Shown piece by piece: positions 1-64,000 of a stretch of DNA of 64,000 bases (the first letter of the stretch is position 1; each line of letters opens with the position of its first letter). The DNA is from Pseudoalteromonas lipolytica. GTDB lineage: Bacteria; Pseudomonadota; Gammaproteobacteria; Enterobacterales; Alteromonadaceae. The notes under the pieces are model-generated. The model was not told the origin of the DNA. It saw only the letters and a list, made by a program, of their open reading frames with translations, and made no database searches. The position numbers were made by a program, and so were the translations under genes. The stretch spans positions 444,108 to 508,107 of the forward strand of contig NZ_LJTC01000002.1 of assembly GCF_001306915.1 (NCBI RefSeq), read 5' to 3'.

Positions 1-332
1 TTGAAAAACTATTAATGACGAAAGCAGCAGCTTTACAGCAAGCACGCAAAAAGGCCAATAAAATACCCGACCCAGCTCAACGTGCGCATTATATTAAAAA
101 GATAACTGCCAGCGAACAGCAAATTAAAATTAAAACAGCCAGCACGAAGAAAAAGAAACACTTAGTGAAAATTAAGATTGCGCGCTTATTAGCAACAAGC
201 CGCTTAAAAGTGAATGAATTAATGCATCCTGGGGTGGAGCTTAAGATAGCGCAAGAGAGTAAACAGTTCTCACGTATTTACCCTCCTAACATGGTGCGTT
301 TTTTTGAAGGCAAAATTACTCAGTCGTTTTAG
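1..332 (+). CDS. DUF342 (FapA-like) protein, C-terminal fragment
   Basis: The frame is open to the left edge of the window, so this is only the 3' part of a longer gene. The ATG at 15 is internal, not a real start. The visible residues begin with a basic, helical, coiled-coil-like stretch and end in a short beta-rich segment around [15 protein letters not shown] and [11 protein letters not shown]. That is the usual end of DUF342/FapA-family proteins, which are cytoplasmic and often encoded near flagellar or chemotaxis genes. The motility gene motY lies just beyond rnt. The last 17 bases overlap the 3' end of convergent rnt. The family call rests on the C-terminal motif alone. Confidence 0.7.
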
Positions 333-996
333 CGGCTGAGTCTTGCTCTTCTTCACTTGCTTCAGTTTCAGGCAATGGCCAACCGCCAAGTTGTTGCCAG
401 CGATTAACGATTAAACAAAACAGTTCTGCTGTGCGTTCGGTATCATAAAGTGCTGAGTGAGCTTGTTTATTATCAAACTCAATCCCTGCCGCCCTACACG
501 CTTTAGCTAATACTGTTTGCCCTAGTGCAAGGCCTGCCAATGATGTGGTATCAAAGCTAACAAATGGATGAAATGGCGTGCGCTTAATTTTACAACGCTC
601 AATGGCGGCATTTAAAAAGCCGTGATCAAACGCTGCATTATGTGCTACTACCACTGAACGCTGACAACCCGCCGCTTTTTGTGCCTTGCGCACGACTTTA
701 CAAATTTCTTTAATCGCTTCTTCTTCAGGCACCGCACCACGCAGCGCAGAAAAAGGATCAATACCATTAAACTCAATGGCCGCTTGTTCAATATTCGCGC
801 CTTCAAATGGCTCAACATGAAAATGCACAGTATGATCAATACTTAACACGCCGTCGTCATCCATTTTCAGTACAGATGCAGCAATTTCTAATAACGCATC
901 GGTTTCTTTATTAAAACCTGCGGTTTCAACATCAATCACAACAGGAAAAAAGCCACGAAAGCGTTTTGCGAAAAGAGTTTGTTCAGTATTTTCCAT
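316..996 (-). CDS. rnt: Ribonuclease T
   Basis: This is a 226-residue DEDD-family 3'-5' exoribonuclease that trims the CCA end of tRNA and the 3' ends of other stable RNAs. The exonuclease motifs are visible: VIDVETAGF (DxE) near the start, [12 protein letters not shown] in the middle and the [10 protein letters not shown] His-Asp block near the end. An upstream in-frame codon would add 16 residues, but MENTEQT at 996 has a purine-rich ribosome site (AAGAAGA) and gives the family length. The neighbour motY is divergent, an arrangement also known in Vibrio. The 3' end overlaps the DUF342 gene by 17 bases. Confidence 0.93.
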
Positions 997-1212
997 AGTC
1001 TTCTTGGTTTGCCAGTGTAAGCTGGCTATTATGTCAAAAACCACGGCTACTCTGCTAGAGTAAATAGTGTGAAATCGCAGATTCTTACTGAGTTTTTAGG
1101 CACATTACTTGCTTTATATTAATCAGCTAGCCCTGTGTTTAGTGTGCTGAAGCAATTAAACACAAAAATTGCCAATTATTTGGCATTGATGATTTGTTGG
1201 AGAATTACCGTG

Positions 1213-2091
1213 ATGAAGCTTTCATTACTTCCTTTAAGCCTAGGCCTATTAACCTCAGTTGCAAGTATAAATGCGCATGCAGCCATGCGTGAGTATACCG
1301 CTAATGCTGATATGTCGAACTGGCAAATGGTTAAAACTTCTCGCTTAGAATGCCAATTAAATCATGAAGTTCCTTACTATGGTGAAGCAATTTTCAGCAC
1401 CACTGCCAGTAAAAATAAAGACGTAAACTTTAACCTTGATATGGTCGTACGCCCAGACAACTACAATATTGCTGGTCTAAAAGCCGTACCACCTAGTTGG
1501 CGTGCAGGTATGCCTGCTCGCGACTTAGCAAACATGAAGCTATTACGTAAGTTTGACGGCGAGCTTGGTAACAAAACTGCTTGGGAAATGCTCACCGAAC
1601 TAGAAAAAGGTTACCAACCGACATTTTATTACCAAGACTGGCAAAACAGTGCCGATAAAATTGCCGTTGGTTTATCGAGTGTCAACTTTAAGCAAGCCTA
1701 TTGGGCGTTTTTACAGTGCCGAGATGCAATGCTGCCATACAGCTTTGAAGATATTTCGTTCACAGTGATGAACTATGAGCCTAATACCAGCAAACTGACT
1801 AAATCATCACAAAAACGCTTAGATAAAATTGGCGAATACTTAAAGTACGACACCAACATCGAATCTATTTCAATATCTTCTTACACCGATAGCTACGGTG
1901 GTCGCTGGAACAACCTCGAATTATCAAAAAAGCGTGCTAAAGCGATTAAAGATTACATTGTTAGCTTAGGGGTTGATGAAAGCAAAGTAGATACCGATGG
2001 TTACGGTGAAAAGCGCCATGTTGCCAGTAATGACAACATTTTGGACAGAAACAAAAACCGTCGTTTAGTCATTCAAATTGCAAAAATGTAG
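1213..2091 (+). CDS. motY: Sodium-type flagellar stator protein MotY
   Basis: MotY is a periplasmic protein of the T-ring of the sodium-driven polar flagellar motor, where it helps anchor the PomAB stator. The protein has 292 residues. A Sec signal peptide (MKLSLLPLSLGLLTSVAS, ending near NAHA) is followed by a MotY-type N-terminal domain and a C-terminal OmpA-like peptidoglycan-binding domain. The latter shows SISSYTDSYGGRWNNLELS and the closing DRNKNRRLVI motif. The start follows GGAG at 1199-1202; GTG at 1210 is an equally spaced alternative. A longer upstream frame would bury the signal peptide. It supports a sodium-driven polar flagellum in this organism. Confidence 0.9.
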   Translation: MKLSLLPLSLGLLTSVASINAHAAMREYTANADMSNWQMVKTSRLECQLNHEVPYYGEAIFSTTASKNKDVNFNLDMVVRPDNYNIAGLKAVPPSWRAGMPARDLANMKLLRKFDGELGNKTAWEMLTELEKGYQPTFYYQDWQNSADKIAVGLSSVNFKQAYWAFLQCRDAMLPYSFEDISFTVMNYEPNTSKLTKSSQKRLDKIGEYLKYDTNIESISISSYTDSYGGRWNNLELSKKRAKAIKDYIVSLGVDESKVDTDGYGEKRHVASNDNILDRNKNRRLVIQIAKM

Positions 2092-2107
2092 CCGCCGAAG
2101 CGGCTAC
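2088..2107 (-). terminator. Hairpin between motY and the EamA gene
   Basis: This is a perfect 8-bp stem (GTAGCCGC / GCGGCTAC) with a CGAA loop, overlapping the motY stop codon. Read on the minus strand it is followed by ATTTTT, so it best fits a terminator for the EamA gene. On the plus strand there is no T-run. Confidence 0.55.
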
Positions 2108-2112
2108 TAGCT

Positions 2113-3018
2113 TTAACTCATTTCTATTGACTTCACACGCTTAAAGCGCTCAAGCCACTTATCGCCAAACTGAAAAAACGCGAGACTAATCATAATGATG
2201 GTCGCGCCAACAATCAGAGCTTGGTCAATGGGCTCATCATTAAGCAAACCACCAATCGCAATTGCAAAACTTGGTGTGATCAGGGTTGTTAATGCGACCG
2301 TGCTGGCGTTCAACTTTTGCAATACATGAAAATACGCCAGCGCACCAATTAATGAACCAAACACGCCTAAGTAAACAATTGAGTACAGTGATTTTGCACT
2401 CCACATCTGGCTATTAAGTTGGCCATCTACCAGCAACCAAGTAATAAAAAACAGTGGGGTTACAAAAACCAACGCACCAAATGTGGTGGCCATTGGATGA
2501 ATAGCAATTCTTACCCGTTTGATCATCACACCGCTCAAACTAAAAAAGCACACTGCCATAAATACATATAACAGGCCACTAAGCTGCTCTACTCCCCCTT
2601 GAATATGGCGCTGGCTTACTAAAAATAAACCAATTAAGGCACAGCCAAGTGCGCCAAGCTTAATGGCGCTGAACTTAGGTTCGTTCAAAATCTTTTGCGC
2701 AAGTAAGCCCGATAAAATTGGCGCAAGACCAAACATCAATGATATTAACCCTGAAGGCACTGTTTTAGCGGCCATGTAGCTTAATAACATGCCGCCAAAA
2801 ATACCTATGCTTGAATAGCCATAAAGGAATAAAGCACGGCGATGCCAGGGCACTCGGATATTGGCAACAGCAACGACAAACGAAGCCAACACCAGCCCCA
2901 CCAGCATGCGTAAAAACACAGCCAGGGTTGGTGCTACCGTTTCACTACTCCAAACAATACCCAGTGGTGTTGTTGACCAAATCACCACCATTAAAAAATA
3001 TGAGGCTTTAACAGGCAC
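2113..3018 (-). CDS. EamA-family (drug/metabolite transporter) permease
   Basis: This is an inner-membrane protein of 301 residues with about ten hydrophobic segments arranged as two EamA repeats, typical of the DMT superfamily. Members export amino acids or other metabolites; the substrate cannot be read from sequence. The start is GTG at 3018, preceded by AAGGAA at about 8 bases. The opening residues are PVKASYFLMVVIWSTTPLGIVW. About 200 bases of leader lie between a good promoter and the start and hold a short frame and mutually exclusive hairpins, so attenuation is possible. By analogy with YddG-type EamA exporters an aromatic amino acid is conceivable but unproven. Confidence 0.85.
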   Translation of the reverse strand: MPVKASYFLMVVIWSTTPLGIVWSSETVAPTLAVFLRMLVGLVLASFVVAVANIRVPWHRRALFLYGYSSIGIFGGMLLSYMAAKTVPSGLISLMFGLAPILSGLLAQKILNEPKFSAIKLGALGCALIGLFLVSQRHIQGGVEQLSGLLYVFMAVCFFSLSGVMIKRVRIAIHPMATTFGALVFVTPLFFITWLLVDGQLNSQMWSAKSLYSIVYLGVFGSLIGALAYFHVLQKLNASTVALTTLITPSFAIAIGGLLNDEPIDQALIVGATIIMISLAFFQFGDKWLERFKRVKSIEMS

Positions 3019-3049
3019 TAGCTTATTCCTTTAAAAAGGCGAAAAAAGC

Positions 3050-3220
3050 GGAAGAAAATTTAAAAGGGAAATAACCAACCGCTTAGAACGCGGTTAGTAA
3101 AACTTACTTAATTAACCGCAGCAAATAACTGACCATACGACTGATGAGGTCAGGCGCATACAATTGTTTGTTGGTCGTTGGTTTAGCTGCATCATGGTAT
3201 TTAATAAAGTAAATTGAAGA
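3050..3220 (-). promoter_or_regulatory. Candidate attenuator leader of the EamA gene
   Basis: On the minus strand a 27-codon frame (ATG ATG at 3195-3190, TAA at 3114-3112) ends in codons for ...VVWSVICCG. Its last codons contain segment 1, GCGGTTA (3119-3113). Segment 2, TAACCGC (3096-3090), can pair with segment 1 or with segment 3, GCGGTT (3082-3077). The 2:3 hairpin is followed by a pyrimidine-rich stretch. An earlier 6-bp stem CTGACC/GGTCAG lies at 3129-3153. The mutually exclusive pairing is seen directly; regulation is inferred. The short frame has no clear ribosome site, so a metabolite-binding RNA is an alternative. Confidence 0.45.
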
Positions 3221-3226
3221 AGCTTA

Positions 3227-3255
3227 AGAATCCGCCTAAATGATGATTTTGTCAA
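3227..3255 (-). promoter_or_regulatory. Promoter of the EamA leader
   Basis: On the minus strand there is a perfect -35 TTGACA (3255-3250), a 17-base spacer and a weak -10 GATTCT (3232-3227). Transcription would begin near 3220, about 25 bases before the leader frame and 200 bases before the EamA start. Confidence 0.45.
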
Positions 3256-3316
3256 CACGAATACTCATGCTATTTGGCAAAAAGTTTTTTGCTGATTTCA
3301 ACAGCCTGTTTGCACA

Positions 3317-3334
3317 TGTAAATCATAGGTTACA
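3317..3334 (+). promoter_or_regulatory. TyrR-type box upstream of the aromatic permease
   Basis: The sequence TGTAAA-N6-GTTACA differs at one position from the TyrR consensus TGTAAA-N6-TTTACA and keeps the G and C that are 14 bases apart. It sits about 90 bases upstream of the GTG start of an aromatic amino acid permease, a classical TyrR target. The match is seen; binding is inferred. Confidence 0.55.
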
Positions 3335-3424
3335 TTTAATTTCTTTGATTTATAACAAAACTATTTAAGTTTTGTTAAACAAGTTATATCTTGCTTGCCT
3401 CTCACGAAGTTTAAGGGGCAAAAA

Positions 3425-4627
3425 GTGCTTAAAAATAAAACAATAGGTAGCATGTTAATTGTTGCTGGCACCACCATAGGTGCAGGAATGCTGGCATTGC
3501 CTATCGCCTCCGCAGGGCTTGGTTTCACAACAGCGTTATCACTTATCTTACTTACATGGGTTTTAATGACCTACACAGCATTACTGATGCTAGAGCTACA
3601 TCAATATGCCGACAGAGATGCAACCCTCAATACGTTAGCTAAGTCATGGTTAGGTAAACGTGGGCAATGGGTCGCTAACTTTTCTGTGATGTTTTTGTTT
3701 TACGCATTATGCGCTGCGTATATCGCAGGTGGTGGTGCGCAATTACAAGAAAAGCTCAACAATGGTTTATCGCTTTCTTTAGCGCCGCAAGTTGGCTCAG
3801 TTATTCTGGCTGTTGTGATTGGTACTGTGGTGACACTCGGTACCAGCAAAGTCGATAAGCTTAACCGCGTACTGTTCACTATTAAAGTATGCGTACTAGC
3901 CAGCTTATTTTATATGCTGACACCTTATGTTCATGGCCAACACTTACTTGAAATGCCAATTGAACAAGGTCTGATTTTATCTGCAATCCCAGTGGTGTTT
4001 ACCTCGTTTGGTTTTCATGGCTCTATTCCATCGATTGTGAAATACGTGGGTTTAGATATCAAAACACTTCGTAAAGTAATGGTGGCAGGTGCAGCATTGC
4101 CTTTAGTAATTTACATTTTTTGGCAATTACTTAGCCAAGGTATGATGAGTCAAAGTGACTTACTACAAAGCCAAGGGTTACCCGGTTTTGTAAGCAGTGT
4201 TGCTAGCATTGCTCACAGCCCACACGTTGCCACCGCTGTGAACATTTTTGCTGATTTAGCACTGGCCACGTCTTTCTTAGGGGTGAGTTTAGGTTTATTC
4301 GACTTTTTTGCTGATGCATTTAAAAAAGGTGATGGCAGTAAAGATCGTATCAAAACAGCCTTGATCACCTTTATTCCACCGCTAGGCTTTGCGCTATTCT
4401 ACCCGCAAGGGTTTATTATGGCACTTGGCTACGCCGCCATTGCGCTGGTTATTTTAGCGGTGTTTTTACCGGTTGCTATGGTCTATAAGCAACGAAGCAG
4501 CAAACCTGATGCGGGTTACCAAGTTAAAGGCGGTAATATTGGCTTAGCACTGGCCGCCCTGTTTGGTGTGCTTATTATTAGTGCTCAAGGTTTACAAATG
4601 GCGGGGCTTATTCCAGCAATTGGTTAA
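3425..4627 (+). CDS. Aromatic amino acid permease (HAAAP family, TyrP/Mtr-like)
   Basis: This 400-residue inner-membrane proton symporter probably imports tyrosine or tryptophan. It has about eleven membrane segments. The N-terminal GTTIGAGMLALP motif (residues about 15-26) is the hallmark of TyrP/Mtr/TnaB proteins. The start chosen is GTG at 3425, with AAGGGG seven bases upstream; an upstream TTG at 3395 lacks such a site. A TyrR-like box lies upstream and a strong terminator follows. Length agrees with E. coli TyrP (403) and Mtr (414). Sequence alone does not separate tyrosine from tryptophan specificity. Confidence 0.88.
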   Translation: MLKNKTIGSMLIVAGTTIGAGMLALPIASAGLGFTTALSLILLTWVLMTYTALLMLELHQYADRDATLNTLAKSWLGKRGQWVANFSVMFLFYALCAAYIAGGGAQLQEKLNNGLSLSLAPQVGSVILAVVIGTVVTLGTSKVDKLNRVLFTIKVCVLASLFYMLTPYVHGQHLLEMPIEQGLILSAIPVVFTSFGFHGSIPSIVKYVGLDIKTLRKVMVAGAALPLVIYIFWQLLSQGMMSQSDLLQSQGLPGFVSSVASIAHSPHVATAVNIFADLALATSFLGVSLGLFDFFADAFKKGDGSKDRIKTALITFIPPLGFALFYPQGFIMALGYAAIALVILAVFLPVAMVYKQRSSKPDAGYQVKGGNIGLALAALFGVLIISAQGLQMAGLIPAIG

Positions 4628-4643
4628 ACAGCTCATCAAAAAA

Positions 4644-4665
4644 AGCACCCGAGGGTGCTTTTTTT
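4644..4665 (+). terminator. Terminator of the aromatic permease gene
   Basis: The stem AGCACC / GGTGCT with loop CGAG is followed by seven T residues, 17 bases after the stop codon. It is a clear intrinsic terminator. Confidence 0.9.
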
Positions 4666-4683
4666 GTACCTGTGTTTAAGGTG

Positions 4684-4848
4684 TAATGCCAATTCGCTTA
4701 ATTAAGTAGTCTATTTTGAGGCAAGAAAACCTTGTTGATAACAAGGCAAAAATTTCGTTATTTAGTTGTTCTAAATGAGAAATTTTTAACGCAGGTAGCG
4801 ACAGGTTTAATCCCTCAAAATGATTAAATATTATTGCGGATTGGTATA
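4684..4848. repeat. Structured intergenic repeat (MITE/ERIC-like)
   Basis: An AT-rich element of about 165 bp with no coding potential is bounded by imperfect terminal inverted repeats: CCAATTCGC at 4689-4697 and GCGGATTGG at 4835-4843 (8 of 9 match). Inside are two more hairpins: CCTTGTT/AACAAGG (4730-4746) and AAAAATTTC...ATTTAG / CTAAAT...GAAATTTTT (4748-4787). It resembles the small dispersed palindromic elements of Alteromonadales and Vibrio intergenic regions, which I recognise by the ATACCAATCCGC-type ends. I see only one copy here. Its right edge meets the ggt stop codon. Confidence 0.65.
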
Positions 4849-4849
4849 A

Positions 4850-6508
4850 TTAAAACACCATCGCCTTACCTCGGCCAGATGCTTCAGAGGCTGCATCTAA
4901 TTTACCGTCTTTATTGATAATCACATGCATATCACCAAAATGGCGTTCATCAAGTGTATAACCCATTTTTTCAAGCGCTTTAACAACCTTTGGTTCAAGA
5001 CCTGTGTGGTATCTAATCACATTTTTAGGCCATAACTGGTGATGAAAGCGTGGGCTGTCTACCACTTGCTCAGCAGTCATATCAAATTCAACCGCATTTA
5101 AAATTGACTCATACACAGAGCTAATAATCGTGGTACCACCCGGAGAGCCAGTTACCATTTTAACTTTGTTATCCTGAAGTAGAATGGTCGGTGTCATTGA
5201 GCTCAACATGCGTTTATGGGGTTGGATTTCATTAGCTTTACCACCAATAGCACCAAATACATTCATCACACCTGGCTTGGCACTAAAGTCATCCATTTCA
5301 TCATTCAAAATGAATCCTGCGCCCGATACAACCACACCGCTACCAAAACTTAAGTTGATGGTCGTGGTATTCGCAACGGCATTGCCCCACTTATCTAGAA
5401 TAGAAAAATGCGTTGTTTGCTCACTTTCGTGTAATCCCGGTTTGATGTTCTCGGTAGTTGAAATGGCATCTGGGCGAATTGTACTTGCACGATTGCTAAG
5501 ATAATCATCTGCAAGTAGAGCTGTTTTTGGCACCTCATAAAAATCTGGGTCACCTAAATATTCAGCTCTGTCGGCAAATACGCGTTTACCTACTTCAGCC
5601 AAAATATGAACATAGGTGGTCGAGTTGTGCTCAAGCGTTCCTTCTGGCTTTGCCAAGTCGTACATTTTTAGCCACTGTAAAATAGCAATACCACCTGAAC
5701 TTGGCGGTGGCGATGTGAGCACTTCGTAACCGCGCCAATTACCTTTAATCGGTGTACGCGATTTAGCTTGATAAGCTTTTAAGTCTTGCTCAGTAATAAT
5801 GCCGCCGTGTTGCTTCATAAACGTCGCAATGATCTTCGCTGTCTCACCTTCGTAGAAACCTGCTTTACCTTGATCACGAATACGTTTTAGTGTGGCGGCA
5901 AGTTCCGGCTGTTTAAATACCTTATTTGCTTTGGCATCAGCAAAGTAATCGGCAAAGTTAATGTTTACCGATTTTTTGGCCATTCGCGCAATGTAACGCT
6001 CGATACTTGCGGCTAGCTTAGGATGCACAATAAAGCCCTGCTCGGCTAATTTAACCGCAGGCTCTAGCAGAGTCTTCCACTCTAAGCTGCCGTGCTTTTG
6101 ATGGGCAAGCCACATTCCAGCAACACTGCCTGGTACACCACTTGCATGAATACCGTACACTGACATGTTATCAATAACATCGCCTTTATCATCAAGGTAC
6201 ATATCGCGATGAGCTGCAGCAGGGGCTGTTTCGCGGTAATCAATAAAATCACCTTTGCCATCTTTTTGGATCAGCATAAAGCCGCCACCACCAATGTTAC
6301 CGGCTTCAGGTAAAGTGACCGCTAATACAAACTGTGCCGCAATTGCCGCATCGACGGCGTTACCGCCTTGCTCTAAAATAGCCCGCGCCGTATCACTGCT
6401 GTAGCTATCAGGCATTGCGACAGCTGCTTGTTTTGCAAAACTTGACGGATGAAAGAATATCGCGGTAACGATAAATAGATGTGCCGCGTATTTGACTAAA
6501 TTTGCCAT
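4850..6508 (-). CDS. ggt: Gamma-glutamyltransferase
   Basis: This periplasmic N-terminal-nucleophile hydrolase of 552 residues cleaves the gamma-glutamyl bond of glutathione and transfers or hydrolyses it. A Sec signal peptide occupies roughly residues 1-25. The proenzyme should cut itself before Thr365 in ESEQ-TTHFS to give large and small subunits. The downstream block with SFGSGVVVSGAGFILNDEMD and the GSPGG motif (in KMVTGSPGGTTI) shape the active site. ATG at 6508 follows AAGGAAG. It is monocistronic. gshA, the first enzyme of glutathione synthesis, also lies in this window but far away. Confidence 0.93.
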   Translation of the reverse strand: MANLVKYAAHLFIVTAIFFHPSSFAKQAAVAMPDSYSSDTARAILEQGGNAVDAAIAAQFVLAVTLPEAGNIGGGGFMLIQKDGKGDFIDYRETAPAAAHRDMYLDDKGDVIDNMSVYGIHASGVPGSVAGMWLAHQKHGSLEWKTLLEPAVKLAEQGFIVHPKLAASIERYIARMAKKSVNINFADYFADAKANKVFKQPELAATLKRIRDQGKAGFYEGETAKIIATFMKQHGGIITEQDLKAYQAKSRTPIKGNWRGYEVLTSPPPSSGGIAILQWLKMYDLAKPEGTLEHNSTTYVHILAEVGKRVFADRAEYLGDPDFYEVPKTALLADDYLSNRASTIRPDAISTTENIKPGLHESEQTTHFSILDKWGNAVANTTTINLSFGSGVVVSGAGFILNDEMDDFSAKPGVMNVFGAIGGKANEIQPHKRMLSSMTPTILLQDNKVKMVTGSPGGTTIISSVYESILNAVEFDMTAEQVVDSPRFHHQLWPKNVIRYHTGLEPKVVKALEKMGYTLDERHFGDMHVIINKDGKLDAASEASGRGKAMVF

Positions 6509-6584
6509 GGTACTTCCTTTATCTTGATGTTATTTTGACCATTTAGACATGTGAAACCCTTAAGGTCAATTAGTTACGATTAAC

Positions 6585-7130
6585 TTAGCTAAGCTGCTCT
6601 TTAGGACATGAATAAAGTACTGCAGGTAATTCACCTTGCTCATCTTGATGGATATAGTTTTTTACAAACTTAAGGCCTAGTTTTTCCATCACCTTTATTG
6701 AGCCTAGGTTATCTTTAAGTGCTGTGGCACTGAGCGACTTTATTTCTTCTGGCTCGCTTACGGCTTTAGCAATGGCAAGTGCTGCCTCAGACGCATAACC
6801 TTTGCCCCAGCTCATTTTTTTAAAGCGCCAGCCAATTTCTAAATCACTAAAGTCAGGCTGTTCAAAAAAGCCCATAGGCCTGACCAATACCCAACCGATA
6901 AATTCATTGCTCTCGATGATGTTTACTTGCCAAAGCCCCCAGCCTTTTTGCTCATTTTTATAGGCATTCAAGCGTGGAATAAACACCTCTTTAATGGTCT
7001 GCATAGTGGATACTTTGCCACGAGTTAAATGTTTCATTACCTCAGGGTCGTTATCGAGCTCATAAAGTAGCTCGGCATCATTTTCATCCATTAACCGAAA
7101 ACTTAATCGTGCTGTTCTAGCTATATTCAT
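6585..7130 (-). CDS. GNAT acetyltransferase, RimJ/RimL type
   Basis: This 181-residue protein has the RimL-like acetyltransferase fold. RTARLSFRLMDENDAELLYELDNDPEVMKHL opens the domain in two strands typical of the family, and the acetyl-CoA-binding region is the segment GWRFKKMSWGKGYASEAALA followed by DNLGSIKVMEKLGLKFVKN. Related enzymes acetylate protein N-termini or small amines; the substrate is unknown. It is a single gene, divergent from the small lipoprotein at 7180. Confidence 0.85.
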   Translation of the reverse strand: MNIARTARLSFRLMDENDAELLYELDNDPEVMKHLTRGKVSTMQTIKEVFIPRLNAYKNEQKGWGLWQVNIIESNEFIGWVLVRPMGFFEQPDFSDLEIGWRFKKMSWGKGYASEAALAIAKAVSEPEEIKSLSATALKDNLGSIKVMEKLGLKFVKNYIHQDEQGELPAVLYSCPKEQLS

Positions 7131-7179
7131 TTTTTATTGCTTATACTGCTTAATTGTTGATTAACCATTAGAGAAAAAT

Positions 7180-7548
7180 ATGAACAAATTAGCAAGCTTA
7201 GTTTTATTAGGCTGTATTGCCTTAACGGGTTGTGATGACGCAGAACAAGCCAAGAAAGATGCCAGCGAAGCAAAAGAGGAAGTAAAGCAAGCGCTAAATG
7301 ATGCTTGGAGCGACGTAAAAGACGCCACCAATGAGTTTAACGACGACTCACTGCAAGAGTTACTCGAAGAGAGTAAGAAAATGGGCTTAAGCATGTATGA
7401 TGACGGTAAAGAAATTGCCTTAGATGCATGGATTGAGAGTAAAGAAGCGGCTGGTGAGCTTTCTGAAAAAACCAAACAAAAAGCAAAAGAACTGGCTGAA
7501 GAATTAAGAGAAGCGCGCGAAAAACGCGAGCAAGAGAAAAATAATTAA
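7180..7548 (+). CDS. Small coiled-coil lipoprotein, unknown function
   Basis: The product has 122 residues. The N-terminus MNKLASLVLLGCIALTGC ends in a lipobox (LTGC), so the mature protein is a lipid-anchored envelope protein. The rest is highly charged and helical, rich in Glu, Lys and Ala in heptad-like spacing (EAKEEVKQALNDAWSDVKDA, EKTKQKAKELAEELREAREK), predicting a long coiled coil. I recognise no family. It has its own terminator shared with the convergent TonB receptor. Possible roles include envelope stress or spacing functions like those of Lpp-type proteins, but this is speculation. Confidence 0.8.
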   Translation: MNKLASLVLLGCIALTGCDDAEQAKKDASEAKEEVKQALNDAWSDVKDATNEFNDDSLQELLEESKKMGLSMYDDGKEIALDAWIESKEAAGELSEKTKQKAKELAEELREAREKREQEKNN

Positions 7549-7553
7549 AAAGA

Positions 7554-7581
7554 AAGGGCAAGTATTTACTTGCCCTTTTTT
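7554..7581. terminator. Bidirectional terminator
   Basis: The stem AAGGGCAAGT / ACTTGCCCTT with an ATTT loop is followed by T residues on the plus strand and by TCTTTTT on the minus strand. It serves both the small lipoprotein gene and the convergent TonB receptor gene. Confidence 0.9.
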
Positions 7582-7589
7582 GTTAGTAA

Positions 7590-9812
7590 TTAAAGCTCAA
7601 ATTCTTTTTTGAATTTTAAGCCAAATTCACTGCGGTCATTGCTGCGCATTACGCCAACAAAACCAGATTGTTGTAAACGACCAACATCGTATACTTCGTT
7701 TAACACGTTCTCACCGTAAAGAGTCACTTCAAAGTCACCGTTCGGGTTTAAGTAAGAAATGTTGAAACCCACTAATTCACGAGAATCAATGTGTTCACTT
7801 TGGTTGTAAACTGATTGACCTTGCATATCGCTACGGTATGAGTAGTTAGCGTTTACTGCCACTGTGCCACCGTTACTTAAATCAATGAAATAAGAAGGTG
7901 CGACCATAACAGTCCAACGTGGTGTTAGTGCTGGTGAGTCGCCTTTACCAATACCTAATACACCGTCATCCACTTCTGTGATTTCTGAATCTAGGTAACC
8001 AATCGCGCTACGTAGCGTAAAGTCATCTGTAAATGCAATTGTTGTTTCAAGCTCGATACCTTGTGCTTTAGACTCACCCGCGTTTTCTACGATAGTAACG
8101 AAACCGCCACCTGCAGTTGGATCTGAGAATGGTAATGCCAGGTCTGTGTAATCAGTAACAAACACCGCAAGCATCATAGATACATCTTCATGTACCTGAC
8201 CTTTAAGGCCTAGCTCATAGTTAATTGCTTTTGTTTCATCGAAAGAAACAAATTGATCAGGACCACCAAATGGACGCGGTGGGAAACCACCTGTTTGATA
8301 ACCTTTTTGGATTTGGCCATACACGTTCATGTTATTGCTAAGCTGGTACGACGCATTTAAATCCCATGTTACCGCATCAAAATCAGCACTTACGTATTTG
8401 CGTGTTGCAAACGTTGGGAATGAGGCATCGGCTTCTTTTTTATCTTTCGAATAACGTAGACCACCGCCCACAGTTAAATCGTCGCTTAGGTCATAGCTCG
8501 CATTGATATAAGCTGCGTATGAGTTAGTTTCTTGGTTGATATCAAAGTAACCATAATCACCAAAAGACGCTGTAGTACCATCATTCAGTAGACCATCAGG
8601 TGTATTGAATGGGCTAAATACAAACGGGCCAGAGCTTGTGAAGCCATCTTCATTAAAGAAGTATAAGCCAGACACAAAGTCCATGTTATCGAAGCTACCG
8701 TTTAACTGGATTTCGAATGAATATTGATCTGCGCCGCCTTCTTCTGGGAATTCAGATAAGTTAAGGGCAACAGCGTCATCATCAAGACCCCCTTCGTATT
8801 CTGAGCTACGGTAGCTTGTGATGAACTTAGCTGTATACGTATTATTGATATCCCAATCAGCAGTTAAAGACGTGCCCCAGCCTGAATAAGCCGTCGATTC
8901 AATACCCGCTACCGTTGTTGCTAAATCATCAGGATCGCTTGGTAACATGTCTTCTGTAAGTAATGGGAAATCACCATTGAATGGGTCATTCGGATCAAGT
9001 GGTGCCGTTAGTTCAATTGTGTATGGTGATTGACCTGATTCGTTATCAACACCATCAATTGAGAACACAAAAGATAAGTCGCTGTTTGCTTGCCATTTAA
9101 GCGCCATACGACCGCTTAACTCTTGCTCTTCACCAATTTCTTTTTCTGGGTTTGCAAGGTTAATCGCTTCACCTACACCATCGCGTTGTTTATAAGACAC
9201 GCTTGCAGACATGCTTACAGTGTCGGTAAGGCTGTTATTAAAGTAAACGTCACCGGCTAAACGACCACGGCTACCTACTTTTGCCGTTGTCGTTACAATG
9301 CCTTCGTCACCAGGTTGCTTAGTAATAATATTTACTGCACCACCTAATGTGTTACGACCATACAAGGTACCTTGTGGACCACGTAATACCTCTACACGCT
9401 CAACATTTGGTAATGATAAGTTAGAGCCCATTTGGCGACCTAGGTAAACACCATCTAAGTAAACACCTACACCCGGATCAGTTGTGATCACGTGGTCTTG
9501 TAAACCAATACCACGAATAAATACAGATGCATGGGCCGCATTACCTACACCATAACGAGTGATGTTTAGGTTAGGTACGTATTTACCAATGTCTTCTAGG
9601 TTGCTCATGTTCGCTTTATCAATCAGGTTCTCGCCGATTGATGTCACTGCAGTTGGCGACTCAAAAATGCTTTCTGTACGCTTACGCGCTGTTACTTCGA
9701 TTTTTTCGAAAGCATCTTGTTTAGCAGTGGTTTTTTCTTGCTCAGCAAAAGCTGAAGTAGATAATGCAGCAACAATAGCTACAGTTAACTGTGAGAGGTG
9801 ACGTAATTTCAA
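7590..9812 (-). CDS. TonB-dependent outer-membrane receptor
   Basis: This 740-residue receptor has a signal peptide cut near AFA-EQ, a TonB-box-like segment (FEKIEVTARKR, about residues 35-45), a plug domain with VFIRGIGL and VEVLRGPQGTLYGRNTLGGAVNI, and a 22-strand barrel ending in KFKKEFEL. The plug resembles the IroN/FecA-like class common in Alteromonadales and sphingomonads, so the substrate could be a siderophore, glycan or other compound. It starts at TTG (9812) with GGAG six bases upstream. No Fur box is visible. The leader holds a terminator-like hairpin. It stands alone, without TonB or ABC partners. Confidence 0.9.
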   Translation of the reverse strand: MKLRHLSQLTVAIVAALSTSAFAEQEKTTAKQDAFEKIEVTARKRTESIFESPTAVTSIGENLIDKANMSNLEDIGKYVPNLNITRYGVGNAAHASVFIRGIGLQDHVITTDPGVGVYLDGVYLGRQMGSNLSLPNVERVEVLRGPQGTLYGRNTLGGAVNIITKQPGDEGIVTTTAKVGSRGRLAGDVYFNNSLTDTVSMSASVSYKQRDGVGEAINLANPEKEIGEEQELSGRMALKWQANSDLSFVFSIDGVDNESGQSPYTIELTAPLDPNDPFNGDFPLLTEDMLPSDPDDLATTVAGIESTAYSGWGTSLTADWDINNTYTAKFITSYRSSEYEGGLDDDAVALNLSEFPEEGGADQYSFEIQLNGSFDNMDFVSGLYFFNEDGFTSSGPFVFSPFNTPDGLLNDGTTASFGDYGYFDINQETNSYAAYINASYDLSDDLTVGGGLRYSKDKKEADASFPTFATRKYVSADFDAVTWDLNASYQLSNNMNVYGQIQKGYQTGGFPPRPFGGPDQFVSFDETKAINYELGLKGQVHEDVSMMLAVFVTDYTDLALPFSDPTAGGGFVTIVENAGESKAQGIELETTIAFTDDFTLRSAIGYLDSEITEVDDGVLGIGKGDSPALTPRWTVMVAPSYFIDLSNGGTVAVNANYSYRSDMQGQSVYNQSEHIDSRELVGFNISYLNPNGDFEVTLYGENVLNEVYDVGRLQQSGFVGVMRSNDRSEFGLKFKKEFEL

Positions 9813-9863
9813 TTAAAACTCCAAAGGATACCGTGTGTGTGTATTTTTACCCGTAAATTTCAG

Positions 9864-9897
9864 GCATAAAAAAAGACGCTTAGGTGTAAGCATCTTT
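9864..9897 (-). terminator. Terminator-like hairpin in the 5' leader of the TonB receptor
   Basis: On the minus strand the stem AAAGA-GCTTA / TAAGC-TCTTT (9897-9872, one internal C/A mismatch, 4-base loop) is followed by T7 and ATGCCTG. It lies between the -10 element at 9916-9911 and the TTG start at 9812. A terminator placed there would end transcripts after about 40 bases unless overridden. Confidence 0.55.
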
Positions 9898-9910
9898 CCT
9901 CTGGAGGGGT

Positions 9911-9916
9911 ATTATA
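9911..9916 (-). promoter_or_regulatory. -10 element of the TonB receptor gene
   Basis: A perfect TATAAT occurs on the minus strand, about 100 bases from the start codon. The -35 region 17 bases upstream (TACATA) is weak, which suggests an activator. The rest of 9920-10135 is very AT-rich with no gene that I can support. Confidence 0.45.
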
Positions 9917-10201
9917 TGTCAGTTTTGTGAAAATATGTATAATTTTTTTAATTTAATGCTGATTATATTAATTTAAACAATTAAATGTATGACAATTTGA
10001 ATAATCTCTTCATTTAAATGACTATTGCAATTAAAATTATTGCGCAAATTCAAAGAGTAACATAACAGCAGTATAAATTTATCCTATTCCCACGCATTTA
10101 GTAGTAGTTAGATTATTCTATCGTAACACTTCAATTTGATTGAATTTCAAACAAGTAATAGTCTATGCTTTTATTTGATCCCATTTTGCAAGGAGCAAAT
10201 T

Positions 10202-11044
10202 TTGAAATTACTCACCCCCTTTCGTGCTGCAATTTTAATGGCAGTCGCTGCGGTCTCATTGACCGGTTGCCAGCTTTCTTCAAGCGAACTACCCGCAATC
10301 AGTGATTCAGGAACAAAGAACTCAGGTCACGTAGTGTGGCATGATTTGATCACACCTAATTTGGCACAATCTCAAGCATTTTATGCCAGCGTGTTTGGAT
10401 GGCAATTTCAAGCCGTTAACGACAGCTACACGCTGGCATCATTAGATGGAAAATTAATTGCTGGTATGGCAGAGCTTGATAATAAACAAAATGCCAGCCA
10501 TTGGCTGAGCCTTATCAGTAGTAAAGACATCGCTGGCGTTAGTGAAAAAACTATCAAAGCCGGAGGTAAAGTCTTAGTAAGCAGTACCGAAATTAAAGGC
10601 CGTGGCACTATTGCTGTATTAGAAGATCCACAAGGGGCTGTTTTTTCACTGATCAATACCGTAAATGGTGACCCTGAAACGCATCAAACTGATAACAGCT
10701 GGGTTTGGCAAGAAGTATGGAGTGATAACCCAGAGCAGAGTAAAGCCTTTTACCAATCACTTGGTAATTATTCAGCACAAAGTAAACCGCTTAATAATGG
10801 CAATTACAGTTACTTAGCCTTAAATGGCAAACCTGCGATTGGCTTTGTAAAAAAACCAGATGCCGAGATTGGTAATACATGGGTGAATTACATTAAAGTA
10901 GCCGATATTGATGCAACCCTATTAAAAGTAACCTCGGCAGGCGGCATCGTATTGATGGCACCAAGTGACAAAGTACGAAGTGGCAGTGTCGCAATTATTC
11001 GTGATCCAGCCGGTGCTGGTATTGTTATTCAGGAGCAAATGTAA
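10202..11044 (+). CDS. Lipoprotein with two VOC (glyoxalase-like) domains
   Basis: This 280-residue protein has a lipoprotein signal (LLTPFRAAILMAVAAVSLTGC, lipobox LTGC) followed by two vicinal-oxygen-chelate modules. The first opens with SGHVVWHDLITPNLAQSQAF and the second with WVWQEVWSDNPEQSKAF, and each ends in a strand such as AVLEDPQGAVFSLI or AIIRDPAGAGIVI. VOC proteins bind metals or small ligands such as antibiotics, but usually in the cytoplasm. TTG at 10202 has AGGAG six bases upstream; a longer frame would bury the signal peptide. The stop overlaps the start of a small lipoprotein gene. The function is unknown. Confidence 0.85.
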   Translation: MKLLTPFRAAILMAVAAVSLTGCQLSSSELPAISDSGTKNSGHVVWHDLITPNLAQSQAFYASVFGWQFQAVNDSYTLASLDGKLIAGMAELDNKQNASHWLSLISSKDIAGVSEKTIKAGGKVLVSSTEIKGRGTIAVLEDPQGAVFSLINTVNGDPETHQTDNSWVWQEVWSDNPEQSKAFYQSLGNYSAQSKPLNNGNYSYLALNGKPAIGFVKKPDAEIGNTWVNYIKVADIDATLLKVTSAGGIVLMAPSDKVRSGSVAIIRDPAGAGIVIQEQM

Positions 11045-11196
11045 TGAATAAAAAAATAATTCGCCTAGCTGCTCTTGCAGCTGCAATATTAACTTTAAAT
11101 GCCTGCACCCCCTATGCAAGCCTAGATATTAATGCGCCATTTAAAGTAGGTCCTGTGTACGTTAACCCAAGTATTGGCATTGGCGGTACACTTTAA
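11044..11196 (+). CDS. 50-residue lipoprotein, unknown
   Basis: This frame encodes MNKKIIRLAALAAAILTLNAC followed by 29 residues (TPYASLDIN...GIGIGGTL-like, ending SIGIGGTL). The lipobox LNAC predicts a lipid-anchored peptide of about 30 residues, with a glycine-rich, beta-like tail. The ATG overlaps the upstream stop as TAATG, so translation is probably coupled to the VOC lipoprotein, whose final codons supply GGAGCAA as ribosome site. It is followed by a hairpin. I recognise no family. The signal peptide and coupled start make it a credible gene despite its size. Confidence 0.75.
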   Translation: MNKKIIRLAALAAAILTLNACTPYASLDINAPFKVGPVYVNPSIGIGGTL

Positions 11197-11204
11197 TCAA
11201 TTTC

Positions 11205-11233
11205 AGGGCGCTGCGTTTTAAACAAAGCGCCCT
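11205..11233. terminator. Hairpin terminator between convergent genes
   Basis: The stem AGGGCGCT / AGCGCCCT has a 13-base loop between the small lipoprotein gene and the convergent PDC sensor gene. T-runs are poor on both strands, so its efficiency is uncertain. Confidence 0.6.
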
Positions 11234-11238
11234 ATTCA

Positions 11239-12183
11239 TTAGTGTTTTACTTTTAAGCGTTGCACCTGGGTCAGCACATCTTCAGCTTTGGCGCCTAGGT
11301 AAACGTAAATTGCCAGTGCAATCAACAGACCTACCACAGCAAACATCATCAATACAGCAGGTATAACATACTCAGTTTGCCCGAGTGCTGCTTTAAACAT
11401 GGTTAGTAAGGCTTCTATCGATACTGCAATCAAAATTGTTGAGATAAAGCGTGTGATCGTACGTCTTGTTGAGCTGTGGCGAAAAATATCCTTATGCATG
11501 AGGATTTCTTCTTCTAGAATTGTTTTACCTAAATCAAAAATAGCCAACGCTAAAGTAACAAAGATAATAATAGTAAATGGTTTAAGCGGGTCTGACTGGG
11601 TGTCTTCGCTAATCACTAAGTCCACCATTCCAGCAAACACTTTATATAACAGATAGAACACCAAGCAAAACAAACAAGTGACAATCAAGCCATAACCTAC
11701 CTTAAAGTAAGGTGTCATTCTGGCTCGTTTGGTGTCTCCCATAATAAATTCAATCAGTTCTGTTAAACACACATCGATAACCAAAAACTGCTGTTTATCG
11801 TTGCCTGAAGGGATTGTTTTGATCACTGAGATACAAAGATGCTTAGTCGCAGTCGAAATATACGGCGAAGTAAAATCCGGCACAAGTGTTGACGAAGCGA
11901 GTAAAAAATAAGGCCGAGCACTTAAGTCCTGTCCTGCTCCAATATGACCCAGTTTCTTGCTGTATTGACGCTTAAAGCAGACATTATCACCTTGCTGAAT
12001 GCCTTGTTCATTCAAGCAATATTGCAATTCTAGAAATGGATATTGATTGACGAGCTGTTGATAGGCATGCTTGTTAGTCAACGATGCCTGAACGCTGGCA
12101 AGTATAGAAAGAAGCAGTTCATGAATAAGCTGTTGTTGCTCTTCATATCGTTCTATAGCACTTAAATAACTCATTCTGGCCAT
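11239..12183 (-). CDS. PDC/Cache-like sensor with four membrane helices, no output domain
   Basis: The protein has 314 residues. The N-terminal 145 residues look like a PDC/Cache-type ligand-binding fold: GQDLSARPYFLLAS, then PDFTSPYISTATKHLCISVI and QFLVIDVCLTELIEFI follow the strand and Arg/Tyr pattern of that fold. After about residue 165 come four hydrophobic segments (GLIVTCLFCLVFYLLYKVF, FTIIIFVTLALAIFDL, FISTILIAVSIEALLTMF, VLMMFAVVGLLIALAIYVYL). There is no kinase, GGDEF or MCP domain. ATG at 12183 follows GAGGAAG. The function is unknown; a stand-alone membrane sensor is inferred. Confidence 0.8.
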   Translation of the reverse strand: MARMSYLSAIERYEEQQQLIHELLLSILASVQASLTNKHAYQQLVNQYPFLELQYCLNEQGIQQGDNVCFKRQYSKKLGHIGAGQDLSARPYFLLASSTLVPDFTSPYISTATKHLCISVIKTIPSGNDKQQFLVIDVCLTELIEFIMGDTKRARMTPYFKVGYGLIVTCLFCLVFYLLYKVFAGMVDLVISEDTQSDPLKPFTIIIFVTLALAIFDLGKTILEEEILMHKDIFRHSSTRRTITRFISTILIAVSIEALLTMFKAALGQTEYVIPAVLMMFAVVGLLIALAIYVYLGAKAEDVLTQVQRLKVKH

Positions 12184-12342
12184 CTTGCTTCCTCAAAGTA
12201 GTGATATCAACTCTAGTTAAGCAAGGAAGACTCCAATTTTTATTTCAATTAATAATCAATTAGTTAATTTCGTGCACGGGAATGACATTAGAATAAAAGC
12301 ACTATAAAGGTGCGCATTTTGTTTTATGAAGCACTAAAACGA

Positions 12343-12375
12343 AAAAAGCTGTAACTCAGTGAGTTACAGCTTTTT
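12343..12375 (-). terminator. Terminator after tRNA-Leu
   Basis: A 15-bp perfect stem (AAAAAGCTGTAACTC / GAGTTACAGCTTTTT, loop of 3) lies just 3' of the tRNA on the minus strand. It ends the secG-tRNA-Leu transcript. Confidence 0.85.
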
Positions 12376-12380
12376 AATTT

Positions 12381-12465
12381 TGGTGCGGATGGGGGGACTT
12401 GAACCCCCACGGCCGAAGCCACCACCCCCTCAAGATGGCGTGTCTACCAATTCCACCACATCCGC
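12381..12465 (-). tRNA. tRNA-Leu (anticodon GAG)
   Basis: This is an 85-base class II tRNA with encoded CCA. On the minus strand it begins GCGGATGTGGTGGAATTGG, has the anticodon arm CCATC-TTGAGGG-GGTGG (anticodon GAG, reading CUU/CUC), a long variable arm (TGGCTTCGGCCG region) and the T-arm GGGGGTTCAAGTCCCCC. The acceptor stem GCGGATG pairs with CATCCGC. It lies directly after secG, as in many gammaproteobacteria. Confidence 0.97.
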
Positions 12466-12541
12466 ATACAATTCTGTATGTTGTTAAGCTTTAAGTTTAC
12501 TTGAGGAATGAAAACTGCTTAACGCTAATTAGCAAAGCTAA

Positions 12542-12889
12542 TTAGTTAGGTACGTCAGACGTTTTATCTTCTGTCGCAGGCACATCAGATTGTGCTGGCG
12601 TTACAGTTTCAACAGCTGGCGCAGCTTCTAAGTTTTCCCACTCATCAGTCTTTTTGATTTGACCTGCAGTAAGGTTACCTAGAACAATACTTAGTACGAA
12701 GAAGATCGTTGCTAAGATTGTTGTTGTTTTAGTCATGAAGTTACCAGCACCTGATGAGCCAAACACGGTACCAGAAGCGCCAGCACCAAATGATGAACCC
12801 ATGTCTGCGCCTTTACCTTGTTGGATTAAAACCATACCAACTAATGCTAAAGCAACAATTAAATAAACTACTAATAAAATTTCGTACAT
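12542..12889 (-). CDS. secG: Preprotein translocase subunit SecG
   Basis: SecG is a small membrane subunit of the SecYEG channel that aids protein export. The 115-residue product begins MYEILLVVYLIVALALVGMV and contains the invariant QQGKGADMGSSFGAGASGT block. A second membrane helix (FMTKTTTILATIFFVLSIVL) and a polar tail ending DVPN follow, almost as in E. coli. A longer upstream frame exists but overlaps tpiA. The start lies one base after the tpiA stop, so the genes are coupled. tRNA-Leu follows. Confidence 0.97.
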   Translation of the reverse strand: MYEILLVVYLIVALALVGMVLIQQGKGADMGSSFGAGASGTVFGSSGAGNFMTKTTTILATIFFVLSIVLGNLTAGQIKKTDEWENLEAAPAVETVTPAQSDVPATEDKTSDVPN

Positions 12890-12890
12890 C

Positions 12891-13640
12891 TTATACGGTC
12901 CCTTTTGCACTTTCACAGATAGCAGTAAATGAATCTGCTTTAAGACTCGCGCCTCCAATAAGGCCGCCGTCTATATCTGGTTGTGCAAATAATAATTCGC
13001 TATTTTTTTCATTTACGCTACCACCATATAAGATGGTTAACTGCTGTGCTACATCGCTATCCGAAGAAGCAATCTTCTCACGGATAAATTTGTGCACGGC
13101 TTGCGCTTGCTCAGGAGAGGCAGTCTTACCTGTGCCAATGGCCCAAACGGGCTCGTATGCTACCACAGAATTCTTCAGTGCTGCTACACCTAATTTGCTA
13201 ATTACAGCATCAATTTGAGCTGCAACCACTAATTCAGTTTCGTTTGCTTCACGTTGCTGCTCGCTTTCACCCACACATAGGATAGGAGTTAAGCCAACTT
13301 GCTGCGCTCGCGCAAACTTATCTGCAACAACGTCATCTGACTCACCGTAAATGCTACGACGTTCAGAATGGCCAACTAACGTATAAGCTGCGCCTAGGTC
13401 TTTGACTAGCTGAGCATCTACTTCACCCGTAAATGCGCCTGCTTGATTTTCAGAGACTGTTTGCGAACCAAACGTGACGTTTTGTTGCTGCAAAGAACTC
13501 AACAATGGGAATGGTGGAAACACCACTATATCCAGTTCATCCGTTTGAACATTTTTAATAGCAGTTGATAACTGTTCAACAAGCTCTAAAGAGCCGTTCA
13601 TTTTCCAATTACCTGCGACCATCGGCTTACGTGTTGCCAT
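12891..13640 (-). CDS. tpiA: Triosephosphate isomerase
   Basis: This 249-residue glycolytic TIM barrel interconverts dihydroxyacetone phosphate and glyceraldehyde 3-phosphate. The catalytic residues are visible: Lys in GNWKMNG (about residue 13), His in VGHSERR (about 96) and Glu in AYEPVWAIGTGKTASP (about 167), with the phosphate loop YGGSVN near the end. ATG at 13640 gives the usual MATRKPMVAGNWKMN start; five extra residues upstream are unlikely. It lies between glmM and secG and is probably cotranscribed with secG. Confidence 0.97.
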   Translation of the reverse strand: MATRKPMVAGNWKMNGSLELVEQLSTAIKNVQTDELDIVVFPPFPLLSSLQQQNVTFGSQTVSENQAGAFTGEVDAQLVKDLGAAYTLVGHSERRSIYGESDDVVADKFARAQQVGLTPILCVGESEQQREANETELVVAAQIDAVISKLGVAALKNSVVAYEPVWAIGTGKTASPEQAQAVHKFIREKIASSDSDVAQQLTILYGGSVNEKNSELLFAQPDIDGGLIGGASLKADSFTAICESAKGTV

Positions 13641-13709
13641 TATTCCACTCCACATTTGAAAGCGGGCAAGATACTAACTCGACTTGCCCGAAGTTACAAG
13701 AGGTTATTG

Positions 13710-15065
13710 TTATGCCTCGGTTTGTTTGCTCACAGTTTCGACAACTTCAGCTATTTTGCGAGCACTATCAAGTACAACTTTTTCTTGCTCAGCTTCAACC
13801 ATTACTCGAACAACAGGCTCTGTACCTGATTTTCGAAGTAATACTCGGCCTGTATCACCTAATTGCTCTTCAACATGCGCTACCATCTCAACTACAGCTT
13901 GATCTTGCGTTGGATCGGTACCTTGTGGGTAACGAACATTGATCATTTTCATTGGGTACTTTGTAAAACCTGCCCCTAAGTCTTGCAACGTTTTATTCTG
14001 TGCAACCATTGCCGCTAACACTTGCAAGCTTGAGATAATGCCGTCACCCGTGCTGATTAAATCAAGATTTAATACATGGCCTGAGCTCTCACCACCGATT
14101 TTCCAGCCATTTTCTTGCAGTAGTTCCATCACGTAGCGGTCGCCTACTTTACTACGAGCAAAGCCAATACCGCGCGCTTTTAATGCATTTTCAAGGCCCA
14201 TGTTAGACATAACAGTGCCAACAACACCCCCACCTAAAATATCGTCATTAGCGGCTTGGCAAGCAATGATATAAACAATGTCATCACCATCAAATACACG
14301 ACCATTGTGGTCAACCATCATTACTCGGTCACCATCACCATCGTAGGCAATACCAACATCAGCATTGTGTTCTAATACTTTGCGTTTAAGCGTTTCAACA
14401 TGGGTTGCACCACACTCTAGGTTGATATTTACCCCGTTTGGCTCACAAGCATGACAGATAACGTCAGCACCTAACTCACGCATTACTGACGGTGCAATGT
14501 GGTATGTAGCACCATTTGCGCAATCGAGTACAATTTTTAAACCTTCAAGCGATAAGCCTTGTGGGAATTGGCTTTTACAAAATTCAATGTAACGACCATC
14601 AGCCGTTTCTAAACGACGCGCTTTACCAAGTTTGTCAGAGGCAACGCAGGTCATTGGCTCATCCATCATGGCTTCAATTTCAAGCTCAACATCATCTGGT
14701 AATTTTAAGCCTCTGCTTGAAAAGAATTTAATTCCGTTATCATGGTAGGGGTTATGAGATGCACTAATTACAATACCCGCTTCAGCACGGAACGTTTGCG
14801 TAAGATATGCAACCGCCGGCGTTGGCATTGGGCCTAACAAAACAACATCGATACCAGCGGCGATTAAGCCAGCTTCAAGTGATGTTTCAAGCATATAGCC
14901 AGAAATACGGGTGTCTTTACCAATAATGACTTTTTTGGTACCAATTTTTGATAAAACGCGACCTGCAGCCCAACCAAGCTTAAGCGCAAACTCTGGAGTG
15001 ATAGGGAATTCACCCACCATGCCACGTACACCGTCCGTGCCAAAATATTTTCTTGTTTTACTCAT
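13710..15065 (-). CDS. glmM: Phosphoglucosamine mutase
   Basis: GlmM converts glucosamine 6-phosphate to glucosamine 1-phosphate for peptidoglycan and LPS precursors. The 451-residue protein begins [15 protein letters not shown]. It carries the active serine in [15 protein letters not shown] (about residue 103), the metal loop DGDGDR, the substrate loop GESSGH and the phosphate-binding end [14 protein letters not shown]. Translation starts eight bases before the folP stop, so the two genes are coupled. A longer frame of 28 residues upstream lies wholly inside folP and is rejected. Confidence 0.97.
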
Positions 15066-15906
15066 TTGTAATTCCTTTAGTACATGCTTGCCAAACGCTA
15101 AGCACATCAACTGTTTCTTGTACGTCATGAACGCGAATGATTTTTGCACCGTTTTGTGCTGCTATCAGCGCGCCTGCAAGGCTTCCCGCTAAGCGTTCAT
15201 TGGTATCTCTATTTAATAAGTTACCGATCATTGATTTACGAGATAATCCCGCAAGAACCGGTAATTTGAATTGGTTAAATACATCAAACTTATTTAAGAT
15301 TTGGTAATTATGAGCCAGTGTTTTACCAAAGCCAAAACCTGGATCTAAAATAATACGTTCAGACTGAATGCCCGCTTTCTCACACACGGCTAAACGCTCT
15401 GCAAAGAATTCGTTAATATCAGCAAATAAATCATCATAATGTGGGTTACTTTGCATCGTACGAGGCTGACCTTGCATGTGCATTAAACAAATTGCCACTT
15501 CAGGGTATTGTGCTAATACCTCTATTGCCCCTGGCTCTTGCAAAGCTCTGACATCATTAATGATATCAGCCCCTGCAATTATCGCTTGGCGCATTACCTC
15601 ACTTTTGCTGGTATCAATAGAAATAATACAGTCGCTGGATGCTCTTAGCGCTTTAACTAAAGGAATAACGCGATCAAGCTCATCCTCAAGAGATACATCA
15701 GGTGCCCCAGGGCGGGTTGACTCACCACCTATATCAATTATTTTTGCGCCTTGATTTAATAACGTTTTAGCTTGTTTGACAGCGCTGTCGAGTTGGCAAT
15801 AACTACCACCATCAGAGAATGAATCAGGAGTGACATTTAAAATCCCCATAACAACAGGGGAATCGAGGCGTAAAATGCGACCTCGCGGTAATTTAAGAGC
15901 GGTCAT
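15058..15906 (-). CDS. folP: Dihydropteroate synthase
   Basis: FolP condenses p-aminobenzoate with dihydropterin pyrophosphate in folate synthesis and is the sulfonamide target. The 282-residue TIM barrel shows [41 protein letters not shown] and the late [11 protein letters not shown] motifs. It lies between ftsH and glmM, the common gammaproteobacterial order, and overlaps glmM by eight bases. An intrinsic terminator separates it from ftsH, so it probably has its own promoter in 15907-15970 or depends on readthrough. Confidence 0.96.
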
Positions 15907-15970
15907 TTTTACTTAAACTTCCATGCGTTTGCTTCACTGGACTCCACTGGAATAGTGAGCCAATTTTATG

Positions 15971-16001
15971 CTACAAAAAAGCCCCGGCATCCGGGGCTTT
16001 T
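15971..16001 (-). terminator. Terminator after ftsH
   Basis: The stem AAAAGCCCCGG / CCGGGGCTTTT (loop CAT or ATG) runs into T6 on the minus strand, 20 bases after the ftsH stop codon. Confidence 0.85.
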
Positions 16002-16020
16002 GCTTTTTATATTCTAGCGA

Positions 16021-17967
16021 TTATTCAGCTTTGTCATCAAGGCTTGTTTCATCCTTTTTTACTGAATCATCAGATTTAGTTTCATTAACTACAGGCTCAG
16101 CTTTCGCACTCGGCTTTTTATCGTCTGAACGGCGGTCATGAACATCACGTGGCTCACGTACAGGCTGACGTGCCATTAAGTCATCAATTTGACCCGCATC
16201 GATCGTCTCATACTTCATGAGTGCATCTTTCATTGCATGTAAGATATCAATGTTATCTTTAAGGATTTGCTCTGCACGTTGATAGTTACGGTCTGAGAAT
16301 AAACGAACTTCGCTGTCGATAACTTTTGCTGTTTCATCAGACATGCTCATAGCACGGCTACCGCCGCCACCCATGTACATTTCGTTTTGATCTTCAGCGT
16401 AAAGTAACGGACCAAGTTTTTCACTTAGACCCCATTGGGTAACCATTTTACGAGCAATATCTGTTGCACGTTCAATATCGTTACTTGCACCAGTTGTCAC
16501 TTTATCTTCACCGTAGATAAGTGCTTCAGCGATACGACCACCGTAAAGACTCGAGATCATTGACTCTAATAGCTCTTTTGAATGGCTTACACGATCTTGC
16601 TCAGGCAGGTACATAGTGACACCTAAAGCACGACCACGAGGAATGATAGACACTTTATACACTGGATCATGTTCAGGCACCATGCGACCAACAATCGCGT
16701 GACCCGCTTCATGGTAAGCAGTCATTTCTTTTTCCTGCTCACTCATCACCATGGTCTTGCGCTCTGCGCCCATCATGATTTTATCTTTTGCAGCGTCAAA
16801 TTCTGCCATGCTTACAACGCGTTTGTTACCACGGGCTGCATATAAAGCGGCTTCGTTAACTAAGTTTGCAAGGTCAGCACCAGAGAAACCAGGTGTACCA
16901 CGTGCAATTACCGCAGCTTCAACGTTGTCACCTAATGGCACTTTACGCATGTGAACTTTAAGGATTTGTTCACGGCCTCGAATATCAGGAAGACCAACAA
17001 CAACTTGACGGTCAAAACGGCCAGGACGTAATAGCGCAGGGTCTAATACATCAGGGCGGTTCGTTGCAGCGATAACGATAATACCTTCATTACCTTCAAA
17101 GCCGTCCATTTCTACAAGCATCTGATTTAGCGTTTGCTCACGCTCATCGTGACCACCACCCATCCCAGCGCCACGTTTACGGCCTACTGCATCGATTTCA
17201 TCAATAAAGATGATACAAGGTGCTGCTTTTTTAGCTTGCTCGAACATGTCACGTACACGTGATGCACCAACACCAACAAACATTTCTACGAAATCAGAGC
17301 CTGAAATTGTGAAAAACGGCACTTTAGCTTCACCAGCTACCGCTTTAGCTAGTAATGTTTTACCTGTACCAGGAGGACCAACCATCAACACACCTTTCGG
17401 GATGCTACCACCTAGCTTTTGGAATTTTGATGGGTCACGTAAGAAGTCTACAAGTTCAGTTACATCTTCTTTCGCTTCGTCACAACCAGCAACATCAGCA
17501 AACGTTGTTTTAACTTGGTCTTCACTCATCAGGCGCGCTTTACTCTTACCGAAAGACATCGCGCCTTTACCGCCACCACCTTGCATTTGACGCATGAAGA
17601 AAATCCACACACCAATAAGCAGTAACATCGGGAACCAAGAGATTAAAATGCTGGCGAGGAATGACTGCTCTTCTGGCTTAACGCCTTTGACATTAACGTT
17701 GCTTTTTAAAAGATCATTCAAGATGTCTTTATCATACATAGGCATGATGGTTTGAAAGCGCTCACCATTTGTTTTAGTACCAGTAATCGTACCAGTGGTG
17801 CTTTCAATTGAGACTTCTTGGATAGCGCCACTGCGAGCGTCGCTAACAAATTGAGTGTAACTTGTTTGGCGATCTGCCTGATCACCACCATTAAAGCTCT
17901 GGAACACTGACATTAGCACTACTGCAATGACCAGCCAGAGTATTAGATTTTTCGCCATATCGCTCAA
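16021..17967 (-). CDS. ftsH: ATP-dependent zinc metalloprotease FtsH
   Basis: FtsH is a membrane-anchored AAA+ protease that degrades misfolded membrane proteins and regulators such as LpxC. The 648-residue protein has a first membrane helix ([16 protein letters not shown]), a periplasmic domain, a second helix ([18 protein letters not shown]), the AAA module (GPPGTGKT at 197-204, [31 protein letters not shown]) and zinc site HEAGH near 420. The TTG codon at 17967 has AGAGG eight bases upstream, whereas the ATG at 17958 is too far from it, so a TTG start is preferred. It follows rlmE, as in E. coli. Confidence 0.96.
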
Positions 17968-18024
17968 GGAGTTAACCTCTTGTATCCAATTAATTTAAAT
18001 TCAACTTAACGCAGCACAACTGTA

Positions 18025-18654
18025 CTACAGTTTGTAACCTGTCGCCACTATATATACTTCCCGAGAGCGGGCACGTGACGCATCGGGCTTTCTAATTTTC
18101 ACTGCTTTAAAGCTATTACGTACTTCTTGTAAGTATTGATCAAATCCTTCACCTTGGAAGACTTTGACACAAAACGCACCATTTTTCTTTAAAACTTGGT
18201 GACACATATCTAATGCTAATTCGACTAAATACATACTTCCCGCTTGGTCCACTGATGTATTACCACTCATATTGGGTGCCATATCAGAAAAAACTACATC
18301 AACATTTTTTCCGTCAATACGTGTTAATAGTGCATCAAGTACCGCTTCTTCACGAAAGTCACCTTGCAAGAAATCAACACCTGCTAAGGAATCCATAGGC
18401 AAGATATCACAAGCAATAACCTGACCTTTATCACCAACCTTTTCAGCTAAATACTGTGACCAACTTCCTGGCGCAGCACCTAAATCAACCACCGTCATCG
18501 ATGGTTTGATTAATTTATCTTTGTTTTGAATTTCGTCTAATTTGAATACCGCACGAGAGCGCCAACCTTTCTTTTGCGCTTCGTGAACATAAGGATCGTC
18601 GAAATGTTCCTTCAGCCAACGCTTAGAACTGGCTGAATGTTTTTTATTTGCCAT
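18025..18654 (-). CDS. rlmE: 23S rRNA 2'-O-methyltransferase (U2552)
   Basis: RlmE (FtsJ/RrmJ) methylates U2552 in the A loop of 23S rRNA late in 50S assembly. The 209-residue Rossmann methyltransferase shows the SAM motif [13 protein letters not shown], the acidic DILPMD strand end, [12 protein letters not shown] and [12 protein letters not shown], which carry the catalytic Lys-Asp-Lys-Glu set. It precedes ftsH by 57 bases and is divergent from yhbY, another 50S assembly factor; the same arrangement occurs in E. coli. Confidence 0.97.
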
Positions 18655-18740
18655 AAAATTAATACGTAACTAATTAGTAATATTCTCTAGATGGCGTTAG
18701 AATACCCTTAATTCAAGCCATATTCAGCAAAATTTGTAAC

Positions 18741-19040
18741 ATGATGAAATTATCGAACAAACAAAAGCAGTTTTTAAAAGGCCAAGCGCACAGTTTAAAA
18801 CCTGTTGTATTACTTGGTGCAAACGGATTAACCGAAGGCGTTTTAGTTGAAATCGAAAGCGCTCTTGAAATCCATGAGTTAATCAAAGTTAAAGTTCCTA
18901 CAGATGAACGTGAAACTAAAACATTGATTTTTGATGCAATTGTTCGCGAGACAGGCGCAACAAAACTACAAACAATTGGTCATACAATTGTACTGTATCG
19001 TCAAAGCGAAGAGAAAAAGATTCAATTACCGCGCGGTTAA
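18741..19040 (+). CDS. yhbY: Ribosome assembly RNA-binding protein YhbY
   Basis: This 99-residue CRM-domain protein associates with pre-50S particles. It opens with KLSNKQKQFLKGQAHSLKPVV, has the GANGLTEGV loop equivalent to the CRM GxxG motif, and ends with VLYRQSEEKK. The gene starts ATGATG with no strong ribosome site, so either Met may be used. It is divergent from rlmE with 86 bases between and has its own terminator. Confidence 0.95.
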   Translation: MMKLSNKQKQFLKGQAHSLKPVVLLGANGLTEGVLVEIESALEIHELIKVKVPTDERETKTLIFDAIVRETGATKLQTIGHTIVLYRQSEEKKIQLPRG

Positions 19041-19066
19041 TCCTGCCTTGTGGAGTTTCGAATCAG

Positions 19067-19096
19067 AAAAAGCCAGCAAATTTGCTGGCTTTTTTG
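19067..19096 (+). terminator. Terminator after yhbY
   Basis: The palindrome AGCCAGC-AAATTT-GCTGGCT is flanked by A4 and a run of T residues. It is a clear intrinsic terminator. Confidence 0.9.
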
Positions 19097-19146
19097 TAGG
19101 CAAAAATAATTTTCCATTAATTTGTAACTAAACTTTTTTACCTAAG

Positions 19147-20295
19147 CTATTTTTGCTCTCGCGTGAATTTAAGAACCCGATTGATAAACTCGGTAGTAAG
19201 CTCGTTAATTAACCCAGTTTCGGCATTAAGAACTAAGCTAAACCCGATGTTTAGATGCGGAAATACAACAATATCGCTGCGATAACCTTGTACCCAACCG
19301 CTATGGTAGTAAAGCACTTCATCATCATAATCATAAACACGCCAACCTAATCCATAATAAGCATCTTTTACATGTTCACGCCAAACCCTACGACGAGTTT
19401 CTTTTTTAGTATGTGTGTAAGGGCGGGTTTGTTTGATCAATGCCTCGAGTGGTAATACGTCAGGGTATTGCCCTAACTGTGCATTCAACCAAATCGCCAT
19501 GTCATTTGCGCTGGCGTTCACTCCTGCAGCCGCAGGCACTTTATAATAGTTTTTCTTCAAGCGTGATGTATACCATCGTTTTCTGCCGCGCACATGAGGG
19601 TGAGCATAATTATCATCTTTCACCATCCCCTCAAAACCAACACTCGCATCCGCCATTTTTAATGGTGCAAAAATATACTCCGAAATCCAGTGTGAGTAAT
19701 CCATCTGTGTTGATTGATAAATCACAGAATCAATCAAGCTAAACATCACATTTTGATAACCGTAACATTCACTTGGTTTGCAGATAGGCTCAACAGTCAA
19801 TAGCCGCTCGACAATATCTGGGTAGCTCATACGCGACTCAATTAGGTTATCGTATGCGTTAGGTACCAAGCCACTAGAGTGACTCAATATGTGATAAATT
19901 TTTAAGTCATCTTTATAAGCAGTATTAGCAAAAGCAGGAATAAACTTACTGATAGGGTCATCAATATTAAACTCCCCTTGTGCTGCCAGTTTAGCGGTTA
20001 ATGAACCCGCAAAGGTTTTTGAGACGGATGCCAATCGAAAGCGGGTATGTTTATCGACTCTGCGGCCTTTTTCTATTTTTGTTCGACCAATACCGTTAAT
20101 AAAATCATCATGACCAATATTTACAATTGCCAATGAGCCACCTGGGATCCCTTTACTTTTTAGTTTTCGGGTGAGGTGTTTATTATAATCAGCAACGAAT
20201 GTTTGCCATTGCTTATCACTCGAAGCAGCTTCACCACTAACAAAAAGCAGTGTTAAAGAAAAAAGAAAGGAAATTAAAAATAAGCTGTACTTCAT
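19147..20295 (-). CDS. Serine hydrolase, class C beta-lactamase-like (PF00144)
   Basis: This 382-residue exported protein has a signal peptide (YSLFLISFLFSLTLLFVSGEA). It carries the penicillin-binding-protein triad in order: Ser90-V-S-Lys93 in RLASVSKTF, Tyr180-Q-N182 in CYGYQN, and His331-Ser-Gly333 in YYHSGWVQGYRS, which replaces the KTG of true beta-lactamases. Family members include esterases, D-aminopeptidases and penicillin-recognising enzymes, so antibiotic resistance should not be assumed. Two cysteines at about 172 and 177 may form a disulfide. It is a stand-alone gene. Confidence 0.88.
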   Translation of the reverse strand: MKYSLFLISFLFSLTLLFVSGEAASSDKQWQTFVADYNKHLTRKLKSKGIPGGSLAIVNIGHDDFINGIGRTKIEKGRRVDKHTRFRLASVSKTFAGSLTAKLAAQGEFNIDDPISKFIPAFANTAYKDDLKIYHILSHSSGLVPNAYDNLIESRMSYPDIVERLLTVEPICKPSECYGYQNVMFSLIDSVIYQSTQMDYSHWISEYIFAPLKMADASVGFEGMVKDDNYAHPHVRGRKRWYTSRLKKNYYKVPAAAGVNASANDMAIWLNAQLGQYPDVLPLEALIKQTRPYTHTKKETRRRVWREHVKDAYYGLGWRVYDYDDEVLYYHSGWVQGYRSDIVVFPHLNIGFSLVLNAETGLINELTTEFINRVLKFTREQK

Positions 20296-20410
20296 TATTT
20301 ATTTTTTTAAGTCTGTTTAGGAAGTTTCTTATAACATAATATCATGAACTTTTGCCTCGACTAACGTACAATACGCTTAATCTTAATTATTTATGGGTAG
20401 ATTATTTTTT

Positions 20411-21217
20411 ATGCGCTTATTCGTGCTTTTATTTTTTGTTTTAATTTCAGTCGGTTGCGCCCTTAAACCAGAGCCAGCGCCGTTACTTACAATGCCAAAA
20501 AAACCGAGCTTACAGAGCCAGCGTTTTCAAGTTGAGTATCAAACAGAGCATGCATCACCTAAAGTAAAATCGGTACAGCTACCAGCTCATACAGTAAGTA
20601 AAAATCAAACCGTCATGATAGTTGCCGACAAAACCAGTGTCACAGATACACTGTACTCTCAACTAACTGAGGCACTTATAGCTAAGCAGTTAAAAGTCGT
20701 AGCCGAAAGCGCACAAGCAGATTATACCCTATCTATCCATCAGCTTGATCTTGAGCTTATTGAAGAAACAGAATACCAATTGGTGAAACCCAAAAAGCCA
20801 CTTTCTTTATTCGATGAAGTCGCCAAGCAATACCCTGTTCAACAATGTGCGACTATTTTAGGCCAAGTAAGTATGCGTTTAACTCATAGAAAAACCGGTG
20901 ATGTCGTGTGGTTTGCAAAATCGTCAATTGATAGCGCAAGCTTTCACCGCGAGCCGCTAATCTACAGCTTTGAGCAACAACAACTAATAAAGAATGAACT
21001 TGAAGTAGCCAGTTTTGTGCATGAGCAAAATTCAGAGCAAGCACGTATGGCACGTGTGAATAAAGACGTGACGATACCTGAGTATCAGACCATTACACGC
21101 ATGGACATGTTAAAAAAAGAACAAGGCCCGTGTACCCGTACTGAAGTTAGTGCTCTTACGCCTATGATGCAATACTATCTTAGCAGTATCTTAATCGATA
21201 AAATCAAAGTTCAATAA
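20411..21217 (+). CDS. Putative lipoprotein, unknown family
   Basis: This 268-residue protein begins with a lipoprotein signal (MRLFVLLFFVLISVGC, lipobox SVGC). A start six codons upstream (20393) is also possible, as neither has a clear ribosome site. The mature part has a proline-rich linker, then a region resembling the alpha/beta fold of periplasmic proteins that sum divergent strands (QTVMIVADKTSVTDTLYSQL, KVVAESAQADYTLSIHQLDL, VSMRLTHRKTGDVVWFAKS). Two cysteines occur at QQCATIL and GPCTRTE. I do not recognise the family. It lies upstream of the MipA cassette but is separated from it by a hairpin. Confidence 0.75.
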   Translation: MRLFVLLFFVLISVGCALKPEPAPLLTMPKKPSLQSQRFQVEYQTEHASPKVKSVQLPAHTVSKNQTVMIVADKTSVTDTLYSQLTEALIAKQLKVVAESAQADYTLSIHQLDLELIEETEYQLVKPKKPLSLFDEVAKQYPVQQCATILGQVSMRLTHRKTGDVVWFAKSSIDSASFHREPLIYSFEQQQLIKNELEVASFVHEQNSEQARMARVNKDVTIPEYQTITRMDMLKKEQGPCTRTEVSALTPMMQYYLSSILIDKIKVQ

Positions 21218-21225
21218 GTAACTTT

Positions 21226-21255
21226 CGCTGTTTGTCTGCCCATAGGCAAACAGCG
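21226..21255 (+). terminator. Hairpin after the lipoprotein gene
   Basis: The 9-bp stem CGCTGTTTG / CAAACAGCG has an inner GCC/GGC pairing. There is no T-run behind it, so termination is only likely. Confidence 0.45.
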
Positions 21256-21380
21256 CCCTTCACTATCTCCTCAACATCATTTCATTCGTCTGTTGCTACA
21301 TTTTTTTACAGATTACAGGAACTCATTAACAATATACTATATGCTATTACCCTTTCTTACAGACAGACAAGGAAGCCACG

Positions 21381-22220
21381 TTGCGAGCTCAAAGTACCCT
21401 ATTTTTAATATGTTTAACCTTGCTAAGTACCCCAAGCCTAGCAAGTAATCGCTATTATGCCGACAATACACTAGAGCCTAGCCAAGGCTTTGCATGGGAC
21501 TGGGGCATAGGCGCTGGGTATTACATTGAAGACTCGTATCTAATAGGCATGGACTCTTACAATGATGGCTTTGAACCAGATATTCACCTTGCCATTACTT
21601 ACAACAATTTTTACCTTGATTATGATCAAAGCCAACTTAGTGGTGGTTTGACTCTGGGTTATAGTGTTATCGACAAATTTGAATGGGGCTTAGACCTAGT
21701 AGGCACAAATGTTCAATCTGGTTTTGATGATACAGGCTTAACTTTTTACGGTGACGAAGTCATCGCAGAACTCGAAGGTATAAAAAGCCGTAATTATGAT
21801 TTTGATGTTGGCCTTCGCCTATCACGCCGTTTCGAAAACTCACAAATCTCATTTGAGTATTTACATGATGTTTCTGGTACCCACAACGGCTGGGTGATGA
21901 ATTCATTTTTTAGTCAGATTATCCCTTGGCGAAATTGGGAGTTCCGCTCTGGTGTTGGCTTAAGTGCTTACTCTAATGATTTTACTGACTATTACTTTGG
22001 AATTTCACCATCAGAATCTTTATTAACACGCCCTGTCTATGATCCTGATACCTCGTACAGTTTAATTTTTGAATTCCATGCTGAATACCCTATAAATAGG
22101 CATTGGGTGTTTCTAACTGGCTGGCTTTCAACCTGGTTTTCTAAAGACATTCATCAAAGCCCAATTATTTCGCAAGAGTATCAGCATAAAGCCAAGGTAG
22201 GCGTGCGTTATGTTTTTTAA
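21381..22220 (+). CDS. MipA/OmpV family outer-membrane protein (cassette A)
   Basis: This 279-residue protein has a signal peptide cut after SLAS and a beta-barrel-like remainder rich in alternating aromatic and polar residues, ending in VGVRYVF with the C-terminal Phe of outer-membrane barrels. The order GFAWDWGIGAGYY, then FEPDIHLAITYNNFYLDY, then SFEYLHDVSGTHNG fits MipA/OmpV. E. coli MipA binds the murein hydrolase MltA and PBP1B. TTG at 21381 follows AAGGAAG. The next gene overlaps by 11 bases, and a second homologous cassette lies at 30254-33490. Confidence 0.88.
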   Translation: MRAQSTLFLICLTLLSTPSLASNRYYADNTLEPSQGFAWDWGIGAGYYIEDSYLIGMDSYNDGFEPDIHLAITYNNFYLDYDQSQLSGGLTLGYSVIDKFEWGLDLVGTNVQSGFDDTGLTFYGDEVIAELEGIKSRNYDFDVGLRLSRRFENSQISFEYLHDVSGTHNGWVMNSFFSQIIPWRNWEFRSGVGLSAYSNDFTDYYFGISPSESLLTRPVYDPDTSYSLIFEFHAEYPINRHWVFLTGWLSTWFSKDIHQSPIISQEYQHKAKVGVRYVF

Positions 22221-22599
22221 GTATTGTGTAACGTTAACAATATTATTTGCAAAACCCGTGTTTGCCCAAGATCAAGCAAATACAGATAATGCGTTAGTTG
22301 CATTGCCTGATACATGCGTAGCCTTACGTGAAGGTAGAAATTGCTTTGCCGAGGTGGATATAACCTGGCAACAACATAATACTGGCAATTACTGCTTACG
22401 CAACGCTCAAAGTAAGCACATCATGCAATGCTGGTTAATGCAACAAAAAGGGCTATTTAGATACCAGTTTGATTCTGCTGAAAGTATTGGTTTCGAGCTA
22501 ATAAATAGTAATAACGGTAAAGTTGTCGCAAGCACCGAAATACAATTGCAATGGGTCTATAAAAATCGTCAGAAGAAACGACGCTGGCGATTGTTTTAA
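22210..22599 (+). CDS. DUF3019 periplasmic protein (cassette A)
   Basis: This 129-residue exported protein has a signal peptide (YCVTLTILFAKPVFAQ). Four cysteines are spaced C-x8-C-x16-C-x11-CW (TCVALREGRNC ... NYC ... QCW), suggesting two disulfides in a compact beta domain. The C-terminus is strongly basic and ends in Phe (KKRRWRLF). It overlaps the MipA gene and precedes the response regulator by 13 bases, so it belongs to one operon. The molecular function of DUF3019 is not known to me; a periplasmic co-sensor for the kinase is inferred from position. Confidence 0.85.
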   Translation: MFFKYCVTLTILFAKPVFAQDQANTDNALVALPDTCVALREGRNCFAEVDITWQQHNTGNYCLRNAQSKHIMQCWLMQQKGLFRYQFDSAESIGFELINSNNGKVVASTEIQLQWVYKNRQKKRRWRLF

Positions 22600-22612
22600 C
22601 TAGGAGTGAATA

Positions 22613-23320
22613 ATGGAACATTATGGGACCATCTTATTGGTTGAAGATGATATATCTCTTGCCAACTGGGTTGCAGAATATTTAATCGAACAAGGCTACC
22701 AAACAACACTATGTCAACGCGGTGACCAAGTTGTTGAGCAAGTACGTAAAACAAACCCAGACTTGGTTTTGTTAGATATTATGCTACCAGGACAAGACGG
22801 TATTAGTGTGTGCCGAGACTTAAGGCAGTTTTATCAAGCCCCAATTATTATGCTAACCGCTCGTGATGATGAAATGGATGAAGTGATTGGCCTTGAAGTG
22901 GGTGCAAGCGATTATATGATGAAGCCCGTTCGTCCCCGTGCATTATTAGCACGTATTAAAGCGGCACTGCGCTCTAAAACTGATACGCAAGAGTCAACAG
23001 CCAACTCTGAACTAATAAATGTGGGTAAGTTATCAATTAATACTGAATCACGTACCGTTTACTTGGCAGATGAAGAAGTTCATATTTCAAGTGCTGAATA
23101 CCTTCTACTCCATTACTTAGCAAGTAATGCAGGCCAAGTTGTATCCCGCGACTCTGTGTTTAAAGCGACGAAAGGTCGAGAGTATGATGGCTTAGACAGA
23201 AGTGTGGATGTGCTCATTTCATCGTTACGTAAAAAATTTAATGATGACCCACAACACCCTGAAAAAATTAAAACCATCTGGGGCAAAGGCTATTTACTTG
23301 TTGCCACGGCATGGCAATAG
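22613..23320 (+). CDS. OmpR-family response regulator, RstA-like (cassette A)
   Basis: This 235-residue regulator has an N-terminal receiver with the acidic pair in LLVEDDISL, phosphoacceptor Asp in LVLLDIMLPGQDG (about residue 55), the Thr in MLTARDD and Lys in YMMKPVRPR. A winged-helix domain follows with YDGLDRSVDVLISSLRKKF and the ending TIWGKGYLLVATAW. The DGLDRSVDV block and closing ...AW are like E. coli RstA. ATG follows AGGAG. The kinase gene begins 12 bases downstream. Confidence 0.93.
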   Translation: MEHYGTILLVEDDISLANWVAEYLIEQGYQTTLCQRGDQVVEQVRKTNPDLVLLDIMLPGQDGISVCRDLRQFYQAPIIMLTARDDEMDEVIGLEVGASDYMMKPVRPRALLARIKAALRSKTDTQESTANSELINVGKLSINTESRTVYLADEEVHISSAEYLLLHYLASNAGQVVSRDSVFKATKGREYDGLDRSVDVLISSLRKKFNDDPQHPEKIKTIWGKGYLLVATAWQ

Positions 23321-23332
23321 CATTGAGCGCCT

Positions 23333-24622
23333 GTGAAAAAGTTTTATCTTTCGCTACTTGGTAGTGCTTTACTTTCAATCATTGTTTTGGGTTGGCTAAT
23401 TGATGCTTTCAGTCAGCAAACCCAAGCTCCTCAAGATGTGTTTTCTAGCGAAACACAAATGATTAAAGGTTTTGCAAAACAAATCGCCAAGCTTGACGCT
23501 AAACAGCGCGAGCAAGCTATCACGGATATTAATCAAGACTTTGCAGTGCAACTTGAGTATCGCCCGACGCAATCGCTTGCGCTACCTCATTCATTGTTAG
23601 CACAAATGACCCAACCTAGCGGTCTGATCCTCGAAGATCAACAAGGCTACTATTTACTTTATAGTGAAGCCGCTTTAGGCACGCACCACTTAAAAATGCG
23701 TTTAGATAAAGACTTAACACACGAACAAGGCAACGATGTGTTACTCACCTTGTTGTTCTACGCTGGGTTATGCGTATTTATGGGCTTTATCATTGCGCCA
23801 CTAGCCAAGCGTTTAACCGTTTTAAACGAAGCAGCAAAACGCTTTGCCAAAGGCGATTTAAAAAGTCGTATTCACTTATCTCATTTTACCTATATCAAAG
23901 ATGTTGAGCTAACATTCAACCGTATGGCTAGCCAAATTGAAAAACTGCTTGATGAGAATAAGTTGATGGCATCGAGTTTATCTCACGATATTCGCACACC
24001 TATCGCCTGCTTGCGGTTTGGTCTTGAAGCAGCGCAAGATTGTAGTAGTGAAGAAAAGCGCCTAGAGTATCTTGCTCGCATGGAAAACGACTTAGATCAA
24101 ATGGAGTCAATGCTAAAGAGTTATCTGGCATTTGCTACCCTTGAGCAAAAAGCGAATCAATTGACCTTCAATCATTCTGATTTAGAAACCTACATCCTTA
24201 CACTCATTCATCAAATTGAACCTAAAGTAGAACAACATGGCTTACGCATTAATCACCGCGTTGAAGGCGAAGATATTTGTGCTGATTTGCACTGGTTAGC
24301 TCGGGCCATTGTTAATTTATTAAGTAATGCTTGCGACTTTGCTGAATCTGAAATTTTACTCAGTGCAACCAGTACCAGTGAACTCGTTACCATAAAGGTT
24401 GAAGATGACGGCCCGGGTGTCAGCGAACAAAACTGGCAAAAAGTATTTAGTCCATTTTTCCAAGAACAAACACATCGAAATCGGGATGGAGAAAGCTACG
24501 GGCTAGGTTTAGCCATTGTCGCTAAAGTTGCTGACTGGCACCACGGCACCGTCAGCGTTACAAAGAGCGAACAGCTCAGAGGCGCGTGTTTTACTCTTTC
24601 AATTCAAAATAAAAGCCTTTAA
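23333..24622 (+). CDS. Sensor histidine kinase, RstB-like (cassette A)
   Basis: This 429-residue membrane kinase has a first helix (LSLLGSALLSIIVLGWLI), a periplasmic sensor of about 110 residues, a second helix (DVLLTLLFYAGLCVFMGFII), HAMP, H-box SSLSHDIRTPIACLRFG (phosphorylated His near 219), N-box NLLSNACDFAE, and G boxes VEDDGPGVS and YGLGLAIVAKV. It starts with GTG. Together with the upstream regulator it makes a complete two-component pair. The periplasmic domain is too small for a Cache fold and may read the MipA or DUF3019 partner (inference). Confidence 0.93.
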   Translation: MKKFYLSLLGSALLSIIVLGWLIDAFSQQTQAPQDVFSSETQMIKGFAKQIAKLDAKQREQAITDINQDFAVQLEYRPTQSLALPHSLLAQMTQPSGLILEDQQGYYLLYSEAALGTHHLKMRLDKDLTHEQGNDVLLTLLFYAGLCVFMGFIIAPLAKRLTVLNEAAKRFAKGDLKSRIHLSHFTYIKDVELTFNRMASQIEKLLDENKLMASSLSHDIRTPIACLRFGLEAAQDCSSEEKRLEYLARMENDLDQMESMLKSYLAFATLEQKANQLTFNHSDLETYILTLIHQIEPKVEQHGLRINHRVEGEDICADLHWLARAIVNLLSNACDFAESEILLSATSTSELVTIKVEDDGPGVSEQNWQKVFSPFFQEQTHRNRDGESYGLGLAIVAKVADWHHGTVSVTKSEQLRGACFTLSIQNKSL

Positions 24623-24795
24623 ACATGTTTCAATTACGTTAATTGTCTCGTATTGTAGAGAACAATTGCACGAAATGTACGCTGACTTCAAAGATAACAA
24701 TATATAGAACGAATTTGACCTAGATTAACCCTTTTTATTTAGCGTTAATTAAAGTAGATTGTCAGCGCCGTCACAAATAGAGAAGTAACAATAAT

Positions 24796-26148
24796 ATGAG
24801 CGCATCACGTGGGGAGTTCAGCTCCCGCTTTGGATTTATTATGGCTGCAGCAGGCTCTGCTGTTGGCTTAGGAAATATTTGGGGTTTCCCAACACAAACT
24901 GCAAGTAATGGCGGTGCCGCATTTTTAGTGGCTTATTTAGTGTTAGCATTTTGTCTTGCTTATCCTGCTTTAATGGCTGAGTTAGTGATTGGTCGTCATG
25001 GTCAAGCTAATGCAGTTACTTCACTTCGAAAAGTAACAAATCAAGCATGGCAAAAAAAGTTTGCCTTCATAGTTGGCTTTGGCGGTATTATTTGTGCGGG
25101 CCTAATCCTAAGCTTCTATGCGATAGTGGCTGGCTGGATGCTGAGCGCTACACTTGAACCCGCAGCACAATTAGTGGGGCAAGAGCAAGCTAGCAGTTGG
25201 CTTAGTGAGCAGTCACTATCAAGAAACCTTATATTTACTGCTACATTTATTATTTTAACCGTTGCGATTATCTCTAAAGGCGTCGAAAACGGCATTGAAA
25301 AATGGTCGAAGCGCTTAATGCCTGCCCTGTTAGGTATTTTGTTTATGCTGATCATCTATGTAATGACTCAAGATGGCGCAATGGCAGGCCTAAAAGCGTA
25401 TTTAGTGCCAGACTTTTCATCGATTTTAAACCCTGAGTTATTAGTGAATGCGTTAGGGCAAGCATTTTTCTCACTATCGCTTGGTACCAGCGTAATGATC
25501 ATCTACGGCTCATACATCAGCAAAAAGGAGAACTTAGTATCGTTAGGCGCTTATGTGACTTTAATCGATGTGTTCATTGCATTTGTTGCCGGTTTACTTA
25601 TTATTCCTGCGATGTATGTAGCCCAGGCACAAGGTGTTGAGATTTTCTCTGCAGAAGGTGCACTACTTTCAGAAGATACCTTAGTATTCCAAGTGTTACC
25701 GGCGCTTTTCACCAGCATGGGTGATGTGGGTATTTTTGTTGGTTTTGCTTTTTTCGCGTTAATGAGTATTGCAGCATTAACGTCATCAATTTCGATGCTA
25801 GAAGCACCTGTTTCTTATGCTGTTGAACGTTTTGCGCTAAAGCGAGTACAAGCGACTTGGATCATTGGCGGTATTATTGCCCTTATCAGTTTTACAATTG
25901 TCTTTAACCTAGGCACCTTGTTTGGCTTTGTGATCACCTTAACAACTAAGATTGGTCAACCTATTCTAGGCTTAATGTGTTGTATTTTTGTTGGTTGGAT
26001 TTGGCATCGCGGGTCGTTACTAAAAGAAATTCAACAAGGGTGCCCAGAAGCTGCTAGTAGTTTCTTTTGGAAAGTATGGCCATGGTATATCAAGTTTATT
26101 TGCCCACTCGCCATTGCACTCGTATTCGCTAACTCTTTGTTAAGCTAG
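24796..26148 (+). CDS. Sodium-dependent transporter (SNF/NSS family)
   Basis: This 450-residue inner-membrane symporter has about eleven membrane segments. The N-terminal signature SRFGFIMAAAGSAVGLGNIWGFP holds the unwound helix 1 that binds sodium and substrate in LeuT-like proteins, and YPALMAELVIGRHG follows. Bacterial members take up amino acids or related amines with sodium. The short conserved N-terminus before the first helix (SASRGEFS) is typical. Substrate is unknown. It is monocistronic and convergent with the ElaA-like gene. Confidence 0.93.
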   Translation: MSASRGEFSSRFGFIMAAAGSAVGLGNIWGFPTQTASNGGAAFLVAYLVLAFCLAYPALMAELVIGRHGQANAVTSLRKVTNQAWQKKFAFIVGFGGIICAGLILSFYAIVAGWMLSATLEPAAQLVGQEQASSWLSEQSLSRNLIFTATFIILTVAIISKGVENGIEKWSKRLMPALLGILFMLIIYVMTQDGAMAGLKAYLVPDFSSILNPELLVNALGQAFFSLSLGTSVMIIYGSYISKKENLVSLGAYVTLIDVFIAFVAGLLIIPAMYVAQAQGVEIFSAEGALLSEDTLVFQVLPALFTSMGDVGIFVGFAFFALMSIAALTSSISMLEAPVSYAVERFALKRVQATWIIGGIIALISFTIVFNLGTLFGFVITLTTKIGQPILGLMCCIFVGWIWHRGSLLKEIQQGCPEAASSFFWKVWPWYIKFICPLAIALVFANSLLS

Positions 26149-26179
26149 TAAGCATTTATGTTTGAAGTGGCCCCATAGG

Positions 26180-26617
26180 CTACTTCAAACACATATCCTG
26201 ATGTGGAATACCATCTTCTAGGTAATCATCGCCCACATTTTCAAAACCAAATTGCTGATAAAACCCTGTTAGGTAACACTGAGCACCAATCATAATCGCT
26301 TTATCAGGCCAATGCCTCTTACATGTATCAATCGCGGTTTGCACTAGCTTGCTTGCGAGTCCTTCACCACGAAATTGCTCTGCTACCAGCACACGACCAA
26401 ATGCGCTAAATTGCTCATTCTTTTTATAGCATCGTGCATAGGCTGCCACCTGCAGGCCTTTGAACAAGAACACATGTTGGGTCAGTTCATTGTTATCCAC
26501 TTCGTCAATTTCTGGGTAAGGGCAAGTTTGCTCTACCACAAATACATCAACCCGCGCCCGTAAAATGGCAAATAACTCATCTTTACTGAGTTCGTTATAA
26601 CTTTTAATTGAAAACAT
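26180..26617 (-). CDS. ElaA-like GNAT acetyltransferase
   Basis: This 145-residue protein has the ElaA hallmark ELFAILRARVDVFVVEQTCPYPEIDEVD near the N-terminus, followed by the acetyl-CoA loop RVLVAEQFRGEGLASKLVQ and the end GFYQQFGFENVGDDYLEDGIPHQDM. AAGGAG sits seven bases before ATG at 26617; an earlier Met seven codons upstream has no such site. The substrate is unknown. Confidence 0.92.
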   Translation of the reverse strand: MFSIKSYNELSKDELFAILRARVDVFVVEQTCPYPEIDEVDNNELTQHVFLFKGLQVAAYARCYKKNEQFSAFGRVLVAEQFRGEGLASKLVQTAIDTCKRHWPDKAIMIGAQCYLTGFYQQFGFENVGDDYLEDGIPHQDMCLK

Positions 26618-26634
26618 AATGCTCCTTAATGAAA

Positions 26635-26660
26635 ACAAAAAACCCAGCCGTAGCTGGGTT
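26635..26660 (-). terminator. Terminator after the Spo0M-like gene
   Basis: The stem AACCCAGC / GCTGGGTT with a four-base loop runs into T6-G-TTTT on the minus strand, between the Spo0M-like gene and the elaA-like gene. Confidence 0.85.
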
Positions 26661-26686
26661 TTAACTCGCTATTCAGTCGTTAATCT

Positions 26687-27430
26687 TTAAGCAAATAATC
26701 GCTCTAGCTGATCACACAGCTGCGACAGGTTTACATGATCATGCTCAATCGTTAAATCGACATAACCGTCCCCCCTAAAGGCACGGTCAAGCTCGATTAA
26801 TACATGAGTTTTATGTGCTTCAGGCACAAACGACAACTCAATCTCTTGTAAGCCAAATAGGCTTCGGCTATTTGGGCGATATTCAAGTTCTTGATAACAG
26901 CCTGAATGCGATTGAAAAGTAGGTGCTTTTAAATAACCCTTTTCTACATCTGCTTTCACTAAGCTAAAACCAAGTCTATCCATCGCTTCCATTAACGTGC
27001 TTACAGCGTCATTAGGATAAATGTGTAATGCATCACGGTCAGTTGGATCAAGGGCTAGATCAATGTCTAAGCCTGTTTCAAGCCAAACATGCGATTGGTT
27101 ATAACCAGCGTTAATTTCAGTGATCGGGGTTTCAGAATGTAGGCGAGCTTCAAATGGGATATGCTTTTCAGCGCCCGCTGCAATCATGCCAATATCTGTA
27201 ATTCGCCATTTTTCTATCACATGGTTTGTAAAATACTCACCGTCATCACTTTCAACTTTCACACGGGTCATAAGTGCTAGGTCTAAACCCGAAATTTCTT
27301 GATCAACATCACCACCTTTGATGACTATCACGGCATTAAATTTTTGACCAGGTTGTAAATGCTCTGTCTCAAGTACAGTGTCAACTTTTGCTGCACCAAT
27401 ACCTACTGATGCAAGGATTTTCTTAAACAT
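26687..27430 (-). CDS. Spo0M-like (sporulation-control family) protein
   Basis: This 247-residue protein belongs to the Spo0M family, with an arrestin-like beta sandwich. The opening FKKILASVGIGAAKVDTVLE and the block LQPGQKFNAVIVIKGGDVDQEISGLDL are diagnostic. The C-terminal ELEYRPNSRSLFGLQEIELSF is also shared. Bacillus Spo0M affects sporulation, but homologues occur in non-spore-formers, where the role is unclear, perhaps adaptor-like. AAGGAG precedes the start. It is divergent from the KefB-like gene. Confidence 0.9.
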   Translation of the reverse strand: MFKKILASVGIGAAKVDTVLETEHLQPGQKFNAVIVIKGGDVDQEISGLDLALMTRVKVESDDGEYFTNHVIEKWRITDIGMIAAGAEKHIPFEARLHSETPITEINAGYNQSHVWLETGLDIDLALDPTDRDALHIYPNDAVSTLMEAMDRLGFSLVKADVEKGYLKAPTFQSHSGCYQELEYRPNSRSLFGLQEIELSFVPEAHKTHVLIELDRAFRGDGYVDLTIEHDHVNLSQLCDQLERLFA

Positions 27431-27651
27431 CTATTCTCCTTAAGCCAGCTTCTTAGTTATGGCTTAAATTCCTTTGTTAATGCATCTTAACCACAATTAA
27501 AAGCTATTGTCAGCGAAAAAATGTTGCTTTTGGCGGATTAATCAATAAATCATGGATAAGTGCTTATTTTTTGAACTCTTCTTGCTCGATATTGTTTTCC
27601 AATAACGAATATTTCGCTACACTGCTAGCAAATGAAGCTAAAAGAACAATT

Positions 27652-29223
27652 ATGGAACTTATCTACTTTGCTACCGCTTTCGTGTTTGGCTTTGCCATTT
27701 ATCAATTAAAGCTACCTCCTCTCATCGGCTTTTTATTAGCAGGCTTTGCGCTTAATCTTTATGGTTATAAAACAACCGAACTACTAAATACATTAGCAAA
27801 CCTCGGTGTAACACTATTACTTTTTAGCATAGGTCTAAAACTTAAAGTGTCTAATTTAATGAAACCGCAAGTGTGGGCGCCTGCCTCAATGCACATTGTT
27901 CTGAGCAGCACGCTGTTTAGTGGTTTTATGTTACTGCTAGGTGCCCTTGCACTGCCTTTATTTAGTGAACTTACTTGGCAAAGTGCATTGTTAGTCGGCT
28001 TTGCTTTTAGCTTTTCAAGCACCGTATTTGCCGTAAAAGTATTGGAAGAACGCGGTGAGATGGCAAGCCTGCATGGTAAAATCGCCATTGGCATTCTAGT
28101 TATGCAAGATATCTTCGCTGTTATCTTCTTAGCCATCAGTACAGGTAAAGCACCGAACATGTGGGCACTGGCATTATTAGTGGGATTGCCTATTTTACGT
28201 CCAGTGATGTTTTGGGTATTAAATCGCTCAAAACACGGTGAACTATTACCTTTATTCGGGTTTTTCTTTGCACTAGTTTTAGGTTACCAAGCATTTGAAT
28301 TTGCAGGTCTTAAAGGTGATTTAGGTGCGTTGATTATCGGTATGATGTTCGCATCACACAAAAAAGCAGGTGAGTTATCAAAGTCATTACTGAATTTAAA
28401 AGATGTGTTACTGGTTGGCTTTTTCTTAAATATTGGTTTGAATGCCGAACTGACAAGTCACGCAGTGATTGTTGCACTTATCATTATACTCGTCTTGCCA
28501 CTAAAAGTTGCACTTTATTATGTACTGACAAACGCATTTAAGTTACGTGCTCGTACTTCGTTATTAAGTGCATTTAGCTTAGCCAATTACAGTGAGTTTG
28601 GCCTGATCGTTTGCGCAGTTGCAGCTACCAGCAATTTAATTACTTCTGAATGGCTGGCAGTTATGGCTATTGCAGTTTCAATCACATTTGTTTTAGCCTC
28701 GCCTCTTAACAAACGATCAAATGAGATTTATGTCAAAATCGAACATTGGCTACTTAAATTTGAAAGTGACAGCCGTCTTGCTGAGGAACTACCTGTTAAT
28801 TTAAATGATACTAAAATCGTGATATTTGGCATGGGCCGAATTGGCACGGGTGCTTATGAAACGATTAGCCAAACCCATCCAAATCTTGTCGCGGGTATTG
28901 ATATCAAACCTGATGTAGTAGAAAAGCACATCAAACGTGGTCGTCGGGTATTACTCGCTGATGCAACAGACCCTGATTTTTGGCAACGTGTAAATCATTC
29001 ACATGTCGGTATGGTAATGCTCGCTATGCCTAAACATATGCAGAATATTTTTGCTTTGGAGCAACTACGAGCCTCAGGTTATCAAGGACAAGTTACTGCA
29101 ATTGCCAATTATCCAGATCAGCAAAAAGAACTAGAAGATATGGGCGTTGACTCTACTTATAACTTTTATTTAGAGGCAGGAAGTGGTTTTGCAGAGCATG
29201 TAAAGCAAAAACTTTTTTCTTAG
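27652..29223 (+). CDS. Monovalent cation:proton antiporter, KefB/YbaL-like (CPA2)
   Basis: This 523-residue protein has an N-terminal sodium/proton exchanger domain of about twelve membrane segments (first: LIYFATAFVFGFAIYQ; core FSFSSTVFAVKVLEERGEMASLHGKIAIGILVMQD) and a C-terminal RCK/TrkA-N nucleotide-binding domain (KIVIFGMGRIGTGAYE, then VAGIDIKPDVVEKH and LADATDPDFW). It likely moves potassium or sodium against protons under nucleotide control. ATG at 27652 starts directly at the first helix; a 27-residue upstream extension is not supported. Confidence 0.9.
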   Translation: MELIYFATAFVFGFAIYQLKLPPLIGFLLAGFALNLYGYKTTELLNTLANLGVTLLLFSIGLKLKVSNLMKPQVWAPASMHIVLSSTLFSGFMLLLGALALPLFSELTWQSALLVGFAFSFSSTVFAVKVLEERGEMASLHGKIAIGILVMQDIFAVIFLAISTGKAPNMWALALLVGLPILRPVMFWVLNRSKHGELLPLFGFFFALVLGYQAFEFAGLKGDLGALIIGMMFASHKKAGELSKSLLNLKDVLLVGFFLNIGLNAELTSHAVIVALIIILVLPLKVALYYVLTNAFKLRARTSLLSAFSLANYSEFGLIVCAVAATSNLITSEWLAVMAIAVSITFVLASPLNKRSNEIYVKIEHWLLKFESDSRLAEELPVNLNDTKIVIFGMGRIGTGAYETISQTHPNLVAGIDIKPDVVEKHIKRGRRVLLADATDPDFWQRVNHSHVGMVMLAMPKHMQNIFALEQLRASGYQGQVTAIANYPDQQKELEDMGVDSTYNFYLEAGSGFAEHVKQKLFS

Positions 29224-29231
29224 CACCTAAA

Positions 29232-29268
29232 ATAATTATTGGTACTTAAGGATGGTACCAATAATTAT
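29232..29268 (+). other. 14-bp inverted repeat
   Basis: ATAATTATTGGTAC (29232-29245) and its exact complement (29255-29268) flank a nine-base loop, just after the antiporter stop codon. There is no T-run, so it may be an operator, an mRNA-stabilising 3' hairpin or a weak terminator. Confidence 0.5.
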
Positions 29269-29506
29269 CTCTAAAATTTTCAGCAAGTTGCATAGTCAGG
29301 ATAAAATCACCTGTTTTTTAGTTCCCTTTATTAGGTCAACTCTATTTACAAAGCTTTACATGTAGATTAGCAATCACCAATAAAAAAAGAGTAGAATCCT
29401 AAGAGTACTAATAGCTTAGTATCTATTTTTAACACAAAGAAGTGACTCAGTATAAGCATATAACGACTAGCATATGCGTAACTGTAAACTGATTAGGGTT
29501 GTTTAA

Positions 29507-29788
29507 ATGAAGAATAAGTTTACCAACGAAGTTTTGGCAGACACGGATGATGCGCGTTCTGGGAAACTTTCAGACATTCAGCAGCAGCTTGATGAATTAC
29601 AACAAAATGGCATGACCCCAATGGATATAAGGGCGGTGCTTTTTAACAAGATGCTCGATATCTATCAGGTACCTAATGATCACTTTCTGAGAGATGCAGA
29701 AACACCGGAAAGAATTGATGATCCGTCTATTGCATTGCAATTGCAACAGCTCGGTTTTTCAAAAAAACCTCGATATCAATTACACTAA
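29507..29788 (+). CDS. Small hypothetical protein, 93 residues
   Basis: The product is hydrophilic with no signal peptide or membrane segment. It has a helical region (DIQQQLDELQQNGMTPMDIRAVLFNKML), then YQVPNDHFLRDAETPERIDD and a short basic tail. I recognise no family. It stands alone with a leader of over 250 bases upstream and two hairpins downstream. Its codon use looks like that of its neighbours. Confidence that it is a gene comes from its clean length, its Met start and the terminator behind it. Confidence 0.65.
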   Translation: MKNKFTNEVLADTDDARSGKLSDIQQQLDELQQNGMTPMDIRAVLFNKMLDIYQVPNDHFLRDAETPERIDDPSIALQLQQLGFSKKPRYQLH

Positions 29789-29811
29789 CTACTAGGCATT
29801 ACTCTAGTAGT
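29788..29811 (+). other. 8-bp inverted repeat after the small gene
   Basis: ACTACTAG (29788-29795) and CTAGTAGT (29804-29811) flank an eight-base loop just at the stop codon. There is no T-run. A second, terminator-like hairpin follows 30 bases downstream. Confidence 0.4.
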
Positions 29812-29840
29812 ATCTATTCTGAGGGCCTACCTCCCTCACT

Positions 29841-29881
29841 AAATAGGCTGTTTCTTGCCCGTCACAGCCTATTTTCTCTCT
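29841..29881 (+). terminator. Terminator after the small hypothetical gene
   Basis: The 10-bp stem AAATAGGCTG / CAGCCTATTT (29841-29850, 29865-29874) has a 14-base loop and is followed by T-rich sequence (TTTTCTCTCTTATTTTT). Confidence 0.7.
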
Positions 29882-29926
29882 TATTTTTACCGTATCATCT
29901 AGCTTTAAAATTTCTTTGAGATAAAG

Positions 29927-30145
29927 ATGGATACAGCTGAACTCAAACGTGCCATAAATACTAAGATGCCATTTGGAAAGTATGCTGGCCGCCCTTTATT
30001 GTTACTCCCTGAGCCTTATTTAGTTTGGTTTAAACAGCAAGGATTTCCAGACTCTAAATTAGGAGCACAACTGGCGATGATGTATGAAGTGAAGCTAAAT
30101 GGCCTAGAAAAAATGCTCATGCCATTATTAAATGAAAATAATTAA
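29927..30145 (+). CDS. DUF3820 family protein
   Basis: This 72-residue cytoplasmic protein shows the DUF3820 core: MPFGKYAGRPLLLLPEPYLVWF and GAQLAMMYEVKLNGLE. The family is sometimes labelled a quorum-sensing-regulated virulence factor on the basis of one member, but the role is not established. The MPFGKYxGxxLxxLPxxYLxWF pattern also appears in exonuclease-linked domains. It stands alone with a shared terminator behind. Confidence 0.88.
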   Translation: MDTAELKRAINTKMPFGKYAGRPLLLLPEPYLVWFKQQGFPDSKLGAQLAMMYEVKLNGLEKMLMPLLNENN

Positions 30146-30217
30146 ACTTTTTACGAACTTTTATAAATTGGTGCGGTCTATTACTTTGCTACTTGTTTAT
30201 TTTTGGTTTTAATCTTT

Positions 30218-30242
30218 AAAAAGCGCCCTAGGCGCTTTTTTT
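30218..30242. terminator. Bidirectional terminator
   Basis: AAAAAGCGCC / GGCGCTTTTT with a CTA loop lies between the DUF3820 gene and the convergent kinase gene of cassette B. The plus-strand T-run continues as TTTTTTTATGCCT. Confidence 0.9.
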
Positions 30243-30253
30243 ATGCCTGCAAT

Positions 30254-31501
30254 TTAAAGCGAGTTACTTTTAAATAAATGAATAGTAAATTTAGCTCCAC
30301 CTAATGGTGAATCACACACCTCAGACTGCCCTTGATGCCAACTAACAATTTTAGCAACAATCGCAAGGCCTAAGCCAAAGCCGCCAGTTTTCTTGTCACG
30401 GCTTTTATCTAGACGAGTAAATGGCTTAAAAATACTTTGCCACTCAGACTTAGCTATCCCTGGGCCGTCGTCTTCAACACTTATTTGTATTGAATCACCC
30501 AACTCTTCAAGGCTGACATGAATTTTATGGTTTGCGTATTTTTGTGCATTGCCTAATAAATTTTGAATACAACGCGCCATAAAATGCTCGTCACACTCAT
30601 AGTAAAGCTGCCTAGGCGCACTCACTGCTACATCGATATCAGTAGCAAATTCGAGCTTATTCACGACACTGTTAATAAGCGCTGTAAGGTCACACGAACG
30701 TGGCTTTAAGCTTGGTTGATGCGAATCAAGTCGTGCGTATTCAAGCATCTCAGACACTAGCGCTTCAAGCTCAGCAATATCAGCCTGCATATTATCTATA
30801 TAACTATAAGATTTCTCATTTTCAATTTGCTCTTCAAGCATAGCAACGGCAAATTTTAAACGCGCCAACGGCGTTCTAAACTCATGAGAAACAGAAGAAG
30901 TCAGTTCTTGCTGCGCAGCTAGTAGGTACTGAATACGCTCTTGCATAGCATTAAGCGTGCCTGTAATTGGCAAAAAAAATGATTTAGATGCATCACGCAA
31001 TTCGAAATCTTGCGAGCCGCCTACCGCCTCACAAGCTAAAGTGAGTTTGTTAAAGTCTCGCCAAAGTAACAAGCTCCAAAGACCAATAGGAAGACCAATA
31101 ATGGCTAGTAATAAAAAATAGGGCCAAACAGAGCTAAAGTTAGGATTTGATATTGAGAGTGGACCAACTTGTAATAGCTGAGTCTCATTAATAGTAATGT
31201 ACCAAATTACCTTCTGCTGCTGATTAAAAAGATACAGATAGTGATCATTTTGTAATTGTGTTTTGAGGTTTGTTGGTAGAGCGAGATCAGTTAAATCAAT
31301 TAGCTCGCTATTAAACTCTTGCTGTAATTTAGCTAAGCCATTGTCAGTTTGACTTAATAGCCATAATGATTTACCAAACTCTTGATCTAGAGCGATTTGT
31401 TGCTGTGTGTCTTCATAGGGCCATAACTGCTCTATGACCCCACTAACAAGAAACAGAGAAACTATTATGTAAAGATATAAGCTAGCAAACAGTTTCCCCA
31501 T
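30254..31501 (-). CDS. Sensor histidine kinase, RstB-like (cassette B)
   Basis: This 415-residue membrane kinase is laid out like that of cassette A: first helix FASLYLYIIVSLFLVSGVI, a short periplasmic domain of about 110 residues, second helix VWPYFLLLAIIGLPIGLWSLLLW, a HAMP-like region, H-box SSVSHEFRTPLARLKFA (His near 203), N-box NLLGNAQKYAN and ATP-lid motifs VEDDGPGIAK and FGLGLAIVAKI. Its stop lies 12 bases from a strong terminator. It follows the regulator gene by six bases. Confidence 0.93.
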   Translation of the reverse strand: MGKLFASLYLYIIVSLFLVSGVIEQLWPYEDTQQQIALDQEFGKSLWLLSQTDNGLAKLQQEFNSELIDLTDLALPTNLKTQLQNDHYLYLFNQQQKVIWYITINETQLLQVGPLSISNPNFSSVWPYFLLLAIIGLPIGLWSLLLWRDFNKLTLACEAVGGSQDFELRDASKSFFLPITGTLNAMQERIQYLLAAQQELTSSVSHEFRTPLARLKFAVAMLEEQIENEKSYSYIDNMQADIAELEALVSEMLEYARLDSHQPSLKPRSCDLTALINSVVNKLEFATDIDVAVSAPRQLYYECDEHFMARCIQNLLGNAQKYANHKIHVSLEELGDSIQISVEDDGPGIAKSEWQSIFKPFTRLDKSRDKKTGGFGLGLAIVAKIVSWHQGQSEVCDSPLGGAKFTIHLFKSNSL

Positions 31502-31507
31502 TAATGA

Positions 31508-32200
31508 TTACATATCCCATGCATCAGAAACGAACAGGTAACCTTGCCCCCAAACTGTTTTAATTCGGTATGGTTTATCACTGTTATCACCTAATTTCTT
31601 ACGGATACGCGATACACGTACGTCAACGGTTCGGTCTAAACCATCATATTGACGACCAATCATATGTTGATGAACATGCTCACGACTTAACACTTCACCT
31701 GCATTTGAAGCAAGCAACCAAAGCAGCTCAAATTCATGAGAAGTCAGTGTAATTTCACTGCCTTTAAGTGTAACAATGCGGCTAGTTTTATCAATGGTTA
31801 AATCGCCAAAGCTAAGCTCTTCTGGTGCTTTGTTTGTAGCTTGACCACGGCGTAACAATGCGTTGATGCGCGCTAATAATACGCGTGGTTCTGCAGGCTT
31901 AATAACATAATCGTCTGCACCTAGTTCAAGCCCAATTACTTGATCAAAGTCTTCACCTTTTGCTGTAAGCATTAGAATTGGTAAGTTGAATTTATCGCGT
32001 ACCTGACGGCAAACACTAAAGCCATCTTTACCCGGTAACATGACATCTAAAATCATTAAATCAACTGGATTGTTCTCAAGGTATTCGAAAACTTCATCGC
32101 CGCGTTCAAGGACCGCAACATCCAATCCATTATGCTGAAGGTAATCGCGTGTTAACTGCTGTAAGCCGAGATCATCTTCAACAAGTAAAATCTTTGCCAT
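31508..32200 (-). CDS. OmpR-family response regulator, RstA-like (cassette B)
   Basis: This 230-residue regulator has the receiver motifs ILLVEDDLGL, phosphoacceptor Asp in LMILDVMLPGKDG (about residue 51), MLTAKGE and YVIKPAEPR, then a winged helix with YDGLDRTVDVRVSRIRKKLG and TVWGQGYLFVSDAW. It resembles E. coli RstA throughout. ATG at 32200 follows AGGAGCAACC, so ten extra codons upstream are rejected. It lies between the DUF3019 and kinase genes. Confidence 0.94.
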   Translation of the reverse strand: MAKILLVEDDLGLQQLTRDYLQHNGLDVAVLERGDEVFEYLENNPVDLMILDVMLPGKDGFSVCRQVRDKFNLPILMLTAKGEDFDQVIGLELGADDYVIKPAEPRVLLARINALLRRGQATNKAPEELSFGDLTIDKTSRIVTLKGSEITLTSHEFELLWLLASNAGEVLSREHVHQHMIGRQYDGLDRTVDVRVSRIRKKLGDNSDKPYRIKTVWGQGYLFVSDAWDM

Positions 32201-32214
32201 TGGTTGCTCCTGAT

Positions 32215-32601
32215 TTAAAAAAAGCTCCACGGTGAACGTAACCTACGCCTCGTTGTTTTTGCTTCAGTGCTTTGCACCTCGACTTTTGTGGTCGCAACTT
32301 TGCTCCCCGTGTGCGGATTGACTAAGGAGTATATTGTTTCAACCTGAACCCGCGCTTTATGGCTATAAAGCCCATTATTACTATCAGTCCAGCATTGAAT
32401 TTGCTGGTTATTTTGGTATAAACACAGATCTTGAGGTTGAGCAGTTTTCCAGCTAATTTTTAATTCAAGATCACAAAATTCGTGCTGTTGTAATACAACA
32501 CACACTTTTGGTGTGATATCAAACTGAGTCGCTTGTGCATAGCTTGGGGGAGCCCAAATAACAGCAACAAACACACACAGACTAAAAACAAAATACTTCA
32601 T
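32215..32601 (-). CDS. DUF3019 periplasmic protein (cassette B)
   Basis: This 128-residue exported protein has a signal peptide (YFVFSLCVFVAVIWAPPSYAQ). The four cysteines repeat the cassette A spacing: C-x8-C-x16-C-x9-CW (VCVVLQQHEFC ... LC ... QCW). The C-terminus is again Arg-rich and ends in Phe-Phe. Its start is one base from the MipA stop, so the two are coupled. Function is not known; it is probably a partner of the neighbouring barrel or kinase. Confidence 0.85.
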   Translation of the reverse strand: MKYFVFSLCVFVAVIWAPPSYAQATQFDITPKVCVVLQQHEFCDLELKISWKTAQPQDLCLYQNNQQIQCWTDSNNGLYSHKARVQVETIYSLVNPHTGSKVATTKVEVQSTEAKTTRRRLRSPWSFF

Positions 32602-32602
32602 A

Positions 32603-33490
32603 TTAAAAAATATGATTGAATCCTATAAAAGCAGTCATCGAATACGTGTGTTCAAAAAGCGGACTGTCATCCACGGCTGAGTAGTCATAATATGCTAAAT
32701 GAAAACGAAGAGAGTTAGTCTCACCTAGAGGCCAACGGGCGTCGATTTTAGCATAAGGTTGCCAGCTACTGCCAACCTCTATTTCTCCGTATGATGATTC
32801 TTCGGCCGATAAACCATAAAAATAATCATTTAATTCGTTCGATTTATACCAAACACCTAAGCTCGGTGCGATACTTAAACGACCTAACTGATGGTGAGAT
32901 TGCCATTGTAAGGCACTGCGAACCCCTTTATAAACCCCGGAGACATCAGCTAGAACCTGAACAGAGAATACATGATTACTGCGGATATAGTGATAGCTCA
33001 AGCCCGCATCTAAAGCCCAGCGTCTTTTTTTTACGTCATTTGTTGTGACAACAGACTTTTCAACTAATTCATCACTACTCGTTGATTCAACAACGAAGCT
33101 ATTTGACGTTTGCAAGGCAAATACATTACTAGGATGAAAATCTATAAAAAAACGGGTCTCGGGGTTAAATTCAGTGACAATGTTAACAACATGTGTGTCG
33201 CTTTCATGAAGGGAATAGCCTAAGCGACCATTATCAAAAAACCATTGTTCACCATAAAAAGCAACCTCTGGTAGCAGTATTAAAGGTAAATTGTCACCTC
33301 CATGCAATGGGTTTGTAATTACCCCAGCCCCAGTATTAACACTTAAGTGCCACTGCTCAGTATCAATTTGTTGATTTGCCATACGGCTTTCACGTTCAGT
33401 GCGAGTAGAATCATCAGCATACGCTTGACCCACACATACTAGCGCCAAAGCATAGAAAACTACGCAGAACCTGATCGTTAGAAACTTCAT
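32603..33490 (-). CDS. MipA/OmpV family outer-membrane protein (cassette B)
   Basis: This 295-residue protein has a signal peptide (FLTIRFCVVFYALALVCVGQAYA) and a MipA-type barrel: WHLSVNTGAGVITNPLHGGDNLPLILLPEVAFYGEQWFFDNGRLGYSL and the ending YSMTAFIGFNHIF with terminal Phe. The loop NELNDYFYGLSAEES matches NDFTDYYFGISPSES of the cassette A protein, a typical MipA motif. The N-terminal mature region has a polar extension. It is the first gene of cassette B. Confidence 0.9.
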   Translation of the reverse strand: MKFLTIRFCVVFYALALVCVGQAYADDSTRTERESRMANQQIDTEQWHLSVNTGAGVITNPLHGGDNLPLILLPEVAFYGEQWFFDNGRLGYSLHESDTHVVNIVTEFNPETRFFIDFHPSNVFALQTSNSFVVESTSSDELVEKSVVTTNDVKKRRWALDAGLSYHYIRSNHVFSVQVLADVSGVYKGVRSALQWQSHHQLGRLSIAPSLGVWYKSNELNDYFYGLSAEESSYGEIEVGSSWQPYAKIDARWPLGETNSLRFHLAYYDYSAVDDSPLFEHTYSMTAFIGFNHIF

Positions 33491-33607
33491 TATTATTTTA
33501 CGACCAAAGAAAATTTTGCAATGTCAGCATAATATCAAGATGTGAACAAACTGTCCTCAGCAGGTTACAAGTATTCACAAATTTGATACATATTTCGATT
33601 AAGTTTG

Positions 33608-34657
33608 TTACTCCTCGACAATCTCTATGCGATTGCGACCATGTTCTTTAGCTAAGTAAAGCGCCTTATCAGCTTTAGCAATGAGCTGTTCAGGGTTACT
33701 ATTTTTAGCTTTTATCGCAATACCAAAACTAGCCGTTACTTGACTCAACACCTTATCAGAATTTGGCTTCTTGATTTGTAATTTAGCGATAGTTTGGCGA
33801 AGTAGCTGTGTGAAATTAGTCATATCACTAATACTTGCAAACTGGGCCGTAAAGCAAAACTCTTCACCACCGTAACGATAGACTTGGCCAATACTGGAAA
33901 CATGCTTTAATAGCTTAGCAGACACTGCTCGTAAAACTTGGTCCCCTTTTTGATGTCCAAAGTTATCATTAAATGATTTGAAATGATCAATATCTATCAT
34001 GGTTAATACTGATACTTGAGCTAATTCATTGTTTTTACAAAAACGCTTTATATCCTCATCAAACTTGCCACGATTCAATAACCCTGTTAATGGATCTCTT
34101 TGCGCTTTATCTTTCGATCTAATCAACTCTTGTTTTAAGTCGGTAATTTCTGCATAAGCTTGTGCTAGTTGATTTTGAAAGTCCTGTGCCCTACTTTGTA
34201 AGGTCGCTGACTCGTCACTTAGACGTTCTACACAATCAAGTACATCATCAAAGCCTGTTTCTTGGCTGATATCTGCATTTTTTAGTTTCAAATGGCATTC
34301 TTGAAGCGTTTGGTTAAACTCTGTTGAGTAATTTATTGCTTCATTGATGTCTTGATGTACCTTTCCAACAACATCATTAAAACCACCTGATAACTGATAA
34401 AACAATGCTAAATCATCACTAGATAGAAACTGGTTGAACAGCGCTTTAGCATGCTCGTGGCTGCACGTTTTAAATTCATCAATAATTTTATCCAAAGCAT
34501 CATTAAGTTCGGGGGTTTTATTGCTGACATACGCATACCAAATCGCATAATTTAGCGGTGTTATTGGCATCTTGTACTTAACCATGAGAGGAATAGCTTG
34601 TTTTAAACAGTGACTTGAATAACTTAGTGAATGCTCGGCTTGCGCAGAAAGTATCAT
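33608..34657 (-). CDS. Diguanylate cyclase (GGDEF domain)
   Basis: This 349-residue protein has no membrane segment. A helical N-terminal region of about 150 residues (NYAIWYAYVSNKTPELNDALDKIIDEF) and a coiled coil (SRAQDFQNQLAQAYAEITDLKQELIRSKDKA) lead into the GGDEF domain: DPLTGLLNRGKFDEDI, MIDIDHFKSFNDNFGHQKGDQVL and the active loop RYGGEEF (residues 263-267). The intact GGEEF suggests c-di-GMP synthesis. No RxxD inhibitory site is visible before the loop. The helical N-terminus probably senses or dimerises. It is monocistronic. Confidence 0.93.
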   Translation of the reverse strand: MILSAQAEHSLSYSSHCLKQAIPLMVKYKMPITPLNYAIWYAYVSNKTPELNDALDKIIDEFKTCSHEHAKALFNQFLSSDDLALFYQLSGGFNDVVGKVHQDINEAINYSTEFNQTLQECHLKLKNADISQETGFDDVLDCVERLSDESATLQSRAQDFQNQLAQAYAEITDLKQELIRSKDKAQRDPLTGLLNRGKFDEDIKRFCKNNELAQVSVLTMIDIDHFKSFNDNFGHQKGDQVLRAVSAKLLKHVSSIGQVYRYGGEEFCFTAQFASISDMTNFTQLLRQTIAKLQIKKPNSDKVLSQVTASFGIAIKAKNSNPEQLIAKADKALYLAKEHGRNRIEIVEE

Positions 34658-34836
34658 GATTCTAGGCCATGAAAATTTTATTATTTTAAATTACGTTAAC
34701 AACACCTTGAAAAAAAGCAATAAAAATGGATTTTATCCATTTAAAACCAGTAAAAAACACGAAAAATAAATGCAAAAACCAATACTAAATAACTATCAAA
34801 AATTAAACCTTTTATACCAACATCAAATCGTTAACG

Positions 34837-35739
34837 CTAAATAGCTTGCTGAGTAAGTGATTGAGCAATGCTCCAGATAGCATTGAGCGCAGGATCATGG
34901 CGCTCTTTATTCAAAACAGCTAAACCAATTTCGAAACCAGCAACAGTCTGCTCAGCATCACTTACGATTTGCACTTTATCTTTAAGCGGACTGTTGTCCA
35001 AAACTATCTTTGGCACCATGGCAATACCTAAACCTAAGCTCACCATAGACACCATCGCTTCATGGCCTGCAACCTGAGCGTAAATTCGGCCGTGAATATT
35101 CTTTTTACGCCACCACTGCTCAAGACGTTGCCTTGATAATCCTTGCTCAGCAACAATAAACTCTAAATCTGACCAATCAATTTGTTCACTGGCAGAAAGC
35201 TTTTCGCTGATCGGGCACGCTATTTTTGGTGCTATCAATACTAATGGTGAGTACCCGACACTGGTAAAGGCAATTTGCCCAGGTAGCTTTAAAGGTTTTG
35301 CGGCAATTGCCATATCTTCATGGCCATCTAAAACACGGTTTATTGCAAGAGCGGGATCACCGGTATTAAGGGTAATTTCAATATATGGATGTTGCATTCG
35401 CAATTGCTCGAGTATTTGATGTAAAAAACTATATGAGGCAGTTACAGAACAATAAATACTGACATTGCCATAAACATGCTGTTGTGGCTCTTGTACATTA
35501 GCCTTAAAACGATGCCAGTTAGCCAGCGTCGCATTTGCGTACTCAATGAATGACTCACCTTCGCGAGTTAATTTGACAGTGCGATTATCCCGATTAAAGA
35601 GTACCACCCCAACCTCTTCTTCGAGCTGTTTAATATTACGGCTCAAAGTTGGCGCACTGATATGGCAAAGCTCACTCGCTCTGGCAAAGTGTAGCGTCTT
35701 GGCTAACGCTAAAAAGTAATTAAGATGTTTGTGATCCAT
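34837..35739 (-). CDS. ilvY: HTH-type transcriptional activator IlvY
   Basis: This 300-residue LysR-family regulator has the N-terminal helix-turn-helix (HFARASELCHISAPTLSRNIKQLEEEVG region, residues about 17-45) and a C-terminal effector-binding domain. Its sequence and its place divergent to ilvC identify it as IlvY, which activates ilvC when acetolactate or acetohydroxybutyrate binds. The 146-base shared region contains a 7-bp dyad ten bases from its start codon, probably its operator. Confidence 0.93.
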   Translation of the reverse strand: MDHKHLNYFLALAKTLHFARASELCHISAPTLSRNIKQLEEEVGVVLFNRDNRTVKLTREGESFIEYANATLANWHRFKANVQEPQQHVYGNVSIYCSVTASYSFLHQILEQLRMQHPYIEITLNTGDPALAINRVLDGHEDMAIAAKPLKLPGQIAFTSVGYSPLVLIAPKIACPISEKLSASEQIDWSDLEFIVAEQGLSRQRLEQWWRKKNIHGRIYAQVAGHEAMVSMVSLGLGIAMVPKIVLDNSPLKDKVQIVSDAEQTVAGFEIGLAVLNKERHDPALNAIWSIAQSLTQQAI

Positions 35740-35748
35740 ACCGCCACC

Positions 35749-35765
35749 ATTTCATTTTATGAAAT
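35749..35765. promoter_or_regulatory. Candidate IlvY operator dyad
   Basis: ATTTCAT-TTT-ATGAAAT is a perfect 7-bp inverted repeat in the ilvY-ilvC intergenic region, ten bases from the ilvY start codon. LysR regulators bind such dyads with T-N11-A character. Function is inferred from position. Confidence 0.4.
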
Positions 35766-35824
35766 ACTTTAATTCAAATATATCATTTTACGCAAGGTAA
35801 AAAATTGCATAGTGTTAATACATA

Positions 35825-35849
35825 CAAAGAACACCACGTCGGTTCTTTG
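35825..35849 (+). other. Hairpin in the ilvC leader
   Basis: CAAAGAAC and GTTCTTTG (8 bp) flank a nine-base spacer, 36 bases before the ilvC start. It could be an RNA hairpin in the leader or a second operator half. Confidence 0.35.
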
Positions 35850-35885
35850 ATTTTCTAACAAAATTGTATTTATAGGACACTAACA

Positions 35886-37358
35886 ATGGCGAATTATTTT
35901 AATACTCTTCCTTTGAGAGAGCAGTTAGCGCAATTAGCGCAGTGTGAATTTATGGACCCAGCAGAGTTTGCTGATGGTGTAGACGCTTTAAAAGGGAAAA
36001 AACTCGTTATTGTCGGTTGTGGCGCACAAGGCCTTAACCAAGGTTTAAATTTACGTGACTCAGGCTTAGATGTTTCTTATACATTACGTGAATCAGCAAT
36101 TACTGAGCGTCGTCAATCTTTCTTAAACGCATCTGAAAACGGTTTTACTGTAGGCACGTATGAAGAGCTTATTCCAACAGCAGATGTAGTTTTAAACTTA
36201 ACACCTGATAAACAACATACGGCTGTTGTTAATGCCATCATGCCATTAATGAAACAAGGTGCAACACTTGCTTATTCACACGGCTTCAACATTGTTGAAG
36301 AAGGCATGCAAATCCGTGAAGATCTAACTGTTATTATGGTTGCACCTAAGTGCCCTGGTTCAGAAGTACGTGAAGAGTACAAACGTGGCTTTGGCGTACC
36401 AACATTAATCGCGGTTCACCCAGAAAACGACCCTCAAGGCCATGGTTTAGCGCAAGCTAAAGCGTATGCAGCAGGTACCGGTGGTCATCGTGCGGGTGTA
36501 CTAAAATCATCATTCATTGCAGAAGTTAAATCTGACTTAATGGGTGAGCAGACGATTCTATGTGGCATGTTACAAACTGGTTCACTACTTTGCTTCGATA
36601 AAATGGTCGAAAAAGGCATTGATGCAAGTTACGCGTCAAAACTAATCCAATATGGTTGGGAAGTGATCACTGAAGCACTTAAGTATGGTGGTGTAACTAA
36701 CATGCTTGACCGTTTATCAAACCCAGCAAAAGTGAAAGCATTTGAATTAAGTGAAGAGCTTAAAACAATCATGCGCCCACTTTATAACAAGCATATGGAC
36801 GATATCATCAGTGGCGAATTCTCACGCGGTATGATGGCTGATTGGGCTGAAGATGACGCAAAATTACTCTCATGGCGCGCAGAAACTGCCGAAACTGCAT
36901 TCGAAAAGCAACAAAATACCGACCAAGAAATCAGCGAGCAAGCATTCTTCGACCAAGGTATTTTAATGGTTGCAATGGTTAAAGCAGGTGTTGAGCTTGC
37001 CTTCGAAACCATGACTGCAGCAGGTATCATCGCAGAATCTGCTTACTATGAATCACTACACGAAACGCCGCTTATCGCAAACACCATTGCTCGTAAGAAG
37101 CTTTTCGAAATGAACCGAACTATTTCAGATACTGCAGAGTATGGCTGTTACTTATACAACCACGCGTGTTTACCACTTTTACAAGACTTTATGAAAGACG
37201 TCGATACAGATGTGATTGGTAAAGGTCTTGATAGTGCAAGCAACCAAGTCGATAACCAAACCTTGATTGCCGTGAATAAAGCACTACGCGAGCACCCGGT
37301 TGAAATCATTGGTAGCAAACTACGTGGTTACATGTCAGCAATGAAGAAAATTGTTTAA
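35886..37358 (+). CDS. ilvC: Ketol-acid reductoisomerase (class II)
   Basis: IlvC converts acetolactate or acetohydroxybutyrate to the dihydroxy acid in branched-chain amino acid synthesis, using NADPH and magnesium. The 490-residue length marks the long class II form with two C-terminal knotted domains. The Rossmann loop is [20 protein letters not shown], and acidic metal ligands lie in [17 protein letters not shown] and in the second repeat. The order with divergent ilvY is as in E. coli. A strong terminator follows. Confidence 0.97.
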
Positions 37359-37390
37359 CCCTGGAAAGTAAGTTTCGCTTGTTAGAAACC

Positions 37391-37427
37391 AAGCCCAATT
37401 GCTTATATGCTTTGGGCTTTTTTTTTG
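37391..37427 (+). terminator. Terminator after ilvC
   Basis: AAGCCCAA / TTGGGCTT with a 13-base loop is followed by a run of nine T residues in total. Confidence 0.9.
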
Positions 37428-37502
37428 TCCCTACATTGATTCGTCATCTGTAAAGTGTATGCTAAAATTACTGACTTAAATGTTGTAAACTAAGACACTT
37501 TC

Positions 37503-39416
37503 ATGGCGTTAAATCAATTCACCATCACTAAAAAAATTACCCTACTTGGCAGTTCTATCGCCCTCATTGTTGCTGCGTTAATCGGCGCAACAGCGATATA
37601 CAGTGCAAAACAAATCATTGAACAGCGAATGATTGAATCGGAACTACCGAGCAAACTACAAGCAATTGATAATTATATTACTCACGATATAAATCAAATG
37701 ATCAGTGCAGCTGAGCAACTCTCCAGTAACGAGTTTGTATTAGAGTGGGCTAACTCTGGCAATACAGATGATAAAACACTGCTAAAAGAGCTTAACCGCC
37801 TTGTTACCCAGTACGATCTAGCAACGGCTTCTTGGGCTAACCGTGAAACAGCACAATATTGGAACCAAGACGGTTTCTTGCGCGTTTTAACTAAAGAGCA
37901 AGATGGTTGGTTTTTCGCGTTTACTAACACCGCACAACCCTTTTCGATCAGTATCTATCAAGAGTCACCGACTGATGTAAAAATGTTTGTGAACCACCAG
38001 CAAACTAATGGCATTGGTTTAGCAGGCCTTGCAAAAAGTATCGACGATATGCAGGGCATGCTTAAACGCTTTCAAATAGAAGAAACCGGTTTTGTATTTG
38101 TTGCAGATAAAAACGGCCTAATTCAGCTGCATAAAGACGAAAACAAAGTCGCAAAAGCTAAGTTGGATGACGTTTATAAAACGGGTATCACGCGTACTCT
38201 GCTAACGCAAAGCGACTTCAATTTACAAGAAATCAACCTTAATGGCGAAGCAACCTTAGTGGCGGCAAGCCCAATTAAAAACACTGATTTGTTTGTTATT
38301 GCCCAAGTGCCAAAGCACGAAGTGTTTTCGAGCATTCAAGTTTTACAATGGCAAATCATCAGCTTTGCGATTGTGATTGCGTTGATTGCAAGCTTTGCAG
38401 GTTTAGTACTGGCACGTACGCTTTCATCGCCGCTGTCGAAAATGGCTGAGTTGTTCACCCGTTTAGGCTCTGGTGATGCTAATTTAGCGTATAGACTTCC
38501 TGACTCTGAGCAACCTGAACTTGCAAACTTATCAGCGGGCTTTAACCAATTTATCTCTAAGATTGAAACTGCAATTAGCCAAGTTGCTCAAGAAAGTAGT
38601 GAAATTAGACAAAGCGCCGATCATGTGTTTCAGCAAGCACAAAAGAACTCAGTGGCGCTTGATAATCAAAAAGAGCAAACTATCTCGGTTGCTGCGGCGA
38701 TTAATGAAATGGGTGCAACAGTGCAAGAAATTGCCTCAAGCGCAGCGAACACGGCTAAGCTCACTGAGAATAGCAAGCAGAACACTGAACAAAGCCATAC
38801 TCAGGTAACGCAAAGTAAAGAAGCAATAATTGAATTGGCATGTGATATCGATAATATCACCGAGCAAGTAAACGAGCTGGCAAACAAAACACAAGCGATT
38901 GCCAGTATTGTCGACTCTATCAGAGGGATTTCGGAGCAAACCAACCTATTAGCACTTAATGCGGCGATTGAGTCTGCTCGTGCGGGTGAGCACGGTCGAG
39001 GCTTTGCTGTTGTAGCTGATGAAGTTAGAGCGCTTGCAAATCGCACGTCGCAATCAACAACGGAAATTCAAACCATGATCAGTGAACTAACAAATACGTC
39101 TGATTTAGTGGTTAATCATATCAATCATTCGAAATCACAAGCTCAATTGAGCGTTGATGCAATGCAGAGTTCTGTTGAATTACTTAATGCCATTAACGAT
39201 GCTGCCAATGAAATAAACGATATGGCAACCTTAATCGCAACTGCAACTGAAGAGCAAAGTAATGTAGTGGCAGATGTCGGTCGTAACATTGAGCAAATAA
39301 GTGACATAAGTGATAACGTTATGCGTGAACAAATTGATAGTGAACAAGCAATCAAAGACTTAGCAAACAGTGCGCAAACCCTTGATGACCTTGTTGCAAC
39401 TTTTGATAAACGCTGA
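37503..39416 (+). CDS. Methyl-accepting chemotaxis protein with Cache-like sensor
   Basis: This 637-residue receptor has an N-terminal helix ([24 protein letters not shown]), a periplasmic Cache-like domain of about 240 residues (ending [20 protein letters not shown]), a second helix ([20 protein letters not shown]), HAMP, and the cytoplasmic signalling hairpin with tip [20 protein letters not shown] followed by [15 protein letters not shown]. The ligand is unknown. It is monocistronic and upstream of a TPR lipoprotein. Confidence 0.95.
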
Positions 39417-39500
39417 CACGTTTTGTAACAGTTAACCCTGACCCTTTTTCATGCACGGCCTATACTTAAATGGTATTAGGCCAAGAATTAAGAGGGTCAA

Positions 39501-40685
39501 ATGAAATTACCTAGCATTGTTTTCGCCTCAAGCTTTTGCTTATTAACAGCGTGTAGTAGTACAGAAAATAACACCGCCCCACCACCACTTGCTTTGGTGC
39601 AAAGTAATACGTTTACCCAAACCTCAGTTGAAACCCAACAAGAAATTTTTGCATTAAGCAAACATGTCAAACAACAACTTGACAGTACTTTTCCCAAAGA
39701 TGGTCGATCATTGCAAAGTACTAAAGGCTTACTCAGGTTTCTATTACAAAATGGCGATGCGTCTTTATCTTATCAATCTGGTGCGACCTTAACGGCCAAT
39801 CAAGCCTACGAAAATTTAAATGCTAACTGTTTATCGTTATCGATTTTAGCCTATAGCCTTGCTGACTACCTTGGCCTCGAAGGGCAATTTCAAAAAGTGC
39901 ATATCCCAGAGTATTGGGCGCTGGATAATGGTTTTAACTTACTCACAGGGCATATTAATTTGAAAGTGAGTGAATCAACAAAACAAGTGTTAAATCGTAA
40001 AGTTATATACCCTCAAGAGCGCTCTTTGGTGATAGACTTTGACCCTAACAGTCGCCAAGAGGCGTTTAAAACCAGCAACATCAACAAAGCCCGTATCACA
40101 GCGATGTTTTATAACAATAAGGGCGCAGCTGCGATGTTAAAACATGATTACGACACTGCTTTTAGCTATTACAAAGCAGCAGTTGATATTGATAGCAACT
40201 ACTCAGGTGCATGGGGCAACCTTGGGGTATTATTCAGATTAACGAGTGACTACCAAAGTGCTGAAACAGCCTATCAGTATGCGATTAGTTTAGATCCTGA
40301 CAACAACACCGCGCTAGGCAATTTAGCAAGACTCTATAACCTGACCGATCGTAAAGAGCAAGGCCAAGCTATATTAGCCATGCTTGACAAGAAACGCCAA
40401 GCAAACCCTTATTACCATATTTCTTTAGGTAATGATGCCTATACAACCAGCCGTTACCAAGATGCCATAAAACACTACAAAAAAGCCCGTGACTTAAATT
40501 CAACCCTGCATGATACTGATTTTGGTTTAGCCAGAACCTATTATCAATTGGGTGACTTAAAACTGGCTAAAAAGTATTTAACTATGGCAAACAATAAAGC
40601 TGACTTTGATCATGATAAACAGCGTTACGAAAATAAATTACAAGCGCTTCGCTCGCATACTGCAAAACTTATTGATTATCGCTAG
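39501..40685 (+). CDS. TPR-containing lipoprotein with transglutaminase-like domain
   Basis: This 394-residue lipoprotein has a signal ending LLTACSS. The N-terminal half contains NANCLSLSILAYSLADYLGLEGQFQKVHIPEYW, similar to the cysteine region of transglutaminase-like or SirB1-type folds. Four tetratricopeptide units follow, such as AMLKHDYDTAFSYYKAAVDI, NLGVLFRLTSDYQSAETAYQ and LGNLARLYNLTDRKEQGQAI. TPRs suggest a scaffold for protein contacts in the envelope. The end overlaps the M28 peptidase frame by about 74 bases. The precise role is unknown. Confidence 0.85.
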   Translation: MKLPSIVFASSFCLLTACSSTENNTAPPPLALVQSNTFTQTSVETQQEIFALSKHVKQQLDSTFPKDGRSLQSTKGLLRFLLQNGDASLSYQSGATLTANQAYENLNANCLSLSILAYSLADYLGLEGQFQKVHIPEYWALDNGFNLLTGHINLKVSESTKQVLNRKVIYPQERSLVIDFDPNSRQEAFKTSNINKARITAMFYNNKGAAAMLKHDYDTAFSYYKAAVDIDSNYSGAWGNLGVLFRLTSDYQSAETAYQYAISLDPDNNTALGNLARLYNLTDRKEQGQAILAMLDKKRQANPYYHISLGNDAYTTSRYQDAIKHYKKARDLNSTLHDTDFGLARTYYQLGDLKLAKKYLTMANNKADFDHDKQRYENKLQALRSHTAKLIDYR

Positions 40686-41538
40686 TGCTGCCCTGATAAG
40701 CACAGGGCACGCTTTTGCCAATACAAACTTAGTACAAGACGTTATAACGCTAACATCGCCTCAATTTGCTGGGCGAAAAACGAATACAGAGGGCGCTAAA
40801 TTAGCCGCCGATTTCATAGCAGAGCGCTTTGTCGCTCTTGGCTATTCAGTAAATGAACAAATTTTTACTTATCAATCAGGTTTCTTTAGTGAGGCGGTTG
40901 GGAGAAACATTGTTGCGATAAAAAATAGCCCTTGTGAAAAGTGTAAAAAAATTATTTTTACAGCCCATTACGACCACCTTGGGCAACAAGGCAGTCGGCT
41001 TTACCCGGGTGCCAATGATAACGCCAGCGGCGTTGCAGCTTTACTTTATTTAGCTGACCACTTTGCACAAAGCCCTCAACGCTATCAGTTAGTGTTTGTT
41101 GCAACCGATGCCGAAGAAAATGGCCTACATGGTAGCGATTACTTGGTATCGACACTTAATACAGACAAAATAAAACTTAACATTAATTTAGATATGCTTG
41201 TTGTGAATCCACGAAAACCGCGTATCTATGCGTTTTTAGATAAGCAATCATTAGCGCACTATAAAGATGACATTAAAGCTTTGTCTGATGAGCAGCTAAC
41301 CTTTATGGCAACTAGCTCGTCGGCGAGGCTGAATCGATTATTTGATCTCAAAGTTGATTGGCGCAGAGCAAGTGACCATTATTCGTTTGCTAAAGCGGGG
41401 ATCCCATACATTTACTTTGGTATCGGACACGATAAACATCATCATCAGAGCACCGACACAGCTGCGCACATCGACTTTACATTGTTCGAATATGCCATGG
41501 CGAAAATAGCCCTATTTATTGAAAAGCTTCCAAGTTAG
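40612..41538 (+). CDS. M28-family zinc aminopeptidase-like exported protein
   Basis: This 308-residue protein has a signal peptide (ILQNLLIIASAALISTGHAFA) and the M28 metal ligands: His in TAHYDHLG, Asp in PGANDNASGVAA, Glu-Glu in TDAEENGLHGS, Asp in NLDMLV and His in ASDHYSFAKAGIPYIYFG. Family members are aminopeptidases or, in some cases, glutaminyl cyclases. The start is uncertain: ATG at 40612 lies within the upstream TPR gene, with no clear ribosome site, so translation is probably coupled. It ends exactly against the stop of the convergent GIY-YIG gene. Confidence 0.85.
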   Translation: MINSVTKINYKRFARILQNLLIIASAALISTGHAFANTNLVQDVITLTSPQFAGRKTNTEGAKLAADFIAERFVALGYSVNEQIFTYQSGFFSEAVGRNIVAIKNSPCEKCKKIIFTAHYDHLGQQGSRLYPGANDNASGVAALLYLADHFAQSPQRYQLVFVATDAEENGLHGSDYLVSTLNTDKIKLNINLDMLVVNPRKPRIYAFLDKQSLAHYKDDIKALSDEQLTFMATSSSARLNRLFDLKVDWRRASDHYSFAKAGIPYIYFGIGHDKHHHQSTDTAAHIDFTLFEYAMAKIALFIEKLPS

Positions 41539-41856
41539 CTACTTTGGTAGCTCAGAGGTTAAAACAAACTGCCTTTTTTGCGCTTTACTAAGCTTTTTTA
41601 CGCTTATTTCAAGTTTAGTTGCTTCACTACGGTTACCCACTTGCTGTTGATAGATAAGTGTTAAAGGCCCCTTGCCTTTGAGGTTTTTAGCCCCTTTTCC
41701 CGCTTGATGCTGCATAAATCGCTTTTCAACATTGGTGGTGATCCCCGTATACCAATGACCCAAACGTGTTTGCACTATGTACAAATGCCACAGACTCTCT
41801 GAATTATCATTGTTTTTTATAGGCTGCTGTAAACTTTCTGGGTTTGCTGTGGTCAA
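41539..41856 (-). CDS. GIY-YIG nuclease family protein (UPF0213)
   Basis: This 105-residue protein has the family core WHLYIVQTRLGHWYTGITTNVEKRFMQHQAGKGAKNLKGKGPLTLIY, that is, a degenerate GIY (LYIVQT), the YTG of the second motif and an Arg in helix 1, like E. coli YhbQ. It starts with TTG at 41856, preceded by AGAGG. An N-terminal tail of about 20 residues precedes the domain. Role: putative DNA endonuclease, not characterised in most bacteria. Confidence 0.9.
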   Translation of the reverse strand: MTTANPESLQQPIKNNDNSESLWHLYIVQTRLGHWYTGITTNVEKRFMQHQAGKGAKNLKGKGPLTLIYQQQVGNRSEATKLEISVKKLSKAQKRQFVLTSELPK

Positions 41857-41973
41857 ATTTGTGCCTCTTGATTGTTAATCGCATTTGTGTAAAAACAATT
41901 ACTGAAAAGGGTTTTACCTTCAGTGACTAATCGGTATCATGCAGTGTATAAAAAATAAGGATTCAAACAAATA

Positions 41974-42336
41974 ATGCAGTCGTTTAAAACTTTTTCTTTT
42001 TGGTTAGTACTTACCCTTACTTTAAGTGCTACAGCAGGGTGTTCAAGCTGGGTTTACCGAATCAACATTCCTCAAGGTAACTTCTTAGAGCAATCAGATG
42101 TAGATAAGCTACGTGTTAATATGACGCGCGAGCAAGTACTGTATGTACTAGGCAAGCCAGTCGCTGAAGACTCATTTGATAAAAATACCTGGCACTACCT
42201 TTACGTATTCAATCTTGGTCGTAGCAACGAGCAACGTAAATCACTCACTATTAACTTCGAAAACGATAAGCTTGTTTCGTTATCGGGTGACTATGAACAA
42301 CCTAGCGAATTTAATACGCCGCTTGAACAAGAGTAA
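41974..42336 (+). CDS. bamE: Outer-membrane assembly lipoprotein BamE
   Basis: BamE is a small lipoprotein of the BAM complex that inserts beta-barrels into the outer membrane. The 120-residue product has a lipobox (SATAGCSS), the conserved segment YRINIPQGNFLEQSDVDKLRVNMTREQVLYVLGKP and the strand DSFDKNTWHYLYVF. Its place next to the ratA-rnfH pair and smpB is the usual gammaproteobacterial arrangement. Confidence 0.96.
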   Translation: MQSFKTFSFWLVLTLTLSATAGCSSWVYRINIPQGNFLEQSDVDKLRVNMTREQVLYVLGKPVAEDSFDKNTWHYLYVFNLGRSNEQRKSLTINFENDKLVSLSGDYEQPSEFNTPLEQE

Positions 42337-42353
42337 TAGCAGCGCAAATTATT

Positions 42354-42380
42354 AAGGGTAGCCTAGGCTACCCTTTTTTA
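42354..42380. terminator. Bidirectional terminator between bamE and rnfH
   Basis: AAGGGTAGCC / GGCTACCCTT, a nearly continuous palindrome, is followed by T6-ATGCCT on the plus strand. It serves bamE and convergent rnfH. Confidence 0.85.
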
Positions 42381-42704
42381 TGCCTTATTAAGCGGACGCC
42401 CGCCTGTAATTTTATTAGCTCGGCCCTCTTCTTTAGCTTTTTCAGCACGGCGCCTGCGTGCATCCTTTGGATCAGCAATAAGAGGTCGATAAATCTCAAT
42501 ACGATCGCCATCTTTTACTTCTTGATGCAGTTTACAAGTACGATTCCAAATCCCAAGCGTTAAATTATTTGCGTCTATTTCTGGGCACTTCTCGATAATG
42601 CCCGACTTAATCACCGCTTGCTCAGCGGTAGTACCTACAGGCACTTCGACCAGTAAACTGGTTGCTGTTGTTGGTAAGGCGAAAACCACTTCAACAGTGA
42701 TCAT
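42378..42704 (-). CDS. rnfH: RnfH family protein (RatB)
   Basis: This 108-residue ubiquitin-like (beta-grasp) protein contains VEVVFALPTTATSLLVEVPVGTTAEQAVIKSGI and IGIWN-like LGIWNRTCKLHQEVKDGDRIEIYRPLIADPKDARRRRAEKA. It was named for association with Rnf complexes and as RatB of the ratAB pair. Its start overlaps the ratA stop by four bases (ATGA), so the two are coupled. The basic tail is normal for the family. Biochemical role is unknown. Confidence 0.92.
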   Translation of the reverse strand: MITVEVVFALPTTATSLLVEVPVGTTAEQAVIKSGIIEKCPEIDANNLTLGIWNRTCKLHQEVKDGDRIEIYRPLIADPKDARRRRAEKAKEEGRANKITGGRPLNKA

Positions 42705-43141
42705 GGGCGAACTCCATATACAGTTTTAGCGCGTTGAGTAAATGCATTAACCATATTCTTAGCGACTTCGTTAAATACTTTTCCGAAAGCCAGCTCAATA
42801 AGCTTACTAGCAAATTCAAACTCAAGATGCAGTTGCACTTTACAAGCTTTATCGTCCAGCGGTAAAAAGTGCCATTTGCCTTGCAGCTTTTTGAATGGGC
42901 CATCAACTAGGCGTAGCGCAACCGTTTGCTCATCAATAAAGGTATTTTCGGTAGTGAACCACTTTTTTAAACCTGCTTTCGATATTTCTAGACTAGCTGT
43001 CATACCACTGGCTTGTTGTGTAATGATTTTAGCATCAGAGCAATGTGGTAAAAACTCTGGATATGCATCTACATCATTCACTAAATCAAACATTTCTTTG
43101 CTGCTGTACATTACCAGCGCACTTTTTTCTATTTGCGGCAT
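42701..43141 (-). CDS. ratA: Ribosome-associated RatA / coenzyme Q-binding COQ10-like protein
   Basis: This 146-residue START/SRPBCC-fold protein opens MPQIEKSALVMYSSKEMFDLVNDVDAYPEFLPHC, with central SLEISKAGLKKWFTTENTF and LVDGPFKKLQGKWHF. E. coli RatA was reported to block 70S ribosome association, while COQ10 homologues bind ubiquinone. GGAGTGAAT precedes ATG at 43141, so four extra codons upstream are rejected. It is divergent from smpB. Confidence 0.92.
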   Translation of the reverse strand: MPQIEKSALVMYSSKEMFDLVNDVDAYPEFLPHCSDAKIITQQASGMTASLEISKAGLKKWFTTENTFIDEQTVALRLVDGPFKKLQGKWHFLPLDDKACKVQLHLEFEFASKLIELAFGKVFNEVAKNMVNAFTQRAKTVYGVRP

Positions 43142-43274
43142 ATTCACTCCCAACTTTGTCGGCGAATTTTAGCAAGCTTTGACTATTTACCCAAATATTA
43201 GTGACGCGAAAATTTCTGCAAAGCCTTAAAAAAGCGATGTAAAAACGCTGTTTTTACGTATAATATGAGTCACT

Positions 43275-43754
43275 ATGGCTAAGAAAAAATCATCTAAATC
43301 GACAAGTAATACCATCGCGCTAAACAAAAAAGCGCGTCATGAGTATTTTTTACACGATAAGTTCGAAGCAGGGGTTGAACTACAGGGCTGGGAAGTAAAA
43401 AGTATCCGAGCTGGTAAAGTAAACATCTCTGAGACTTATATTCACATTAAAAACGGCGAAGCATTTTTACTTGGCAGTCAAATTCAGCCTCTCAACAGTG
43501 CTTCTACTCACGTAATTTGCGATCCTTTAAGGTATCGTAAGTTACTTTTAAATAAGCGTGAAATCGATCGTCTTATCGGTGCTACAGAACGCGAAGGTTT
43601 TTCATTAATCGCAACTGCAATGTACTGGAAAAAATGCTGGGTGAAGTTGGAGTTCCACCTTGCTAAAGGTAAAAAGATGCACGACAAACGTGAAGACGGA
43701 AAAAATAAAGATTGGGCGCGTGAAAAAGAACGCCTGATGAAACATAAAGCTTAA
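43275..43754 (+). CDS. smpB: SsrA-binding protein SmpB
   Basis: SmpB binds tmRNA and rescues stalled ribosomes. The 159-residue protein has the conserved core [43 protein letters not shown]-like [15 protein letters not shown], and the basic C-terminal tail [13 protein letters not shown]. It lies divergent to ratA, as in E. coli. The tmRNA gene itself is not seen in the following intergenic region. Confidence 0.97.
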
Positions 43755-43944
43755 TTTATGAAATGAGCCTAACCTTTTTGTTAGGCTCGTACCCCCTACC
43801 AGTCCTGACTCTTACCACTTAAGAACCTTAACATCTTAATAAACCCATACTTTTTTGCTATTTCATTCACCGCTATTTACATGGTATCAATCTTTGTCGT
43901 GATTAATTCACAACACTTTCACAATTATACAAGGATTGAAATAT

Positions 43945-46545
43945 ATGAAGAACACCCATCGCTTTATACAACGACCTCTCTACGCATTTACAGTTGCCGC
44001 ATTAGCAGGCACCAGTTTTATGTCTGTTGCTGCACAAGAAGATGGAGCTGAAAAGGTCGAGCGTATTGAAGTTACAGGTTCTCGCATCAAGCGCTCGGAC
44101 ATTGAGGGGCCATCACCGGTTCAATCAATCAGTCGTGCAGACATCGATAACATGGGCTACGACAACCTACAACAACTATTAGAGCGTATGCCTGTTGCCG
44201 GTAATGGTACTTTTTCTACTCGCGGTAATAACCAAGACTCCACAGCCAATGGTGCTGCAGCTGTTAGCCTTAGAGGTTTAGGCTCTGATGCTACATTAGT
44301 ACTAATTAACGGACGCCGTGTATCTATCAGTGCTTTTGCAGAAAGCATTACCAATTCATTTGTTGATATCAACTCGATTCCAGTCTCTGCGATTGAACGT
44401 ATTGATATTTTAAAAGATGGTGCATCTGCTATTTATGGTTCTGATGCAGTTGCTGGTGTAGTTAATATCATCTTAAAGAAAGATATTAATGGCCTAGAAG
44501 TGAACCTTGGTTATGGCGGTACTGATGGTCCTAACTACGAAGAAAAAACAGCAAGTTTAGTATGGGGTACTAATACAGAGAAAAGCAGCGCATCAATTAT
44601 TATTGATTACTTTAACAACACAGCACTCTCATCTGATGAAATGGGCCGCCTAGGCACAGCCAACCAAGAACCATACGGTGGTATGGATTTTCGCTCATCG
44701 CGTGGCTTTCCGGGCTACTTCTATGTAGATGGTGAAAAAACCATTGATCCAGCCTGCCCAGCAGAAAATGCAACCGCAAGTGGCAGCTGCTTATTTGACT
44801 ACGGCCCGTATGGTTACGTAACCCCAGCATCTGAGCGTGTCGGTGCTATCTCACAATTTGAATATAACTTCGACAATGGTATTTCAGCTTTCTTAGAGGT
44901 TGCAGTACAACATAATACGTCGCAAGCAGCAGGTGCACCGACCCCGCTTGATGAAGATGCAGGCCTTACAGTACCTGCAAGCCATCCTAACAACCCGTTT
45001 GGCCAAGATATCGAAATTGGTCGCTACAGAACCGTAGATGCCGGCCCTCGCCAATGGGATATTGAATCTGATACGCTTCGCTTTGTTGCCGGTCTAAAAG
45101 GTGAAATAAATGACTGGAGCTGGGAAGCAGCTGTTCAAAAAGGTCGCAGTGAATCAATGCAAACAGGTAATAGAAGCCAAGGTTGGGTGCGCACTGATTT
45201 CCTACAACAAGAAATCGATGCAGGTAACTATAATCCATTTGGTGGCACCTATAATGACCAGGCAGTGATTGACCGTATCACGACAAGCTTAGTGCGCCGT
45301 GGTGAGTCTCATATGACCTCATTTGATGCAAATATTAGTGGTGAAGCATTCAGCTTTGGCGATGATGTAGTAATGATGGCTGCAGGTATTGAATACCGTG
45401 AAGAAGATGTGAGCGATATTCCAGACGACCAATTCCAGCGTGGTTTAATTTTTGGTACTGAGTCTGTATCAGCCGCTGCTGAACGCGACCAATACGCAGC
45501 TTACATTGAGTTTTCAATTCCGCTGGCTGATAACCTAGAGCTGCAACTAGCTGGTCGATACGATGACTACAGCGATTTTGGCTCAACTACAAACCCTAAA
45601 GTAGCTGTTCGCTGGGCACCAACTGATTCAATCACTGTTCGTGGTTCGTGGGCTCAAGGTTTCCGCGCGCCTTCACTAGCACAAATTGGTTTAGGTCCGT
45701 CGGAAGAAAGTCAATTCTTTGTAGATACTTACCGCTGTCAGGCAACAGGGCTTGACTGTAACGCTCTAGATTACAATATCCAATTTGCAGGTAACCCAAA
45801 CCTTGAAGCTGAGGAGTCAGAGTCATGGAATGTTGGCTTTATCTGGGCACCAACCGCTGAATTTGGTTTTGGAATCGATGTATGGAGCATTACTCAAGAT
45901 AATAAGATAGATGAGCAAGAGTTCGGCCCTATCTATGATGAAAACTGTAATGATCAAAACAGCACTGTCTGCGTGCGTTTAGCACCACAAAATGGTCAAA
46001 GCTTAGGTGTAATCCAAAAAGTTTATAGCACCTTTGAAAACGTCTCATCACAAGAAGTATCAGGTGTCGATGTATCGGCTAACTACACACATGCGATGAA
46101 CGATTACGGCTTCTTAAAATTCAATTTAGAATGGGCTTACCAAAACGAATTTAAGAAAGATGGCCGCGATTACACTGGCGAATATCGTTATCCTGAAAAC
46201 CGTTGGATTTTCTCAACAAATTGGGAAATGGGTGACTTCAACACGAATGTGAACGTTAGTTACACGGGCGAGTTTGAAGATACGCCAGATATCGACTTTG
46301 ACGGTAATTTAGACTTTGATAGCAACACATCACGTATGGTTGATTCACAAACGCTGGTTGATTTACAAACAGCGTATAATTTCTCAGAGAAAATCAAACT
46401 TTCTGTGGGTGTGAATAACGTGTTTGATGAAGATCCTCCGTTTGCAATCGGTGATGGCGATGGCGACTTATATGGCTATGTATCAAGCGTACATAACCCT
46501 CGTGGTCGTTATTTCTATACTAAACTAACGATGCGTTTTAATTAA
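43945..46545 (+). CDS. TonB-dependent outer-membrane receptor (oar/CirA-like plug)
   Basis: This 866-residue receptor has a signal peptide (PLYAFTVAALAGTSFMSVAAQ), a TonB-box-like ERIEVTGSRIKRSDIEGPSPV, and a plug with LRGLGSDATLVLINGRRV and IERIDILKDGASAIYGSDAVAGVVNI. A large barrel follows, ending YTKLTMRFN. The RIKRSDIEGPSPV start is common in Alteromonadales and Xanthomonadales receptors for oligopeptides, glycans or other polymers, so the substrate is open. ATG at 43945 follows AAGGA. Paired cysteines occur in barrel loops (DPACPAENATASGSC, YRCQATGLDC, ENCNDQNSTVC), suggesting disulfide-braced surface loops. Confidence 0.92.
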   Translation: MKNTHRFIQRPLYAFTVAALAGTSFMSVAAQEDGAEKVERIEVTGSRIKRSDIEGPSPVQSISRADIDNMGYDNLQQLLERMPVAGNGTFSTRGNNQDSTANGAAAVSLRGLGSDATLVLINGRRVSISAFAESITNSFVDINSIPVSAIERIDILKDGASAIYGSDAVAGVVNIILKKDINGLEVNLGYGGTDGPNYEEKTASLVWGTNTEKSSASIIIDYFNNTALSSDEMGRLGTANQEPYGGMDFRSSRGFPGYFYVDGEKTIDPACPAENATASGSCLFDYGPYGYVTPASERVGAISQFEYNFDNGISAFLEVAVQHNTSQAAGAPTPLDEDAGLTVPASHPNNPFGQDIEIGRYRTVDAGPRQWDIESDTLRFVAGLKGEINDWSWEAAVQKGRSESMQTGNRSQGWVRTDFLQQEIDAGNYNPFGGTYNDQAVIDRITTSLVRRGESHMTSFDANISGEAFSFGDDVVMMAAGIEYREEDVSDIPDDQFQRGLIFGTESVSAAAERDQYAAYIEFSIPLADNLELQLAGRYDDYSDFGSTTNPKVAVRWAPTDSITVRGSWAQGFRAPSLAQIGLGPSEESQFFVDTYRCQATGLDCNALDYNIQFAGNPNLEAEESESWNVGFIWAPTAEFGFGIDVWSITQDNKIDEQEFGPIYDENCNDQNSTVCVRLAPQNGQSLGVIQKVYSTFENVSSQEVSGVDVSANYTHAMNDYGFLKFNLEWAYQNEFKKDGRDYTGEYRYPENRWIFSTNWEMGDFNTNVNVSYTGEFEDTPDIDFDGNLDFDSNTSRMVDSQTLVDLQTAYNFSEKIKLSVGVNNVFDEDPPFAIGDGDGDLYGYVSSVHNPRGRYFYTKLTMRFN

Positions 46546-46564
46546 TCTTGTTGTGCTTAAAAAC

Positions 46565-46592
46565 AAAAACCCGCCAATTGGCGGGTTTTTTA
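46565..46592. terminator. Bidirectional terminator
   Basis: AAAAACCCGCC / GGCGGGTTTTT with an AATT loop separates the TonB receptor gene from the convergent peroxiredoxin gene. Confidence 0.9.
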
Positions 46593-46613
46593 ATTCTTTA
46601 ACTAAGGCCTAAA

Positions 46614-47219
46614 TTATAGGTCGCCTTCGTTTTCAGAAAGGAACTTAGCAACACCTTCAGGGCTTGCGTCCATACCTTTTTTGCCTTCAGTCCAACCAGC
46701 TGGACATACTTCACCGTGCTCGCTGTGGAACGCTAGCGCGTCAACCATGCGGATCATTTCGTCGATGTTACGGCCTAGAGGAAGGTCGTTAACTACTTGG
46801 TGACGTACGTTACCTTCTTCGTCGATAAGGAAAGAACCACGGAAAGCAACACCTGCTTCTGGGTGCTCAACATCGTATGCTTGACAGATTTCGTGTTTAA
46901 CGTCTGCAACTAGTGCATATTTAACTTGACCAATACCACCGTCAGCAACGGCAGTGTTACGCCATGCATTGTGTGAGAATTGTGAATCGATAGAAACACC
47001 AATTACTTCAACGCCACGCTTTTGGAACTCTTCAAAACGCTTGTCGAAAGCGATTAACTCTGAAGGACAAACGAAAGTGAAGTCTAACGGGTAAAAGAAG
47101 ATAACTGCTTTTTTACCTTTGATAGTTTCTTTTAGGTTGAAGTTTTCAACGATTTCACCGTTACCAAGAACAGCTGCTGCAGTAAAGTCTGGTGCCTGAC
47201 GGCCAACTAATACACCCAT
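46614..47219 (-). CDS. 2-Cys peroxiredoxin (AhpC/TSA)
   Basis: This 201-residue typical 2-Cys peroxiredoxin reduces hydrogen peroxide and organic peroxides. The peroxidatic cysteine is in PLDFTFVCPSELIAF (about residue 51) and the resolving cysteine in HGEVCPAGW (about 172). GGIG is present as in oxidation-sensitive forms. GGAG precedes ATG at 47219, so the four extra codons upstream are rejected. It has no ahpF neighbour and is probably reduced by thioredoxin (inference). It is monocistronic. Confidence 0.95.
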   Translation of the reverse strand: MGVLVGRQAPDFTAAAVLGNGEIVENFNLKETIKGKKAVIFFYPLDFTFVCPSELIAFDKRFEEFQKRGVEVIGVSIDSQFSHNAWRNTAVADGGIGQVKYALVADVKHEICQAYDVEHPEAGVAFRGSFLIDEEGNVRHQVVNDLPLGRNIDEMIRMVDALAFHSEHGEVCPAGWTEGKKGMDASPEGVAKFLSENEGDL

Positions 47220-47498
47220 TTTTATCTCCAAATATTTGAGTTTATTTCCAATTGCCTAAGCAATACTCACATAGATATGGTTACTAAAACGCAAAAACCA
47301 AGTGTAAGTATTGATAAATTGCAAGATAGTGTAATGAGGTTACAGACAAATGAACAATCGAAAAAAGCGATATGCCTAATCGGAAAAATTGATTTATAAA
47401 AATATTACGTAACTCTTGAAGCAAACAATCGCACAGAGCTGCAAAATCAGCAGCTAAAATCTGATAAAATATGCCGAGCTAAGCAACTAGGTAGAAAA

Positions 47499-48380
47499 AT
47501 GAAAGTTTTGATCACAGGTTCAGCAGGTCGGGTTGGCCGTGCAATTTATATCAAGTTAATGAGCAATTATAATGTCGTTGGGATGGATAAAGCGCCCTGC
47601 TCTACAGCTGACTTTGTGGGTGATATTCGTGACCAACACTTAATTAAGAGAGCTCTTCAAGACATCGACGTGATAATCCATACAGCCGCTTTACATGCCC
47701 CTCATGTTGGCCTGCACTCTGACGACGATTTTTACACTATAAATATGGAGGCGACAGAACAACTGGCACTGTTAGGTATAGAAGCAGGCGTAAAACAGTT
47801 TATTTTTACCAGCACCACAGCACTCTATGGTTCAGCTTCAACGCCATTAGGTCAAGCGGGTTGGGTAAACGAGGATATTATTCCAAAGCCAAAATCCATT
47901 TACCATAAAACTAAAATTGCCGCTGAAGCCAAGCTTGAAGCTATTTCAGTAAAGCACAAATTACCAATCACAGTATTACAGATGTCTCGCTGTTTTCCTG
48001 AACCTGCCGATATTATGGCGCTATTTCGTAATAGCCGTGGCATCGACGCTCGCGATGTTGCCAATGCTCATTTATGTGCAATCGAGAAAAAACTAAGTGG
48101 TTTTAATCGCTTTATTATTTCAGGCGTTACGCCTTATTCAAAAAAAGATTGCCAGTCGCTTTATAAGCAAGCAGATAAAGTCATTATTGAAAAAATCCCA
48201 GCATTAGCAGATGCATTTAAGGAGCGAGGCTGGCTATTACCAACGAGTTTAGACCGAGTATACGATTCAACTAGAGCGCAGCAGCAACTTGGCTGGCATC
48301 CCAAACATGATTTTAATAGTGTTTTAGCAATGCTTGATGATGAAAGCGCTGAAGTACTCCCGGTGCTTAAAAGTAACTAA
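47499..48380 (+). CDS. NAD-dependent epimerase/dehydratase (SDR, extended)
   Basis: This 293-residue extended short-chain dehydrogenase has the Rossmann motif GSAGRVGRAIY near the start, DVIIHTAALHAP, the Ser-Thr of IFTSTTALYG and the catalytic YHKTK (about residue 142). The substrate, perhaps a nucleotide sugar or other small metabolite, is unknown. It has no sugar-biosynthesis neighbours. The gene is flanked by the peroxiredoxin promoter region and fadR. Confidence 0.88.
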   Translation: MKVLITGSAGRVGRAIYIKLMSNYNVVGMDKAPCSTADFVGDIRDQHLIKRALQDIDVIIHTAALHAPHVGLHSDDDFYTINMEATEQLALLGIEAGVKQFIFTSTTALYGSASTPLGQAGWVNEDIIPKPKSIYHKTKIAAEAKLEAISVKHKLPITVLQMSRCFPEPADIMALFRNSRGIDARDVANAHLCAIEKKLSGFNRFIISGVTPYSKKDCQSLYKQADKVIIEKIPALADAFKERGWLLPTSLDRVYDSTRAQQQLGWHPKHDFNSVLAMLDDESAEVLPVLKSN

Positions 48381-48406
48381 CAAAAAACCCAGCTTTTAGC
48401 TGGGTT
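48381..48406 (-). terminator. Terminator after fadR
   Basis: AACCCAGCT / AGCTGGGTT with a TTT loop is followed by T6 on the minus strand. It serves fadR and probably also the convergent epimerase gene. Confidence 0.85.
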
Positions 48407-48431
48407 CTTAAATGAATATCAATACAGACGC

Positions 48432-49145
48432 TTAGTCCATGATATCTTCTGGCATATCACCACGGATTTGCTGCCAGATTTCACCTGTTTGATGACCATA
48501 TTTACGCATCATTGAAATCGCACCGTCGTGTTCACGACGCTCTGCCAGCTCTGTTAAATCTTTATAAAATTGACGCGCTAATTCACGAGTTCGAGAATCA
48601 GAGAAGTAGTGGCAGCCAATTTTTGAGTAGAAACCTTTAAAGCCATTTAGGATAAGAACGTAAATGCGGTTATTACCCGCAACTGCTAATTCATGGTGAA
48701 CTTTATAATCGTAATCAGCAAATGCTTGCGCACTGTCTTCTAGCTTTTCACTTTGCGATAAAATTTCAATTACACGCTCAGGAGCAAGCTTAATAGCCGC
48801 ACGGGTATAAATTGCGCTGATATTTGTGCGTGCAGAAAGTAATTGATCTGTAAGCTCTGGCATTTTGTCTTCATCTAGTCGCGCTAGCGTTTCTAAAATG
48901 TTCAGGCCCGAGGTTTCCCAGAAGTTATTTACACGGGTAGGTTTACCGTGCTGAATCGTTAGCCAGCCATCACGGGCTAGACGCTGAAGTACTTCACGTA
49001 AGGTTGTACGTGTAACACCTATCAGCTCAGATAATTCACGCTCAGCTGGAAGAATTGAGCCAGGCGGAAAGTCACCATTCCAAATAGATTCAACAATGTA
49101 TTCTTCAGCAAAACCTGCTGGGCTTTTCGCTTTAAAAATTCTCAT
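48432..49145 (-). CDS. fadR: Fatty acid metabolism regulator FadR
   Basis: FadR is a GntR-family regulator that represses fatty acid degradation and activates unsaturated fatty acid synthesis, released by long-chain acyl-CoA. The 237-residue protein has a DNA-binding domain nearly identical to that of E. coli: [20 protein letters not shown] and [20 protein letters not shown], then [29 protein letters not shown]. The C-terminal acyl-CoA domain is more divergent. It lies divergent to nhaB, as in E. coli and Vibrio, with a FadR-like operator between them. Confidence 0.97.
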
Positions 49146-49196
49146 TCACTTTCCACTTGAGTTAGCAACTACTTTTACCGCATTTGGTGTTCAACT

Positions 49197-49213
49197 CACT
49201 GATTGTACCAGAT
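49197..49213. promoter_or_regulatory. FadR-like operator in the fadR-nhaB region
   Basis: On the minus strand the sequence reads ATCTGGTACAATCAGTG, with halves CTGGT and ATCAG close to the FadR consensus (CTGGT...ACCAG). It lies 52 bases upstream of fadR. Autoregulation is inferred. Confidence 0.4.
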
Positions 49214-49377
49214 GATAAGCAACTAACAAGTAAACTAACTCGGCAGTACATAAAAATCTATAAGATCTAGTTAAATAAATGGCCTTTTGGATTAAAAGTA
49301 CATCAAATAACAATACTATCGATATAATCAATTTCTATTTATTAACAATAATAACCAGCACTGATATAGGTATGGCC

Positions 49378-50958
49378 ATGCAGCAGCGCGTTTTACCAGC
49401 TCTATTTAAAAATTTTTTAGGAACTTCACCAAAGTGGTACAAATACACCATTATTGCGTTTTTACTAATCAACCCGGTGTTATTTCAACTTAACCCTTAT
49501 CTGGCAGGATGGGTATTAGTGTTAGAGTTTATTTTTACACTCGCCATGGCACTTAAATGTTACCCGCTACAACCGGGTGGTTTACTGGCAATTGAAGCCT
49601 TGTTTATCGGCATGACAACAGCAGGTCAAGTTGAACATGAGATAGTACAGAATATCGATGTGATCCTGTTACTTATCTTTATGGTTGCTGGTATCTATTT
49701 TATGAAAGACTTACTTTTATATATCTTTACAAAGCTGGTTGTTTCGGTACGAAGTAAAACCGTATTATCTCTGTCGTTTACGATAGCTGCCGCATTTTTA
49801 TCTGCTTTCTTAGATGCGTTAACGGTGATGGCCGTTGTTATTGCCGTCGCGATGGGCTTTTACAGTATTTACCACAAGGTAGCATCAGGCAAAGACTCCA
49901 GCAGTGAGCATGATATTAATGACGATAACCAAGTTCGCCCAGTCAATCGTCAAGAGCTTGAAGAGTTTCGTGCTTTTCTTCGTAATTTATTAATGCATGC
50001 ATCCATAGGTACTGCCTTAGGCGGTGTTTGTACTATGGTAGGCGAGCCACAGAACTTGATCATTGCAGAGCGTGCAGGCTGGTTATTTGGCGAATTTTTC
50101 TTCCGAATGTTGCCTATTACTTTACCCGTTATGATTGCAGGTATTGCCACTACTTTCTTACTCGAAAAAACCAAAACCTTTGGTTACGGCGCAAAACTCC
50201 CTGCCCCCATCCACACGATTTTATCGGATCATGCTAAAAAGCTAGAGAAAAAACGCACTACACGCGACAAAGTAAACCTAGCGATTCAAGCTTTCATTGC
50301 TGTTTGGTTGATCATAGGTTTAGCCCTTCACTTAGCCACTGTTGGTTTAATTGGTTTGTCTGTTATTATTTTTGCCACGGCCAGTGCCGGTATTATTGAA
50401 GAGCACCAATTAGGTAAAGCATTTGAAGAAGCCCTACCATTCACAGCGTTACTTTGCGTATTCTTCTCAATTGTTGCAGTTATTATCGACCAGCATTTAT
50501 TTACACCTGTGATCGCATGGGTACTTACTTTCGAAGGTCAGCTGCAACTGGTGATGTTCTTCATTGCCAACGGTATTCTTTCGATGGTCAGCGATAACGT
50601 GTTCGTGGGTACTGTGTATATCAATGAAGTGGCTGCTGCGTTACAGGCAGGTCAAATTACCCGTGATCAATTTGACCTATTAGCTGTGGCAATTAACACA
50701 GGTACTAATTTACCAAGTGTTGCTACGCCTAATGGACAAGCTGCCTTCTTATTCTTGCTTACATCAACATTAGCCCCTGTGTTAAGACTATCTTATGGAC
50801 GCATGGTATACATGGCGCTACCTTATACCATAGTGTTGACGATTGTTGGCTTGAGCATGACCTTATTCAGCCTTTCAGATATGACTGACTTGCTGTATCA
50901 ATGGGGCTTAATCAATCACCATAGCGGTGCGTTACCTGGCTCATTAGGTGGTCATTAA
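49378..50958 (+). CDS. nhaB: Sodium/proton antiporter NhaB
   Basis: NhaB exports sodium in exchange for protons across the inner membrane. The 526-residue protein has about twelve membrane segments and long identical blocks with E. coli Nha[55 protein letters not shown] and [20 protein letters not shown]. The start [15 protein letters not shown] at 49378 has AGG seven bases upstream; a longer frame with 33 extra residues is not supported. Divergent to fadR. It suits a marine lifestyle. Confidence 0.96.
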
Positions 50959-50989
50959 AACGATTATTTAAAACAAAACATTTGAAACT

Positions 50990-51016
50990 AAAAAGCCCGC
51001 TTGATGCGGGCTTTTT
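50990..51016. terminator. Bidirectional terminator
   Basis: AAAAAGCCCGC / GCGGGCTTTTT with a five-base loop lies between nhaB and convergent tyrA. Confidence 0.9.
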
Positions 51017-51046
51017 GATAGAGCTCTTTTTTGCTAGATTAGCTGT

Positions 51047-52180
51047 TTAATCAAGCACTTTCGCGTCGTTTGCTTTGTTGAGTAAGCTGCGACTTTGCGT
51101 TAAGAAATGTGCAGTTGCATCAGAGAAGTATTCTTTTGCATCAGCAAATGCGGCAATCAATGATGCTTTATCCCCTGCTTTTAGCTTTTCTAGCGTGTCT
51201 GCAAAAGTATCTTGGTAGTTGGCAAGCAGTGCTTCTACATCGTCGAATTGTGCTAACATGATGTCAGAGTAAAGCTCTGGCGATTGGGCAAATAAGCGCC
51301 CTACCATCATTAACTCTAATTGATAAATGGGTGATGAGCAGCTGCGAAGCTCTGCAAGTGTATGGCTTTGCTTGGCAAGAAACTGGCCATATACAAAGGT
51401 TGTTAAGTGGCGCATAACCTGAATGATCTGCATTGCTTCATCGTGTTTTTTAGCATCCATTTCAACTACTTGACAGCCCCAAACTTGTAGTTGTGCCATT
51501 AACCCTTTAGCCACTTCATGATCTCGCCCTTCACACACGACCACCGTTTGTTTTACCCAATGTGAAATATCTGGGCCAAACATGGGGTGTAAGCCAACTA
51601 CAGGGCCGCTATGAGCCGCCATAAGTGCTTTTAAAGGTTTTTGCTTAACAGAGGTAATATCAACCAGCAAACAGTCATCATCAAGTGTCGGTAGCGCAGC
51701 GACAACTTGCTCAAGTGCATTAATTGGCACACTGACAAGAACCAATTTTGCCCCTTTTAATATCGTCTCACTTTGTGCTTGCTGTGCTTTATCTAAAATA
51801 CGCACTTCATAACCTGAACGAGTAAATTGTTGAGCAAATAGCTGGCCCATGGCACCTTCACCACCCACAATTACAATGGGTGATAATTGGGGTGCAACAC
51901 AGGCAAGGCTACCTTGTTGGTTTTGATAGGCTTCACGCATCATACGACGCAATATATCTTCAACTAACTCAGGGTTAACCCCTTGTGCGACAGCTTCTTG
52001 ACGACGAGCTGCAAGTAACTCAGCCTCGCGATCTGGGGCATGTAATGGTGCTCCGATTTGTTGCTTAATTGCGCCTATTTTTTCTGTAATCCCATTACGC
52101 TTTGCCAGTAATTCCACCAATTGCGCATCACATTCATCTATTCCTGCTCTTAAATCAGCTAGATCATTCACTGTTACCAC
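51047..52180 (-). CDS. tyrA: Bifunctional chorismate mutase / prephenate dehydrogenase
   Basis: TyrA makes prephenate from chorismate and oxidises it to 4-hydroxyphenylpyruvate in tyrosine synthesis. The 377-residue protein has an N-terminal mutase (LADLRAGIDECDAQLVELLAKRNGITEKIGAIKQ, DREAELLAARR) and the dehydrogenase Rossmann motif VIVGGEGAMGQLFAQQF with GLHPMFGPD. GTG at 52180 follows GAGGTG; an upstream TTG would add five residues inside that ribosome site. A TyrR-like box lies 26 bases upstream. It stands alone, without aroF. Confidence 0.96.
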   Translation of the reverse strand: MVTVNDLADLRAGIDECDAQLVELLAKRNGITEKIGAIKQQIGAPLHAPDREAELLAARRQEAVAQGVNPELVEDILRRMMREAYQNQQGSLACVAPQLSPIVIVGGEGAMGQLFAQQFTRSGYEVRILDKAQQAQSETILKGAKLVLVSVPINALEQVVAALPTLDDDCLLVDITSVKQKPLKALMAAHSGPVVGLHPMFGPDISHWVKQTVVVCEGRDHEVAKGLMAQLQVWGCQVVEMDAKKHDEAMQIIQVMRHLTTFVYGQFLAKQSHTLAELRSCSSPIYQLELMMVGRLFAQSPELYSDIMLAQFDDVEALLANYQDTFADTLEKLKAGDKASLIAAFADAKEYFSDATAHFLTQSRSLLNKANDAKVLD

Positions 52181-52205
52181 GTTACTACACCTCAAACCCT
52201 ATAAA

Positions 52206-52223
52206 CGTAAATATTTATATACA
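52206..52223 (-). promoter_or_regulatory. Weak TyrR-type box upstream of tyrA
   Basis: On the minus strand TGTATA-N6-TTTACG matches TGTAAA-N6-TTTACA at ten of twelve defined positions and keeps the G/C pair 14 bases apart. It is 26 bases upstream of the tyrA start, a repression position. Binding is inferred. Confidence 0.4.
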
Positions 52224-52385
52224 AAAAAGTAAAGCTTTTAATACAAATTATAGTAACAGGATAACAGCCAAAGCACAAAGCCCCAACGCTCTTGTAGCAT
52301 AGCTTATAAAGGGATAAATAGGAGTAAGTAGATAAGTTAGAAGGGAGTATCTCTCAGAGGGGTAAATTATTTTTGTGGTATAAAA

Positions 52386-52423
52386 ACCAAAACGGGTTGC
52401 AACCTAAGGCTGCAACCCGTTTT
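52386..52423 (-). terminator. Terminator after rplS
   Basis: A 13-bp stem AAAACGGGTTGCA / TGCAACCCGTTTT with a nine-base loop ends the rpsP-rimM-trmD-rplS transcript on the minus strand. Confidence 0.9.
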
Positions 52424-52448
52424 ATTTTGCGTTGTAAAACAGCGCGTA

Positions 52449-52808
52449 TTAGTTAAGTTTTTCTCTAATACGTGCAGATTTACCAGAACGCTCACGTAGA
52501 TAGTAAAGTTTCGCACGGCGAACTGCACCGCGACGTTTAACTGAGATACTATCGATAAGAGGGCTGTGCGTTTGGAATACACGCTCAACACCTTCACCGC
52601 TCGAGATTTTACGAACTGTGAATGCTGAGTGAAGACCACGATTACGCTTAGCGATTACAACACCTTCAAAGGCCTGTAGACGCTCTTTGTTACCTTCTTT
52701 TACACGTACCTGTACAACTACTGTATCACCAGCGCCGAATGCTGGTACGTCTGTTTTAAGCTGCTCTTCTTCAAGCGCTTTAATAATATTTTGGTTTACT
52801 TTTGCCAT
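52449..52808 (-). CDS. rplS: 50S ribosomal protein L19
   Basis: L19 lies at the 30S-50S interface. The 119-residue product begins [30 protein letters not shown] and contains [28 protein letters not shown] and the ending [18 protein letters not shown]. It is the last gene of the rpsP-rimM-trmD-rplS operon, 33 bases after trmD. Confidence 0.98.
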
Positions 52809-52841
52809 TATATTTCTCACTTTCCTAGGTGTAACTGTCTT

Positions 52842-53609
52842 CTAGCCACAAGCTTGTTGGTACTCTTGCTGAAATTCAGCAAGGAGTGCCGCTTGCTCCT
52901 CAGTCAGAGCTAGGTTATGCAACAAGTCAGGACGACGAAGCCAAGTTCTACCAAGTGATTGCTTTGTGCGCCACTTAGCGATTTCTTGGTGGTTTCCGCT
53001 GAGTAATACAGCAGGCACCTGTTTATCATCCAATGTCTCTGGCCGTGTATAGTGAGGACAATCAAGCAAGCCATTCGAAAATGAATCCTGCTCAGCTGAC
53101 TGGTTATGACCTAACACCCCTGGTACTAATCGTGCTACTGCATCAATTAGCGTCATCGCGGGTAGCTCACCACCACTTAAAATAAAATCACCAATTGACC
53201 ATTCTTCGTCAACGTATGATTCTATGATTCGCTCATCTATACCTTCATAGCGACCTGCAATTAAAATCAGCTTTTCTGATTGTGCAAGCTCGCTTGCACC
53301 TTGCTGATCTAATTTGCGCCCTTGCGGGGACATATAAATTACTTTTGCACCATCACCTGCCGCTTTTTTGGCGTCAAGGATAGCTTGTTTCAATGGTTCA
53401 ACCATCATTAACATGCCAGGACCGCCCCCGTAAGGACGATCATCCACAGTTCTATGCTTATCAGTGGCATAGTCACGTGGGTTCCAACAGTTAAAGTCGA
53501 TTAGACCATTTTTAACTGCGCGACCTGTTACCCCTTGGGTGGTAATCGCATCAAACATGTCCGGGAAAAGGCTTATCACCCCTACCCATAGCGAACTCGT
53601 TTGTGACAT
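52842..53609 (-). CDS. trmD: tRNA (guanine-N1)-methyltransferase TrmD
   Basis: TrmD methylates G37 of tRNA to prevent frameshifting. The 255-residue SPOUT enzyme shows [34 protein letters not shown], the trefoil-knot region [13 protein letters not shown] and [15 protein letters not shown]. Its ATG overlaps the rimM stop by one base (TAATG), so translation is coupled. Confidence 0.98.
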
Positions 53610-54142
53610 TAAAACCCTGGGTCCCAGTCTACGGTAATTTCTCTTGCATCATGTTTAACTTCTTTAATAACAGAATCTGTTAAGAAAGGAATTAAACGCT
53701 CTGCTTGGCCAAATGCATCTTTTTTGTTTGCTTTCACAACCAAAACGTCATTTGACCCTGTCTCCATTAGGTCATCAACAGTGCCTAAGTTATAACCTTT
53801 ATCAGTTATAACAGACATGCCGATCAGATCTCGCCAATAGAATTCACCTTGCGGTAATTCTGGTAGCTGCGCTGCATCTACTGAGATTTCTGCATTGGTT
53901 AAAGCCATTGCTTCGTCTCGGTCGTTTACTTGCGCAACTTTAGCGATAAAGCCTTTGTTGTGGCGACGCCAGTCGACCACTTCTAAGGTCTGCCATTTAC
54001 CTTGTTGCCCTATCAACCATGGGCTGAAATCGAAGATCCCTTCGGGATCATCAGTAAATGAATGCACCTTAAGCCAGCCCTTTATACCATACGGGGCACC
54101 GAGCTTTCCTACTGTAATATACGAGGTGTTCTCTTGACTCAT
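53609..54142 (-). CDS. rimM: Ribosome maturation factor RimM
   Basis: RimM binds S19 and assists maturation of the 30S head. The 177-residue protein has the N-terminal domain [21 protein letters not shown] and the C-terminal PRC-barrel domain ([38 protein letters not shown], and ending ITVDWDPGF). Lies between rpsP and trmD, 17 bases after rpsP. Confidence 0.97.
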
Positions 54143-54159
54143 GGTTACTCTTACGCCTA

Positions 54160-54408
54160 TTAAGCCGCTTTACGAGCGTCTTTAACTAACTTAGCTACGC
54201 GATCTGAAAGAGATGCGCCTTGACCTACCCAGTGATCAACACGAGATAAATCTAAACGTACTTTTTCTTCCTGACCAGAAGCGATTGGGTTAAAGAAACC
54301 TACTTTCTCGATGAAGCGACCGTCACGCGAGAAACGGCTATCCGCAACCACAATTTGATAGAAAGGGCGTTTTTTAGCGCCACCACGTTGCAAACGAATA
54401 GTTACCAT
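54160..54408 (-). CDS. rpsP: 30S ribosomal protein S16
   Basis: S16 is an early-binding 30S protein. The 82-residue product begins [25 protein letters not shown] and continues with [12 protein letters not shown] and DRVDHW-like [19 protein letters not shown] precedes ATG at 54408, so the long upstream frame is rejected. It is the first gene of the operon. A small hairpin (CTCCCC/GGGAAG, 54453-54469) lies in its leader. Confidence 0.98.
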
Positions 54409-54476
54409 ACCGTCCTCTACATTAGATTGACTGTTTTCATTAATAAGATTTACTCCCCAATACGGGAAGCTGGGGA

Positions 54477-54504
54477 ATTGTACGAGTTTTTTGCAACATT
54501 GCAA
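54477..54504 (-). promoter_or_regulatory. Candidate rpsP operon promoter
   Basis: On the minus strand, -35 TTGCAA (54504-54499), a 16-base spacer and -10 TACAAT (54482-54477) lie about 70 bases upstream of rpsP. The -10 differs from consensus at one position. Confidence 0.45.
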
Positions 54505-54601
54505 GTAAGAACTGCTGCAAAATGTAAGTTTAGTTGATTAAACACTGATCTGGGCTTTAAATCTTACATGCAGCTAACAACTACGCATAAATTATCTACA
54601 A

Positions 54602-54626
54602 AAAAAGGAGCTATATGCTCCTTTTT
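54602..54626 (-). terminator. Terminator after ffh
   Basis: AAAAAGGAGC / GCTCCTTTTT with a five-base loop runs into a T-run on the minus strand, 23 bases after the ffh stop. Confidence 0.9.
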
Positions 54627-54648
54627 ATACATTTAATAGACAGTACTA

Positions 54649-56025
54649 TTAAAATTTAGGGCCACCACCCATCATCCCTGGTGGTAACATGCCTTTCATG
54701 CCGCGCATCATTTTCTTCATGCCACCTTTGCCTTTCATCTTCTTCATCATCTTCTGCATTTGCGTAAATTGCTTAAGCAGTTTATTGATTTCTTGCACCT
54801 GAGTACCAGAACCTGCCGCAATACGTTTTTTACGCGAGCCTTTGATGATTTCAGGACGGGCACGCTCTTTTGGCGTCATAGAGTTGATGATGGCTTCCAT
54901 TTGTACGAAAGTTTTATCACCCATCTGGCCTTTTACAGCGTCTGGTAGGTTTTGCATGCCTGGCAGCTTATCAAGCATCGACATCATACCGCCCATGTTC
55001 TTCATCTGACGAAGTTGCTCAGCAAAGTCATCTAATGTGAAGCCATCACCTTTAAATACTTTTTCGGCAACTTTAGCTGCTTTCTCTTTATCTACTTTCA
55101 TTTCGACTTCTTCGATTAATGAAAGTACATCACCCATACCTAGGATACGAGAAGCAATACGGTCAGGGTGGAATGGTTCAAGAGCATCAGTGCGCTCACC
55201 CACACCCATAAACTTAATTGGCTTACCGGTAATATGACGAATCGATAATGCAGCACCACCACGGGCATCACCATCGGTCTTGGTTAAGATCACACCACTT
55301 AAAGGCAGTGCCTCATCAAATGCTTTTGCGGTGTTTGCCGCATCTTGACCTGTCATCGCATCAACAACGAATAAGGTTTCGATTGGGTTAATCGCGCTGT
55401 GAAGTGCTTTGATCTCGTCCATCATGTCGTTATCGACGTGTAAACGACCTGCAGTATCAACTAATACCACATCAATGAATTTCTTCTTCGCGTGAGAAAT
55501 CGCGTTGTTTGCGATATCAACCGGCTTTTGTGAAATGTCACTTGGGAAGAACTCAACACCCACTTCATCAGCCAGTGTTTCAAGCTGTTTGATTGCTGCC
55601 GGACGATAAACGTCGGCACTCACAACTAATACAGACTTCTTTTTACGCTCTTTTAAAAATTTAGCTAGTTTACCAACACTGGTCGTTTTACCAGCACCTT
55701 GTAAACCCGCCATCATCACTACCGCTGGCGGCTGTGCATTAAGGCTTAGCTCTTCGTTAGCTTCACCCATGGCTTTTTCAAGTTCTTCACGAACAATCTT
55801 AATAAAGACTTGGCCGGGACTTAAGCTTTTTGTTACTTCAACACCTACGGCGCGTTCTTTAACTTGCTTAACGAATTCACGAACAACAGGTAATGCAACG
55901 TCCGCTTCCAAAAATGCCATGCGGACTTCGCGTAATGTATCTTTTATATTGTCTTCAGTTAGGCGTCCGCGGCCACTGATATTTTTTAAGGTTTTACCTA
56001 AGCGTTCTTGGAGATTCTCAAACAT
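54649..56025 (-). CDS. ffh: Signal recognition particle protein Ffh
   Basis: Ffh binds 4.5S RNA and signal sequences and directs membrane proteins to FtsY. The 458-residue protein has the N domain (MFENLQERLGKTLKNISG), the GTPase G domain (AGLQGAGKTTSVGKLA, VLVDTAGRLH, TKTDGDARGG) and the Met-rich M domain, ending in MKKMKGKGGMKKMMRGMKG. ATG at 56025 gives the standard start. It is divergent from ypjD, as in E. coli. Confidence 0.98.
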   Translation of the reverse strand: MFENLQERLGKTLKNISGRGRLTEDNIKDTLREVRMAFLEADVALPVVREFVKQVKERAVGVEVTKSLSPGQVFIKIVREELEKAMGEANEELSLNAQPPAVVMMAGLQGAGKTTSVGKLAKFLKERKKKSVLVVSADVYRPAAIKQLETLADEVGVEFFPSDISQKPVDIANNAISHAKKKFIDVVLVDTAGRLHVDNDMMDEIKALHSAINPIETLFVVDAMTGQDAANTAKAFDEALPLSGVILTKTDGDARGGAALSIRHITGKPIKFMGVGERTDALEPFHPDRIASRILGMGDVLSLIEEVEMKVDKEKAAKVAEKVFKGDGFTLDDFAEQLRQMKNMGGMMSMLDKLPGMQNLPDAVKGQMGDKTFVQMEAIINSMTPKERARPEIIKGSRKKRIAAGSGTQVQEINKLLKQFTQMQKMMKKMKGKGGMKKMMRGMKGMLPPGMMGGGPKF

Positions 56026-56268
56026 GTAAAGGTTCCGATAAAACGTGTTGCACCTGCAATGTACATAAATCAAACAAGTTTGGTGACAATACAGGCAATA
56101 TTAAAATTTAATTCCTAGCAGTATACCGTAAATGGTGGTCGACAATACAGTGTTCAAGTGCGCAGTTTGAGTTTCTTTTTACAAACTCTATGCTTTTGCC
56201 TTGCTATAAAATACAATGGCATCAAAGAGACAAGGATTTATCGATATAAATTAAGTGGCCAAAACACG

Positions 56269-57072
56269 ATGATTATTAGTTTAACTATTATTGCTAGTTT
56301 GTTTTATGTGTTAGCAACGTCACATGTGCTATCACGCCTTTTCCACAAACAAGGTCCAAGCCAAAAACTCACAGTCATTCTTAGCACTGTGGCTATCCTT
56401 GCTCATATGCTATTACTGGTTAATTCAGTTTTTCGTGCTGACGGCCAAGATTTAAGTATCGTCAACGTTGCTTTATTAACCTGTTGGGTCATTGTGGTAT
56501 CGGTGACTGCTGTGTCTCTCAAATTCCCTGCGACTTTATTGTTGCCAGTTGTTTATGGTTTTGCTGCCTTACTGACTCTTGCCAGCTTGTTTATTCCGCA
56601 TCATGTGATTTTGCAATCAATCGATGTCGAGCTTGGTTTAGTTACTCACATATCGTTATCACTGCTAGCCTATTGTGTTTTGATAATCTCAACACTTTAT
56701 GCAGTCCAGTTCTACTTTATTGATAAGCGCCTCAAACGCAAAGACTTGGCAATTGTACACAGCCACCTCCCTCCTTTAATGGTGGTTGAGCGTCAGCTAT
56801 ATCAATTACTCACGCTGGGTACTATCTTACTGACTTTTGCTCTCCTTTCTGGGTTTATCTTCTTAGAGGGAATGTTTGCCAGTGAGTTTATCCACAAAAC
56901 AGTCTTATCACTAATTGCTTGGCTCATTTTCACCGTGGTCACTGTAGGTCATTTACGCCAAGGCTGGCGTGGAAAGCCTGTGGTGTTTTCGATCATGATA
57001 GCCGCTTTTATCTTGTCACTTGCTTATTTTGGCAGCCGTTTCATCCAAGAAGTGGTTCTAAATAAGTTTTAA
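56269..57072 (+). CDS. ypjD: Inner-membrane protein YpjD (CcsA-like)
   Basis: This 267-residue membrane protein has eight hydrophobic segments and the cytochrome c assembly (CcsA/ResC-like) fold. Conserved blocks include HISLSLLAYCVLIISTLYAVQFYFIDKRLKRK, LPPLMVVERQLYQLLTLG and HLRQGWRGKPVVFS with two conserved His residues that could bind haem. It lies between ffh and a CorC-like gene, as in E. coli. Actual function is unknown. The start at 56269 fits the family; an upstream frame of 37 residues is not supported. Confidence 0.92.
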   Translation: MIISLTIIASLFYVLATSHVLSRLFHKQGPSQKLTVILSTVAILAHMLLLVNSVFRADGQDLSIVNVALLTCWVIVVSVTAVSLKFPATLLLPVVYGFAALLTLASLFIPHHVILQSIDVELGLVTHISLSLLAYCVLIISTLYAVQFYFIDKRLKRKDLAIVHSHLPPLMVVERQLYQLLTLGTILLTFALLSGFIFLEGMFASEFIHKTVLSLIAWLIFTVVTVGHLRQGWRGKPVVFSIMIAAFILSLAYFGSRFIQEVVLNKF

Positions 57073-57133
57073 CTTGACTCAGCAAGCTGTCTCTAGCTTA
57101 ATATGCACTGATTTATAAAAAAAGGATCCATCC

Positions 57134-58402
57134 TTGGACGACATATCGACTAGTACCCTGTTTATTATATTGGGATTATTGATACTTATTTCTGCTTATT
57201 TTTCTGGTTCTGAAACTGGAATTATGTCAATCAACCGTATTCGCCTGCGTCATCTTGCTAAAGAAGATCACCGTGCAGCGAAGCGCGTCAGCAAACTATT
57301 AAGTCGCCCTGACAGACTCATTGGTCTGATCTTAATTGGTAATAACCTTGTAAATATCGCTGCAGCACAGGTTGCAACGATTATTGGTATTCGTTTGTAT
57401 GGTGATCTCGGTATCGCTATTGCAACCGGCGCGCTAACGCTGGTTGTTTTAATCTTTGCCGAAGTAACGCCAAAAACACTTGCTGCGCTCTACCCAGAGA
57501 AGGTTGCTTTTCCAAGCTCAATTGTGCTTAAAGGCCTTTTGAAAATCCTTTTCCCGTTTGTGGTTATCGTAAACTGGATGACTAACGGCATGTTACGCTT
57601 GTTTGGTATTACCACAGCACAAATTGAAGAGCACAGCTTAAGCAAAGAAGAATTAAAAACTGTGGTGAACGAATCAGGTGCACTATTACCTGCTCGCCAC
57701 CAAAGTATGCTGACTTCAATTTTAGATTTAGAGCAAGTCACTGTTGAAGATATCATGATCCCACGCAACGAAATTGTTGCTATCGATATCAATGATGACT
57801 GGAAGCTTATCAGCCGCCAACTTACTCATGCACAACACACTCGCGTTTTGTTGTATCGTGATCAAATTGATGATGCTGTTGGCTTTATTCACTCACGTGA
57901 TGCACTGCGCCTACTAACTAAAGAGCAGTTTGATAAACCATCACTACTGCGTGCAGTACGTGAAATTTACTTTATCCCTGAAGGCACATCACTGAACACG
58001 CAACTACTTAAGTTCCAGCAATCAAAAGAGCGTATTGGCTTAGTCGTGGATGAGTATGGTGATATTCAAGGTCTAGTAACACTTGAAGATATTCTTGAAG
58101 AAGTTGTGGGTGATTTCACTACAACTCAAACGCGTACACCGAGTGAAGAAGTAACAGAGCAAGATGATGGCTCAGTACTTGTTGATGGCGGTGCTAATAT
58201 TCGTGATTTAAATAAAGAAATGGGTTGGGAGCTACCGATTGATGGCCCGAAAACGCTAAGTGGTTTAATTGTTGAATACTTAGAGGACATCCCAGACTCA
58301 AACCTAAGCTTGCGTATTGCCGGCTACCCTATTGAAGTTATTGAGATAAAAGAAAATATGGTGAAGTTAGTTAAAGTTATTCCAAGTAAACGCACTGACT
58401 GA
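57134..58402 (+). CDS. CNNM/CorC-family membrane protein with CBS domains (YfjD-like)
   Basis: This 422-residue protein has an N-terminal DUF21/CNNM membrane domain (LFIILGLLILISAYFSGSETGIMSINRIRLRHL; LIGLILIGNNLVNIAAAQVAT), a CBS pair (VEDIMIPRNEIVAIDI; VDEYGDIQGLVTLEDILEEVVGD) and the C-terminal CorC/HlyC domain. Family members take part in magnesium or cobalt efflux. TTG at 57134 follows AAGGAT. It follows ypjD by 61 bases, as in E. coli yfjD. Confidence 0.92.
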   Translation: MDDISTSTLFIILGLLILISAYFSGSETGIMSINRIRLRHLAKEDHRAAKRVSKLLSRPDRLIGLILIGNNLVNIAAAQVATIIGIRLYGDLGIAIATGALTLVVLIFAEVTPKTLAALYPEKVAFPSSIVLKGLLKILFPFVVIVNWMTNGMLRLFGITTAQIEEHSLSKEELKTVVNESGALLPARHQSMLTSILDLEQVTVEDIMIPRNEIVAIDINDDWKLISRQLTHAQHTRVLLYRDQIDDAVGFIHSRDALRLLTKEQFDKPSLLRAVREIYFIPEGTSLNTQLLKFQQSKERIGLVVDEYGDIQGLVTLEDILEEVVGDFTTTQTRTPSEEVTEQDDGSVLVDGGANIRDLNKEMGWELPIDGPKTLSGLIVEYLEDIPDSNLSLRIAGYPIEVIEIKENMVKLVKVIPSKRTD

Positions 58403-58420
58403 CTGCTAACTAAACCTAAA

Positions 58421-58450
58421 CAAAAGGAGTAGCTTACTACTCCTTTTTGT
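58421..58450 (+). terminator. Terminator after the CorC-like gene
   Basis: The 11-bp stem AAAAGGAGTAG / CTACTCCTTTT with a CTTA loop lies 19 bases after the stop codon. Confidence 0.9.
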
Positions 58451-58566
58451 TACTTATAGCTTAATTACCTCTGAAGATTCACATTTTAAAAGCTAACCCG
58501 CACAACCAAACACAAATTCCTCTACTATTATTTTCTTTTGCATATATTGATATAAAAGGGAAAATA

Positions 58567-59406
58567 ATGGACGAAATATCAATCGAGAAAATCTATAACC
58601 AAGCCATTGAATTACTGATGCTTTACGGGCCGAAGTTTATTCTGGCAATTCTGGTTCTAATCATAGGTTGGTGGCTAATTGGTCGTATTGCCAATATGGC
58701 TGAAAAATCAATGAATAAGGTCAAGTTCGAAGTTGGCCTTACGCACTTTTTAGTCTCTTTTATCTCAGTCATTCTAAAAATACTATTACTGATCTCTGTT
58801 GCTTCGATGATTGGTATAGAAACCACGTCATTTATTGCAATGCTAGGTGCTGCTGGCCTTGCGGTGGGCATGGCACTGCAAGGTAGCCTTGCTAACTTTG
58901 CAGGTGGCGTGCTTATTTTATTCTTTAAACCTTTTAAAGTGGGTGATGTAATCGAAGCACAAGGCTATATGGGGAAAGTTGTTGAAATACAAATTTTTGT
59001 CACCGTTTTACTCACCTACGACAATGAAAAAATCATTATCCCTAATGGCACGCTATCAAACGGCTGCGTTAAGAATAAGTTCGCAGAACCTCTACACCGT
59101 GTTGCAATCGAATTTGGTATTAGTTACGGAGATGATGTTCATAAAGCACGTGATGTGCTTATGAGCGTACTTGATGATTATGATTTAATACTAAAAGATA
59201 TAGAAGATAAAAAACCATCGGTTCATGTTAGTCAGCACGGTGAAAGCCATATTGGCATGTTGGTATGGGCATGGGTGGAGTCTGATAACTACTGGCCAGT
59301 GTATTTTGGCTTGTACGAGCGAGTTAAAATTGCCTTCGACGCTGCAGATATCACTATCCCATTCCCGCAAAGGGATGTTCATATTCACCAGTTTCCTGGT
59401 AAATAA
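58567..59406 (+). CDS. Mechanosensitive channel, MscS family
   Basis: This 279-residue protein has three N-terminal membrane helices. The third holds the pore motif AAGLAVGMALQGSLANFAGGVLIL and is followed by FKPFKVGDVIEAQGYMGKV, then the cytoplasmic beta and alpha/beta vestibule (VTVLLTYDNEKIIIPNGTLSN). It opens on membrane tension to release solutes after osmotic downshock. Size matches E. coli MscS (286). It is a single gene with its own terminator. Confidence 0.95.
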   Translation: MDEISIEKIYNQAIELLMLYGPKFILAILVLIIGWWLIGRIANMAEKSMNKVKFEVGLTHFLVSFISVILKILLLISVASMIGIETTSFIAMLGAAGLAVGMALQGSLANFAGGVLILFFKPFKVGDVIEAQGYMGKVVEIQIFVTVLLTYDNEKIIIPNGTLSNGCVKNKFAEPLHRVAIEFGISYGDDVHKARDVLMSVLDDYDLILKDIEDKKPSVHVSQHGESHIGMLVWAWVESDNYWPVYFGLYERVKIAFDAADITIPFPQRDVHIHQFPGK

Positions 59407-59410
59407 CGAA

Positions 59411-59441
59411 AAAAAGCCCGCTAATTGATGCGGGCTTTTTA
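59411..59441. terminator. Bidirectional terminator
   Basis: AAAAAGCCCGC / GCGGGCTTTTT with an eight-base loop lies between mscS and the convergent SLT-like lipoprotein gene. Confidence 0.9.
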
Positions 59442-59449
59442 TTTATGTA

Positions 59450-60058
59450 TTAACTAAATAAACGCTCAAACCAGTTCTTATCTAAATCTGCTTCACATTT
59501 TTTAAGTTGAGCGCCATAGCGGCTTGCTCGATGTTTAACTTTATTTGCAACACTCATTAGCCACTTCTTACTTTTGTAAGTGCCTCGCTTATAGCCGCCC
59601 CACCCTTCATGATAATTAAGGTACTGCGCATAGGCATCCCACTTTGATATACCATTTACTTTATGGGTTTTGTAAACGAACCAAGCCATAAAATCGATTG
59701 CATCGTCAAAATCATCTCTGTCTGCACCGCTATTACCTGTTTCGCGAATGTAATCAGACCATGTTGGGGTTTTTGCTTGTGAGTAGCCATATGCCGAGCT
59801 GGCACGGCCGATTGGAATTACCCACAAGAAGTACTCCATTGGCGGCGCTGCATCATGACGAAATGAACTTTCTTGATACATCATGCTCATCAGTACATGT
59901 TTTGGCGAGCCCCATTTTTCTTGTGCATCACGGGCATCGTAATACCAATCGGGTTTTTCTTCAAAAATTTTACAAATATCATGAGGTTGCTCAGGAGGAG
60001 CCGTTGCACAACCAGCCAATGATGCGGCCAGCGATAAAATAATTATACTTTTTTTCAT
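59450..60058 (-). CDS. Lipoprotein with lytic-transglycosylase-like (SLT) domain
   Basis: This 202-residue lipoprotein has the signal MKKSIIILSLAASLAGC (lipobox LAGC). The catalytic Glu is probably Glu63 in LMSMMYQESSFRHDA, and the fold's second motif is SSAYGYSQAKTPTW. C-terminal QYLNYHEGWGGYKRGTYKSKKWL is also typical of SLT-like proteins. It would cleave or bind peptidoglycan. Members of this lipoprotein group are mostly uncharacterised. Its 5' region faces an orphan plus-strand terminator. Confidence 0.85.
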   Translation of the reverse strand: MKKSIIILSLAASLAGCATAPPEQPHDICKIFEEKPDWYYDARDAQEKWGSPKHVLMSMMYQESSFRHDAAPPMEYFLWVIPIGRASSAYGYSQAKTPTWSDYIRETGNSGADRDDFDDAIDFMAWFVYKTHKVNGISKWDAYAQYLNYHEGWGGYKRGTYKSKKWLMSVANKVKHRASRYGAQLKKCEADLDKNWFERLFS

Positions 60059-60180
60059 TTTTTTATGGATCTCGCTGAACTTTTTCTCGTCAGGTCAGTC
60101 TGAACTTATGAATGCAGCAGTATAGCATTGTTTCATCCCTGAAGAATCTTTGACGCAGCCTCCCTAGGCTGCGTTTTTTT
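60056..60180 (+). ncRNA. Candidate small RNA (antisense to the SLT lipoprotein leader)
   Basis: No plus-strand gene is present here, yet a strong plus-strand terminator ends the region (60153-60180). A -10-like TATACT at 60044-60049 could start a transcript near 60056 of about 120 bases. It would be antisense to the 5' leader of the SLT-like lipoprotein mRNA. The -35 region is weak. This is inference from signals only. Confidence 0.3.
60153..60180 (+). terminator. Orphan plus-strand terminator
   Basis: The 9-bp stem ACGCAGCCT / AGGCTGCGT with a CCCT loop is followed by T7-ATGCCT on the plus strand. On the minus strand it is followed by CAAAGATT, with no T-run, so it does not fit gshA well. 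Both flanking genes are on the minus strand. Confidence 0.8.
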
Positions 60181-60194
60181 ATGCCTACAACATA

Positions 60195-61769
60195 CTAAGC
60201 TTTAGAAAAATAGTCATCTAAAAATGCAGTGAAAGATACACTGTCTGCCGCTTTAACTTCACGCTCTTTAAGCACCGAGTCAGCAGCTTGCTCTGCCAAA
60301 AATGCTTGATCATAAAATTGGTAATCTGCATCAAGGTGACTTTGCTTGTACTGCTGTGCAAGTGCTAAAGCGAAATGACCATTATCCTGGTTTTCATTTG
60401 CAAGTGCTGCTACATATCTACCAGAAAAGGTTTTACTAGGATCCTCGACCCAGGTTACCATTTCTTTTATAGTTTCAGAGTAATAGCTCACACCGTAAGC
60501 TTTATCCATGTACTGTGCTACTGGGTGTAATTTATCAAAAATAGCATGCGCCCACTCAGTTAAGCTAGTAGCCCGCCCTTCTTTTGTTAACATTAACTCT
60601 GGATCACGACCATCATTAACAACCGCATCTAAATTTGCAGTACTTAATTTTTGCTCTTGCCAATCCATTTCTGGAGATTCGCTTAATAGGCAATAGGTTA
60701 AGAAAACATCTAAGAAGCGGATTTGCTGTAGATCAATTCCAGTTTCACTAAACGGATTAACATCCAATGCACGTACTTCTATATATTCTATACCGCCACG
60801 TAACAACGCATCAGTCGGTGTTTCACCCGAAGCTGCATTACGCTTAGGACGAATTGGCGAGTAAAACTCGTTTTCGATTTGCAGTATGTTTTTGTTTAGC
60901 TGCTTTGGTTCGGCACTTTTATAATCATCAAGATGACCATACAAATCCGAAGATAGGTGGATTGCTTCTTTTAACCCAGCTACATATTCTTCTAATGAGT
61001 TATACATAACACGCAAAGACGATTGTGCACTATTTGTGTAGCCAAGATTTCCCAGACGTAGTGCTGTACCGACTTCTAAATAAAGCGTGCCTTTACCTAA
61101 TTTTTTAAAGGGTAAATCTGTTTCACGCCCTTGTAGAAACGAATTACACAAAGCCGGTGAAGCACCAAACAAATAACTGATAAGCCAAAGCTCACGCTTA
61201 AAATTGCGGATCAGACCTAAATAACCTTGTGATATAAAGTCCGACAAGCTTACTTTACTTTCATTTAGCTGATATAAGCTCTGCCATAAGGTTTCAGGAA
61301 ATGAAATATTAAAGTGAACACCAGCAATCGCTTGCATCATACTGCCATAACGATTTTTAAGGCCTTCACGATAAAGTGTTTTCATACGCCCTATATTTGA
61401 ATCACCAAACTGCGCCAATACAATGTCGTCTTGATGCTCAATAAAACATGGCATACTAATCGGCCATAGAAGTTCATCATTCATATGTGACAATGTGAAC
61501 TTTTGTAAGTCTTTTAGCTGGGCTAGGGTTTGCTCAGCTGATGTACTCACTGGAGTGATAAATTCTAGCAAAGATTCAGAAAAGTCAGTCGTGATATGCT
61601 CATTAGTTAGCGCACTCCCCACGCCTTTTGGATGCCCCAGCTTTGATATGTGACCACTTGGTTTGATCCTTAAAGCTTCTCGCTCGATACCACGTTTAAT
61701 CCCATTAATTGCGTTAGGAAATTGAGCTGTTAACGCTGCTAGCGTTTTATTTAAATCATGTTTTATCAA
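60195..61769 (-). CDS. gshA: Glutamate-cysteine ligase
   Basis: GshA makes gamma-glutamylcysteine, the first step of glutathione synthesis. The 524-residue protein is of the proteobacterial GshA type: GIKRGIEREALRIKP, TNEHITTDFSESLLEFITP, YGSMMQAIAGVHFNISFPE, RVMYNSLEEYV and GGIEYIEVRALDVNPF. Length matches E. coli (518). It is monocistronic; the region upstream (61770-62155) is shared with the Aer-like gene. Confidence 0.97.
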   Translation of the reverse strand: MIKHDLNKTLAALTAQFPNAINGIKRGIEREALRIKPSGHISKLGHPKGVGSALTNEHITTDFSESLLEFITPVSTSAEQTLAQLKDLQKFTLSHMNDELLWPISMPCFIEHQDDIVLAQFGDSNIGRMKTLYREGLKNRYGSMMQAIAGVHFNISFPETLWQSLYQLNESKVSLSDFISQGYLGLIRNFKRELWLISYLFGASPALCNSFLQGRETDLPFKKLGKGTLYLEVGTALRLGNLGYTNSAQSSLRVMYNSLEEYVAGLKEAIHLSSDLYGHLDDYKSAEPKQLNKNILQIENEFYSPIRPKRNAASGETPTDALLRGGIEYIEVRALDVNPFSETGIDLQQIRFLDVFLTYCLLSESPEMDWQEQKLSTANLDAVVNDGRDPELMLTKEGRATSLTEWAHAIFDKLHPVAQYMDKAYGVSYYSETIKEMVTWVEDPSKTFSGRYVAALANENQDNGHFALALAQQYKQSHLDADYQFYDQAFLAEQAADSVLKEREVKAADSVSFTAFLDDYFSKA

Positions 61770-62155
61770 AAATGCTTCCTCGAGCCAGGTGGCTTTAATC
61801 CTAAGTGTATGGGGGCTAAAAATAATTACTCAAGAGCCAATTATAAGTTTCTGAAAAGTCCTTACACTGAAAGTTAATCTTGCCACTGTGAGTCATATTA
61901 TACAATTGCTTTAGTGACCGCAGTGACGAGTATAAATTTTATTAGTGCAAACAAAGACCGAAACAAGATAACAATTCTTTCATCCAATACTAAAGAACTA
62001 GAGCAACCATATTTTTTCTGCTTCGTTATTGTTCTAGATCAATTCTCTTAAACAATTTTTAAAAGTTTAACAAAGATCAATCCTCAAGCTCTTCCCTTAC
62101 ATTTTTCTGAGTTTATAATCCGCGCACCATAAAAAAGTATATTTCAAGGACTCAT
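61770..62155. other. Intergenic region between gshA and the Aer-like gene
   Basis: This region of 386 bases is AT-rich and separates divergent genes. I find no coding frame. It should contain promoters for both neighbours. The only feature that I can name is an FNR-like box at 62029-62042. Confidence 0.5.
62029..62042 (+). promoter_or_regulatory. FNR/EtrA-like box
   Basis: TTGTT-CTAG-ATCAA matches the FNR consensus TTGAT-N4-ATCAA at nine of ten defined positions. It lies 114 bases upstream of an Aer-like redox-taxis receptor, a sensible target. Binding is inferred. Confidence 0.4.
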
Positions 62156-63703
62156 ATGCGTCGTGGGCAAGAAATCATTAATCAGGAAGTAACATACTCT
62201 GACAATCAAGAGCTTGTCTCTACCACTGACTTACGTGGTGTTATCACATACGTAAATAAGGAATTTTGTGCTATTGCTGGTTACAGCGAAGAAGAACTCC
62301 TCGGAAAAAACCATAACATAGTACGCCACCCTGATATGCCTAAAGCGGCATTTAAAGAGATGTGGGAAAAACTAAAACAAGGTCACTCTTGGCGTGGCAT
62401 GGTGAAGAACCGCTGCAAAGATGGTCGCTACTATTGGGTCGATGCGTTCGTAACGCCAATTTACGAACATGGGCAGTTAGTTGGCTATCAATCTGTACGT
62501 ACCAAACCAACTGAGCAATTAAAGAGTCGTGCAAAAGCGCTCTACACTAAAATTAATGATGGTAAATCAATCGCATCATTGCGAGAGAATATTTCACTAA
62601 GACAAATAGTGTCTGCGATTTTATTGGTTGCAGGTATTGGTGGTTTAGCTGTGGCCGCCTCATGGATGGTTGCTTTAGTCGCATGTGTCCTTGTAGCACT
62701 ACTTTTTGCGCTAAATTATGACGAACTCGTTATTACGCCAAGCCATTTAAAGCAGCAACGTGCAGAGTTCGATTCAGTATCAAGGTATGTCTATTCAGGA
62801 TCACATCCATTTAGCATTGCTGCCTTTAATCAGCAAATGCTGTTTGCAAAGCTCAGAACGGTGCTCGGTCGTGTTAAAGACTCTACTTACTCGTTTAAAA
62901 ATATTGCCACCAGCTTAGATAAACAATCGTCACTAACTGAGCAAGGCATTGCTGCACAAAGTCAACGTTTGAGTGATATTGCCACAGCAATGACGCAAAT
63001 GAGCGCAACGATTGGCGAAATTTCTGCTAATACTCATCATACAGCTGATAAGGTTAAGACAACTTATCAAAGCTGTAACGATATCAAACTGCATATTGAA
63101 GATAACAGTAGCATGGTGTCTGATCTAGCTAACCAAGTAGAGCAAGCTGCCACTACTGCTAACTCTCTTGCTAGTGAAGCTGACAAAATAGGCCAAGTAA
63201 TGAGTGAGATTGAAGGCATTGCTGAACAAACAAACTTATTAGCACTGAATGCAGCAATTGAAGCAGCACGTGCCGGTGAGCATGGCCGTGGTTTTGCAGT
63301 TGTAGCAGATGAAGTACGCGCACTTTCTTCACGTACTCAAAATGCAACTTCGCAAATTCACAGCTCAATTAAAGAAATTCAAGATACTTTATTTAGCTGG
63401 TCTAAAGTGATGCAATCAACTAAAGCGCAAGCAGATAGTTGTGTTGATACTACCGCCCATACACAAACTGAGCTTGCGAGCATCTTCGCACAAATTGATG
63501 AAATATCAGGCCTTGCGACTGAAATTTCGACGGCTGCTGAGGAACAACAAGTTGTCAGCACCGATATACGCGAAAATGTAGAAAGCATTAAAGGACACAG
63601 CGAAGAGAACTTAAAGCTTAGCTACAACGTGGCTAAAGATGCAGCGGGGCTTGTAGAAGGCTCACGCAAAGTTAACGATATGCTGTTAACCTTTAAAGTT
63701 TAA
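62156..63703 (+). CDS. Aer-like PAS-domain chemoreceptor
   Basis: This 515-residue receptor begins with a cytoplasmic PAS domain (residues about 10-115: [44 protein letters not shown], then [25 protein letters not shown]), the FAD-binding type of E. coli Aer. A membrane hairpin follows ([33 protein letters not shown]), then a HAMP-like region and signalling tip [20 protein letters not shown]. It senses redox or energy state for aerotaxis. AAGGA precedes ATG. FAD binding is inferred from similarity. Confidence 0.93.
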
Positions 63704-63718
63704 ACTTAACTGATACAA

Positions 63719-63754
63719 AAAAGCCGCATCATAATTGATGCGGCTTTTGTTTTT
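63719..63754. terminator. Bidirectional terminator
   Basis: AAAAGCCGCATCA / TGATGCGGCTTTT with a TAAT loop and flanking A and T runs lies between the Aer-like gene and convergent clpB. Confidence 0.9.
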
Positions 63755-63762
63755 AGGGCTAA

Positions 63763-64000
63763 TTAACGACTCGAGAAAACAAGTCCATTCTCATCAGCAT
63801 CAATATGGATGATGGCACCTGGTTGGTAATTCCCACCGAGCAGGCGCTGTGCTAATGGGTTTTCAATGGTATGTTGAATAGCACGTTTTAAAGGCCTTGC
63901 CCCATACACAGGATCAAAACCACTTTCAGCGATGCGGTCTAAAGCTGCATCTGTAACTTCAAGAATGTAGCCTTTTTCAGTTAATCGCTCACGTAGCTTA
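63763..64000 (-). CDS. clpB: ATP-dependent chaperone ClpB, C-terminal fragment
   Basis: The frame runs off the right edge, so only the last 78 residues are visible. They read [20 protein letters not shown], then [20 protein letters not shown], then LAQRLLGG, and end in VFSSR. This is the C-terminal small domain of the second AAA+ module of ClpB (the E. coli counterpart has [16 protein letters not shown]). ClpB resolves protein aggregates with DnaK. It has no start codon here. Confidence 0.95.

Follow-up and report, generated by a model that had tools for sequence, protein, structure and literature searches.

A putative tryptophan attenuator leader ahead of an EamA/DMT transporter gene in Pseudoalteromonas and related marine bacteria

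Analysis of a 64,000-nucleotide stretch of Pseudoalteromonas lipolytica DNA (hereafter the window) was directed at the region preceding a transporter gene of the EamA/DMT family. On the minus strand, from about 3255 to 3026, an attenuator-like leader stands ahead of this gene (3018-2113); both a second reading of the sequence and the comparison of relatives bear out the original prediction of such a leader in front of an EamA gene and show it to be real and conserved. The features of the locus are as follows.

3395..4627, plus strand: divergent neighbour encoding a TyrP-like aromatic amino acid permease (PF03222, 394.7 bits; TIGR00837, 388.6 bits against a cut-off of 350), given as context only
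3250..3255, minus strand: -35 element TTGACA
3227..3232, minus strand: weak -10 element GATTCT, at 17-nt spacing
3112..3195, minus strand: leader ORF of 27 codons and a stop, from ATG at 3195 to TAA at 3114-3112, with a second ATG at 3192 (sequence and codon comparison)
3186..3194, minus strand: segment 1 (TGATGCAGC), at the start of the ORF, with pairing to segment A possible (duplex -9.7 kcal/mol)
3133..3135, minus strand: putative Trp control codon, codon 21 (comparison of leader ORFs)
3113..3120, minus strand: segment A (TGCGGTTA), overlapping the leader stop codon, candidate antiterminator strand; paired with B in 90.3% of the cells of the core alignment
3090..3097, minus strand: segment B (CTAACCGC), partner of A or of C by conserved complementarity
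3075..3082, minus strand: segment C (GCGGTTGG), forming the B:C hairpin; paired in 95.3% of the cells of the core alignment
3052..3074, minus strand: pyrimidine-rich, G-poor tract after C, a possible Rho site by base composition
3038..3051, minus strand: segment D, just upstream of the Shine-Dalgarno sequence, pairing with the B-C loop and/or C (changes on both sides of loop-D, and fold)
3027..3032, minus strand: Shine-Dalgarno sequence AAAGGA of the transporter gene
2113..3018, minus strand: EamA/DMT transporter gene, GTG start at 3018, 301 residues

The transporter protein matches Pfam PF00892 at 91.2 bits against a cut-off of 28.2, while reaching no NCBIfam cut-off and giving no PDB sequence match at 1e-3. 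Several named exporters figure among its best NCBIfam hits, all of which are below cut-off, and the EamA/DMT family also contains importers. The EamA part of the predicted "EamA exporter" stands, with export as a putative direction of transport. Among the flanking ORFs of 14 loci, inspection by eye noticed no constant Trp-related neighbour.

Matches with E below 1e-80 were taken as orthologues across 108 Pseudoalteromonas genomes, that of the window included, and 84 were obtained (loci L018-L101, the window's own among them). A core-form leader precedes 59 of these, two carry a leader with an intrinsic terminator and 23 have none; in the last 250 nt before these 23, no ATG-started Trp ORF of 15-46 codons was found. 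The strict hairpin pattern occurs in 57/84 orthologues, L101 being one of them, and L048, L064 and L065 add it with a changed base, whereas L100 and L101 have a different leader version with a T-rich tail. Seventeen orthologues stand beside a TyrP-like gene and are devoid of the leader (L041-L047 and L049-L058); the gap measures about 180-220 nt in 15 of them and is longer in L053 and L055. A search with model R1, built from 54 distinct core sequences, matched 60 of the 108 genus genomes once each, where 59 matches were the source leaders or copies of them and genome G106 provided the sole independent place. There (L210, G106:C1:4132900-4135700) the leader stands before the remnant of a broken, mostly deleted transporter gene. 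When the model was run on a sample of 196 genomes of the family, it gave four matches at E <=0.1, all in the same genus.

Transcription likely starts upstream of the leader ORF, judged from the sequence, because 57/59 leaders have a TTGAC 50-72 nt upstream of their ATG. Of the near-consensus promoter that had been proposed, the -35 consensus is retained; the -10 element matches at only 3/6 positions, and no site was called by the promoter scan at the -35/-10 of the leader. The ORF is preceded by no clear Shine-Dalgarno sequence, as had been remarked earlier. The proposed three-segment arrangement, with A lying across the leader stop and a pyrimidine-rich stretch following the B:C hairpin, was confirmed on the sequence; segment 1 and D (3051-3038) are elements that the original prediction did not contain.

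The leader ORF encodes the 27-residue product MMQLNQRPTNNCMRLTSSVVWSVICCG. A Trp codon is present in all 59 core Pseudoalteromonas leader ORFs, while shuffling of the same regions gave a mean of 5.8/59 and a maximum of 10. The codon is at position 13 or 14 in 46/59 leaders; in the window's own group (13/59) it is codon 21 or 23, and the place matching codon 13/14 is taken by Arg (His in L030). The window has one Trp codon and its relatives have one to three. Codon changes were counted in 51 of the 59 leaders, arranged by hand in 11 groups, with the first and last four codons dropped and single-step changes only: among close relatives 49 were synonymous and 51 nonsynonymous, against 24.7% synonymous expected (p ~1e-7, uncorrected for relatedness), and changes at the three codon positions numbered 49, 65 and 95. 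By eye, the frame is kept in two indels relative to close relatives, 27 nt in L034 and 6 nt in L082, the former being, in comparison with L033, an in-frame duplication within the ORF that repeats NLSVVRPLL. By these sequence comparisons the ORF evolves as a coding sequence and behaves like a putative leader peptide.

A Trp codon lies 13-16 nt before the core of A in 33/59 leaders (16 nt before the GCGG core in the window) and 10-17 nt before the GCGG core in 35/59, the other 24 having their only Trp codons 37-64 nt before it. In the trp operon of the same genome, there are two tandem WWW leaders, both with a hairpin and T-run of their own behind them, and by eye the last Trp lies 14-15 nt before the GCGG core. 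These tandem leaders, MNKTIQITIWWWHS and MNYIATLTHHWWWRLA, are located upstream of trpE on the minus strand at about 3400-3080 of locus L188 (G000:C45). Resemblance to the trpL type, the trp operon leaders included, extends to the short Trp-codon ORF that ends at the antiterminator strand, to the choice between A:B and B:C and to this spacing. In the EamA leader the short ORF is putative by sequence and carries codons of the amino acid that would be sensed, and the mutually exclusive stems place the antiterminator strand just past the expected position of a stalled ribosome, A:B being backed by conservation rather than covariation. It departs from the type in that a transporter and not biosynthesis would be the target, that one to three separate Trp codons replace WWW, and that in core Pseudoalteromonas a T-run is mostly absent and D adds a further pairing.

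In the TnaC arrest peptide, the spacing between the Trp and a conserved C-terminal Pro and stop is typically fixed, and tnaA lies downstream. A TnaC-like arrest, in which free tryptophan would stall the ribosome at the leader stop and control access downstream, might be read from the Trp at codon 13/14 in 46/59 leaders, from L031, L032, L060 and L066, where it precedes the stop by 14-16 codons, and from the pyrimidine-rich stretch after the stop. However, the leader endings vary (CCG, RCG, GL, LSV, RRT, VV, VG, LD) and share no C-terminal arrest motif, the Trp of the window lies 7 codons before the stop, neither the fixed Trp-to-Pro/stop distance nor tnaA downstream is found, and the controlled gene is not a tryptophanase, which together make this reading very improbable. 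TnaC of tnaCAB (PMC8429421; PMC3902921) and the EamA leader have in common a short leader in which a Trp is important and the pyrimidine-rich stretch after the stop; the conserved alternative stems set the EamA leader apart.

Folding of the leader gave -51.1 against -33.6 +/- 3.9 for shuffles (z -4.48), none of 200 shuffles being as good, and the stems folded alone gave -13.3 kcal/mol for B:C and -9.4 kcal/mol for A:B. Segments A, B and C are nearly invariant and mutually complementary across the core leaders, as a B segment obliged to match two partners would require, and such low variation leaves little room for covariation inside the genus. In relatives the two alternative stems persist, the test that the original prediction had set for its leader-peptide attenuator layout, and the layout is supported by it.

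Collapsing identical sequences from A to the start codon reduced the 59 core leaders to 54 for the covariation tests. Loop-D pairing shows changes on both sides at 6/10 pairs. For B:C and loop-D taken jointly, the covariation score reaches 0.207, compared with 0.132 in shuffles and at most 0.067 when slid; none of the 500 shuffles equals this score or the number of cells with both sides changed, whereas two of the five measures do not beat them (both-side-changed pairs 8 vs 7.3; pair types 23 vs 25.7). On most measures A:B covariation did not rise above that of its shuffles, and RNAalifold on the core leaders returned B:C only, neither A:B nor loop-D. Outside the core form the flanks of B:C vary compensatingly, with G-C 22 and A-U 17 at one position and G-C 33, A-U 6, U-A 2 and C-G 1 at another; the 45 stems of that alignment were chosen for pairing, which biases it towards pairing, and are not necessarily the same as the 45 hairpin regions described below.

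The D pairing differs in form between the window and the rest of the core. In the window it joins AAGCGG (3084-3079) to CCGCTT (3051-3046) and so competes with B:C, while elsewhere in the core D pairs mostly with the loop and a pseudoknot with B:C is also possible. Most of the printed examples of the predicted A:B state show the loop together with C folded onto D and onto the pyrimidine tract. Pairing of segment 1 with A was tested in 23 hand-picked leaders of the 59: it beats codon-shuffled ORF starts in 22/23 representatives, with a mean z of -1.6 and z < -1 in 16, the window itself scoring -0.98.

A metabolite riboswitch or a protein-binding leader in which the ORF is incidental would agree with the strong structure, the possible pseudoknot of B:C with loop:D and the weak ribosome site of the ORF. 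Nevertheless, the Trp ORF in 59/59 leaders, the synonymous bias and two Rfam scans with nothing on the leader at gathering score (four sub-threshold matches lay around it, none on it) speak against it, and such a reading appears extremely unlikely; the earlier view that an RNA switch is equally possible is not upheld on the same grounds. The tRNA-Leu(gag) at 12381-12465 on the minus strand is the window's only tRNA and alone reached the gathering score in Rfam.

Beyond the core form, 68 upstream regions were compared, comprising L100, L101, 43 out of 58 genomes with a match outside the genus, 18 new ones and named records, after removal of duplicates. The other 15 of the 58 genomes, L206 among them, were left out; L156, L162, L165 and L166 were omitted as repeats, L193 and L195 dropped as duplicates, and L204 repeats L183. 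The hairpin pattern was found in 45/68 regions and was lacking in 23/68. In 42/45 a Trp ORF ends <=60 nt before the hairpin (shuffled mean 3.6, maximum 9), and in 27 of the 45 a Trp codon lies 10-18 nt before the A-like core, the counts of 45 and 27 being generous since the hairpin and A-core patterns are loose. Among named records, Colwellia and Pseudocolwellia carry the leader with a T-rich tail, the six Shewanella records comprise four that match the pattern but have no T-rich tail and two that do not match, and the Psychromonas record shows no fit to the hairpin pattern. In many marine bacteria the transporter is thus preceded by a decoy ORF with Trp codons and by mutually exclusive hairpins, which most likely switch it according to the speed at which Trp is read.

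The sequence that follows B:C separates the core leaders from those elsewhere, clearly though not absolutely. A T-run of at least four follows B:C in 5/54 core leaders, the window not being one of them, against 35/45 elsewhere; by a loose test (5 T in 10 nt) the figures are 28/54 and 40/45. A simple scan calls B:C of the window terminator-like with the tail TATTTCCCTT, at a density of 7 such sites per 3 kb where 3.5 are expected, and a residual intrinsic terminator may be present there. A T-run of at least four after D occurs in 15/54 core leaders, including the window and much of its group; with 39/54 having none, D was rejected as a general intrinsic terminator, yet in the window its hairpin may act as one. 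Over the region running from C through D, the 54 leaders have C and G fractions of 0.32 and 0.08, compared with 0.20 and 0.21 farther upstream, and a strict C-rich/G-poor cut is passed by 25/54 leaders against 9 of 10,800 random 36-mers. Such a pyrimidine tract would suit a Rho loading site that is hidden in the form combining A:B with C:D.

Sequestration of the Shine-Dalgarno sequence was rejected as the switch, constrained folds of the 54 leaders giving no consistent difference: its predicted unpaired mean is 0.30 with B:C and 0.33 with A:B, the latter being higher in 32/54. In the window alone, predicted exposure falls from 0.41 to 0.27 in the A:B state. Pairing between the pyrimidine tract and the Shine-Dalgarno sequence, viewed by eye, seemed not to track Shine-Dalgarno changes across the groups.

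We regard it as probable, on the strength of the sequence comparisons, that the leader is a ribosome-mediated tryptophan attenuator controlling the DMT-family (EamA) transporter gene. Weighing against it are the one to three Trp codons where the trp operon has runs of three, the 24/59 leaders with distant Trp codons, the measures on which A:B and the joint structure fail to beat their shuffles, the RNAalifold result, the rarity of a T-run after B:C in the core, the nearly equal Shine-Dalgarno exposure of the two folds, and the 23/84 orthologues devoid of the leader and 23/68 outside regions devoid of the hairpin pattern. For the signal, the ON/OFF sign and the output step, we infer the following scheme. 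When charged tRNA-Trp is scarce, the ribosome would stall at the control Trp codon, having cleared segment 1 but not yet reached A; A:B would then form, and D would be paired with C and the B-C loop, permitting expression. When Trp is plentiful, the ribosome would reach the stop codon and cover A, so that B:C forms as the OFF state, and in an untranslated leader segment 1 could hold A and again favour B:C. In many related genera B:C has the form of an intrinsic terminator, and starvation would turn the gene on there; the same sign is assumed for the window. In the OFF state of core Pseudoalteromonas, the pyrimidine tract and D would be left single-stranded, allowing Rho to load behind the leader ribosome or translation to be reduced. 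Output in the core is probably Rho- or translation-based, because a T-run rarely follows B:C and covariation links the loop to a segment just upstream of the Shine-Dalgarno sequence. An attenuator of the starvation type would suit uptake no less well than export, and we consider that the substrate could be Trp or a related aromatic compound, probably taken up.

An inverted output in core Pseudoalteromonas is a serious rival. Here Trp would be sensed in the same way, but stalling would produce A:B with C/loop:D as the OFF state and B:C would be ON at abundant Trp, the D helix beside the Shine-Dalgarno sequence (or a terminator in some groups) acting as the OFF element, which would suit an exporter of excess aromatic amino acid. 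The covarying D pairing just upstream of the Shine-Dalgarno sequence, the main pairing of D with C in the window and its exclusion of B:C, the T-runs after D in 15/54 leaders and the exporters among the sub-cut-off NCBIfam hits are in keeping with it. Conversely, the B:C terminator of orthologues elsewhere would require the sign to flip within one orthologous gene, the Shine-Dalgarno sequence lies outside D and its mean exposure is not lower in the A:B state (the window itself excepted), and most of the 54 leaders lack a T-run after D. On balance the inverted sign seems unlikely, and expression upon starvation is preferred. We consider it nearly as likely as not that within an orthologous gene the output of a Trp attenuator has been swapped, from an intrinsic terminator in related genera to a covarying loop-D helix or pseudoknot beside the Shine-Dalgarno sequence in core Pseudoalteromonas, possibly with the sign reversed.

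T-box RNAs have no leader peptide, and the transporter family in the Streptococcus suis case differs from EamA/DMT. B. subtilis bmrCD encodes a multidrug ABC transporter that is induced under antibiotic pressure, and its leader is unrelated in sequence to the EamA leader. Control of a tryptophan uptake gene at the RNA level would be shared with S. suis trpX, placed under T-box control in PMC9382623. PMC4191407 describes ribosome-mediated transcriptional attenuation of a transporter gene at the bmrCD leader, a likeness that, as a precedent in BmrC/BmrD, weakens the earlier statement that leader-peptide control of an exporter would be unusual. Attenuation of trp and pheA, the TrpR/TyrR regulons and a predicted COG0733 tryptophan transporter in Vibrionales are treated in PMC5343134, and attenuators have been surveyed in PMC2965389 and PMC2659441; the consulted parts of these three sources make no mention of an EamA gene of such kind. 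By title, none of the literature matches listed concerns the EamA leader, with supplements, subscription papers and preprints outside the scope.

Overall, the Trp leader offers a testable clue, tryptophan or a related aromatic compound, to the substrate of a widespread EamA/DMT transporter, and would extend amino-acid attenuation from biosynthesis to a transporter. Riboswitch expression platforms are known to couple the same sensor with different outputs. The orthologous genes described here form a natural series in which one leader-peptide sensor seems to drive two outputs.
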